Of a stretch of 46,221 nt of DNA, positions 1 through 46,221 are shown piece after piece (positions within the stretch are counted from its first letter, which is position 1; the number at the start of each line of letters is the position of its first letter). Source of the stretch: Gammaproteobacteria bacterium (GTDB lineage Bacteria; Pseudomonadota; Gammaproteobacteria; Steroidobacterales; MnTg04); assembly GCA_027292775.1 (NCBI GenBank), contig JAPUGL010000057.1, positions 1-46,221 of the forward strand. Direction: 5' to 3'. The translations under genes and the position numbers were made by a program. The notes beneath the pieces are model-generated. The model searched no databases, was not told the DNA's origin, and was given only the letters and a program-made list of their open reading frames with translations.

Positions 1-162
1 TATGAGCAGCTCAAGGAGCTGTCCCGCGGCCGGCAAATTACCCGCGACCAGCTACAGGCTTTCGTCCGTGGTCTGGATATTCCGGAGCAGGCCCGCGCAG
101 CGCTGCTGGATCTATCGCCGGAGACCTATCTCGGCATGTCCAGATCGCGGCGGCGGACCTGA
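1..162 (+). CDS. purB: Adenylosuccinate lyase, C-terminal fragment (5' truncated by window)
   Basis: Frame 1 reads YEQLKELSRGRQITRDQLQAFVRGLDIPEQARAALLDLSPETYLGM...stop, resembling the PurB C-terminus. Confidence 0.8.
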   Translation, partial: YEQLKELSRGRQITRDQLQAFVRGLDIPEQARAALLDLSPETYLGMSRSRRRT

Positions 163-171
163 TCGCGGAAA

Positions 172-660
172 ATGCCTGGCGAAAGCGGTCTGCCGGCAAC
201 GATCGAGACCCGTGACCAGGCCGTGGCTGCATTCGAGCAGCTGATACTCGCTGCGACGGCTGCGCTGAATATTGTGAGCGACCGGCTGAATCCTGCATTG
301 TTTAATGACCCCGTCCTGATCGAGGCTTTGCGCCAGAAAATTTTACAAAGAAGGCGAATGCTGATCAGGGTTCTTATCCGGCAGCCGCGCCAGCCCGTCA
401 TCAATGCGCCGAGATTTTTTGCCCTGGCCAGACGGCTGGGCAGTAACTTCGAAATGCGTGCAGCGCGGCGGGACACCAGCCTGACTGCATCGCTCATCAT
501 CCGCGACCGGCACTCGATGATTTATCGGCCATCGTTCGAACGTTGGGATGGCCAGCTGATTTCCGCAGACCCGATTGGCATAAAGGAATGGCTGGAAACC
601 TTCGATAGCGCCTGGGACAACGCCAGCGAAACGCCCGAGCTACGCGAAACAAGATTGTAA
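172..660 (+). CDS. DUF7931-like / phospholipase D-like small protein
   Basis: 162 aa ORF directly after purB; residues such as LIIRDRHSMIYRPSFERWDGQLISADPIGIKEW resemble the DUF7931 family. Confidence 0.55.
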   Translation: MPGESGLPATIETRDQAVAAFEQLILAATAALNIVSDRLNPALFNDPVLIEALRQKILQRRRMLIRVLIRQPRQPVINAPRFFALARRLGSNFEMRAARRDTSLTASLIIRDRHSMIYRPSFERWDGQLISADPIGIKEWLETFDSAWDNASETPELRETRL

Positions 661-699
661 AATCGTCTGTACCGGCTCGTTCATGAATAATCTGTGCCG

Positions 700-3018
700 T
701 CAGGGGCCGACCGTCAGCACGAATCCTTCACTGTGGCTGGGGTTCTCCGCACCGTTATCAAATGCGGTGATTATCATCAACTGGCTGCCAAACAGATCCG
801 GCAAGCGCGTAATCGTGACCTGGCCGGTGTTCGGGTCGATGCTGATCGCCGCGAAATCTATAGGCGGGCTGATCGTGTAGGTCACCGTCTGAGACGTTTC
901 ATCCGGGTTGACTGCGGCCGGCGTGACCGCGAAACCGACGACACCGGGGAAATTCAGGGGCAATACAATATCACCGGGGATACTGAAAACGGGCGCGTCG
1001 TTTATCGCCGTTACCGTAAAAAGAAAATTCTGCTGCCAGGTGTTGTTTACAGCCTGGCCATCGTCGGCCGTAATGGTGAAAATCTGGCCGCCATTCATGT
1101 TTGCCGCCGCGGTCGCGCTCAGCGTGCCGCTGGCAGGATCGAAAACCAGGTTTGCGAAGCCTGTCAGGGCCGGGTCGGGGCTGATGCTGTAAATGACACT
1201 CTGTCCGGACTCGTCCGCGGTCACCGGGCCGGGGACTACGCCACGCACCACGGTGCCAGCGAAATCTTCCGCCAGCAATAAATCTGCAACGCTGAATGCG
1301 GGCGGGTTATTGACGTCCGTCACCGACAATAAAAAGCTGTCGCTGACCGACTCAGCGAGGTCACTGGCCGAGACAGTCAGATTGAGCGGCCCGGACTTGG
1401 CATCGGAATCGGATGGAAACCCGCTGAGGATTCCACTGACCGGGTCAAACTGCAGACCGCTTCCCGTGGGCAGGCCAAGCAGCGCAAATGAAAGCGCGTC
1501 ACCATCGCTGTCGCTGAAAAAGGCCGCCAGGTTGATCGAGAAGAACTGGCCTTCGGTCGCCGTTGAATCCGGCACCGGTTGCAACAGTTGTGGCGCATTC
1601 GGCGTCGTAATCGTCAGCGACTGGCTGGCCGTGCTGATGAGGCCCGCCTCGTCCCGGACCGTCCAGACGACCGTATGCAAGCCAACGGGAAAGCCAGCGG
1701 CGGGTGCGTCGTTGCTAACGATCAGCAGACCCACGGTGGTGACGTTGTCCGCCACCACCGGTAGCCCCAGGTTGACCACGGTCAGCGCCCCATCTTGTAC
1801 CTGGGTAATATCCGCGGGCGCTTGTATGGATGGCGCCGCCTGGTCCCGGACCGCGACCCGCGTGGTAGCCAGCGATGTATTTCCCGAACTGTCGGTCGCG
1901 ATGAACGTGACCAGGGTTTCACCGAGCGCGAAGATCGGTGGCGCATCGTGAATAATCTGTACCGGATCACCGCTGTCGTCCACCGCCTGGACCTGGGCAA
2001 GCGTTCCCGCGATAGCCGGGTCTGCGGCCAGGGTTCCGTTTGCGTCGCTTGCGGCGACAGTAAAAGGCGGCGGTACTTGCAAGAACACCGGGGCGATGGT
2101 GTCACCGGATGGTGGATTGACGGAGCAAGCAGTCGGGTCGACCACTGGCACCGCGGTACCGGAAAATACCACGAAGTTGTTATTGCGGAACCTGATAACC
2201 TGACCGTTCAGATCGAGATCGGTCGGCAGTGCGACAAAACTGCCATTCAGGGAAAAATAGACGGTGCCAGCGGAGTCCTGACCGTTCAGCAAGCAATCGG
2301 ACAAATCCTGGCTGACCGCCTCTACCATGCTGAATATAGGAACCGGTATTCCATTTCTGACGGCGATATCGTTCAGGACATTGGCGAGCCCGCCGAGCAG
2401 CAGAGCATATTGTCTTTGTTCTTCCGGTGAGGCTGGGTCCGGTGCAATCGGATCCTGCGGCAGAACCGTAAAAATATCGAACCCGAAAACTTGTATCGCT
2501 TCGCTGCGGACCGCATCGACCGCAACCGGGAAACTCACTGGTCCGGTACGCATACGGGCCCTCGTCAACATGGCCTGGCTGATGATATTGATCGCAGCAG
2601 TGGAACTCCCCGACAAGGCCAGACCCTGCAATTCATCGTTGGCTGCCAATTGAATCACCCGTTTTAGCGCCGGGTCTGGCGTCGAATCGGATTCATCGAC
2701 GTAGCTGCCACCGCGGCTTGTGGCTATCAGCAATTGCGCGCCTGAATTGAGGGTAGCGAACCAGTGACCGGTGCCATCGGTGACAGTGCTTAGCAAAGAA
2801 CCCGAACCGCTCGGTTGACCGGCGACATCAGCAGGCCAAAGATCGATATTCGCATCCGCAATCGGCCCCTTTGACGCCACTCCTTCGATGCTTACCGCCG
2901 TTAACGTCTCGGTCGTTGCGCTGGCAGCATTATCGTCGCTGCCACTGCCGCAGCCGGTCATCGCCAGCAGAACGGCGGCCAGGCTCGTGCGCAATATTGT
3001 CGAATACGATAGGTACAT
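700..3018 (-). CDS. Large lipoprotein with HYR-like and repeated Ig/cadherin-like domains
   Basis: 772 aa; lipobox-type signal (LAMTGC), GSGSDD spacer, HYR-like segment (VTFIATDSSGNTS), He_PIG-like repeats (GLQFDPVSGILSGFP). Confidence 0.75.
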   Translation of the reverse strand: MYLSYSTILRTSLAAVLLAMTGCGSGSDDNAASATTETLTAVSIEGVASKGPIADANIDLWPADVAGQPSGSGSLLSTVTDGTGHWFATLNSGAQLLIATSRGGSYVDESDSTPDPALKRVIQLAANDELQGLALSGSSTAAINIISQAMLTRARMRTGPVSFPVAVDAVRSEAIQVFGFDIFTVLPQDPIAPDPASPEEQRQYALLLGGLANVLNDIAVRNGIPVPIFSMVEAVSQDLSDCLLNGQDSAGTVYFSLNGSFVALPTDLDLNGQVIRFRNNNFVVFSGTAVPVVDPTACSVNPPSGDTIAPVFLQVPPPFTVAASDANGTLAADPAIAGTLAQVQAVDDSGDPVQIIHDAPPIFALGETLVTFIATDSSGNTSLATTRVAVRDQAAPSIQAPADITQVQDGALTVVNLGLPVVADNVTTVGLLIVSNDAPAAGFPVGLHTVVWTVRDEAGLISTASQSLTITTPNAPQLLQPVPDSTATEGQFFSINLAAFFSDSDGDALSFALLGLPTGSGLQFDPVSGILSGFPSDSDAKSGPLNLTVSASDLAESVSDSFLLSVTDVNNPPAFSVADLLLAEDFAGTVVRGVVPGPVTADESGQSVIYSISPDPALTGFANLVFDPASGTLSATAAANMNGGQIFTITADDGQAVNNTWQQNFLFTVTAINDAPVFSIPGDIVLPLNFPGVVGFAVTPAAVNPDETSQTVTYTISPPIDFAAISIDPNTGQVTITRLPDLFGSQLMIITAFDNGAENPSHSEGFVLTVGP

Positions 3019-3083
3019 CTTCCGGTCCGCTTTTTAGGCCTTACATAATCCTTGGCAGTGTGTCCTTATTGGTCCAAATTTTA

Positions 3084-3099
3084 CGTGTCTTACATCACA
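3084..3099. promoter_or_regulatory. Degenerate CRP/FNR-like box CGTGT-CTTACA-TCACA upstream of the Ig-domain lipoprotein gene
   Basis: 8/10 match to TGTGA-N6-TCACA, 66-81 bp upstream of the 3018 start. Confidence 0.35.
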
Positions 3100-3135
3100 C
3101 ATACGGCCGCCAACCCAATGGTTGTCATAGCCGCT

Positions 3136-3177
3136 AAAAAAAAGCAGGCGGCCGGACCGATGGTCACGACCGCCTGT
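3136..3177 (-). terminator. Rho-independent terminator of the FecR-domain gene
   Basis: On the minus strand: CAGGCGG...GACC-ATC-GGTC...CCGCCTG stem followed by C and T8, 24 bp after the FecR stop. Confidence 0.8.
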
Positions 3178-3200
3178 CGTATTGGTTATCGCGGATTGAC

Positions 3201-4739
3201 TTATTCGCCGCCGGGCGGATCATCGGCACTAAATGCAGCAGCACCAGTCACTGAAGTCCCCTGGCCGTCGTCCAGCGAATAGCCGAAACCCGCACCTGAA
3301 ACATCGCCGTTTCCATCGCCGGTGAAAAACCCGCTAAGGCTTCCATCGCCCTGGCTAGCCGACCCGTCAGTGGTATCGGTAACGGTAACGTCATCGAATG
3401 AGCCGCCAAAGGTCGCATCCGCGTTGTCGATTGCAATATCGGTCGCCGACGCGCTCCAGATTTCGTTGTTGGAATCCATAGACAGCGAGACATCAGCGTC
3501 AACCGTCTGCCGGTCAAAATCGGCACTCAGGCTCGCGGAACCCAGGGTACCGACGTTGCCCGAATTATCGGTCGGGTTGGTATTACCGACCAGCGTGAAG
3601 CTTGCCGAGCCGGTGGTCGGCAGCACGGGTGTCGGCTGGCCGACAGACCCGGTTACCCAGTGCAGGCTCGAATTCCCGAGATCCTGGTCGGTGCTCGTGC
3701 CGCTGCCATCGATTACGGAAATCGAACCATTGGCCCAGCGACCCCAGCGAATACCGGACGCGGCGTCCTCGCCGCGGTCGAAAATCTCGGCACTGCCGAC
3801 GCTGTAAATGACATCGCTTGTATTGCCTTGGGGATCTGTCGGGATCGGTCCGCCAAACTGAATCAGGTCACCATCGTCGGTCATCAGGACCGATGCATCT
3901 GAACCGGACGTAACGCCGCTGAAATGGTCGGCTGTCGCCAACGGACCGGCTGCAAATCCGATCTGGCCCGACTGTGAGGCCTGGACCTCGTCGCCTTCGG
4001 TCAGGCTTGCCGACTGGCCGCTGCCATCGGTGCCGGAAACGGCTACCTGGACCACTGCGTCGGATTCTTCGCTCTCACCGGCCGAACCGATGCCTGAGGC
4101 GAGTACATCCGCGCCATCGTCCGACATCTCCGGGGCGCTGTCTTCATCCGCTACATAGCCGTACTGGCCGGGACCAAGCTCAAGCGATCCCGCTGCGTTA
4201 GTCAAGACGACGCCGCCTTCCGTTACACCGACATAGAGGCCGATGTTTCCTGGCTCACACGCAGTCTCACAAAAAACCGCATCATAATCTGTTCCGCGTA
4301 TGCCGATCGTAGCGACCGGAGTGCGCACACGGTAAGCGCTTTTATCTTTTTGCCCAATGGCGCCGGTTATTGATCGAAATCCGCCTTTTACCAGCCCAAA
4401 AAAGCTTCGATCCTGGCTATCGGCTACGCCGGCATCGGCATCGGCATCGGAGCCGGCATAGGAAAACTCTTCGATCACGAACTCCGTCGATGGCCTCAGG
4501 GCGATCAGTCCGCCGTCCGCCATTCGCAACTGCACCCGCCCGTTCGCAGCGGTGCTGAAATGATCTCCACTATCGAAGCTCATTCCCTTTACTACTTCCT
4601 GGTGGGTTCCATCCGTGCTATCCAGCCAAGCCTGTCCGAAAACAAACATGACTTTCCCTGCCTCTGCCGAAACAATCATCGGCAGCATCAGCATGGCTGT
4701 CAGGAGTAATCCCTTCGTCAATGCAAAATGTTTATTCAT
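3201..4739 (-). CDS. FecR-domain protein with C-terminal TbpB/Slam-substrate-like beta-barrel region
   Basis: 512 aa; N-terminal signal peptide, FecR-like core (GKVMFVFGQAWLDS...NGRVQLRMADGGLIALRPSTEFVIEEF...VRTPVATIGIRGTDY); C-terminal GSASFTLVG...SLSADFDRQTVDADVSLS...GDGSLSGFFTGDGNGDVSGAGFGYSL...VTGAAAF. Confidence 0.85.
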   Translation of the reverse strand: MNKHFALTKGLLLTAMLMLPMIVSAEAGKVMFVFGQAWLDSTDGTHQEVVKGMSFDSGDHFSTAANGRVQLRMADGGLIALRPSTEFVIEEFSYAGSDADADAGVADSQDRSFFGLVKGGFRSITGAIGQKDKSAYRVRTPVATIGIRGTDYDAVFCETACEPGNIGLYVGVTEGGVVLTNAAGSLELGPGQYGYVADEDSAPEMSDDGADVLASGIGSAGESEESDAVVQVAVSGTDGSGQSASLTEGDEVQASQSGQIGFAAGPLATADHFSGVTSGSDASVLMTDDGDLIQFGGPIPTDPQGNTSDVIYSVGSAEIFDRGEDAASGIRWGRWANGSISVIDGSGTSTDQDLGNSSLHWVTGSVGQPTPVLPTTGSASFTLVGNTNPTDNSGNVGTLGSASLSADFDRQTVDADVSLSMDSNNEIWSASATDIAIDNADATFGGSFDDVTVTDTTDGSASQGDGSLSGFFTGDGNGDVSGAGFGYSLDDGQGTSVTGAAAFSADDPPGGE

Positions 4740-4815
4740 GGTCTTACCTGTCTTCCCGCCTGGTTTGAGGCAATTTTTCCGGCAAGGATAAATTAGGGTA
4801 TTTCCTTAAAAGCGC

Positions 4816-4831
4816 TGTGAACGGCTTCACA
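4816..4831. promoter_or_regulatory. CRP/FNR-type box TGTGA-ACGGCT-TCACA upstream of the FecR-domain gene
   Basis: 10/10 match to TGTGA-N6-TCACA; centre about 85 bp upstream of the ATG at 4739. Confidence 0.7.
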
Positions 4832-4855
4832 CTTGGTAAGACCTTCCCAAAAATA

Positions 4856-4869
4856 TGTTCAATGGAACA
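4856..4869. promoter_or_regulatory. Palindrome TGTTC-AATG-GAACA between the two CRP-like boxes
   Basis: Perfect 5+5 inverted repeat with 4 bp spacer. Confidence 0.35.
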
Positions 4870-4878
4870 CGCTGAATG

Positions 4879-4894
4879 TGTGACTCGCGTCACA
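4879..4894. promoter_or_regulatory. CRP/FNR-type box TGTGA-CTCGCG-TCACA upstream of the FecR-domain gene
   Basis: 10/10 match to TGTGA-N6-TCACA; exactly 63 bp from the box at 4816-4831. Confidence 0.7.
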
Positions 4895-4926
4895 TTTCCC
4901 GGACCGGGCCGGGAATGGTCCATTTC

Positions 4927-6249
4927 CTACCGCCAGAATCGTCTCAGTGACAGGCCCGCGACGTCCCGATCGAAACCGAATATTTCGACGTTGGAATGAT
5001 TCTTTTGATGTGAGTAATAGTAATTTAACAACCAGTGCCGACTGACCTTCCAGGACATGCGTAGCGTGATTTGGCTCAGCGTGTCCCGGCGGTCGTTATT
5101 TACCTGTTGAGGGAAAAAAATATCGTCATATTCAGACCGGCTTACGCCCACCATCGTCTGGAATCTGACATTGCTATTGAAATTCCAGGCAACGAATACC
5201 TGCAAGCCGGCGATGTAACGGCTGTATTTCGAACTCGATAGTCGGGCATTGTCGCGGCCGAGCAACACTGTCGCACCTGTATTACCCAACCCCGAAGCGC
5301 CAAAAACCCGGCTGATCGTGGACCCGATAAGGAACTGGTCGACATCCCGAACATCCTGATTGTCGGCGAACCGAATCATGGTCAGTTTTCCTAGCACACC
5401 GAAATAGGTTTTCCTGTTCAGTTTGTGTTCGTAATCCCCTTCCAGACTGATGCCCTGGCTGTTTAATTCGCCATCGGTATTCAACCGATAACCCATCAGG
5501 CCGCCGGAGTATTGAATCGTGTCGCCGACCTTCCTGATTCGTGAGCGAATGCTACCCAGGGTCGTATTTACGAAGGAAGCATCCGGATAATTTTTTTGTC
5601 CCAGATCCGCTCGCGTGGTCCAGATCAGTCCTCTTTCGAAGGGCCGTTCAATCTCGCCTCCCAACAAATATGAAGTATAAGGGCTGTCAGTCTCCCTGCT
5701 TTCAGGATCAAGCAAAAAGCCAAGAAACGTACTGGTCTCTGTCGCCGCATTGGCATTGCTGTCAAAACCCGCGGCAATCTGCACGTACGACTGGTAACGG
5801 TTTTTCCCCGGTTGTGCCCTGCTGTCGATTCGAGCCAGTAGATTCCGAATTTCCCGTCGCGCTGCCGGTGGTGGATTCTCGTCACGAATTATCAGCAAAT
5901 GGAATCTTGCTTCCACCAAATTCTCTTCGACAAAATATGCGCGGGCAAGATCAAGACGCGCCGCGGCGAAAGATGGATCATTGTTGACGGTCCGTTGCAA
6001 AGCGAAAATCGCCTTGCCGGTATGACCTGTTTCGAGCAACGCCAGCCCGAACAGGTAATCGAACCGGCTGTTACCGGCCAGCTGCGGTTCGATGGGCGAA
6101 AGAATTTCGAGCGCCTGCGCAGGCTGCCCCACGTTCAACATTTCCTGTGCTTTTCGCAGACTTTCGTCGGAGGCCAAAGCCACGGCGCTATACGCCAGGG
6201 CCAGCATGGCCATCAGCGATTTGAAAATCCGATCAGAATTGGATGTCAT
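4927..6249 (-). CDS. TPR plus outer-membrane beta-barrel protein, Slam-like (DUF560)
   Basis: 440 aa; signal peptide, TPR-like helices (QALEILSPIE...GHTGKAIFALQRTVNNDPSFAAARLDLARAYFVEENLVEARFHL), then a beta-rich C-terminal half ending in FDRDVAGLSLRRFWR. Confidence 0.75.
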   Translation of the reverse strand: MTSNSDRIFKSLMAMLALAYSAVALASDESLRKAQEMLNVGQPAQALEILSPIEPQLAGNSRFDYLFGLALLETGHTGKAIFALQRTVNNDPSFAAARLDLARAYFVEENLVEARFHLLIIRDENPPPAARREIRNLLARIDSRAQPGKNRYQSYVQIAAGFDSNANAATETSTFLGFLLDPESRETDSPYTSYLLGGEIERPFERGLIWTTRADLGQKNYPDASFVNTTLGSIRSRIRKVGDTIQYSGGLMGYRLNTDGELNSQGISLEGDYEHKLNRKTYFGVLGKLTMIRFADNQDVRDVDQFLIGSTISRVFGASGLGNTGATVLLGRDNARLSSSKYSRYIAGLQVFVAWNFNSNVRFQTMVGVSRSEYDDIFFPQQVNNDRRDTLSQITLRMSWKVSRHWLLNYYYSHQKNHSNVEIFGFDRDVAGLSLRRFWR

Positions 6250-6347
6250 GCAGTATCAGCCTCCCTGGCTGCCAATGCTCCCTGCATCCGATATTTTACA
6301 TAACAACGCAGTTGTATAGCAGAATAGACAATATGGCAGGCGGCAAA

Positions 6348-6363
6348 CGTGAAGGAATTCACA
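6348..6363. promoter_or_regulatory. CRP/FNR-like box CGTGA-AGGAAT-TCACA between the divergent Slam-like and nudJ genes
   Basis: 9/10 match to TGTGA-N6-TCACA; 99-114 bp upstream of the Slam-like start and 64-79 bp upstream of nudJ. Confidence 0.5.
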
Positions 6364-6426
6364 GTTTGTGCGAAGGGATTCACGGATTGCTCAGCTGCCT
6401 GGTTGTGCTGACGGTATACTTCCGGG

Positions 6427-6903
6427 ATGTCGTGGATTCCTCATGTAACAGTCGCTGCGGTCATCCACAAGGATGGCCGTTTTTTATTGGTCGAAGAGTT
6501 CGCCAACGATCGAGAGGTTTTGAATCAGCCTGCCGGTCATCTCGATCCAGGCGAGAGCCTGGTCGAGGCGGTGGTTCGTGAAACGCTGGAAGAAACAGCC
6601 TGGCGTTTCGAGCCAAAAGCTCTATGCGGCATATACCAGTGGACCCATCCTGAGAAACAAAAGACTTTTATTCGGTTTGCCTTTACCGGTGATGTCCTTG
6701 AGCATCTTCCGGGTTGCGATCTGGATGCCGGCATCATACGTGCGGTCTGGCTGGACAGAGGGCAGGTGCTTGCCCGTTCCGGCCAACTTCGCAGCCCAAT
6801 GGTCATGCGTTGTATCGATGACTATCTCGCGGGCCAACGGTTTCCCCTGAATCTGGTAAGACATCTGCCATTGACCGGCAAAAATCGCGAGCAGGCTTCC
6901 TAA
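6427..6903 (+). CDS. nudJ: NUDIX hydrolase, NudJ-like
   Basis: Nudix box GHLDPGESLVEAVVRETLEETAW; immediately upstream of mnmA as in E. coli. Confidence 0.85.
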   Translation: MSWIPHVTVAAVIHKDGRFLLVEEFANDREVLNQPAGHLDPGESLVEAVVRETLEETAWRFEPKALCGIYQWTHPEKQKTFIRFAFTGDVLEHLPGCDLDAGIIRAVWLDRGQVLARSGQLRSPMVMRCIDDYLAGQRFPLNLVRHLPLTGKNREQAS

Positions 6904-6965
6904 CCCGCAAAAAAGAATTGCGTTTATAATAAGGTCTTTGCCAACCCGATTCGGATTGCAGACCA

Positions 6966-8105
6966 ATGCCTGCCAATAGCCCAGAACGAGTAATAGTTGG
7001 AATGTCCGGTGGTGTAGATTCATCGGTCGCCGCATTTCAGTTGTTAACGGCTGGCTACGATGTACACGGCTTGTTCATGAACAACTGGGAGGACGATGAG
7101 GACGGCTATTGCCAGTCGGCGCAGGACTATCAGGATGCACGGCAGGTATGCGGGAAACTCGGTATCCCGTTGCACAAGGTGGATTTTGCGGAGGAATATC
7201 GCGAGCGCGTTTTCAGCTACTTCCTTGAAGAGATTCAAGCCGGAAGAACTCCAAACCCGGATGTGCTGTGCAATCGCGAAATCAAGTTCGGCACTTTCCG
7301 CGAATATGCCATACGTCTCGGCGCCCGCTACATCGCAACCGGTCACTATGTCAGAGTCGATCACCCGCCTTCCGGTACCAGACTGCTAAAAGGACTGGAT
7401 CGGGCAAAAGATCAGAGCTACTTTCTGAATTCGGTCCCCGTGGAGGCTCTCCGCGATGCGATTTTCCCAATCGGAGAAATGCAGAAAGCAGAGGTCCGAT
7501 CGATCGCCCGCCAGCAGGGTTTTGATAATTTTGGAAAGAAAGATAGCACCGGCATTTGCTTTATCGGCGAACGCCATTTCCGCAGCTTTCTGGAAACCTA
7601 TCTGCCAGCCACCCCTGGCGATATTCGCAATCCGGATGGCGAGCTTTTGGGTCGGCACGATGGCCTGATGTATTACACGCTTGGTCAAAGACAGGGGCTG
7701 GGTATTGGCGGTCGCAAGGGACACGCCGAGTCACCGTGGTATGTCGCCCACAAGAATCTGGAGAGCAATACGCTGACGGTTGTCCAGGGGCACGATCATC
7801 CGTTGTTGTACAGCAATAGTCTGCGGGCGAGCGACGGTCGCTGGATAGGCACGCGACCCGAAAATGGCGCCCGCCTTGCTGCCAAGACACGATACCGGCA
7901 GAAAGATCATCCTTGCACGGTAACGATAGATGATCAGGGGAACTTCGAACTGATTTTCGATGCTGCTCAAAGAGCAGTAACACCAGGCCAGTTTGCGGTG
8001 CTCTACGATGGCGAACAATGCCTGGGCGGCGGCGTCATTGAATCGACCATGCCGCTCGTAGCGGACCAAGTCTATCTTAGCACCGGCCAACGCGATGCCG
8101 TATAA
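6966..8105 (+). CDS. mnmA: tRNA-specific 2-thiouridylase MnmA
   Basis: [17 protein letters not shown]-loop, [43 protein letters not shown]. Confidence 0.97.
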
Positions 8106-8137
8106 TTTGCGGCTTAGCCTTTCATACCGGAGACCTC

Positions 8138-10816
8138 ATGACGGACTCTTTTGACGCACGCTCGATACTGAAAGTAGGCGACAAGGAATACCAGATTTAC
8201 CGGTTGGACGCCCTTACAGGCACCAATTACAAACGCCTGCCCTTTTCGCTGAAGATTTTGCTCGAAAACCTTCTCCGGCACGAAGATGGTTTGGAAATTA
8301 CGGCGGATGATATCGAGGCTGTGGCGAACTGGGAAGCCAGTGCCGAGCCCAGCCAGGAGATTGCTTTCACGCCGGCGCGCGTTATTTTGCAGGACTTTAC
8401 CGGGGTGCCCGCAGTGGTCGATCTCGCGGCGATGCGTGATGCCGTTGTCAGGCTCGGCGGAAAGGCCGATGACATCAACCCTCAGTCACCCGCCGAACTG
8501 GTTATCGATCACTCGGTCCAGGTCGATAATTATGGTTCAGCCGATGCACTTGACCTGAATAACATCATCGAGTTCCGACGCAACAAGGAGCGATATTCGT
8601 TCCTGCGCTGGGGACAAAACGCGTTTGACAACTTCAAAGTGGTTCCCCCCAACACCGGAATCGTTCACCAGGTCAATCTGGAGTATCTCGCACGGGTCGT
8701 CTTTGGGGTTAAAAGGGATGGAGTACTACAGGCATACCCGGACACACTGGTTGGCACCGATTCCCACACCACGATGGTGAATGGACTGGGGGTGCTTGGC
8801 TGGGGAGTCGGTGGCATTGAGGCCGAAGCGGCCATGCTGGGTCAGGCGATCACGATGTTGATCCCACAGGTCATCGGTTTCAAACTAAGCGGCAATTTGC
8901 CTGAAGGCGCCACCGCGACCGACCTGGTACTCACCGTTACCCAGATGTTGCGTGAAAAAGGCGTGGTTGGAAAATTCGTCGAATTCTTTGGCGATGGTCT
9001 GGCGAACCTGCCGCTCGCCGATCGTGCGACGCTGGCCAATATGGCGCCAGAGTTCGGCAGTACCTGCGCAATATTCCCGATCGATGGTGAGACGCTCCGT
9101 TACCTCGAATTGAGCGGACGCGATGCGCACACCATTGAATTGGTCGAAGCCTATGCCAGGGCGCAGGGTCTCTGGCGTGAAGACGGACAACCCGATGCAG
9201 ATTACAGTGACGTTCTGGAACTGGACGTAGGCAGCGTCGAACCCAGCATCGCCGGGCCGAAGCGTCCGCAGGATCGTATCGCGCTGAAATCGGCGTCCAC
9301 GGTATTTCAGGACCACCTGGCCAGGGAGACCAGCGGCAGAAAAGGTAACGGCCAGGCAGAAGTCAGCATGGATGGCGAGGACTTTGAACTTCGCGATGGG
9401 TCGGTGTTGATCGCGGCCATTACCAGCTGCACGAATACATCGAACCCGGCCGTGATGATGGCGGCTGGCATGCTGGCACGAAACGCCGCTGCAAAAGGGC
9501 TAAAAGCCAAGCCGTGGGTGAAGGGCAGCCTTGCACCGGGCTCACGGGTGGTCACCGACTACCTCGAGAAAGCGGATTTGCTGGACGATCTGGAGAAAAT
9601 GGGATTTTATCTGGTCGGTTATGGTTGCACGACATGTATCGGAAACTCCGGCCCGCTGCGACCGGAAATTCATGAAGCGGTGGTAAAAAACGACCTGGTG
9701 GGTTGTGCAGTGCTCTCGGGCAACCGAAATTTCGAGGGTCGCATTCACCCGTTGGTCAGAATGAATTTTCTCGCTTCACCGCCGCTTGTAGTGGCCTATG
9801 CGCTGGCCGGCAATATGAACGTCGACGTGGCCAACAGCTCGCTGGGAGAAGATGCGGACGGCAAGCCCGTTTATCTGCGGGATATCTGGCCCAGCCAGCG
9901 TGAAATTCACGAAATGATAAGCGCCTGCGTCAGCCGTGAAATGTTCAAGCATGAGTACGGACAGGTATTCGAAGGCGACAACAACTGGAATGGATTGAAG
10001 GTCGCCGATGGAGAACTCTACCAGTGGGAAGCGGATTCGACCTATGTCAAGAATCCACCTTATTTTGAGGGTATGACGATGGAGGCTGCGCCGGTCGACG
10101 ATATATCCGGCGCGCGAGTGCTGGCCCTGCTGGGTGACTCGGTAACCACCGACCACATTTCACCGGCAGGCAGTATTGCGAGCGACAGCCCGGCCGCCGA
10201 TTACCTGCGGGCAGAGGGCGTCAAGCCGGCCGACTTCAATTCCTACGGCTCCCGGCGCGGTAACCACGAAGTCATGATGCGCGGCACATTTGCGAATATC
10301 CGCTTGCGTAACCAGCTGGCTCCGGGCACCGAGGGCGGCTGGACCTGCTATCAACCTGCTGGCGATCAAATGTCCATCTACGAAGCAGCCATGCGATATC
10401 GTAAAGAGGAAACTCCACTGGTCGTAATCGCCGGAAAGGAATACGGTACCGGCTCCTCTCGCGACTGGGCGGCCAAGGGAACCAAACTGCTCGGCGTGCG
10501 GGCGGTAATCGCAGAAAGTTATGAGCGAATCCATCGTTCTAACCTGATCGGAATGGGTGTATTGCCGCTGCAGTTCCTGGATGGAGAAAATGCGGGAAAA
10601 CTCGGTATCACGGGCCAGGAGAGTTTCACGATCAACGGCCTGGGCGACCCGCATGCGGAATCGGTAAGTGTGCTCGCGACGGCGGAATCGGGCGAGACGA
10701 TACGTTTTTCCGCGCGGGTCCGCATCGACACGCCAAAAGAACGTGAGTACTACACGAATGGAGGTATTCTCCACTACGTTTTGCGCCAATTGGCGGGGCG
10801 GAAAAAAGCAGCCTAA
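8138..10816 (+). CDS. acnA: Aconitate hydratase AcnA
   Basis: 892 aa; [76 protein letters not shown]. Confidence 0.97.
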
Positions 10817-10827
10817 TGCGGGCCTGC

Positions 10828-10973
10828 CCACATATATCACCAGGGATCGCGGATTCTGGGTGAAGGCTCGGGCGGCTGAGGGCGGGGCTGGAGCGAAACC
10901 CATAGCGGTGACTATGGGTTGAGTGAAGACCAAGCTCAGCTGTCCGAGAACCAGCCAGGGTCACGATAGGTGG
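10828..10973. repeat. Large imperfect palindrome (central AACCCATAG-CGGTGA-CTATGGGTT)
   Basis: Perfect 9+9 core arms at 10897-10905 / 10912-10920; weaker flanking pairing on both sides. Confidence 0.5.
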
Positions 10974-11064
10974 ACACCGGAGTAAAAACTGTAATCAGCA
11001 ATCAACGGATCGATGCCTAAATCTTCCGTTTCTTACACTCTGGCGGCTACCGCCCTGGTGAAAT

Positions 11065-11823
11065 ATGCGGGCTGACATCCCCGGCGAGTTAACGAAGCGA
11101 CTGGCGGCGGCACAAAGCGTGTGCGTTCTTACCGGCTCCGGCGTATCGGCGGAAAGTGGTGTGCCAACCTTTCGCGATGCGCAGACTGGACTGTGGGCGA
11201 AATTTCAACCGGAAGAGCTCGCTACGATGGAGGCTTTCCAGCGGGATCCATCGTTGGTCTGGGAATGGTATCAATGGCGCAGGAAGCTGGTGCGCCAGGC
11301 CAGGCCAAACCCGGCCCATTCCGCGCTGGCCGACCTGGAGCAGATGTTCCCCCATTTCAGCCTGATCTCGCAGAACGTTGACGGTCTGCACCAGGCGGCG
11401 GGCAGCCGGAATATGATCGAATTTCACGGCAATATCATGCGGACGATCTGCGCCGATGAAGGCTGCGTGATTGAGGACTATGACGCCAGTGAGTCGCCCC
11501 CACCCTGCCCCAACTGTGGCGCATATTTACGTCCGGACGTAGTCTGGTTTGGAGAGCAAATAGACAAGCAGGCCCTTGACGCAGCTATCGCATATGCAAG
11601 TGCCTGTGACGTGTTTTTCGCCATTGGCACATCGGCGCAGGTTCAGCCTGCCGCGGGGCTCGCGGAACTCGCGATTCAGTCGGGTGCCTGTATGGTCGAA
11701 ATAAATCCGCAGCAGACTTTGCTAAGCGATCGTGTTAGCTATGCGATTCATGGCAACGCGGCCCAGGTTTTGCCAGCGCTCATCCGGGCACTGCGCGGCC
11801 GTTTCCGCGAGCGTAAACAATAA
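11065..11823 (+). CDS. cobB: SIR2-family NAD-dependent protein deacylase
   Basis: VLTGSGVSAESGVPTFRDAQTGLW, SQNVDGLHQAAGS, CPNCGAYLRPDVVWFGE. Confidence 0.92.
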   Translation: MRADIPGELTKRLAAAQSVCVLTGSGVSAESGVPTFRDAQTGLWAKFQPEELATMEAFQRDPSLVWEWYQWRRKLVRQARPNPAHSALADLEQMFPHFSLISQNVDGLHQAAGSRNMIEFHGNIMRTICADEGCVIEDYDASESPPPCPNCGAYLRPDVVWFGEQIDKQALDAAIAYASACDVFFAIGTSAQVQPAAGLAELAIQSGACMVEINPQQTLLSDRVSYAIHGNAAQVLPALIRALRGRFRERKQ

Positions 11824-11845
11824 GCCTGCCAGAGGTGCATAACTC

Positions 11846-12667
11846 ATGACGACATTGGAAGGAAAGACTCTTTTTATCACCGGCGCGAGCCGTGGTATTG
11901 GCAGGGCGATCGCTTGTCGAGCGGCGCGTGACGGCGCAAACATCGTGATCGCCGCAAAATCTGAACGCCCGCACGCGAAACTTCCCGGCACTATTTCCAG
12001 TGTTGCGAAAGAAATAGAACAAGCTGGCGGCAACGCACTGCCGATCAGGACTGATATCCGCGACGAAGCACAGGTGAGCGCAGCGGTTGACCAGGCGGTT
12101 GGTCATTTTGGCGGCATCGATATGCTGGTCAACAATGCCAGCGCGATCTACCTGGCAGGTACTCTGGACACGCCGATGAAACGCTTTGACCTGATGTTTG
12201 ACGTCAATGTGCGGGGGACTTACCTGTGTTCCCAGACCTGTTTGCCGCATCTCTTGAAATCTGAATGCTCGAAGATACTCAATCTGGCGCCGCCACCCAA
12301 CCTGGACCCGAGGTGGTTTAAAGAGCATGTCGCATATTCTATCGCCAAGTACGGAATGAGCCTGTGTGTGCTCGGTATGGCCGAAGAGTTTGCCGACAGA
12401 GGTTTATCGGTCAGTGCGTTGTGGCCACGCACGGTGATAGCAACGGCCGCGATACAGATGTTGGGTGGACGCGTGAAACCCGAGCAATGCCGTCATCCGG
12501 AAATCGTTGCCGACGCGGCTCATCTGATTTTGTCGGCTTCGGACCAAAGATACAATGGGAAGTTTCTGATCGACGAGAATGTGCTCAGGGAATCTGGCAT
12601 TAGCGATTTTTCGCGCTATTTGGTCAGCCCGGGCACCGCACTGGCGCCCGATTTGTTTCTAGACTAA
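11846..12667 (+). CDS. Short-chain dehydrogenase/reductase (HSDL2-like)
   Basis: TGASRGIGRAIA, NNASAIYLAGT, YSIAKYGMSLCVLGMAEEF. Confidence 0.9.
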   Translation: MTTLEGKTLFITGASRGIGRAIACRAARDGANIVIAAKSERPHAKLPGTISSVAKEIEQAGGNALPIRTDIRDEAQVSAAVDQAVGHFGGIDMLVNNASAIYLAGTLDTPMKRFDLMFDVNVRGTYLCSQTCLPHLLKSECSKILNLAPPPNLDPRWFKEHVAYSIAKYGMSLCVLGMAEEFADRGLSVSALWPRTVIATAAIQMLGGRVKPEQCRHPEIVADAAHLILSASDQRYNGKFLIDENVLRESGISDFSRYLVSPGTALAPDLFLD

Positions 12668-12692
12668 ATTGCTTCGGGCAGGAGCGGAAATA

Positions 12693-13700
12693 ATGAAAAA
12701 CATGTGGCAATGGCAGGAACCCGGTACGGAGAAAAGTCCGTGGCTGATCGGTGCCGGTGTTGCGCTCGCAGTCTTGCTCGTCATTATTCTTGTGCTGGCC
12801 TTCTGGTGGTCACGCGCGCCAAAACCGTTCTGGGTGACATCGGATGTATCCGGGCAACGCGCACCAATCGGTTTTTCCACGACCCAGACGCTGATCGAAG
12901 TGACCGAACTACTCCTCGACAAGCCGGGGGGGTTTCTGAGTAACGACATCGCCCCTCCCGGAATTTTTCTCGACAACATTCCAAGCTGGGAATTCGGTGT
13001 CGTGGTGCAGGTGCGCGATCTCGCCCGGGCCCTGCGAAATGACTACAGCCGCTCTCAGTCACAGTCGACGGAAGACGTCGATCTCGCTCGCGCGGAACCC
13101 GTACTGAATTACGATCACAACTCATGGATGCTGCCATCGAGTGAGGGGCAGTACCGGAAAGGAATTCGTTATCTCAAAGCCTATCGTGATCGCCTCAGCG
13201 ACCCGGGAAACCCTAACGCCCAGTTTTACGCACGGGCGGACAATTTCCGGGAATGGCTGGCGGTGGTTGAGAAAAGGTTGGGCAGTTTGTCTCAAAGACT
13301 CAGTGCCAGTGTCGGGCAGGTTCGGGTAAACACCGATCTTGCCGGTGAACGGGCCGCGGAAAACACCGATATTCTGCCCGACTACGTTTCGGTCAAAACG
13401 CCATGGTTAAAAATCGACAACGTATTTTTTGAGGCGAGAGGAACCGCCTGGGCGCTGGTGCATTTTCTCAGGGCCGCACAGTTTGATTTCGAGGAGGTCC
13501 TCAGGGACAAGAACGCGATTGTGTCGCTGCGCCAGATCATCCGTGAACTGGAGGGCGGCCTGCGTCCCATCAACAGTCCATTGATTATGAATGGCTCGGG
13601 CTATGGAGTTTTTGCCAATCACTCACTGGTGCTTGCATCGTATCTGTCGCGCGCCAATTCGGCAGTCATCAATCTCAGGGAATTGCTGGACCAGGGATAA
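12693..13700 (+). CDS. DUF2333-like membrane-anchored protein
   Basis: Single N-terminal TM; PGGFLSNDIAPPGIFLDNIPSWEFGVVVQVRDLARALRNDYSRSQSQS resembles DUF2333; start moved from 12669 to the ATG at 12693. Confidence 0.75.
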   Translation: MKNMWQWQEPGTEKSPWLIGAGVALAVLLVIILVLAFWWSRAPKPFWVTSDVSGQRAPIGFSTTQTLIEVTELLLDKPGGFLSNDIAPPGIFLDNIPSWEFGVVVQVRDLARALRNDYSRSQSQSTEDVDLARAEPVLNYDHNSWMLPSSEGQYRKGIRYLKAYRDRLSDPGNPNAQFYARADNFREWLAVVEKRLGSLSQRLSASVGQVRVNTDLAGERAAENTDILPDYVSVKTPWLKIDNVFFEARGTAWALVHFLRAAQFDFEEVLRDKNAIVSLRQIIRELEGGLRPINSPLIMNGSGYGVFANHSLVLASYLSRANSAVINLRELLDQG

Positions 13701-13725
13701 GCACAAAGCAGCGATAGGTGCGTAC

Positions 13726-14493
13726 TCATAACTCTGTAAGCAGCCAGCCCGGTATACGGGTCCAGCCATCGTTCAGATTCCTGTCGAGCATCCTGCCTCC
13801 CGGCGAAAATTGTTCGACGAGTGCCCAAAAACGCGGCGAGTGATTCATGTGCCTGAGGTGGCACAATTCATGAATCAGCAGGTAGCGAACCAGTTCCGGT
13901 TCCAGGAACAACAGACACAAATTCAAACTGAGCGTTTTATTCGTTGAACAGCTTCCCCAGCGCGAACGCTGTGCCCGAATCTGGATTACTTTTGGACGCA
14001 AACCGGTTTTCAATGCCAATTTACCAACCGCTGGTATCATGAATGCTCGCGCCTTTCGTCTGAGCCAGTTCAACAGCGCCCGCCGCCGTGCCACATCATC
14101 ATTGGCGCCAAATACCTCGAGACCGGTTTTAGATTCAGCCACTCGCAGCCTGGCACGCGGTTTCGCGTTATAGCTGACTGACCATTCCCGATCCAGCACG
14201 GCCAGCTTGATTTGCGACGGCGGCACCGTACCCGGCTCACGGTGACGACGGCTCATTCCTTCGCAGGTTTCCCGAATCCAGGTTGCATGCGCGCTGACAA
14301 ATGATTCCACTTCCTGCGCAGGGACACGCCTGGGGACGACGATCTCGACAACTCCCGGTGGATGTACCTGGATGCTCAGGTAACGCGCTCGACTGGAGCG
14401 CCGAATTCTGAAATTTGCAACGCCTTCCACAAATTCCAGCAACGGTAGCTGGCTTGTATCTAGCGACGACGGCGGTATGTAAGAGGTCTTCAA
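13726..14493 (-). CDS. YgjP-like (DUF45) zinc metallopeptidase
   Basis: HELCHLRHMNHSPRFW zincin motif; RSRWGSCS motif. Confidence 0.85.
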   Translation of the reverse strand: MKTSYIPPSSLDTSQLPLLEFVEGVANFRIRRSSRARYLSIQVHPPGVVEIVVPRRVPAQEVESFVSAHATWIRETCEGMSRRHREPGTVPPSQIKLAVLDREWSVSYNAKPRARLRVAESKTGLEVFGANDDVARRRALLNWLRRKARAFMIPAVGKLALKTGLRPKVIQIRAQRSRWGSCSTNKTLSLNLCLLFLEPELVRYLLIHELCHLRHMNHSPRFWALVEQFSPGGRMLDRNLNDGWTRIPGWLLTEL

Positions 14494-14536
14494 TTTATGT
14501 CAAACATTAGGTATTTAAGATAACTACTTGTTTATA

Positions 14537-16606
<2,070 letters not shown>

Positions 16607-16814
16607 TCATACGACACCTTTGGCGCTCGCATACAAGCCCGCTGCTGCCGGTATAGGTTGTTGCTGACGGGTAGCAAAATCCCCTAAGCTATCCACTACT
16701 TTTAGACGGATTCCCGGGAGCGCTGATGATTCGCTGTCCATTGCAATCTACGATTTTTCATCTGTTGGTCGCGGCACGCGGCTCGCCTGCCCACAAAAAC
16801 GAACAAATTGGCCA

Positions 16815-17699
16815 ATGAGCGAAATCCTGGAAGTTCGCAACCTGGTTAAAGAATATCCCGGCATAACCGCAGTAGCCGGAATCAGTTTTTCCGTAGAGGA
16901 AGGTAGTTGTTTTGGCATGCTGGGCCCCAACGGCGCCGGTAAGACCACGACTGTGGAAATCATGGAGGGCATAAGATCGGCCAGCAGTGGAGAAATGCTT
17001 TACCGCGGAAAACCGATCGGGGCGAATTTCAGGAATGAAGCGGGAATGCAATTTCAGTCCACGGCACTGCAGGATCACCTGACCGTACGGGAATCGCTGC
17101 AGTTGTTTCACGGCCTGTACCAACACGGTGCGGATCTCGACGAATTGATCGAATCCTGCTCGCTGAAACAACTTCTCGACAGGGATAACCGTAAACTCTC
17201 AGGCGGTCAGCGTCAGCGCCTATTGCTGGCAATCGCGCTGGTCAACGATCCGACAATCTTGTTCCTTGACGAGCCCACGACTGGTCTGGATCCGCAGGCC
17301 AGGCGCAATTTCTGGGACCTGATCGAAAAAATCAAAAAACGCCGCACGACAATTCTGTTGACCACCCACTACATGGACGAAGCCTATATCCTCTGCGACA
17401 CCATCGCGATCATGGACCACGGCGAGATTATCGCGCGCGGGTCACCGGAATCGCTGCTCAAGGAGCACTTCAGCGATGTAATTATCGAACTGCCACGCGA
17501 GGCTTTTACGGTATCACCGGCAAGTTTGCCCTGGACTATTCACGAGAAAATCGATTCAGTCGAGATATCGGTCGCAAGTGTCAGCGAAGCGGTGACGAAA
17601 TTGCTCGAGCTTGGCGTCGGTATCGACCGGATAAGAATCCGGCCACGCAACCTGGAAGACCTTTTCCTCGAACTGACCGGCACGGAGCTCAGGGCATGA
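16815..17699 (+). CDS. ABC transporter ATP-binding protein
   Basis: GPNGAGKTTTVEIM Walker A, KLSGGQRQRLLLA signature, ILFLDEPTTGLD Walker B. Confidence 0.95.
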   Translation: MSEILEVRNLVKEYPGITAVAGISFSVEEGSCFGMLGPNGAGKTTTVEIMEGIRSASSGEMLYRGKPIGANFRNEAGMQFQSTALQDHLTVRESLQLFHGLYQHGADLDELIESCSLKQLLDRDNRKLSGGQRQRLLLAIALVNDPTILFLDEPTTGLDPQARRNFWDLIEKIKKRRTTILLTTHYMDEAYILCDTIAIMDHGEIIARGSPESLLKEHFSDVIIELPREAFTVSPASLPWTIHEKIDSVEISVASVSEAVTKLLELGVGIDRIRIRPRNLEDLFLELTGTELRA

Positions 17700-18715
17700 G
17701 TGCTCGAATATTGTCCATCCTGCATGCGCGAAATATCGAGTTCCTCAGGGACCGCTCGGCGCTGGGCTGGAATATCCTGTTGCCGGTGCTGCTGGTTGTC
17801 GGCATGGGCGTTATTTTTTCGGGCGATGGCAGGGCCATGTTCAAGGTCGCGGTACTCCAGGAGTCCGAAGTGGTTGACGTAACGGCGCACCCCTTCCTGC
17901 AAACGCGGTACATCGATTTCTATGCAGTCAGCGACCTGGATGATGCGTTGGCCAAATTGTCACGCCACCAGATGGACATGCTGATCAGTCCCGCCGATCA
18001 ACCACCGCAATTCTGGGTCAATGAATCGGCGCCGAAGGGCTACATACTGGAGAAGTTGATCGCCAGCACCGGCACAAGCGATTTCAGCCGTGGCACGGTT
18101 ACCGGAACCGCGATTCGTTATGTGGACTGGCTGCTACCGGGAATTCTCGGCATGAACATGATGTTCAGTTGCCTGTTTGGCGTGGGTTATGTCGTGGTTC
18201 GCTATCGCAAGAACGGCTTCCTGAAGCGACTGAAGGCGACCCCGCTGACGCCGTTCGAATTTCTAACCGCACAAGTGCTGTCGCGCCTGGTGCTGATTAT
18301 TGGTCTGACGGCGATGGTTTTCGCAGGTACCAGCTACCTGATCGGTTTCAAAACGTCGGGCAGCTATGTCGCACTAATCGTCGTTGCCACGCTGGGCGCG
18401 ACCTGCATGATTTCCACGGGATTGCTGGTAGCGGTTCGCACGGCCAGCGAAGAACTCGCCGGCGGCCTGCTCAATATGATTTCCTGGCCGATGATGTTGC
18501 TGTCGGGAGTCTGGTTTTCGCTTGAAGGAACGCCCCAGTATGTGCAGAAAATTGCCGGCCTATTTCCGCTGACACCACTGCTCAGTGCGGCCCGCCATAT
18601 CATGCTGGATGGGGCGGGCCTGTCTGAGGTGATGCCCCAGGTCATTCAGCTTGCACTCATGACCGTGGCGTTACTGGCGATCGGCGCCTGGTTGTTCCGC
18701 TGGCAAGAAGACTAA
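17696..18715 (+). CDS. ABC-2 type transporter permease
   Basis: ATGA overlap with the ATPase gene; ABC-2 permease hydrophobicity pattern. Confidence 0.92.
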   Translation: MSARILSILHARNIEFLRDRSALGWNILLPVLLVVGMGVIFSGDGRAMFKVAVLQESEVVDVTAHPFLQTRYIDFYAVSDLDDALAKLSRHQMDMLISPADQPPQFWVNESAPKGYILEKLIASTGTSDFSRGTVTGTAIRYVDWLLPGILGMNMMFSCLFGVGYVVVRYRKNGFLKRLKATPLTPFEFLTAQVLSRLVLIIGLTAMVFAGTSYLIGFKTSGSYVALIVVATLGATCMISTGLLVAVRTASEELAGGLLNMISWPMMLLSGVWFSLEGTPQYVQKIAGLFPLTPLLSAARHIMLDGAGLSEVMPQVIQLALMTVALLAIGAWLFRWQED

Positions 18716-18886
18716 AGGAGCCTGCACGGTAAAAAGTATTCCTACTGCGAAAGCGCCATAACGGTCCATTCTCCCAATCTTTTTCGTTGCATAGAACCAC
18801 TATGCGCCTCAAAAGATTGAAAAACTGCCCTCGCTCTGGCGTTTTCTCGTTGCGGAAATTTCTACCGTGCAGGCCCCTCTAGTCTT
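18708..18886. repeat. About 179-bp imperfect palindromic element with 24-nt terminal inverted arms and GCATAG-AACCA-CTATGC centre
   Basis: Arms 18708-18731 and 18863-18886 match 22/24; 6+6 central hairpin at 18789-18805 is exactly at the midpoint. Confidence 0.8.
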
Positions 18887-18898
18887 ACATCCTATTGA

Positions 18899-19261
18899 TT
18901 ATTTTCCGCCGGGTTTTTTCTTTGCCGCTTTCTTCTTGGTGGTCGTTTTGCCGGTGGCTTTGTTCTGGCCGCTTTCAACCCTGGGCCAGGCCCCGAACGG
19001 AAAAGGCAGGTACTCGTCGCTATAGCACAGAAAATCGATCACCTGACGGTAGTAAATGCCGAGCTGCCGGCCGAACTCCAGCAAGTTATCGTTACCTTTG
19101 CCGGTAATCAGCACGTGCACAAACTGTAAAACGACGACCAGCGTCAGGACGACGCTGCCAAGCCAGAAGATAAAGCCAAACAGCAACATATAGACCAGCC
19201 GTACCCAGGTATTGCGCGATGTAAGATTCTGTTCCAGTTCGCTCTTTTCGTTATCGCTCAT
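18899..19261 (-). CDS. DUF4389 family membrane protein
   Basis: 120 aa from ATG at 19261: MSDNEKSELEQNLTSRNTWVRLVYMLLFGFIFWLG..., Lys-rich tail. Confidence 0.8.
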   Translation of the reverse strand: MSDNEKSELEQNLTSRNTWVRLVYMLLFGFIFWLGSVVLTLVVVLQFVHVLITGKGNDNLLEFGRQLGIYYRQVIDFLCYSDEYLPFPFGAWPRVESGQNKATGKTTTKKKAAKKKPGGK

Positions 19262-19363
19262 TTTCCTGCCCTCGGTGTTTCTGTTGCGGGTCGGTTCCCG
19301 TGACTTCACTGGGATACAATGCCCTTCCCTGATACAAATGGTACAAGACTTTTGCCCACGCGT

Positions 19364-20152
19364 ATGCAACTTATAGACATTGGCGCCAATTTGACCCACA
19401 AAAGTTTTGACCCGGATCGCGACCAAGTCATCAGCAGAGCTCACGACGCCGGTGTTGGCCGGATGATAGTCACCGGGAGCTCGGTGCACTGCAGCCGGCA
19501 GGCCGAGGAATTGGCGGCGGGCAATCCTGGCGTCCTGTACTCGACCGCCGGCATTCATCCTCATCATGCGGCCGAAACCCAGGCTATTGATCGTGAAGCG
19601 CTGTCCGATCTGTTGCAACTGGAAACCGTTGTTGCGGCCGGTGAGTGCGGTCTGGATTACTTTCGTAACTTCTCCCCAAAAGAAGATCAGCGTCGGGTCT
19701 TCTCCATGCAACTGGAAATGGCGGCCGAGCACAAGATGCCGGTCTTTTTACACCAGCGCGATGCGCATGAAGATTTCATCGCGATATTGAAAGAATACCT
19801 GCCTGCTATCCCCCGTGCTGTGGCACATTGTTTTACCGGCGACAACGACGAACTCGATGCGTGTCTGGATCTGAATCTGTATATCGGTATCACCGGTTGG
19901 ATATGCGACGAACGCCGCGGCGGTCACCTGAAAGACATAGTCGCAAACATTCCGCTGGACCGGTTGATGGTCGAAACCGATGCACCCTATCTTCTCCCGA
20001 GGGACCTCGACCCCAAACCGGGCGGCCGTCGAAACGAGCCCATGTACCTGCCGCACATCGTGCAAAGTATCGCCGAGGCACGCGGACTTGAGACGCCTGA
20101 GCTGGTTTCGTCGACAGCCAGGACCAGCGAGCAGTTTTTCGCGCTGCCCTGA
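19364..20152 (+). CDS. tatD: TatD family Mg-dependent deoxyribonuclease
   Basis: MQLIDIGANLTHKSFDPDRD, GECGLDYFRNFSP, AHCFTG, VETDAPYLLPRD; start chosen at 19364. Confidence 0.93.
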   Translation: MQLIDIGANLTHKSFDPDRDQVISRAHDAGVGRMIVTGSSVHCSRQAEELAAGNPGVLYSTAGIHPHHAAETQAIDREALSDLLQLETVVAAGECGLDYFRNFSPKEDQRRVFSMQLEMAAEHKMPVFLHQRDAHEDFIAILKEYLPAIPRAVAHCFTGDNDELDACLDLNLYIGITGWICDERRGGHLKDIVANIPLDRLMVETDAPYLLPRDLDPKPGGRRNEPMYLPHIVQSIAEARGLETPELVSSTARTSEQFFALP

Positions 20153-20224
20153 GCGCCGATTTGGTACGCATTGTGGTCTCCCTGGGTTAAATTACCGCCA
20201 TCTCCGACTAAGGACAGATATTCC

Positions 20225-21643
20225 ATGGATACAGAAAAAATCAGCCAGTTCGTCAACGGCCTGTGGGACGACTCGATCATCCCCGAACTGCGTGAATATA
20301 TAAAAATTCCCTGCAAGTCGCCGGCCTTCGATGCCGACTGGGAAAAACACGGCTACCTGGACGATGCTGTCGCCCTGATGGAAAAATGGGTGCGCGCACA
20401 GCCAATCAAGGGTATGGAAGTCGAAGTGGTTCGGCTTGAAGGCCGCACACCCCTGATTTTTTGTGATATTCCGGGAGACTCGGACGACGTGGTCCTGTTG
20501 TACGGTCACCTGGACAAGCAGCCCGAAACGACGGGCTGGAAAGACGGCCTGGAACCCTGGAAGCCGGTATTGCGGGATGGCAAGTTGTACGGGCGCGGTG
20601 GAGCCGACGATGGCTACGCCGTGTTCGGGTCGCTGACCGCGATCCGCGCCCTGCAGGAGCAGGGAATTCCGCACGCCCACTGTAAGGTCATTATAGAAGG
20701 CTGCGAAGAAAGTGGAAGTTTCGACCTGCCCTATTATATCGATGTGTTGCGGCCAAAACTGGGCCACCCCAGCCTGGTTGTCTGCCTAGATGCGGAGTGT
20801 GGTAATTACGATCAGCTGTGGTGCACGACTTCATTGCGCGGCAACCTGATCGCAACGATAACCGTCGATGTGCTGACTGAAAGCGTCCATTCGGGAGCCT
20901 CGAGCGGAATTTGTGCATCGAGTTTCCGGGTGATCCGCAGTTTGCTCGACCGCGTCGAAAACAGTGAAACCGGTCAGATTCTGGTCGATGAATTGCATGC
21001 CGACATTCCGGAACAAAGAATCGAGCAGGCCAAAAAGGCAGTGAGCATACTGGGCGATATGATTCACCGGAAACTACCGTTTTTCGGTGACACGCGACCG
21101 ATTGTCGATGACCTGGTCGAACTGCAGCTCAATAATACCTGGCGGCCAACGCTCAGCGTGACCGGCATGGACCGCATCCCCTCGGTAGCCGATGCCGGCA
21201 ATGTCCTGCGCCAGGGAACCACCGTCAAGGTTTCGTTTCGATTGCCGCCGACGGTGGATGCGAAAGTCGCAGGTGCCGCGCTGACCAGGATTCTCGAAGC
21301 CGATCCTCCCTACGGCGCATCGGTCAGTTTCTCGATTGATTCGGCGGAAAGCGGTTGGAACGCGCCGGAAGTTGCTGAATGGCTGGAAAATTCGATGCAA
21401 AAAGCGTCGAAAGAATATTTTAACGCCGATTCAATGTACATGGGTACCGGGGGAACTATTCCGTTTATGAGCATGCTCGGAAACGAATTCAGCGGAGTAC
21501 AGTTTCTGATTACCGGCCTGCTGGGGCCGCATTCAAACGCTCACGGACCCAACGAATTTTTGCATATCGAGACCGGTAAACGCCTGACTTCCTGTGTCAG
21601 CATGGTCCTGGCGGATCACTACCGGCACATGTCCGGCAATTAG
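20225..21643 (+). CDS. M20 family metallopeptidase (dipeptidase)
   Basis: LLYGHLDKQPE, LYGRGGADDGYA, IIEGCEESGS metal-site motifs; start chosen at 20225. Confidence 0.92.
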   Translation: MDTEKISQFVNGLWDDSIIPELREYIKIPCKSPAFDADWEKHGYLDDAVALMEKWVRAQPIKGMEVEVVRLEGRTPLIFCDIPGDSDDVVLLYGHLDKQPETTGWKDGLEPWKPVLRDGKLYGRGGADDGYAVFGSLTAIRALQEQGIPHAHCKVIIEGCEESGSFDLPYYIDVLRPKLGHPSLVVCLDAECGNYDQLWCTTSLRGNLIATITVDVLTESVHSGASSGICASSFRVIRSLLDRVENSETGQILVDELHADIPEQRIEQAKKAVSILGDMIHRKLPFFGDTRPIVDDLVELQLNNTWRPTLSVTGMDRIPSVADAGNVLRQGTTVKVSFRLPPTVDAKVAGAALTRILEADPPYGASVSFSIDSAESGWNAPEVAEWLENSMQKASKEYFNADSMYMGTGGTIPFMSMLGNEFSGVQFLITGLLGPHSNAHGPNEFLHIETGKRLTSCVSMVLADHYRHMSGN

Positions 21644-21644
21644 C

Positions 21645-21677
21645 GTTAGCCTGCTGGCGGGATTTGGCAGTGCTAAC
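21645..21677. terminator. Hairpin between convergent genes (possible bidirectional terminator, no U tract)
   Basis: GTTAGC-CTGC / GCAG-T-GCTAAC inverted repeat. Confidence 0.35.
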
Positions 21678-21683
21678 CTGGAG

Positions 21684-22262
21684 TCACTGTTCTTTAGCCG
21701 CTCGCAGGGCCGAGTGAATCTTTTGCCAATATGGCAGGAACGCATCGAGCAGCTTGTCGTCGCCATTTTTTGAAGCCGGCGCATATTTTTCCTCCAGCTG
21801 ACTGACCGTCAACACATGGCTGGGGGTTCCCCTGGTAAATTCGCTGCTGTCGGTGAATACAACAAAACCCGAGACCGGCACGCCTTCGGCCAGCGCACGT
21901 ACGGCCGCCAGCCTGTCGAAAAGGGCCTCCTGCGGGTTTTTCATTCCATAACGCCCGGTCGGTCCCATTACAGCCCACTCATCCATTCGATCGCCTCCAA
22001 ACACGGTACCGGGCGCATTTCGCATATCCAGTACGAGGATTCCCTTGCTGGTCAACAACAGATAATCAAGCTGAATCTGGCCACCCATGCCATCCGGAAT
22101 CATCAGGTCACGATCGGATTCCTTGGCAACCCGCTGCAAAATCCTTTCGAAGTGATACCAGGGTTTTTTGCGTCGCCTCCAGGAGACGAGGCCGCCTGTC
22201 GCGAGTATGGCAATGCTGACAAATACCGCTGCCACCGAATACCCATGTCCTATAAATTCCAT
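21684..22262 (-). CDS. NERD (nuclease-related) domain membrane-anchored protein
   Basis: N-terminal TM, then QLDYLLLTSKGILVLDMRNAPGTVFGG...WAVMGPTGRYGMKNPQEALFDR. Confidence 0.8.
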   Translation of the reverse strand: MEFIGHGYSVAAVFVSIAILATGGLVSWRRRKKPWYHFERILQRVAKESDRDLMIPDGMGGQIQLDYLLLTSKGILVLDMRNAPGTVFGGDRMDEWAVMGPTGRYGMKNPQEALFDRLAAVRALAEGVPVSGFVVFTDSSEFTRGTPSHVLTVSQLEEKYAPASKNGDDKLLDAFLPYWQKIHSALRAAKEQ

Positions 22263-22285
22263 TAGTGATTTATTACTTATTGATA

Positions 22286-23236
22286 TTAAAAATTATTGTC
22301 GTTTTCCAGTAGCCTGACGCCCGGCGCATCGATAGCCGATATATAGGCTTTCGATGCCAGACCTGATCGGTCAAATGCTGACTGCATCGCAGTCGCTATT
22401 GTCTCTGCATCAGAGCTCCTGCACCAGGCAAAAACGGATGGCCCACTCCCCGATAGCGAACAACCCAAGGCCGAACTGTTCATCGCCGCCTCTTGTACAT
22501 TAGCAAATCCGGGGATGCCGGAGGAGCGTTGGGGCTCGATGAGTACATCACGCAAGGACCGGGACAACAAGTCAATATCACCCAGGTGACACGCAGATAC
22601 GAATGCCGCCAGCAGGCCAGCTTGCTTCGTAGCTATGGCCAGCGGAAATTCTTCATTCAATTCGGCTCTGGATTGGCGAGTCTCTATGCTGCAGGCCGGA
22701 CAAACCAGGACACATTGCAGATCGTTTGGAACCGGCAATGCTATCGGTGTTCCTCCATCCGGATGCGCGAGACGCAAACCACCAAGCAACTGCGGCGCGA
22801 CATTGTCGATCGGTGCCGCACCCGTTGCGGCGGCCTCTCCTGCCAGAGCGAATGGCAATAAGTCCTCGATCTCCAGTGGTTCATCCAACAGCTTATTCGC
22901 GGCAAAAACGGCGGCTACGGCGCACGCACCCGAGCCCCCCATGCCGGACCCCAACGGTATGCCTTTTCTGATCCTCAACGAAAAACCGGCATCCAGACCG
23001 AGATGCTCCCTCATCGCTATCAGCGCTGCGCCCGCCGAATTTTCTTCTGCCATCATTGGCAGGTCGCTAGCAACGCCAGTGATCTCTTCGATCAAAACCT
23101 TGCCGTGACTCGCATGCCGAATCGACACTATATCTCCCGGTTCGTCGATCGCATGGCCCAGTAAATCGAAACCAACCGCAACATTGCCTATCGCCGCCGG
23201 AGCGTAGGCAACAGCCATGTCGCGTTTCAATTCCAC
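22286..23236 (-). CDS. thrB: Homoserine kinase, GHMP family
   Basis: APAAIGNVAVGFDLLGHAID, RKGIPLGSGMGGSGACAVAAVFAAN, SGSGPSVFA. Confidence 0.88.
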   Translation of the reverse strand: MELKRDMAVAYAPAAIGNVAVGFDLLGHAIDEPGDIVSIRHASHGKVLIEEITGVASDLPMMAEENSAGAALIAMREHLGLDAGFSLRIRKGIPLGSGMGGSGACAVAAVFAANKLLDEPLEIEDLLPFALAGEAAATGAAPIDNVAPQLLGGLRLAHPDGGTPIALPVPNDLQCVLVCPACSIETRQSRAELNEEFPLAIATKQAGLLAAFVSACHLGDIDLLSRSLRDVLIEPQRSSGIPGFANVQEAAMNSSALGCSLSGSGPSVFAWCRSSDAETIATAMQSAFDRSGLASKAYISAIDAPGVRLLENDNNF

Positions 23237-23967
23237 AATCGGTTTTCCTGTCCGCGATCGTGAGTCGTGCCGATCGCAACGTCGACCAGCCGGTCCAGGA
23301 TTTTTTTCATGACTTCATTGGCGCGGGCGAATTTTTCGACTGGCGACAACATTTGCTGCCTGGTCTGGATGTAGGCGGCGTCTACGAGCTGGTCCTCGTC
23401 ACGTCGGGCGAGCTTGTCCACCCAACCCGGTGTCGCCTCGAGGTGAAATTGTAAACCCAGCACGCGGTCTCCGTATTGAAAGGCCTGCTCATTACACGCG
23501 TCGCTGTACGCCAATCTGACCGCTCCCGAGGGTAGGTCGTAACGGTCACCGTGCCAGTGAAACGCGGTCAACTTGTTCGGCAGTAATCCGCCGAGCAGGC
23601 TTTGCTCTGCTTCGGTCGTTAGCTCGATGTCGAACCAGCCGATCTCTTTTTCTCCATTGGCCTCGACGGAGCCGCCCAATTCGGCAGCAATCAGCTGGGC
23701 GCCAAGACAGATGCCCAGCACGACTTTGCCACTGTCTATCGCCTGTCGAATCATGCGTCTTTCCTGGAGTATCCATGGCCAGCGGTCTTCAAGATAAACA
23801 CTCATCGGACCACCCAGAATTATCAGCAGATCGAAATCGTCAGGCACCGGAAAATCTTCCTTCAGGTCCAGCCGGGTCGTCGAACAGTGATACCCGCGCG
23901 AAGCAGCCCATTCGGGGATGCAGGCGGGCCCTTCATACTCCACATGTTGCAGGCAATGAATTTTCAT
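23227..23967 (-). CDS. Type 1 glutamine amidotransferase (GMP synthase-like)
   Basis: LLIILGGPMSVY, VLGICLGAQLIAAELGG, FHWHGDRYDLP, GLQFHLE. Confidence 0.9.
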   Translation of the reverse strand: MKIHCLQHVEYEGPACIPEWAASRGYHCSTTRLDLKEDFPVPDDFDLLIILGGPMSVYLEDRWPWILQERRMIRQAIDSGKVVLGICLGAQLIAAELGGSVEANGEKEIGWFDIELTTEAEQSLLGGLLPNKLTAFHWHGDRYDLPSGAVRLAYSDACNEQAFQYGDRVLGLQFHLEATPGWVDKLARRDEDQLVDAAYIQTRQQMLSPVEKFARANEVMKKILDRLVDVAIGTTHDRGQENRLWN

Positions 23968-24050
23968 ATCGGAAATCTCACTGTATGCAGTCTATGCAAA
24001 GACCCGGGTCGGGTACAGGCGGCGCTGAAACAATGCTTGAACGAGGAAAA

Positions 24051-24126
24051 TGGTGGGGCGTATAGGATTCGAACCTATGACCAGCGGGTTAAAAGCCCGA
24101 TGCTCTACCAACTGAGCTAACGCCCC
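24051..24126 (-). tRNA. tRNA-Lys(TTT), CCA encoded
   Basis: Minus strand GGGGCGTTAGCTCAGTTGGTAGAGCATCGGGCTTTTAACCCGCTGGTCATAGGTTCGAATCCTATACGCCCCACCA; complete cloverleaf arms. Confidence 0.98.
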
Positions 24127-24215
24127 ATTGCAAAGAACCTGCGAGGAGGCGGCATGATACCGATTTGCCGCCAAATCGCAAGCTCGCCCATGCGTATGCG
24201 GCGGCCGGAAAACGT

Positions 24216-24899
24216 TCAGACATACGTTGTCACGTCAGCAATTCCGGCCGCCTCAAAACCCGCCCGGCGAAAGCGGCAGGAATCGCAAACGCCGCAGGCG
24301 CGACCCTGACTATCCGCCTGATAACACGAAACGGTCATCGAGTAATCGACCCCCAGTTCGACCCCCGTCTTGATGATCCGGGATTTATCCATCGCCATCA
24401 ACGGCGTCTGTATCCGCATTCGCTGACCTTCCACCGCCGCCTTTGTTGCAACATTTGACAGTACTTCGAATGCATCGATAAATTCGGGTCGGCAATCCGG
24501 ATAACCGGAGTAATCCACGGCATTGACGCCGATAAAAATATTACTGGCGCCAATCACTTCGGCATAACCCAGTGCCAACGCCAGAAACACGGTGTTGCGT
24601 GCCGGGACATAAGTGACCGGTATCCCCTGTTGAGGAGTCTCAGGTACTGCGATATCCGTATCGGTCAGTGCAGAACCGCTGGGGCCGCCGCTGTCGATCT
24701 TCATGACCCGGTGTTCGGACACTTCGAAAAACTCCGCTATGTTCCCAGCTGCAGTCAGTTCGCTCTGATGTCGTTGCTGGTAGTCGAAACTCAGCGCATA
24801 GCAGTCAAAACCCTGGTCTTTCGCGATAGCTAGCATCGTTGCGGAATCCAGCCCGCCGGAGACCAGCACAACGGCTTTTCTTGTGTTCTCGTTGCTCAA
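24216..24899 (-). CDS. queC: 7-cyano-7-deazaguanine synthase QueC
   Basis: [49 protein letters not shown]; likely TTG start at 24899 overlapping the queE stop (ORF track starts at 24920). Confidence 0.93.
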
Positions 24900-25573
24900 T
24901 GCCCCGGGTCCGTTCCCCAAAGGTATTTGTGCAACTGCAACTGTAAACGGACCGGCAATCTTTCCTGCAAAATCCAGTCAGCAATATCCACTGGCTTGAT
25001 CTGCTCATAGCTGGGTGAAAACCAGACCGTGCAAATACCGTCCAGACGCCGCTGTCGCACCTGCTCTCCCGCCCATTCGAAATCCGCCCGGTCACAAATC
25101 ACGAATTTGATCTGATCGTCTTTCGACAGCAGGCGCAGGTTTTCCCAGAGATTTCGATTCACCTCGCCGGAGCCGGGCGTTTTCAGATCCATCACCTTGA
25201 TCACGCGCGAATCAACAACCGACAGGTCGGCAGCTCCACTGGTCTCCAGCGAGACCCGATAACCGTCGTCGCACAAATCGCGCAATAGACCGGCGCAATT
25301 TTTTTGAGCCAGCGGTTCGCCACCGGTGACGCAAACATGCCGGCAGCGGTACTCCCGGGTTTTCTCCAGGATGGAATCGAAAGCCATCCACCGGCCACCG
25401 TGAAATGCGAAAGCGGTGTCACAATACTGACATCGCAGCGGACAGCCGGTCAGGCGAATAAAAACGGTTGGCACACCGGTAGTGTCCGCCTCGCCTTGCA
25501 GTGAGTAAAAAATTTCCGTTATCCGGAGTCGCGTATCCGGAGCCAGATCATCCCTTGCTGTTTCAGCCATCAC
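24896..25573 (-). CDS. queE: 7-carboxy-7-deazaguanine synthase QueE
   Basis: [40 protein letters not shown] radical-SAM CxxxCxx[10 protein letters not shown]. Confidence 0.95.
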
Positions 25574-25691
25574 AGATTGGCCCGTATGTTTCTTTTTCTA
25601 CAGTCTACCAGGAGATAATTGATCTTAAAAATCAGGATGATAGAGACTTATATTAAAGTGATATATTGGTTCGGTTTTTTTGGCTTCCGGG

Positions 25692-26489
25692 TCAGTGGCC
25701 CTCGCCAGTCATTTGCTCCATGCGCCGTTGCGCCAGGTGTGCAGCGGTCGTATCCGGGTATTCATTGGTAACACGGGTCAACGCCGCCCTGGCCGCATCC
25801 CAGTAGCCGAGTTCATAATCGCAATAGCCGATCTTGAGCAGGGCGTCCGGGACCTTTTGCGATCGTGGGTAAATCGATACGACATTCTGAAAAGCGGCCA
25901 GCGCTTCGGAGAATTTTCGAGTGACGTAGAAAGTCTCCCCATACCAATACTGGGCATTGTCGGAAAACTGGCTATCTGGATACTGTCCGAGAAACTGTTC
26001 GAATTGTACGGACGCGTCCTGATAGTGGCCTTCTCTAAGCAACGCTATGGCGGCCTGGTACGCGTCACGATCATTGATTTCCTGGTTGTCCGAACCAGAG
26101 ATGCTCGTCGCAGTCGGTGTTGTGACCGTAGGTGACGGGGACACAGCCGGTCGTCGGCTTCGCCTGCTTGTCGCACTTGCGGAACTTTCCAGCTTCTGCA
26201 GCCGACCATCAACATCAATATAGAGATTGCGCTGGCGTTGACTGGTGCCATCGAGATCATGCTGTACTTCTTCCACCGAACCGCGCAGCTCCCTCATATC
26301 ACCTTCAAGACCCTGTACCTGACCTACCATCCCGGCTTGGTTTCGAACCGCCTGTTCGATACGGTTGAGGCGTGCTTCCAACTGATCCAGCCTGATTATC
26401 ACCGGGTCTTCCGGACCGGGCATGGTCGCACATGCGCCGATCATCAGCGCCAGCAAGACCGTGCTACAGCCACGAATTCGTTGGTCCAT
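25692..26489 (-). CDS. cpoB: Tol-Pal system protein CpoB/YbgF
   Basis: Coiled-coil N-terminus, TPR C-terminus (QYPDSQFSDNAQYWYGETFYVTRKFSEAL), directly after pal. Confidence 0.93.
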   Translation of the reverse strand: MDQRIRGCSTVLLALMIGACATMPGPEDPVIIRLDQLEARLNRIEQAVRNQAGMVGQVQGLEGDMRELRGSVEEVQHDLDGTSQRQRNLYIDVDGRLQKLESSASATSRRSRRPAVSPSPTVTTPTATSISGSDNQEINDRDAYQAAIALLREGHYQDASVQFEQFLGQYPDSQFSDNAQYWYGETFYVTRKFSEALAAFQNVVSIYPRSQKVPDALLKIGYCDYELGYWDAARAALTRVTNEYPDTTAAHLAQRRMEQMTGEGH

Positions 26490-27022
26490 CAGTAAACGAT
26501 CTCCACCCTTCTGTTCATGGTGTAAGCAGCCTCATTGCTTGCTTCCCGCGCCGGCCTTTCCTCACCAAAACTTACGGTCGTAATCTGGCTCGATGACACT
26601 CCCTGGATCATCAGGACCTGACGGACCGCCTGCGCACGCCTTTCTCCCAGACCAATATTGTACTCCCGCGTCCCTCTTTCGTCGGTATGTCCCTCCAGCC
26701 TTACCCGAATCTGTGAATTATCCGCAACGTACAAGGCATGTTGAGTCAGGACATTGCTGTACTTGCCAAGGATTTCGGATTTGTCGAACTCAAAATAAAT
26801 GACGACGTCTTGCGGTCTGCCGTCATCACGGCCATCGCTGCCGAATTCGTCAAGCTGGCCACTCGACCGGTCGCCCATTCCCGCCTGACTGCTGCCGGGT
26901 CCGTCCTGGCCGCTCGTGTCCGGTGAATCGCCTGGTCGGGTGGTTGCCTGTCCGCCACAGGCGGCCAGGAAAAGACCGAGGGTCAATAGAATACTGATTC
27001 TGATCGCTTTGGATACCTGCAT
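26489..27022 (-). CDS. pal: Peptidoglycan-associated lipoprotein Pal
   Basis: Lipobox LFLAAC; OmpA C-terminal domain VRLEGHTDERGTREYNIGLGERRAQAV. Confidence 0.96.
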   Translation of the reverse strand: MQVSKAIRISILLTLGLFLAACGGQATTRPGDSPDTSGQDGPGSSQAGMGDRSSGQLDEFGSDGRDDGRPQDVVIYFEFDKSEILGKYSNVLTQHALYVADNSQIRVRLEGHTDERGTREYNIGLGERRAQAVRQVLMIQGVSSSQITTVSFGEERPAREASNEAAYTMNRRVEIVY

Positions 27023-27105
27023 TGTTACGCTTCCTCTATGTGAATTCCTGTGACTCAGACAAAACTCAGTCCGGGGCGTTCCCCGCCACGCATAGTTTAG
27101 CCTAT

Positions 27106-28413
27106 TTAAAAATCGGGATATGGCGACCAGGCCGGTTCGCGAACATCACCCTCCTGGGCGGCAATTCTGCGTTGTACGCGGCCGTCGATGGACACGGTTG
27201 CCAAAACGCCACGCCCGTTGACCCGCGTCGCATAAATAATAGTTTCCCCGTTGGGGGCAAAACTGGGCGACTCGTCCAGTTGGCCCCCAGTCAATACCAG
27301 GAGATTACCGTTATCGGGATTGACCCGGGCAATTCGAAACGCGCCCTGGTCATTGTGAACAACGGCCATTTCCTCGCCGTTAGGGGTGAGCCGTGAACGC
27401 CCGTTGTAACTCCCTTCATAGGTGACGCGGCGCTTGTTGCCGCCATCGACATCGGCCCTGTAGATCTGGGGGCCGCCGCTGCGATCCGAAGTGAAAAATA
27501 TTTTCGATCCGTCGGTACTCCAGGTCGCATCGGTATCGATAGCCGGGTTACGCGTAATCCTGGTCAAGACCTGGTTGGCCAGGTTCAGCACATAAATATC
27601 CAGGTTTCCTGGATCGCGTGACAGAGTCAGCGCCAATTTTCGTCCATCCGGCGAAAAAGCCGGCGCACCGTTGACCCCCTCGCGTGCCGATACCCTGATT
27701 CGCTCGCCGGTGCTGAGTTCCTGTATATAGATGGCCGATTTGTTGCTCTCGAAGGAAACATAAGCGATCCGGTCACCATCGGGCGACCAGGCTGGAGACA
27801 TCAGTGGCTCCGGCGATTCCAGAATAATATTGTGGTTCGAGCCATCGGCATCGGCAATAACCAGCCGGTATCGTTTCGCCGGGCCTTGCCCCTGAACCGT
27901 GATAAAGGCGATCCTGGTAGCGAATGCACCCTTGATACCGGTCAGCTTTTCATAGATCAGGTCGCTGATCCGATGCGCGGCCGCACGCAATCCAGTGCTG
28001 GTACTCGACAGGCGGAATCCAAGCAGCTTTTGCTGATTGAACAGATCGAACAACTCGAACTGGATCACATAGTTGCCGCCGCTTTGCGGCAATAGCCGGC
28101 CGACCAGGATGGTCTCAAGTCCCAGCAGGCGCCAGTCCTCGAAATCGATACCCTGTTCATCGACCGGCCGTTCCAGCATGTCGCGTGTATCCATCGGGTC
28201 GAAACGCCCGCTGTTGGCCAGGTCTGCGGCGATAATGGCCGACACATCCAGTGGCGGCCTGACCAGCCCACCCTGCCATTCGAACGGTACGACAGCGATT
28301 GGCAGCGCCTGGTCGACGCCTTCGGTAATTTCAATGGTTAACTGGGCCACGGCCGGGACAGCGAATCCGGATAAAAAAGCCGCGCCAAGTAAATAAACAA
28401 AAAGCTTTTTCAA
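27106..28413 (-). CDS. tolB: Tol-Pal translocation protein TolB
   Basis: WD/TolB propeller repeats SPAWSPDGDRIAYVSFE, GAPAFSPDGRKLALTLS, ATWSTDGSKIFFTSDR. Confidence 0.96.
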   Translation of the reverse strand: MKKLFVYLLGAAFLSGFAVPAVAQLTIEITEGVDQALPIAVVPFEWQGGLVRPPLDVSAIIAADLANSGRFDPMDTRDMLERPVDEQGIDFEDWRLLGLETILVGRLLPQSGGNYVIQFELFDLFNQQKLLGFRLSSTSTGLRAAAHRISDLIYEKLTGIKGAFATRIAFITVQGQGPAKRYRLVIADADGSNHNIILESPEPLMSPAWSPDGDRIAYVSFESNKSAIYIQELSTGERIRVSAREGVNGAPAFSPDGRKLALTLSRDPGNLDIYVLNLANQVLTRITRNPAIDTDATWSTDGSKIFFTSDRSGGPQIYRADVDGGNKRRVTYEGSYNGRSRLTPNGEEMAVVHNDQGAFRIARVNPDNGNLLVLTGGQLDESPSFAPNGETIIYATRVNGRGVLATVSIDGRVQRRIAAQEGDVREPAWSPYPDF

Positions 28414-28425
28414 AGCGCGACTCCG

Positions 28426-29271
28426 TTAGTTTTCAGGCTTGAAATTAAAGATGATATTTCTTTCGAACAGGTTCGGGTCGGGCGGCTCGGGCAACGGCGA
28501 TGCCTTGAAAACAGCCGCCTCGATCGAACGACGGGTTACTTCGTCGGCATTGCATTCCGCGATGCGAACATCGATTACCTCGCCACCCGGAATCTGGCTG
28601 ATATTCACCGTGCACTCGACCCCGGCGCCGGCGCTCGGTGGCCGAATCCAGTTACGCCGAACCTTTTGTTCAATCATCGCCTTGTAAAGGTCCAGCAGAC
28701 CGGCCTCTTCTGCATTCAGTCTGGACTGTTCCAAATCCAGCTCTGCCTGGAGATCCGTCTCGATTTGTGCCTGTATCCGTGCATCGGTCTCGGCCTGTGC
28801 CCTTTGGCGTGCTTTCTCGGCCTCCTCCTGCTCTTCGCGTATGCGCGCCAGGCGGATTTGCTCCGCGCTCCGTTTCTCTTCCAGGACCTTCAGCTCTCGC
28901 GCTGACCTGGCCTCCGCCTCGTCGCGTCGCCGCTTGTCTGCCGCCGCACGTTTTTGTTCGCTCAGCAGGTCCTGACGGCGCTTATCCTCAGCCGCTTTCG
29001 TCCGGCGCTCTTCTTGCTGTCTTTGCCGCCGAGCTTCCTCGAGCTTCGCGTCCGCCTGACGTTGCACTTCCTGTTCAGCTTCCTCCAGCGCGGCGATTTC
29101 CTGCTGTATTCGTTGCTCGTCCACCACTGTCGCCTTTATCGTGATCTGTGGCGGCGGCGGGGTGAATGCAGCGCCACGCGCAAGGCTAAGGCTAAGCAAT
29201 CCGAACAACACGAGGTGCAAGCCGACTGACTTGATTAAGGCACCACGATATTCGCGATAAAAGCCAAACAT
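28426..29271 (-). CDS. tolA: Cell envelope integrity protein TolA
   Basis: N-terminal TM, Lys/Glu/Arg-rich helical domain, C-terminal TonB/TolA-like domain. Confidence 0.94.
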   Translation of the reverse strand: MFGFYREYRGALIKSVGLHLVLFGLLSLSLARGAAFTPPPPQITIKATVVDEQRIQQEIAALEEAEQEVQRQADAKLEEARRQRQQEERRTKAAEDKRRQDLLSEQKRAAADKRRRDEAEARSARELKVLEEKRSAEQIRLARIREEQEEAEKARQRAQAETDARIQAQIETDLQAELDLEQSRLNAEEAGLLDLYKAMIEQKVRRNWIRPPSAGAGVECTVNISQIPGGEVIDVRIAECNADEVTRRSIEAAVFKASPLPEPPDPNLFERNIIFNFKPEN

Positions 29272-29277
29272 TCGCTG

Positions 29278-29727
29278 TCACTCCCTCCTGACCGGGAGCT
29301 GTTCCAATGGGTCGGTGACAAATCCGACTTTTTCCGCACCGGCTTGTTGCAGCAGCACCATGGCTGTCACCACCCGCCCAAAAGCGACTGTCTCATCGGC
29401 CCGAACCAAAACAGGCGTTTCCGGCTGACGGCGCAGAACCGCCAGCGTTCGTGCGACTACCGTCGCCTCGTCGATGGCCTGGTCTTCATCCTTGCCAATA
29501 TTCATAAAGAGATCGCCACTGGCATTGATGCTCAAAATCAATGGCTGATGATCGCGTAACAGGTCGTCGGCCAGTGGTTCGGCCGCGGCATCAGGCAATT
29601 CCACTTCTATCCCCTGGGTTAGCAGCGGCGCCGTCACCATGAATATGATCAACAACACCAGCATGACATCGATATAGGGAACGACATTTATCTCGCCCAT
29701 CAGTTTTAGTTGCTTGTTTCTTACCAT
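29278..29727 (-). CDS. tolR: TolR
   Basis: MGEINVVPYIDVMLVLLIIFMVTAPLLTQGIEVELP. Confidence 0.97.
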   Translation of the reverse strand: MVRNKQLKLMGEINVVPYIDVMLVLLIIFMVTAPLLTQGIEVELPDAAAEPLADDLLRDHQPLILSINASGDLFMNIGKDEDQAIDEATVVARTLAVLRRQPETPVLVRADETVAFGRVVTAMVLLQQAGAEKVGFVTDPLEQLPVRRE

Positions 29728-29729
29728 GA

Positions 29730-30419
29730 TCAGCTCCCGGTTTTAGCGCGCGGCGCATGGCGTTGCAGTATTGATACGAACTCCTCGGCAAAAGTGTCGT
29801 AGCGGTTTTCGAGACGCAATACCTGATCGGCATATCGGTTATAGGCAATCACAGCAGGTATCGCGGCAAACAGACCCATGGCGGTCGCAACCAGTGCCTC
29901 CGCGATACCGGGTGCGACCATGGCAAGCGTCGCATGCTTGACGTTACCCAATTGAGTGAACGTGTTCATGATCCCCCAGACGGTTCCAAACAAGCCGACA
30001 TACGGGCTTGTTGAGCCGATCGTGGCGAGCATAGCCAGATTGCGTTCGAGACGGTCGACCTCGCGCATCTGGGAGACCCGCATCGCCCTTTGGCTGCCGT
30101 CTATCATCTTGGCCTGGTCGATTCCCGGTTCGGAGCGCAGTCGAACAAACTCGCGGAAACCGCCCTCGAAAATGCTTTCCATGCCCGTGGCCGCCTGTTT
30201 CCGCTTGTTGATCTTCTGATACATTGCAGTCAAGTCGCCCCCGGACCAGAACTGTTGCTCAAAGGAATCGGCCAGGCTGATCGCCAGGTTGAGCACGCGG
30301 CGTTTTTTCAGGATGACCGCCCATGATGCTATCGACGCGACCGCCAGCATCAGCAACACCAGCTGTACGATAACGCTCGCCTCGATGATCAGGCGCAGAA
30401 ATGATAAATCGCTGCTCAT
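29730..30419 (-). CDS. tolQ: TolQ
   Basis: MotA/TolQ/ExbB motif IGSTSPYVGLFGTVWGIMNTF. Confidence 0.97.
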   Translation of the reverse strand: MSSDLSFLRLIIEASVIVQLVLLMLAVASIASWAVILKKRRVLNLAISLADSFEQQFWSGGDLTAMYQKINKRKQAATGMESIFEGGFREFVRLRSEPGIDQAKMIDGSQRAMRVSQMREVDRLERNLAMLATIGSTSPYVGLFGTVWGIMNTFTQLGNVKHATLAMVAPGIAEALVATAMGLFAAIPAVIAYNRYADQVLRLENRYDTFAEEFVSILQRHAPRAKTGS

Positions 30420-30863
30420 TCAGTCGCTCTCCTTGCTAACCCGCATAATGGCCGGTAGTGACCGTGGCTTCAGACTATCTGCATAAACGCAGGCCGCTTT
30501 TATACGACCGCTGCATAACAATTTGCCTTCTGCATCGTCCCGGCGGACTTGTTGCTCGAAAATCAAAGCGCTGCGGCCGCGCTCGATCATCGCGGAGCTG
30601 ACCCATAACTCGTCATCCAGCCTCGCCGGTTCGTGATAACCGATATTTGCATTGACCACCACGAACGCAAGATTCTCCCCGCTCTTCAGGTCTGCGTGGC
30701 TTATACCCATCGATCGTAGGTGATCGGTTCTCGCGCGCTCCATGAATTTCAGGTAATTCGCGTAATAGACAACGCCCGCGGCGTCTGTATCTTCATAGTA
30801 AACGCGAACTCGAATGGAAAAGGGATTTGCTTGTTCTGATTGCTCAGCAGGGTCCGCCATCAT
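30420..30863 (-). CDS. ybgC: Tol-Pal associated acyl-CoA thioesterase YbgC
   Basis: RVYYEDTDAAGVVYYANYLKFMERARTD hotdog thioesterase motif. Confidence 0.96.
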   Translation of the reverse strand: MMADPAEQSEQANPFSIRVRVYYEDTDAAGVVYYANYLKFMERARTDHLRSMGISHADLKSGENLAFVVVNANIGYHEPARLDDELWVSSAMIERGRSALIFEQQVRRDDAEGKLLCSGRIKAACVYADSLKPRSLPAIMRVSKESD

Positions 30864-30874
30864 GCCAGGTTCCT

Positions 30875-31918
30875 TTATTTATCATCGAACAAGAGCAGGC
30901 TATCCGTGCGCTCTTTGGCTGGTGGCTCCAGACCGAAATGGCGATAGGCATTGGCGCTCGCCATCCGTCCGCGCGATGTGCGAATCAGGAAGCCCTGCTG
31001 AATAAGAAAAGGCTCAAGCACGTCCTCAATCGTACCCCTTTCTTCGCTCAAGGCAGCCGACAGGCTGTCAATTCCTACCGGACCCCCATCAAATTTTTCG
31101 ATAATCGTCAACAGCAGTTTGCGGTCCTGCAGATCGAATCCTTCCTGATCCACTGCCAGCATATCCATCGCCGCAATTGAAACATCCGCTGTGACGACAC
31201 CATCGGCCTCGACCTCGGCATAGTCCCGAACCCGTCTCAGCAGGCGATTGGCGATTCTGGGTGTCCCCCTGGACCGCGACGCAATCAGCTTCGCGCCCTG
31301 CTCCTCAATATCCAGATTCAAAATGCTGGCCGAGCGTTGCACGATACAAGCCAAATCATCGGCGCTGTAAAATTCCAGGCGCTGGACGATGCCGAATCGA
31401 TCCCTAAGCGGCGAAGTCAGCAGTCCAGCTCTGGTCGTTGCACCAACCAGTGTGAATGGCGGCAGGTCGAGCTTGATAGAACGCGCCGACGGGCCTTCGC
31501 CGATCATGATATCGAGCTGGAATTCCTCCAAAGCCGGATACAGCACTTCTTCGACGATCGGGCTCAGCCGGTGAATTTCGTCGACGAACAAAACGTCACG
31601 AGGCTCCAGATTGGTGAGCAAAGCCGCCAGATCTCCAGCGCGCTCCAGAACCGGGCCAGAGGTATGTCGCAGATTGACGTTGAGTTCATTGGCGATGACA
31701 TGCGCCAATGTCGTCTTGCCCAAACCGGGGGGACCGAATATAAGCACATGATCCATGGCCTGCTCGCGATTACGGGCAGCCCGGATAAATATATCCATCT
31801 GCTTCTTGACCGGTGCCTGACCGACGAATTCCTTTAGCAGGCGGGGACGAATCGCCCGGTCAAAAGCCTCGTCTTCGGGAGTGCCGCCGGTACTGATGAG
31901 TCTGTCTTGTTCCAGCAT
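30875..31918 (-). CDS. ruvB: Holliday junction branch migration ATPase RuvB
   Basis: [53 protein letters not shown]. Confidence 0.98.
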
Positions 31919-31922
31919 AAGT

Positions 31923-32513
31923 TTATCGCGCAGCCTGTTTCAGAATCTGCCGAATCAGTTCCTTGGTATCCATGTCCGCACCATCGACACTGGCTATCAT
32001 ACGGGTGACCTCGGCCGGTTTGTATCCCAGCGCGACCAGCGCACCGAATGCCTCGTCAGCCGGTTCGCTGGTGACGGATCCGGATCTGCCTGCGCCCGGA
32101 ATATGGCCGAGACCTTGTAACCGGTCGCGCATTTCCATAATCAGCCGTTCCGCGGTCTTTTTACCGACCCCTGGAATCCTGATCAGCGTGCCTATGTCTT
32201 TTTCTTCAACACAACGAACGAAGCCGTCGACGCTGGTACCCGACAATATCGCCAGGGCCAGTCGCGCCCCAACGCCGGAGATTTTCAACAGGTTTCGAAA
32301 AAGACTGCGTTCAGCATCGCTGGCAAAACCGAACAGGACATGAGCATCTTCCCGCACCAGAAGATGCGTTTTCAAGGCGACTTCTTGGCCGGCTTCCGGT
32401 AATTCGTACAGGGTCGACAACGGCACCTCTATTTCGTATCCGATACCGGCGACATCCACCAATAGCAGCGGCGGTTTTTTCTCGACGAGTCGACCACGAA
32501 TGAAGCCAATCAT
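31923..32513 (-). CDS. ruvA: Holliday junction branch migration protein RuvA
   Basis: [31 protein letters not shown]; start at 32513 overlaps the ruvC stop. Confidence 0.97.
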
Positions 32514-33022
32514 GCGTGCACCTGCGCCGCAGCGAGTCGAATGGCGCTGCCTCTCATGTTGGCATGACAAAGCGCCACGGCCAACGCATCGGCGGCGTCG
32601 CTCTGAATCTGGCCTTTGAGTTGTAACAGCACTCTGACCATGTGCTCGACCTGGACCTTTTCCGCCTTGCCTGTGCCCACGACGGATTGCTTGATTTGTC
32701 TGGGAGCATATTCGAAAACCGGCAGTTCAAGCGCAAATGTCGCACACATTGCTGCTGCTCTCGCCTGCCCCAGTTTTAACGCTGTCGCTGCGTTCTGGCT
32801 TACGAAAACGCCTTCGATCGCTACTTCGTGAGGCTGGTGTTTTCGGCTTACTTCACCGACTTGCAGATAGATTTCCCGCAGGCGATCGGCAAAATCGCCG
32901 GACGGTGTCCGGATGCACCCGGATGCGACATAGCTGTACCTGGTACCGTCGGCAACTATCAGGCCAAACCCGGTCACCTGTGAACCGGGGTCAATGCCCA
33001 GTATGCGAACACCGCCACTCAT
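32510..33022 (-). CDS. ruvC: Crossover junction endodeoxyribonuclease RuvC
   Basis: RILGIDPGSQVTGFGLI, VAIEGVFVSQNAATALKLGQARAAA; start at 33022. Confidence 0.97.
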   Translation of the reverse strand: MSGGVRILGIDPGSQVTGFGLIVADGTRYSYVASGCIRTPSGDFADRLREIYLQVGEVSRKHQPHEVAIEGVFVSQNAATALKLGQARAAAMCATFALELPVFEYAPRQIKQSVVGTGKAEKVQVEHMVRVLLQLKGQIQSDAADALAVALCHANMRGSAIRLAAAQVHA

Positions 33023-33053
33023 TGTGGACGTCTTGACCGCTGCAGTTTCATGA

Positions 33054-33797
33054 TCATAGGCTCGCCAGGATTTCTTCCGAAATGTCCGCGTTGGAGTAGA
33101 CGTTCTGGACGTCATCCAGATCCTCGAGCACTTCAAGCAACTTGATCATCCGCATGGCATCTTTTTCGCCCAGTTCGGCGGATGTGCTGGCCCGGTGCGT
33201 TACTTCTGCCGATTCGGCTGCAAGACCGGCTGCCGCCAGTGCATCCCTGATCGACTCGAATTCCAGCGGGTCGGTGATCACATCAAACGAAGAATCATCA
33301 TTGCTGATGACATCCTCTGCTCCTGCCTCGAGCGCGACTTCCATGACCTGATCTTCATTGACGCCTCCCGGCAGGCTGATCTGGCCAACCTGATTGAACA
33401 GATAGGCAACCGACCCGTCCGCGCCCAGATTACCACCGTACTTGGTAAACGCATGCCTGACCTCGGCGACCGTCCGGTTACGATTGTCGGTCAGGCAATC
33501 CACGAGGACCGCGACCCCTCCGGGACCATATCCTTCATAACGAATCTCCTCGTAATCGGTACCGTCCGTATCACCACCACCGCGCTTGACCGCCCTCTCG
33601 ATATTGTCTTTGGGCATGCTTTGGCCCCTGGCTTTGTCAATCGCAGTTCGCAATCTCGGATTGGCATCCGGGTCAGGTCCACCCATCCGCGCAGATATCG
33701 TGATTTCACGTATCAGCTTTGTAAACAGCTTGCCGCGTTTCTTGTCCTGAGCTCCCTTACGATGCTGAATATTCGCCCACTTGCTGTGACCGGCCAT
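33054..33797 (-). CDS. yebC: YebC/PmpR family transcriptional/translation regulator
   Basis: [32 protein letters not shown]. Confidence 0.97.
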
Positions 33798-33805
33798 AGC
33801 GAGCC

Positions 33806-34363
33806 CTAAAACCTCATCTTGATGCCAATGTTCAGGCCGGTATCAAAATTCACGTTCGGAACCAGGTCATAAGCAACATGGATATTTCGAAAACCCAGGA
33901 AAAGCTCTGCATCATCTATCACCGAGTAATACAAGCGAAGCTCTATTTCCCGATATGTCTCGTTGTCGCCGAAAGTCAGGATATCGGGTGCGAAATACAA
34001 ATGCCCGTATAGCGTGAACCGGTTCGAGTTTGGAAAGGTGTAGGAAACGAAACCACCCGGCGCCACTGCGCCGCCATCGCGACCAAAGTTATCCGAATCG
34101 GCGTACACAAGCTTTACGCCCAGGCCTGCTTCGACCGGGCTCTGACCACTACTGGCGAAACCCGTCACGTTAACGCCCATACCGATCACTTCACCTTTGT
34201 CCTGGTGATGGAGCCAGGAAGCGTCTAATGCCAGGCGTTGCTGGCCCAGGTAAAAGCCGATCCCCAATTTGGCGGCGTCGTCATTCGCACTGATTTCAAG
34301 GATCTGCGAATTACTACCCAACGGCAACAGCAATAGACCCGCAAACAACAGAAAACCCCGCAT
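33806..34363 (-). CDS. YfaZ-like outer membrane protein
   Basis: 185 aa, signal peptide, beta-barrel pattern, [29 protein letters not shown]. Confidence 0.7.
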
Positions 34364-34461
34364 TCAGAACCCCTTGGCGGTAAGATATTATGAAGCCGCA
34401 TATGATACCGGTATTCCCCCGGCCAAACACGAAAAAAGTACGCCCTTAAACGACCCGAAAA

Positions 34462-36579
34462 ATGTCCGAAAAACACGCAGAAACCTTTGCAGCCACGATG
34501 GTCTGGCTCGCGGACAAGCTGGCCGCAAAAGGCGAGACAGGCCAATCCTGCCTCGATCGAGCTGCCGCGGTTTCGGATACCGTGGCAGAGCTGAGCGAAG
34601 ACCAGGCGATAATCAGTGCGGCCGCCCTTTTCCCAGCCATTTCATCCGGCTGCCTGTCGCGTGACCAGGTTGAAGCCAAATTTGGCGTCTCCGTTGCCAG
34701 ACTGGCGGACCAGCTCGTTAAACTGGATCGCACCCGTATCCCGGGCGATATTCCGGAACATGGTGGGCTAGGCGGGGACCAGGCCGAGGCGCTCAGAAAA
34801 ATGTTGCTGACCGTCGTTAGCGATGTCCGGCTGGTGCTGGTTCGTCTGGCAGACCAGCTCTATCAAATGCGCACTTTGAAGAAATCGCCGGTCGCCGAGC
34901 AGCGTCGTGCGGCGACAGAAACGCGGATCGTTTTCGCCCCTTTAGCCAACCGCCTGGGAATTTGGCAACTGAAATGGGAACTTGAGGATCTGGCGTTTCG
35001 CTATCTCGAACCCGAGCACTATCGCCGGATAGCACGTGACCTCCGGGAACGACGAAAAGATCGCGAGACATATATTGGGCGTATACAGACTTTGTTACAT
35101 AAAGAACTGGAAAAAGTGGGAGTCAGGGCAGAAATCAGCGGCCGGCCAAAGCACATCTACAGCATCTGGCGGAAAATGCAGTGCAAGAACCTTGCCTTCG
35201 AACAGGTGTTTGATATCCGGGCGATCCGCATCATGGTAGACAGCGTAGCCGATTGTTACGCTGCGTTGGGCATCGTGCACGGCATCTGGCCATACATTCA
35301 GGGCGAATTTGACGATTACATCGCAACGCCAAAAGAAAATCTGTATCAGTCGCTGCATACGGCGGTCAATGGCCCACACGGCAAACCGCTGGAGATTCAG
35401 ATCCGTACGGCGGAAATGCATCAGCATGCCGAGCTTGGTGTGGCCGCACATTGGCAGTACAAGGAAGGTGGCAAACGTGACAGCGCTTTTGAACAGAAAG
35501 TTGTCTGGCTGCGCCGTTTGCTGGAGCCGGTTAAGAACGACACAAGCGACGAAGATTTTCTGAGTCGCGTACAAAGCGAAATATTCGAAGACCGAATCTA
35601 TGTCATCAGCCCACGCGGCGATGTTGTCGATCTGCCGATGGGCGGCACGCCACTGGATTTTGCCTACCACATACACACCGATATCGGACATTGCTGCCGG
35701 GGCGCCAAGGTCAACGGGAAGATGGTTCCATTAACCTACAAACTGGCCAATGGCCAGCAGGTCGAGATTTTGACCGGCAAGGAACCCAGGCCCAGCCGTG
35801 ACTGGCTGATTACGCAACTCGGATTTCTGGCTTCATCACGCGCCCGGGTCAAGGTTCGTAGCTGGTTCAGGCGACAGGACAAGGAACAAAATCTTCGACA
35901 GGGCCGCGCAATGCTGGACCGGGAACTGTCGCGGTTGGGATACAAGAAATTCGAGCACGAAAAACTGTCCCGGTTGTTGCATTTTGGTACCCCGGACGAG
36001 ATGTACATTGCGCTGGGCACCGGTGAAATAACCGTTATGGCCGTTGCCGGTGCGATCCAGAGATTCGAACAACCGGCAGAAAAATTTACGCCGAAAGCGC
36101 GGAAAACCCAGCCTAGTACTCGTACAGGTAAAGGAAAGGTGAGCATTCAGGGTGTTGGCGATCTGATGACAGGATTCGGACGCTGTTGTCAGCCCGTTCC
36201 CCCGGAGCAGATTCGTGGATACCTGACCCAGGGACGAGGGGTCACGATCCACCGGGACGATTGTGGCAATCTCCTGCGTTTACTGGCGAAGCGGCCGGAG
36301 CGAGTCCTCGACGTATCCTGGACCAGCACAGAGGAGGACCTTTATCCTGCCAGCATCAGCGTTCGGGCTTATGACCGGGCGGGACTCGTCAAGGATGTAA
36401 CGACATTACTGGCCGATGAAAAAATTCGCATTTTCAGCCTGGACACTTTGACTGATTCAGTACACAACACCGCCGAAATTCGATTGGGCATAGAAGTCAA
36501 CGGCCTGGACAAGCTCAGCCGTGTTTTGCACCGCCTGACATCCCTGGCCAATGTCGTTAGCGCAAAAAGAAACCCCTGA
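34462..36579 (+). CDS. relA: GTP pyrophosphokinase RelA (hydrolase domain degenerate)
   Basis: Synthetase, TGS (VISPRGDVVDLPMGGTPLDFAYHIHTDIGHCCRGAKVNG) and ACT domains; HD residues absent in the N-terminal domain (AAALFPAISSG). Confidence 0.92.
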   Translation: MSEKHAETFAATMVWLADKLAAKGETGQSCLDRAAAVSDTVAELSEDQAIISAAALFPAISSGCLSRDQVEAKFGVSVARLADQLVKLDRTRIPGDIPEHGGLGGDQAEALRKMLLTVVSDVRLVLVRLADQLYQMRTLKKSPVAEQRRAATETRIVFAPLANRLGIWQLKWELEDLAFRYLEPEHYRRIARDLRERRKDRETYIGRIQTLLHKELEKVGVRAEISGRPKHIYSIWRKMQCKNLAFEQVFDIRAIRIMVDSVADCYAALGIVHGIWPYIQGEFDDYIATPKENLYQSLHTAVNGPHGKPLEIQIRTAEMHQHAELGVAAHWQYKEGGKRDSAFEQKVVWLRRLLEPVKNDTSDEDFLSRVQSEIFEDRIYVISPRGDVVDLPMGGTPLDFAYHIHTDIGHCCRGAKVNGKMVPLTYKLANGQQVEILTGKEPRPSRDWLITQLGFLASSRARVKVRSWFRRQDKEQNLRQGRAMLDRELSRLGYKKFEHEKLSRLLHFGTPDEMYIALGTGEITVMAVAGAIQRFEQPAEKFTPKARKTQPSTRTGKGKVSIQGVGDLMTGFGRCCQPVPPEQIRGYLTQGRGVTIHRDDCGNLLRLLAKRPERVLDVSWTSTEEDLYPASISVRAYDRAGLVKDVTTLLADEKIRIFSLDTLTDSVHNTAEIRLGIEVNGLDKLSRVLHRLTSLANVVSAKRNP

Positions 36580-36582
36580 GGT

Positions 36583-36741
36583 GAAAGCTCTGATCTATAC
36601 ATGAACTCGTATCCTGCGTCCAAAATATCCAGCTTCAGCGTTGCAAAGCTTCTCAATAGCTAGCTATTACGTGCACTTCGCGCCTTGAATCTGAACATTT
36701 CGGATCACAATCTACTTCCCCATGTATAGACCAGAGCTTTC
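36583..36741. repeat. About 159-bp imperfect palindromic element, 21-nt terminal inverted arms, centre AATAGCTAGCTATT
   Basis: Arms 36583-36603 / 36721-36741 match 20/21; 14-nt perfect palindrome 36655-36668 at the midpoint. Confidence 0.85.
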
Positions 36742-38202
36742 TCATTTATTGATCGCGTGGATCGCCCTATCATCCGCCGCCAGGGCCGCTTCGTGTAGCG
36801 CCTCGGACAGAGTCGGATGACCGTGTATTGTCCGTTGAAGATCTTCGGCGCTGGCTGAAAACTCCATCGCCAGGACCGCCTCCGCAATAAGCTCGCCGGC
36901 CATCGGACCAGCGATATGTACACCGAGTATTTCGTCGTCATTTCGCGCGGCGATGATTTTTACCAGGCCCGCAGCCATCTCCATCGCTTTCGCCCGGCCG
37001 TTTGCTGCAAATGAAAAAGTGCCGACCTTGTAGGCTCGCCCGCTTTTTTTGACTTCTTCCTCGGTCTTGCCAACCCAGGCAATTTCTGGGGCCGTGTAAA
37101 TAACAGACGGGATGGTGTTGTAATTGACTTCGCTGATTTCGCCGGCAATCAGGTCGGCGACCATTACGCCCTCTTCGGATCCTTTGTGCGCGAGCATGGG
37201 GCCGCGGACCAGATCGCCGATCGCCCATACATTGGCGACATTCGTGCGGCATTCATCGTCCACTTCGACAAACCCGCGTGAGTCGGTCTTCACGCCACAA
37301 TCCTTCTCGAACAAATCAACGCTGTTAGCCTTGCGACCGACGCAAACAATCACCTTGTCGACTTCGACGTGGTGTTCGCCCTTATTATCGACATAAGACA
37401 ATTTTATTCCTGACTTACCGTGTTTAGCGCCGTTGACTTTCGCACCGAGGCGAATGTCCAGGCCCTGCCGTTTGAACTGACGTTGCGTGTCCTTGGCGAT
37501 CTGCCGGTCAATCATGAACAGAAAATCGTCCATCGCTTCGAGCACGACCACCTCGGCGCCCAGGCGCTGCCAGACACTACCAAGTTCCAGCCCGATTACG
37601 CCGCCACCGATTACACCTAACCGCCTTGGTACGGCGTCAAACTCCAGCGCACCCCAGGAATCGACCGTGTTCTCGTCATCGAAAGGAACCTGCTTGAGTT
37701 CCATCGGAACCGAGCCCGAGGCTAGAATTACGTTTTTACCGCTCAGAATTTCTGCCTTGCCGCCGTGTGGCGTGAATTCTACTTTGAGATTTTTCAGCAA
37801 GCGGCCACGACCCTGCATTCCTGTGACCTTATTCGCTTTGAACAGCGCAGCGATACCACCAGTCAGCTGTTTCACGATGCCTGCCTTACGCTGCTGCATC
37901 CTGGCCAGGTCGACCTTGATCGGGCCAGTGCCTATGCCATGGGCTGCAAATTCGTGTTTGGCCCTGTGTACCAACTCCGATGATTCCAGAAGCGCCTTTG
38001 ATGGTATACAGCCGGCGTTCAGACAAGTGCCGCCATAGGACAGGCTGCCGTCGCGGTTCTTCCAGTCGTCTACGCAGGCAACCGTCATGCCAAGCTGGGC
38101 CGCCCGAATGGCAGCGACATAGCCGGCCGGACCGGCGCCAATAACGACAACGTCAAAATTCTTGCTCATGCTCTCCCCTTGCTCGGAATCGAATCGCGCC
38201 AA
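36742..38202 (-). CDS. lpdA: Dihydrolipoyl dehydrogenase
   Basis: VIGAGPAGYVAAIRAAQLG, GGTCLNAGCIPSKALLESS, HAHPTLSE-type HGHPTLSEALHEAAL. Confidence 0.96.
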   Translation of the reverse strand: MARFDSEQGESMSKNFDVVVIGAGPAGYVAAIRAAQLGMTVACVDDWKNRDGSLSYGGTCLNAGCIPSKALLESSELVHRAKHEFAAHGIGTGPIKVDLARMQQRKAGIVKQLTGGIAALFKANKVTGMQGRGRLLKNLKVEFTPHGGKAEILSGKNVILASGSVPMELKQVPFDDENTVDSWGALEFDAVPRRLGVIGGGVIGLELGSVWQRLGAEVVVLEAMDDFLFMIDRQIAKDTQRQFKRQGLDIRLGAKVNGAKHGKSGIKLSYVDNKGEHHVEVDKVIVCVGRKANSVDLFEKDCGVKTDSRGFVEVDDECRTNVANVWAIGDLVRGPMLAHKGSEEGVMVADLIAGEISEVNYNTIPSVIYTAPEIAWVGKTEEEVKKSGRAYKVGTFSFAANGRAKAMEMAAGLVKIIAARNDDEILGVHIAGPMAGELIAEAVLAMEFSASAEDLQRTIHGHPTLSEALHEAALAADDRAIHAINK

Positions 38203-38203
38203 A

Positions 38204-39406
38204 CTAAATCTGCAGCATTAATCTGGCTGGGTCTTCCAGCGTTTCCTTGATGCTGACCAAGAACTGCACCGCTTCCCTTCCATCAATGATCCGGTGGTCA
38301 TAGGTCAGTGCTATATACATCATCGGCCGCACGACAATTTCCCCGTCAACTGCGACTGGCCTGTCCTTGATCGCATGCATGCCAAGTATGGCGCTCTGCG
38401 GCATATTGAGAATCGGTGTCGACATCAGCGAGCCAAACACGCCGCCATTGGTGATCGTAAAGGTGCCGCCTGTCAGGTCCTCGATGGTTATGTTTCCGTC
38501 TCGCGCGCGACCGGCGAAACCGACGATGGCTTTTTCAATACCCGCGTAACTAAGCAGATCCACATCACGCAGGATCGGCACCATCAGGCCGCGATCCGTC
38601 GAGACCGCAACGCCGATGTCATAGTAGTCGTGGTAAATGATGTCGCTGCCTTCGACCGATGCGTTCACCGACGGAAACTTTTTCAGCGCTTCGACAGACG
38701 CCTTGGCGAAAAAGGACATGAAACCAAGCCGCACGCCATATTTCTTCTCAAAATTTCCCTGGTATCGTTGCCGCAACTCCTTCACGGCACTCAGATCCAC
38801 TTCGTTGAACGAAGTCAACATCGCGGCCGTACTTTGCGCCTCCACCATTCTGTCGGCGATACGCGAGCGCAGCCGCGTCATCGGTACGCGACGATCCTGT
38901 CGGGACCCGGAGGGCTCAGCCGGTGATGTCACGGCCGTCGGTCTTTCATCCGCAGACTCCGAGCTACTTTCAACATACTTCATGACGTCCGACTTGCTGA
39001 TCCGCCCGCCCCGGCCGCTTCCGGTGATCTCACCCGGATCTATATCGCGCTCTTCGAGCAGACGTCTGACCGAAGGGCTGAGTTTATGCGCTGATTTTTG
39101 TTGTTGTTCTGATCCGACCGATCCACTGGCTGCTTCAGAAACGGGCTTTTCGACCGCGGCCACGACCGCGCCCTCTTCGATGATCGCGAGCACCTCACCA
39201 CTAACAACAGTCGCGCCATCTTCTTTCACGATTTTTTTCAATACACCCGCTACGGGCGCTGGCACCTCGAGAACCACTTTGTCGGTTTCCAGGTCGACCA
39301 GGTTTTCGTCACGCTGCACCGAATCGCCCAGCTTTTTATGCCAGTTCACCAAGGTCGCGTCGGCGATCGATTCGGGTAAATGGGGGACTTTGACTTCTTT
39401 AATCAT
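38204..39406 (-). CDS. sucB: 2-oxoglutarate dehydrogenase E2 (dihydrolipoyl succinyltransferase)
   Basis: [36 protein letters not shown] lipoyl domain, [17 protein letters not shown]; start moved to 39406. Confidence 0.96.
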
Positions 39407-42281
39407 GCTTTTTCCTGGCGGTCGTCGGATTCCTACCCGCTCGTTTTGCTGATTTACCCGTGGATTGATTGTCATCCAGCGCCAGGGCATCAGCAATCAA
39501 CGCCCGCTGTTGTTTTACGTGCAGTGCAAATATACCCGATGCCGGGGCAGCCGCTGCGTCTGGGCCGGCATACGACAGCATGTGGACGGATCGATCAAGC
39601 GGCTTCTGCATGCGATGCCTGATTTGATACCAGGCGCCCTGGTTTTTTGGCTCTTCCTGACACCAGATTATTTCCCTGGCCTTTGGCCAGCCTGCAACAG
39701 CGGCTTGGTACTCTTCCACCGGAAACGGATAAAGTTGCTCGATCCGCACAATCGCCACGTTTTCCAAATGGTTTTCGTCGCGAGCGCCAATGAGATCGAA
39801 ATAAATCTTGCCGCTGCAGAAAACGACCCGATCGACTGTATCTCGACTGATTGAATTTGAATCATCTATAACCTTCTGAAAACTCCCACGAGACAGATCT
39901 TCTATCGTCGATACCGACAACTTGTGCCGCAACAAGCTTTTCGGTGTCATGACGATCAGCGGAACGCGCTGCGGATTGATCATCTGCCTTCTCAGCATAT
40001 GAAACATCTGTGCCGGGTTCGATGGCACACACACCTGCATATTGTGTTCCGCACAGAGTTGCAGGAACCGCTCGAGCCGCGCGGAGGAATGCTCCGGTCC
40101 CTGGCCTTCATAACCATGCGGAAGGAAAAGCGTCAGACCGCATAGGCGGCCCCATTTCGCCTCGCCGGAGCTGATGAACTGATCGATAAGTACCTGCGCA
40201 CCATTGGCAAAGTCGCCAAACTGTCCTTCCCAGATTACCAGTGCATTGGGCTCGGTAGTCGCAAAGCCATACTCGAACCCCATGACCGCTTCTTCCGACA
40301 GCAATGAATCGGTAATCGTGAATCTGCCCTGGCCGGCCGACAGGTTTTCCAGTGGCACATAGATTTCCTGATCCGATTGATTGTGCAGCACCGCGTGGCG
40401 GTGGAAGAAAGTTCCGCGCGCACTGTCCTGGCCGGTCAGCCTGACTTCGTAACCTTCTTCGAGCAGGCTCGCATAGGCAATAGTCTCTGCGAAGCCCCAG
40501 TCGATAGGGATTTCGCCGGCCGCCATTTTCTCACGGCTTTCCAGGATCCGCTGTACCCTGGGATGGACGGTAACATTCGCGGGAAGATCGAGTAGCCTAG
40601 CCGAATATTTCCTCAGCTTTCGTTTGCTGACTGCAGTTTTTGCTTTTGGAGAGGTAGTGCCATTTTGATACCGGGTCCAGTCAACGGTAAATTCGTTGCC
40701 ACCCGTGCCTAGCAATTTGCGTGGCAACGGATGGCCTTCCTCCAGGTCTTGCCTGTACTGCTCGATCATCTGATCGGATTCGGCCTGAGTAAGCACCGAC
40801 TCGCGGATCAGTTTGTCTGCATACAACTGTCTTGTGGTCGGGTGTTTTCTGATCGCCGCGTACATTTGCGGTTGAGTAACGGCCGGTTCATCCGCCTCGT
40901 TATGCCCCAGACGGCGATAGCAGACCAGGTCGATAACGACGTCTTTACCAAATTCCTGCCGGTAGCGCAGCGCCAGCCTGGTCGCCAGAATCACCGCTTC
41001 GGGGTCGTCGGCGTTGACATGGAAGACAGGCGCCTCGATCATTTTCGCGACATCGCTGCAGTAAAGTGTCGAGCGGACGTCTGCTGGATCGCTGGTCGTG
41101 AATCCAATCTGGTTGTTACACACGATATGTATGGTTCCACCAACTGCAAACCCCCGCGCCTGCGACATCTGCAAGGTTTCCATCACGACGCCCTGGCCGG
41201 CGAAAGCCGCATCACCGTGAATCAGTACCGGCACGACTCGCTCATGATCCCCATCCCCACGACGATGCTGTCTGGCCCTGACCGAGCCGACAACGACCGG
41301 ATTAACAATCTCCAGGTGCGAGGGGTTGAATGCGAGCACGATGTGAACGTCGCCGCCCGGCGTGTGCATGTTGGATGAGAATCCCTTGTGATACTTGACG
41401 TCGCCAGAGCCTTTCAGCTGCGTCAGGTCGTAGTCGCCCTCGAATTCTGAAAACAGTTCGGACGGCGCCTTGCCGAGGATGTTCACCAGTACATTGATTC
41501 GACCACGGTGAGCCATGCCAACGACAAGCTCCTTGACGCCCGTGGTGCCACCTTGCTGTATCAGATCCTCAAGCAGCAAAATCATGCTTTCGCCGCCTTC
41601 CAGCGAAAATCTTTTCTGGCCGACAAAGCGTGTATGCAGGTATCGCTCCATACCTTCGGCCGCGGTCAGTTGATAAAGTGCGTCACGCTTTTCAGCGGGC
41701 GTCAGTTTCTGCCCGACAACCGCCAATTCGTATTCCCTTTGCAACCAGAGCCGCTCAGTCGACCGGGAAACATGGGCAAATTCGACCCCTATTTTCCCGC
41801 AATAGACTTTCTGCAACAGATCGATGATATTTCTCAGCGTCATCGGACCGGAGGCCGAGGCCAGTCCTTCGGGTTGGAAAACCCGGACCAGATCGGCCTC
41901 TCCCAGTCCAAAATATTCGAGATTGAGAACCTGCGGCGTCGGCCGCTCCAGCAAACCCAGCGGATCTATATCGGCGATCAGGTGCCCACGGGCTGCGTAG
42001 ACCTGAATAAGCCGGGATACCAGGCCCTGATGCGTCTCGGAAATAGAAACTGGCTGGGCGAGCCGCGATACACGTACTGACATCGCCTTTTGCGCCAGCT
42101 CTTTTTCGATTGGCCGACGTGGTACTTGCCCGTTGCCGTCGAATTGGTCGAACCATTCAGCCCAGTGGCCGGGCACCGAGGAACGGTCCGCGAGGAACTG
42201 CTCGAACAAGCCTTCGACCAGCGGCGCATTGCCGCCGGACAAGGGTGTAGTCTGGTATTTTTTTTCCAGCGTGTTGCTCAT
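39399..42281 (-). CDS. sucA: 2-oxoglutarate dehydrogenase E1
   Basis: 960 aa; [54 protein letters not shown]. Confidence 0.97.
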
Positions 42282-42417
42282 TATTCTTCAGGTAAGTCGT
42301 TGCTTGTACTGGCAAACCGGGCTCGCTTGAGCGAGCCGCGCATTCTATCGCAAGCGTGAAAAATAAGAAATGAGCCCTGGCCTGGTAGCCCCTGGCTGGG
42401 ACGACCTCAGTGAATCA

Positions 42418-43011
42418 TCAGATCAGCCTGTAAAGCACAACCTCGTAGCCGATCAGGGCGAAATATGCAACGAAGAAAATGCGCAGGAGATTTTGCACAC
42501 TGATGAGCCGAAAAAGGCGGAATGGAGCATACATAACCATCAGGATAAGACCAAGGCCAGTCAGCGCCATTTTGGTCGCACCGAAAAGAAACTCGTCAGT
42601 TTCGATCAGGTGGGCCATGAAAATATTGGCTTCCTGAGCTCCCATCCTAAGCAGATTCAAGGTAATGATTGCGTCAGCCGTGCAAAGTACCAGGATTCCC
42701 ATTGTCAGGTAGAGCAATTCGGAGTCCAGCCAGTCTGTCTGAACACCGATACCGTCTCCCTGGCGCCGATTAGCCCTCCTTCGTGGACGGATGCCGCCAT
42801 AACACAATGACCACCAGGTTTTTTCGCGGCGATCACGGCGCAATCGCCGGTTGCCTGCTTTACAGACCGGGGACCGGCTGTCCGAATCAAAAACCGCTAC
42901 GTCAATATCCGGACTGCTTGATGAATTGGACATAATTTCAATCTTAGCCATAGCTTGTATAACCAGCTTGAATGATGCAAAATCCGCGCCGCAATTTGTG
43001 CAGGTGAACAA
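42418..43011 (-). CDS. DUF5658-like membrane protein (start uncertain)
   Basis: Basic N-terminus RRLRRDRREKTWWSLCYGGIRPRRRANRR followed by TM segments LLYLTMGILVLCTADAIITLNLLRMGAQEANIFMAHL. Confidence 0.6.
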   Translation of the reverse strand: MFTCTNCGADFASFKLVIQAMAKIEIMSNSSSSPDIDVAVFDSDSRSPVCKAGNRRLRRDRREKTWWSLCYGGIRPRRRANRRQGDGIGVQTDWLDSELLYLTMGILVLCTADAIITLNLLRMGAQEANIFMAHLIETDEFLFGATKMALTGLGLILMVMYAPFRLFRLISVQNLLRIFFVAYFALIGYEVVLYRLI

Positions 43012-43262
43012 TATCAGTGGTTTAGATCAGTTCGCCTCACATAGCCTGGACACAAGTGTAAATCTTGTCGACGCTGTGTCCGTCAAAAATCCGTTCAGCT
43101 TGTATTCAGGTACAACTGATTAATCTGCAACGGATTTAGAACTTTTGACAAGCGTCGGAATCGTAAGTATCGAGAATACCACAGGGTTTTTATCTTTCAT
43201 GTATTTATTTGGGATAAACAGCCTATACTTGGTTTTCAGACTTCACACGGACGACAAATAGA

Positions 43263-43277
43263 TTCGCTAAAAGCGAA
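43263..43277 (+). other. 5'UTR hairpin TTCGCT-AAA-AGCGAA abutting the Shine-Dalgarno
   Basis: Perfect 6-bp stem immediately before AAAGGA, upstream of the 43293 ATG. Confidence 0.5.
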
Positions 43278-43292
43278 AAGGATGACAATTTT

Positions 43293-43877
43293 ATGAAGAT
43301 TTTCAATGCAATGATTCGATATGGCGCGATCGCGTCACTGGCCTTGGCTCCCGCCGCGGTCCTGGCGGCTTCGCCAGATTACACGTATATCGAAGGTTCT
43401 TACGTCAATATAGATCTTGATGGTGTTGACGACGGCGGCGGCTTCGGTATCGCTGGGTCAGCGGAAGTTGGCGAAAATATCTATATCTTTGCCGATTATT
43501 CCTCTGTCGGTTTTTCTGGCCCCTTTGACTTCAGCATATACAACGTCGGTGTCGGCTATAAGAGCGCCGTTTCAGACACCACCGATGTCAATGTGAGCAT
43601 CGCATATATCAATGCGGAGCTAGACGCCGGCATTCTTGGTAGTGCGGATGAAGACGGTTATAGCCTGGACGTCTCACTGCGCAACATGGTGAGCAACGAG
43701 TTCGAGCTCAATGGCGGAATCAACTATATCGATTTTGGTGGCAGTGGCGGTGACGACACCTTATTTCATGTCGGTGGCGTATATTCCTTTAACGACAGCT
43801 TTGCCGTTACCGGCGATTTTAGCGTCGGCGAGGACATCACGACTTTTCTGATTGGTGGCAGGTTTTATGTGAAGTAA
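43293..43877 (+). CDS. Small outer-membrane beta-barrel protein
   Basis: 194 aa, signal peptide (LALAPAAVLAA), alternating beta strands, C-terminal FLIGGRFYVK. Confidence 0.75.
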   Translation: MKIFNAMIRYGAIASLALAPAAVLAASPDYTYIEGSYVNIDLDGVDDGGGFGIAGSAEVGENIYIFADYSSVGFSGPFDFSIYNVGVGYKSAVSDTTDVNVSIAYINAELDAGILGSADEDGYSLDVSLRNMVSNEFELNGGINYIDFGGSGGDDTLFHVGGVYSFNDSFAVTGDFSVGEDITTFLIGGRFYVK

Positions 43878-43910
43878 TTTCACAACCGAAATCCAAAAGC
43901 GAAAACTGGA

Positions 43911-43937
43911 AAGCCCCTCTACCGAGGGGCTTTTCTT
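43911..43937 (+). terminator. Rho-independent terminator after the outer-membrane barrel gene
   Basis: AAGCCCCTC-TACC-GAGGGGCTTTTCTTT. Confidence 0.9.
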
Positions 43938-44021
43938 TGCCTGTAGACAATTCGACGCCACCTTTTCTAGGTGTTGCCCTCCATTTGAGTTAGTCTCGGC
44001 GCTCTCACCCGCACCAGGAAA

Positions 44022-45995
44022 ATGCGATTGAACAAGCATCCAGGTCTGTCAGACGCGGCACACCGGCCATTGAGAGACGGTGAAATCTATCAACCCTATG
44101 TTTCAGCCGCGGAGTCGCCAGCGGAATTCACGCTGAAAGCGCTGTTCTTCGGCATTCTTTTTGGCGTGATTTTTGGCGCCGCCAACGCCTACCTCGGTCT
44201 TCGTGCCGGCCTGACTATATCCACATCGATACCGGTTGCCGTCATGACAGTTGCCGCGTTCCAGGCACTCAAAGGAATTGGCATCCAGTCTCATATCCTT
44301 GAAGCCAACATGTCGCAAACCATCGGTTCGGCTTCGAGTTCGGTGGCCAGCGGCGTCATTTTTACATTGCCGGCGCTATTTCTATGGGGGGTAGCGCCGA
44401 CCTTGATGCAGATGACCTTGCTGGCAATGGCGGGTGGCCTGATCGGAGTCCTGTTCATGATTCCACTAAGGCGTTTCCTGATCGAACGTGAGCACGGTCA
44501 CCTGCCCTACCCCGAAGGTACTGCCTGCGCCCATGTTCTGGTTGCCAACGAAATCGGCGGCAGCCAGGCACGCCAGGTTTTCTGGGGCCTGGGCATTGGC
44601 GCCGCTTTCAAGGCGTTGACCTCATGGGCCAAGCTACTTCCGACGGAGTTTCACACCAATATCCCCTTCCTAAAAAAAGGGGCTATCGGTATAGATCTGT
44701 CAGCCGCCCTGTTTGGGGTTGGCTTCATACTCGGACCGCGTATCGCGACCATCATGGTAGGCGGCGGATTGCTGTCATCGCTACTCATTATTCCGGCGAT
44801 CGCGATCTGGGGTGACGCGCGAGCTATTCCACTGTTTCCCGAGGCCGAGCTGCTGATTCGCGATATGTCCCCGTCGCTGATCTGGACGCGCTATGTCCGC
44901 TACATTGGCGCGGGTGCGGTCGCCACCGCAGGCATTATTACGCTGGCCAGAAGTTTGCCTGTCATACTGCAAAGCTTCCGTATCGCCGCCACCGAATTAT
45001 CCGAGCGCGTTGTCCCTGGCTCTTCCATGCAGGTAAATGCGCCAAGGACCTCGCTTGACCTGCCGCTAAAAGTTGTCGGTATCGGCATATTGCTGATCGT
45101 CGCGGTACTCGCGTTGGTGCCGGCACCGTTTGGGGCCCTGGAAAGCGCCTTGCAACGGGTGGTTGCCGCGATCATGGTCGTGATTTTCTCGTTCTTTTTC
45201 GTCACCGTCGCGTCGCGCATCGTCGGACTGGTCGGCGTGACCTCGAACCCGACCAGCGGGATGACGATCGCCTCATTGCTGGGTACGGCGGGCGTATTTC
45301 TCGTCATGGGCTGGACCGATATGACCGGCAAGGCTGCCGCATTGACGGTCGGTTGTGTTGTCGCAATTGCGGCGTCTATTGCCGGTGACACGTCCCAGGA
45401 TCTGAAGACCGGTTACTTGCTGGGAGCGACACCAAAGCGCCAGCAGACCGGCGAACTCGTCGGCGTTCTGACGTCCGCTACCTTCGTCTGCCTTTCCGTG
45501 TTGTTGCTGGCCGAGACCTTTGGTTTTGGCGGGCAGGAGCTGCCGGCGCCGCAGGCGACGCTTATGAAACTGGTTATCGATGGCGTGCTCGATCAATCGT
45601 TGCCGTGGGGTCTGGTCGCAATCGGCGGGTTGATCGCTGTTGCCTGCGAGCTTTTCAAAATTCCCTCCTTACCATTCGCCGTCGGCGTTTATTTGCCGGT
45701 TTCGACGATGACACCCGTGTTTCTTGGCGGAGCCATCCGCTGGTTTTTCGCCCGACGCGCGAAGAACAAAGAGCAGGAAATCGACCAGCGAGACCGAGGC
45801 GTCTTGCTTGGATCGGGTTTCGTCGGTGGCGAAGGACTGCTCGGAGTCGCCATCGCCGCTGTAGCATTCGTACAAAACAAAAAACCCGATGGTTTCGGCA
45901 CCGACTGGCTCGGTCCGGACTGGATGGTTCAGATTGGCGGCCTGATCGGTTTTGGCTTGCTGTTAAGCTGGTTCGCCCGGCGGGTCAGGGGATAA
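44022..45995 (+). CDS. OPT family oligopeptide transporter
   Basis: 657 aa polytopic; FGAANAYLGLRAGLTISTSIPVAVM, ANMSQTIGSASSSVASGVIFTLPALF, PYPEGTACAHVLVANE. Confidence 0.93.
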   Translation: MRLNKHPGLSDAAHRPLRDGEIYQPYVSAAESPAEFTLKALFFGILFGVIFGAANAYLGLRAGLTISTSIPVAVMTVAAFQALKGIGIQSHILEANMSQTIGSASSSVASGVIFTLPALFLWGVAPTLMQMTLLAMAGGLIGVLFMIPLRRFLIEREHGHLPYPEGTACAHVLVANEIGGSQARQVFWGLGIGAAFKALTSWAKLLPTEFHTNIPFLKKGAIGIDLSAALFGVGFILGPRIATIMVGGGLLSSLLIIPAIAIWGDARAIPLFPEAELLIRDMSPSLIWTRYVRYIGAGAVATAGIITLARSLPVILQSFRIAATELSERVVPGSSMQVNAPRTSLDLPLKVVGIGILLIVAVLALVPAPFGALESALQRVVAAIMVVIFSFFFVTVASRIVGLVGVTSNPTSGMTIASLLGTAGVFLVMGWTDMTGKAAALTVGCVVAIAASIAGDTSQDLKTGYLLGATPKRQQTGELVGVLTSATFVCLSVLLLAETFGFGGQELPAPQATLMKLVIDGVLDQSLPWGLVAIGGLIAVACELFKIPSLPFAVGVYLPVSTMTPVFLGGAIRWFFARRAKNKEQEIDQRDRGVLLGSGFVGGEGLLGVAIAAVAFVQNKKPDGFGTDWLGPDWMVQIGGLIGFGLLLSWFARRVRG

Positions 45996-46023
45996 AACAG
46001 AGCCGGCAACCGATCTTCTTCAC

Positions 46024-46111
46024 GAATGTCCGCTTTGGGTCGTTAGCGGCCGTTCGTTTCAGGCTGCATCTTAGCGCCTGAATGTCCGCTAACGGCCACA
46101 AGCGGACGTTC
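46024..46111. repeat. Long hairpin/inverted repeat element (TGTCCGCT...GTTAGCGG)
   Basis: Arms 46024-46055 vs 46080-46111 match 26/32 as reverse complements; internal TCAGGC/GCCTGA pairing. Confidence 0.75.
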
Positions 46112-46119
46112 TGTAACCA

Positions 46120-46221
46120 TTACTCCTCGCCCGTGAGCCTCGTGTCCATGACCCACTGCGGCGTCCGCCCTTCGGTAACAGGTGGATCGAGTTGCGGTCG
46201 CTTCGCGCCCGCTGGTGGCGG
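46120..46221 (-). CDS. Possible C-terminal end of an unidentified minus-strand gene
   Basis: Open frame PPPAGAKRPQLDPPVTEGRTPQWVMDTRLTGEE-stop reaching the window edge. Confidence 0.3.
   Translation of the reverse strand, partial: PPPAGAKRPQLDPPVTEGRTPQWVMDTRLTGEE

Follow-up and report, generated by a model that had tools for sequence, protein, structure and literature searches.

A sequence-only reading of a 46,221-nt contig (hereafter the window) proposed that two neighbouring genes encode a Slam-type outer-membrane translocon and its passenger, a protein with a FecR domain. The locus raises two questions: do these genes form a dedicated pair, and, if so, is export of the FecR protein what the pair does?

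A Slam-like gene and a FecR gene form a recurrent pair

Both open reading frames were found where that reading had placed them, on the minus strand (Table 1). The gene for the Slam-like protein, P0002, lies upstream of the gene for its FecR-barrel partner, P0001, with a spacing of 187 nt. The frames, the pairing and the C-terminal domain (CTD) of the partner are conserved, at 81-87% identity within the genus and 24-58% across other families, which rules out chance occurrence. Promoter-like matches were no commoner than in shuffled sequences. Past the second gene, a terminator-like hairpin (-26.1 kcal/mol, z -3.3, equalled by no shuffle) is followed by UUUUUUUU; with its long stem and eight trailing U residues just past the P0001 stop, it probably terminates a transcript of the pair's own.

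Table 1. Features of the gene pair and of its downstream neighbour in the window
Feature	Coordinates	Strand	Remarks
P0002, Slam-like outer-membrane protein, 440 aa	4927..6249	-	signal peptide, TPR and C-terminal beta-barrel domain
P0002 TPR repeats			about residues 30-145
P0002 barrel domain	4930..5802	-	about residues 150-440; profile homology to DUF560/SlipAM barrels
P0001, FecR-barrel partner, 512 aa	3201..4739	-	Sec signal peptide, no lipobox
P0001 FecR-like domain	4275..4664	-	about residues 26-155; begins straight after the signal peptide
P0001 CTD, TbpB_B_D-related	3204..3767	-	residues 325-512; invariant WGRW at start
Intrinsic-terminator-like hairpin with U8	3135..3177	-	just past the P0001 stop codon; long stem
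Ig/HYR-domain lipoprotein, 772 aa	700..3018	-	lipobox LLAMTGC; downstream of the pair

A search for related loci with a single protein returned one locus. Searching the class (274 genomes) with a profile of the CTD gave 27 matches, which came from 21 genomes: 23 loci with an adjoining Slam-like gene, a second copy at one of these and three fragments at contig edges. The sequence-only reading would have been refuted by FecR-barrel homologues that routinely occur in genomes lacking any Slam-like gene; none was seen, and at all 23 CTD loci uncut by contig ends the two genes adjoin, as a type 11 secretion (T11SS) cargo gene is expected to adjoin a Slam-family gene. Viewed from the Slam-like gene, a same-strand FecR gene lies downstream at 78 of 85 loci. 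The exceptions include two loci cut by contig ends, one with the FecR gene just upstream and one with a divergent arrangement; three weaker homologues (L186, L187 and L193) have no FecR gene within the fetched stretch. In a later, wider sample of the phylum, all 12 loci had an adjoining partner, which carried a FecR domain in 10; the partners at L256 and L258 consist of CTD repeats with no FecR match by profile.

Overall, 90 of 97 loci, from 74 genomes and 48 families, have a FecR or CTD partner directly downstream, a count that describes the FecR-linked branch and not all Slams, since the search profile was itself made from paired genes and loci of one genus are not independent. The two genes are often joined by ATGA-type overlaps. 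The pair thus recurs, with near-obligate adjacency, across at least 48 bacterial families. The proposal of a dedicated pair is upheld, and we regard the identity of the pair as strongly established.

The upstream gene encodes a Slam-superfamily protein

P0002 was described as half TPR-like and half rich in beta strands. It matches TPR_19 (4.4e-8) and TPR_Slam (6e-4, under the curated cut-off), and its second half is beta-rich, with an aromatic end (...RRFWR). An N-terminal TPR region is expected of Slam/T11SS proteins, and TPR_Slam was found in 26 of 27 near homologues. The SlipAM model (PF04575) did not match P0002 alone at E values up to 1 (Pfam); among homologues it matched 13 of the 27 near ones, at best with 5.8e-12, and 29 of the 52 in the wider set, at best with 3.2e-10.

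We therefore place the barrel at the level of the family profile. The comparison set was the barrels of six canonical Slams whose genes adjoin TbpB-type genes. Against it, the profile of the barrel half scored 98.8% by hhalign over 279 columns (E 1.1e-16, a single comparison). The reversed control reached 5.1% (E 0.008) and shuffled controls at most 0.2%; a small share of the signal is accordingly generic beta-barrel composition, and the gap stays very large. The same profile matched a Slam (E 9e-13) whose gene neighbours those of two TbpB-type lipoproteins. The C-terminal DUF560 (SlipAM) domain is therefore present at family-profile level, and membership of P0002 in the Slam/DUF560 superfamily is borne out. 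In a tree, the FecR-linked proteins form their own branch (support 99/97), and the six canonical Slams, which lack FecR neighbours, fall outside it. Given this separation, the function of the FecR-linked proteins may have shifted.

A profile search of the PDB gave TPR matches only for the Slam-like protein and none for the partner; in a plasmid search P0002 had no match and P0001 a single weak one, to FecR. P0002 also matched, at its C-terminal strands, BBP2_2 (5.9e-5, 22.6 bits against a cut-off of 23.7) and EpsL (4.1e-7, 29.3 bits against a cut-off of 275). As both matches fall under their cut-offs and cover about 100 residues only, we rejected an identity as an EpsL or BBP2 porin.

The partner joins a FecR domain to a TbpB-like C terminus

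The FecR-like domain of P0001 matches PF04773 at 2.7e-9 (residues 61-155; Pfam). The absence of a lipobox cysteine from the Sec-type signal peptide, read from sequence, was confirmed; among 78 members of the partner family, two had a lipobox-like match, both within the hydrophobic core. A Sec signal peptide is expected of T11SS cargo, whether lipidated or soluble. A low-complexity linker leads from the FecR domain to the CTD, the conserved region from which the sequence-only reading had quoted its strands. In the GIRWGRW motif that it had noted as a linker, WGRW is invariant in 25 homologues.

That reading had likened this end of the protein to TbpB. The TbpB_B_D model (PF01298) found no match in P0001 at E values up to 1 (Pfam) and none in 94 genomes of the class, so the yardstick, a 30-row alignment of PF01298 matches, was drawn from the phylum. 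Against it, the CTD scored 95.2% (E 2.6e-8) with a near set of homologues and 96.3% (E 1.8e-9) with a wide set, hhalign values that come from single comparisons with a yardstick aligned in this analysis and that are evidence of homology, not of structure. Reversed and shuffled sequences, the Slam-like barrel and the FecR domain reached at most 0.2%. The LP-TG start, the ADF strand and the GxFxG strand line up, and the alignment is in register over this whole span. The CTD profile also matched a TbpB_B_D protein beside a Slam (9e-5). In the wider set, one FecR protein (L253:7288-10743) combines, in the same chain, a FecR domain at 1.9e-10 with a match to TbpB_B_D that stays below threshold (3.4e-4), and among 55 FecR proteins another matched TbpB_B_D at 0.0054. 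The TbpB likeness thus holds at profile level.

The sequence-only reading had doubted that the FecR domain acts in classical signalling, and our results agree. P0001 shares PF04773 with the FecR of FecI-FecR-FecA systems; it differs in that it lacks a cytoplasmic anti-sigma part and a transmembrane helix, its FecR domain directly follows the signal peptide, and no FecI or FecA gene neighbours it. Neither a TonB receptor gene nor one for an ECF sigma factor adjoins the pair in the window. An identity as a FecR anti-sigma protein was therefore rejected. P0001 also scored 30.5 bits against the LapA retention-module model NF033682, under the cut-off of 50.

AlphaFold runs on a two-row alignment (the window and L062) gave poor models, with pLDDT values of 43 and 41 for the two proteins and about 25 in the P0002 barrel region. 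These models show helical repeats at residues 4-144 of P0002 and eight strands following LPTTG in P0001. A Foldseek search of PDB folds with the poor CTD model returned nothing meaningful.

The FecR domain is the constant part of the partner

Across partners, the FecR domain is better conserved than the CTD (mean identity 0.388 vs 0.285). It is present in nearly all of them, and the barrel may be single, repeated or missing; by eye, the L167 partner has up to four candidate copies. FecR domains without a barrel occur at about ten loci (L157, L159, L175, L176, L181, L190, L191, L257 and L260-L262), so barrel recognition is not the sole job of the pair there.

This is the reverse of published cargo, in which, in the part of PMC12282271 available, the N terminus varies and the C-terminal barrel is constant. 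The claim that a FecR domain is the passenger of a Slam oversimplifies: the partner does carry FecR, and the word "passenger" is questionable, given a near-invariant FecR and a barrel that varies.

Several FecR-only partners end in long polyproline tails (L260:4069-5046, L262:4476-5255, L253:10838-11665 and L190:1688-2737), which could span the periplasm. At the other extreme are very long partners with barrel repeats (L256:6180-9239 and L258:6135-9752), which, judged by eye, may retain a degenerate FecR domain. The L256 partner, with proline-threonine repeats and three barrel-like repeats, resembles the "Sphingomonas surface proteins" of PMC12282271.

CHASE2 and Ig/HYR genes lie near many pairs

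Of 85 loci, 23 have a gene for a CHASE2 adenylate/guanylate cyclase nearby, and most have none in the fetched stretch. The trait changes 12 times on the tree, so a CHASE2 neighbour has often been gained or lost. CHASE2 cyclase or kinase genes directly adjoin the FecR-only partners of L260-L262; CHASE2 genes adjoining the pair were located at L082:5260-7506, L142:6568-8805, L260:1842-4016 and L261:132-3746. The window contains no CHASE2 gene, and the two in this genome sit on other contigs, with no FecR gene found nearby. Clusters in Campylobacterota combine a CHASE2 cyclase, a phosphodiesterase, a FecR outer-membrane protein and a TPR protein (PMC9239204), and in Sinorhizobium CHASE2 cyclases act downstream of NsrA, a barrel protein of the outer membrane (PMC7529298, PMC13001267).

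At 22 loci the FecR gene is directly followed by a gene for an Ig/HYR/cadherin-type lipoprotein, 21 of which have a lipobox-like motif. These proteins are 226-2899 aa long with a KGP motif near the N terminus, and occur in the window (Table 1), at L063, L066, L074, L078-L080 and L137-L140, and elsewhere. They are possibly a third component or a surface adhesin. The copy in the window is probably a separate transcription unit and is a possible associated part of the pair.

Export of the partner is the favoured reading, with signalling as a serious rival

We lean, with somewhat better than even confidence, towards a FecR-linked branch of Slam/T11SS translocons that export, at least partly, their own FecR-barrel partners. 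P0001, soluble and without a lipid, would cross the inner membrane via Sec. The Slam-like barrel of P0002 would then recognise its TbpB-type CTD, and the protein would be moved through or onto the outer membrane, to be displayed or released. The conserved FecR domain would be the common working part of the pair, whether it travels out along with the barrel or stays bound at the TPRs in the periplasm. Soluble cargo that depends on Slam, HphA for one (PMC8560813), provides the analogy by which P0001 is likely to be exported by P0002. Recognition, translocation, topology and the FecR ligand are what we infer in this scheme.

The conservation of FecR together with the CHASE2 link makes a signalling role a serious rival, if a rather unlikely one. 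Here the Slam-like TPRs would hold a periplasmic FecR domain, the barrel, where present, would sense the outside, and an inner-membrane CHASE2 cyclase or kinase, or another protein in this genome, would relay the signal. The CHASE2 cyclase genes near 23 loci, the FecR-only partners, several of them polyproline-tailed, directly beside CHASE2 genes at L260-L262, and the stronger conservation of FecR than of the CTD all point this way, as do the precedents from Campylobacterota and NsrA. Against it, most fetched stretches, the window among them, lack CHASE2, this genome's two CHASE2 genes stand apart from any FecR gene found, and a periplasmic relay needs no TbpB-type barrel. The two ideas could be combined in a Slam branch turned receptor, which threads the TbpB-type barrel outward as FecR, at the TPRs, reports to CHASE2 or other relays; this we consider unlikely.

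LapA-type adhesins offer another model, as their retention module lodges on the periplasmic side. A barrel at the surface with FecR lodged periplasmically at the Slam-like pore would tether P0001 without a lipid anchor. In favour, P0001 has no lipobox even though adhesin-like lipoproteins are encoded beside the pair. The FecR part is weakly similar to NF033682 in 14 of 25 homologues (best 1.2e-9). P0001 itself stays below that model's cut-off, however, a likeness of this kind may be common to FecR folds in general, and HphA-type cargo is released following Slam export (PMC8560813); we judge such partial export improbable. Least probable is a reading without protein export, in which a periplasmic FecR protein is encoded next to an ordinary TPR-containing outer-membrane protein of porin or polysaccharide type. 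The BBP2_2 and EpsL matches at the C-terminal strands of P0002 would favour it, but they are sub-threshold and short beside the 279 columns of the Slam match, no conserved polysaccharide genes were seen nearby, and the TbpB-type CTD would be left unexplained.

Relation to known secretion and signalling systems

P0002 resembles the Slam/T11SS outer-membrane proteins (DUF560, SlipAM PF04575; Slam1/2, NilB, HrpB and HsmA) in its TPR and C-terminal barrel, in profile homology across the entire barrel and in an adjoining partner with a TbpB-type CTD. It differs in its separate branch, in falling under the Pfam models, in a partner with FecR, in frequent CHASE2 neighbours and in the absence of a TonB receptor. 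Like T11SS cargo (TbpB, HphA/haemophilin and HrpC), P0001-type proteins are predicted to be secreted and have a variable linker and a TbpB_B_D-related CTD that is sometimes repeated; unlike it, their constant part is the N-terminal FecR domain, and the barrel may be missing. FecR and TPR proteins stand by CHASE2 genes in many relatives, as in the CHASE2-FecR-TPR clusters (PMC9239204) and NsrA-CHASE2 cAMP signalling (PMC7529298). In contrast to those clusters, the window lacks CHASE2.

In the part of PMC12282271 available, FecR is not named among T11SS cargo architectures and the word is absent. The literature we found held nothing linking FecR with T11SS, DUF560 or Slam; as supplements and subscription papers lay outside the search, the novelty of the pairing is provisional. 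According to the same part of PMC12282271, T11SS proteins fall into ten clusters, with secretion verified in cluster 1 only, and recognisable cargo is rarely found next to members of the marine cluster 3. The FecR-linked branch, in which a single domain (FecR) identifies the partner across dozens of families, offers a handle on this cargo question. With natural partners that have one, several or no barrels, the part of the cargo that a Slam-type gate recognises becomes testable. If the CHASE2 link is functional, outer-membrane protein export would be tied to cAMP signalling; if the receptor reading is true, a secretion gate would double as a trans-envelope sensor.

Further relatives of the pair

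Six Slam-like homologues (L084-L089) have additional N-terminal SH3 domains (SH3_3 in six, best 2.3e-25), which possibly bind the cell wall. A further TPR-barrel group (L233, L236, L237 and L238; profile E about 1e-13 to 1e-15) adjoins, by eye, genes for ECF sigma and zinc-finger anti-sigma factors. An apparent second, paralogous pair in the genome was rejected, as the fragment (L090, G000:C45:1-5851) is the same locus of a sister strain, with 82% DNA identity to positions 1-3873 of the window and 88% to Bacterium MnTg04; sequence from two sister strains seems to be present in the assembly.

Follow-up and report, generated by a model that had tools for sequence, protein, structure and literature searches.

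The sequence of this locus very probably encodes a class II cAMP-CRP promoter of the Vfr type, in which a perfect palindromic box at 4816-4831 would activate the minus-strand FecR-barrel gene (3201-4739, 512 aa), a second box further upstream would tune the response, and the neighbouring pore gene would be placed under the same control. The locus is well supported, on comparative grounds, as a textbook CRP switch ahead of a gene whose product is probably exported to the cell surface. What began as two palindromes has become a well-tested promoter prediction for an uncultured lineage, with the same box and the same 21-nt spacing in five families.

CRP-type boxes in the window and in the genome

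We use "the window" for the whole 46,221-nucleotide stretch of DNA that was analysed. The first-pass annotation had reported two perfect TGTGA-N6-TCACA boxes 63 bp apart, and both were found exactly as described. On the minus strand, the proximal box TGTGAACGGCTTCACA (4816-4831) and the distal box TGTGACTCGCGTCACA (4879-4894) are exact palindromes that match the motif at 10 of 10 positions, with a start-to-start distance of 63 bp; relative to the predicted start their centres lie at about -40.5, a class II position, and at about -103.5. There is no further exact site in the 46 kb of the window. The argument that two boxes within 80 bp are unlikely to arise by chance also holds, as shuffling gives a mean of 0.03 exact sites per window and only 1 of 100 shuffles contained two or more. 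We ruled out that the boxes serve a plus-strand gene, the next of which begins at 6427, about 1.5 kb away.

The commonness of the motif was evaluated by a pattern search of the genome to which the window belongs (2.07 Mb in 194 contigs, 79% complete). The motif proved rare and well in excess of its control: exact sites number 11 genome-wide against about 1.5 expected from the base composition of the window, the reversed control motif has none, and allowing up to one mismatch gives 45 sites against 12 for the control. Pairs of exact sites at most 100 bp apart number six, with about 0.1 expected, and two of the six (on contigs C110 and C164) sit in near-duplicate regions and may count once. Closely spaced CRP boxes are a recurrent feature of this genome. 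The C110 and C164 pairs (L003, 1501-1556; L008, 335-390) consist of exact boxes 40 bp apart, and lie about 30 bp ahead of a small, conserved minus-strand ORF (about 56 aa, beginning MQTK), which is flanked by fabH and by a gene for a 192-aa hypothetical protein.

Promoter geometry at the proximal box

A minus-strand TAATTT at 4790-4795 had been proposed as the -10 element, placing the proximal box near -41 as in class II promoters. The hexamer is present, it lies inside a 13-nt block (ATACCCTAATTTA) that shows no variation among five genomes of the genus, and it predicts a start near 4783; the class II placement stands as well, at -40.5 in the window and -41.5 in the relatives. The spacing was derived from 19 orthologous promoters of families f1, f16, f5, f14 and f4, by taking the box nearest the start codon and reading the hexamer at every offset. 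TAnnnT is found 21 nt from the box in 17 of the 19, which are mutually related and so do not represent 17 independent events, and at any other offset in no more than 7. The flanks of these promoters have diverged and the distance from box to -10 element is unchanged. With a 21-nt gap the box is centred at -41.5, as is typical of class II promoters. In the window the gap is 20 nt, one nucleotide short, giving -40.5, which we regard as still within the class II range; FNR sites centred at -40.5 have been tabulated (PMC3688515). The hexamers 16-18 nt upstream of TAATTT in the window are unlike TTGACA, so we see no -35-like element. The sequence has several hallmarks of a class II promoter: a consensus box, a fixed distance to the -10 element, no -35 hexamer and a CRP/Vfr protein encoded in the genome. 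We suggest that CRP bound at about -41 would replace the missing -35 element and recruit RNA polymerase to TAATTT, with transcription predicted to start near 4783 on the minus strand and to run into the FecR-barrel gene.

Among the other exact sites of the genome, a class II -10 element is clear only for a small-RNA promoter (box-21-TATAAA), and the geometry is possible at one more, on the minus strand of L011. For most of the others no convincing -10 element stands 19-23 nt from the box; these may serve repression, belong to class I promoters or be unused.

A candidate small RNA near bolA

A candidate small RNA under CRP control, about 100 nt long, lies near bolA on contig C83 (L002; L095, about 406-500, minus strand), preceded by one of the 11 exact CRP sites. 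The layout is that of a CRP box, 21 nt, a -10 element, hairpins and an intrinsic terminator, and relatives are found at L096-L124. A covariance model matches 51 of the 196 genomes of the order, although the weakest of these matches may be due to chance. For the 30 best loci (families f1, f5 and f7), bolA is in the flank in every case, and in 29 a box with 0-1 mismatch is followed, after 21 nt, by a hexamer whose first letters are TA; the paired positions of the RNA covary. It has no match in Rfam 15 and, judged from these features, is apparently an undescribed family of CRP-controlled small RNAs. This RNA gene is unrelated to the FecR-barrel gene, and the shared geometry backs the class II reading and supports the 21-nt rule. 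The fixed spacing offers a simple means of finding CRP targets in the order, and has already exposed this small-RNA family.

Conservation of the promoter region

Each of the four other family genomes that were searched has an orthologue of the FecR-barrel gene (83-87% identical), and relatives occur in 32 of the 196 genomes of the order, the window's own included. All 16 columns of the proximal box are invariant in five genomes of the genus. By contrast, 24 of 44 columns are invariant in the leader and 72 of 133 at the end of the upstream gene, and the 32 columns immediately beyond the distal box include 6 that are invariant. A box occupies the same place in the promoters of orthologues from four other families, with the same geometry, so the proximal box passes the conservation check that the first-pass annotation had called for. 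The distal box passes in part: its spacing is kept at 62-63 bp, but its sequence is only partly retained, matching at 9/10, 9/10, 9/10 and 8/10 positions in the four relatives.

The sequence between the boxes contains a second conserved element (4833-4863, minus strand), which reads ATTGAACATATTTTTGGGAAGGT followed by cttACCAA and includes GGTnnnACC. Within the genus it is as conserved as the CRP box, with 23 contiguous invariant columns and then ACCAA in the five genomes. The A/T-rich block, directly upstream of the class II site, may be a contact for the alpha-CTD of RNA polymerase or the operator of a second regulator. The TGTTC-N4-GAACA palindrome noted between the boxes does occur, at 4856-4869. 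Relatives retain the GAACA half alone; since the TGTTC half varies among them, we have ruled the palindrome out as a conserved operator.

The block raises a possible, though doubtful, arrangement in which the CRP sites flank the site of a second regulator (GGTnnnACC, 4833-4850) that acts as an anti-activator or a co-activator, such that the gene would integrate cAMP with another signal. In MnTg04, the GGT and ACC are constant and changes are limited to the three spacer bases, the invariant stretch of 23 nt plus ACCAA lies between the boxes in all five genomes, and a genome-wide search for the 18-bp near-palindrome at 4833-4850 gives a single mismatch-free occurrence. There is also a precedent, as two CRP sites flank a CytR site at deoP2 (PMC5957442). 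Set against this, the block is not seen in the promoters of the other families, and an A/T-rich stretch directly ahead of a class II site might be no more than the alpha-CTD contact. An intervening regulator would refine the class II CRP reading rather than replace it.

In the class II promoter as we propose it, a second CRP dimer at the distal box (about -103.5) would most likely boost or tune activation, in the manner of promoters that carry tandem CRP sites. The claim that both boxes lie on the same face of the DNA is borne out, the second site being in helical phase with the first (63 bp in the window and 62-63 bp in the relatives). Family f16 also has a second box, 32-33 bp upstream of the first at about -74, as compared with about -103.5 in the window's genus. 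The opposite effect, in which the upstream dimer limits activation and so lowers expression, is unlikely. It would follow FNR at the yfiD promoter, where the sites are at -40.5 and -93.5 (PMC3688515), and the distal box is weaker in the relatives than in the window; however, the 63-bp phasing and the second box of f16 fit cooperative activation equally well or better. We consider that the distal box is more likely to raise expression than to lower it.

The regulator

Searches of the genome with the Crp and HTH_Crp_2 families return one and the same protein, encoded on contig C175. Its best relatives in the PDB are Vfr of Pseudomonas aeruginosa (1.7e-77) and CRP of E. coli, and in the alignment it shares with Vfr both the CSREM recognition helix and the PDAMTHPDGMQIK loop, taken to be activating region 1. 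From the reading of the ORFs, the gene adjoins speD-like and trpG-like genes, presumably the same neighbourhood as that of vfr in Pseudomonas. The genome also contains two class III cyclase domains. On this comparison, the C175 protein is a Vfr/CRP orthologue and the sole CRP/FNR-type regulator found in the 79%-complete genome.

Recognition of the boxes by an FNR-type protein, or by another member of the CRP family, instead of cAMP-CRP is very improbable. The incompleteness of the genome means that such a protein could be missing, but the two HTH family searches find the Vfr orthologue alone, and TGTGA-N6-TCACA is the CRP motif, whereas FNR reads TTGAT-N4-ATCAA. There is next to no probability that the boxes are functionless chance palindromes, as the 1.5 or so exact sites that composition alone would give the genome are outweighed by conservation, fixed spacing and clustering, all of which are contrary, and the phylogenetic footprint refutes a chance origin for the proximal box. 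We retain cAMP-CRP as the predicted regulator.

The FecR-barrel protein and the pore

The product of the regulated gene has a FecR domain (PF04773, 2.7e-9) followed, in the structural model, by a handle and an eight-strand barrel like those of TbpB, HphA and fHbp. Residues 250-512 have no Pfam match, and their fold matches NHBA, fHbp, TbpB, HpuA and HphA with Z scores of 11-13.6. These proteins are secreted or surface-exposed and use Slam-type pores for export. In the model, the FecR domain (residues 24-134, a low-confidence part) matches the solved structure of a "cell surface anchoring domain" (5ix9, Z 12.3 over 72 residues). Another C-terminal part of the FecR-barrel gene, 90% identical, lies at the end of a contig in this genome (G000:C45:2-676; L025, L035); either the gene is present twice or the assembly mixes strains.

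A role for the protein as an anti-sigma regulator of the FecIRA type is unsupported by its fold or by its neighbours. The genes around it encode the pore, an Ig/HYR protein, a NUDIX protein and tRNA thiolase proteins; the adjacent ECF sigma factor and TonB receptor that characterise FecIRA are not among them at this locus. The protein that the annotation named "FecR-barrel" is better described as FecR-headed, with a barrel like that of type 11 secretion system (T11SS) cargo, and encoded beside its likely exporter.

The upstream gene (4927-6249, minus strand, 440 aa; Pfam TPR and BBP2_2) is predicted to encode a T11SS/Slam-like pore. The AlphaFold2 model has a TPR domain and 14 outer-membrane barrel strands, with a mean pLDDT of 79.8. 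Against the Slam profiles the protein scores below threshold (20.6 bits for TPR_Slam, where the cut-off is 35.2), and SlipAM (PF04575) is matched, at up to 8e-5, by three of six homologues. Foldseek does not decide membership of the Slam family because its list for the pore consists of general porins together with the TPR-barrel exporters BcsC and PelB, and includes no Slam structure. Based on the models, the interpretation we favour for the two genes is a T11SS-like pore paired with a FecR-headed cargo.

The pore gene has a CRP box of its own, TGTGAATTCCTTCACG (6348-6363, minus strand, 9/10), which stands 21 nt before TATTCT (6326-6321) and is centred at -41.5. Box and 21-nt spacing are kept in all five genomes of the genus; pore homologues in f16, f5 and f4 have upstream boxes with 0-1 mismatch, and there the -10 geometry is less uniform. 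CRP would thus activate the pore gene separately, through this second class II promoter, and since the pore gene has such a promoter, cAMP-CRP probably switches on the pore and its FecR-headed cargo together. In the paralogous pairs at L027, L028, L054, L057 and L058 the FecR gene abuts the pore gene and has no box, as expected if the two are co-transcribed. Abutting paralogous pore/FecR-barrel genes in which no CRP box precedes the FecR gene are also seen at L033 and L034, as at L054, L057 and L058.

The arrangement would couple a probable type 11 secretion pair, whose cargo is headed by FecR, to cAMP signalling in a little-studied kind of secretion locus. A survey of T11SS cargo makes no mention of FecR (PMC12282271), and our literature search joining CRP control, type 11 secretion and FecR cargo found no paper that combines them. 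We put forward tentatively, and with rather less than even confidence, the fuller reading in which cAMP-CRP controls a type-11-like pair from separate class II promoters, the cargo having a new architecture (a FecR domain joined to a handle and barrel like those of TbpB) and, in the genus, a CRP-X-CRP promoter in which X is a second regulator.

Comparison with known systems

The proposed promoter resembles the class II CRP promoters of E. coli and the Vfr promoters of Pseudomonas in having a box near -41.5 and a -10 element without a -35 element, and in the presence of a Vfr/CRP orthologue with a conserved recognition helix. It differs in its target genes and in the position of the window's copy at -40.5. 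With tandem (class III) promoters such as deoP2 it shares a site near -41, a second site far upstream and a conserved sequence between the two; however, the second site is at about -103.5, not -93.5, and the element in between does not correspond to a known CytR site. The pair of genes differs from type 11 secretion (Slam) loci in its FecR-headed cargo, in a pore that scores below the Pfam Slam cut-off and in the predicted CRP control. It has the same organisation, a gene for a TPR and 14-strand barrel protein beside one whose product carries a handle and an eight-strand barrel, and our model gives this product a C-terminal handle and barrel like those of TbpB, HphA or fHbp, the cargo of Slam loci.
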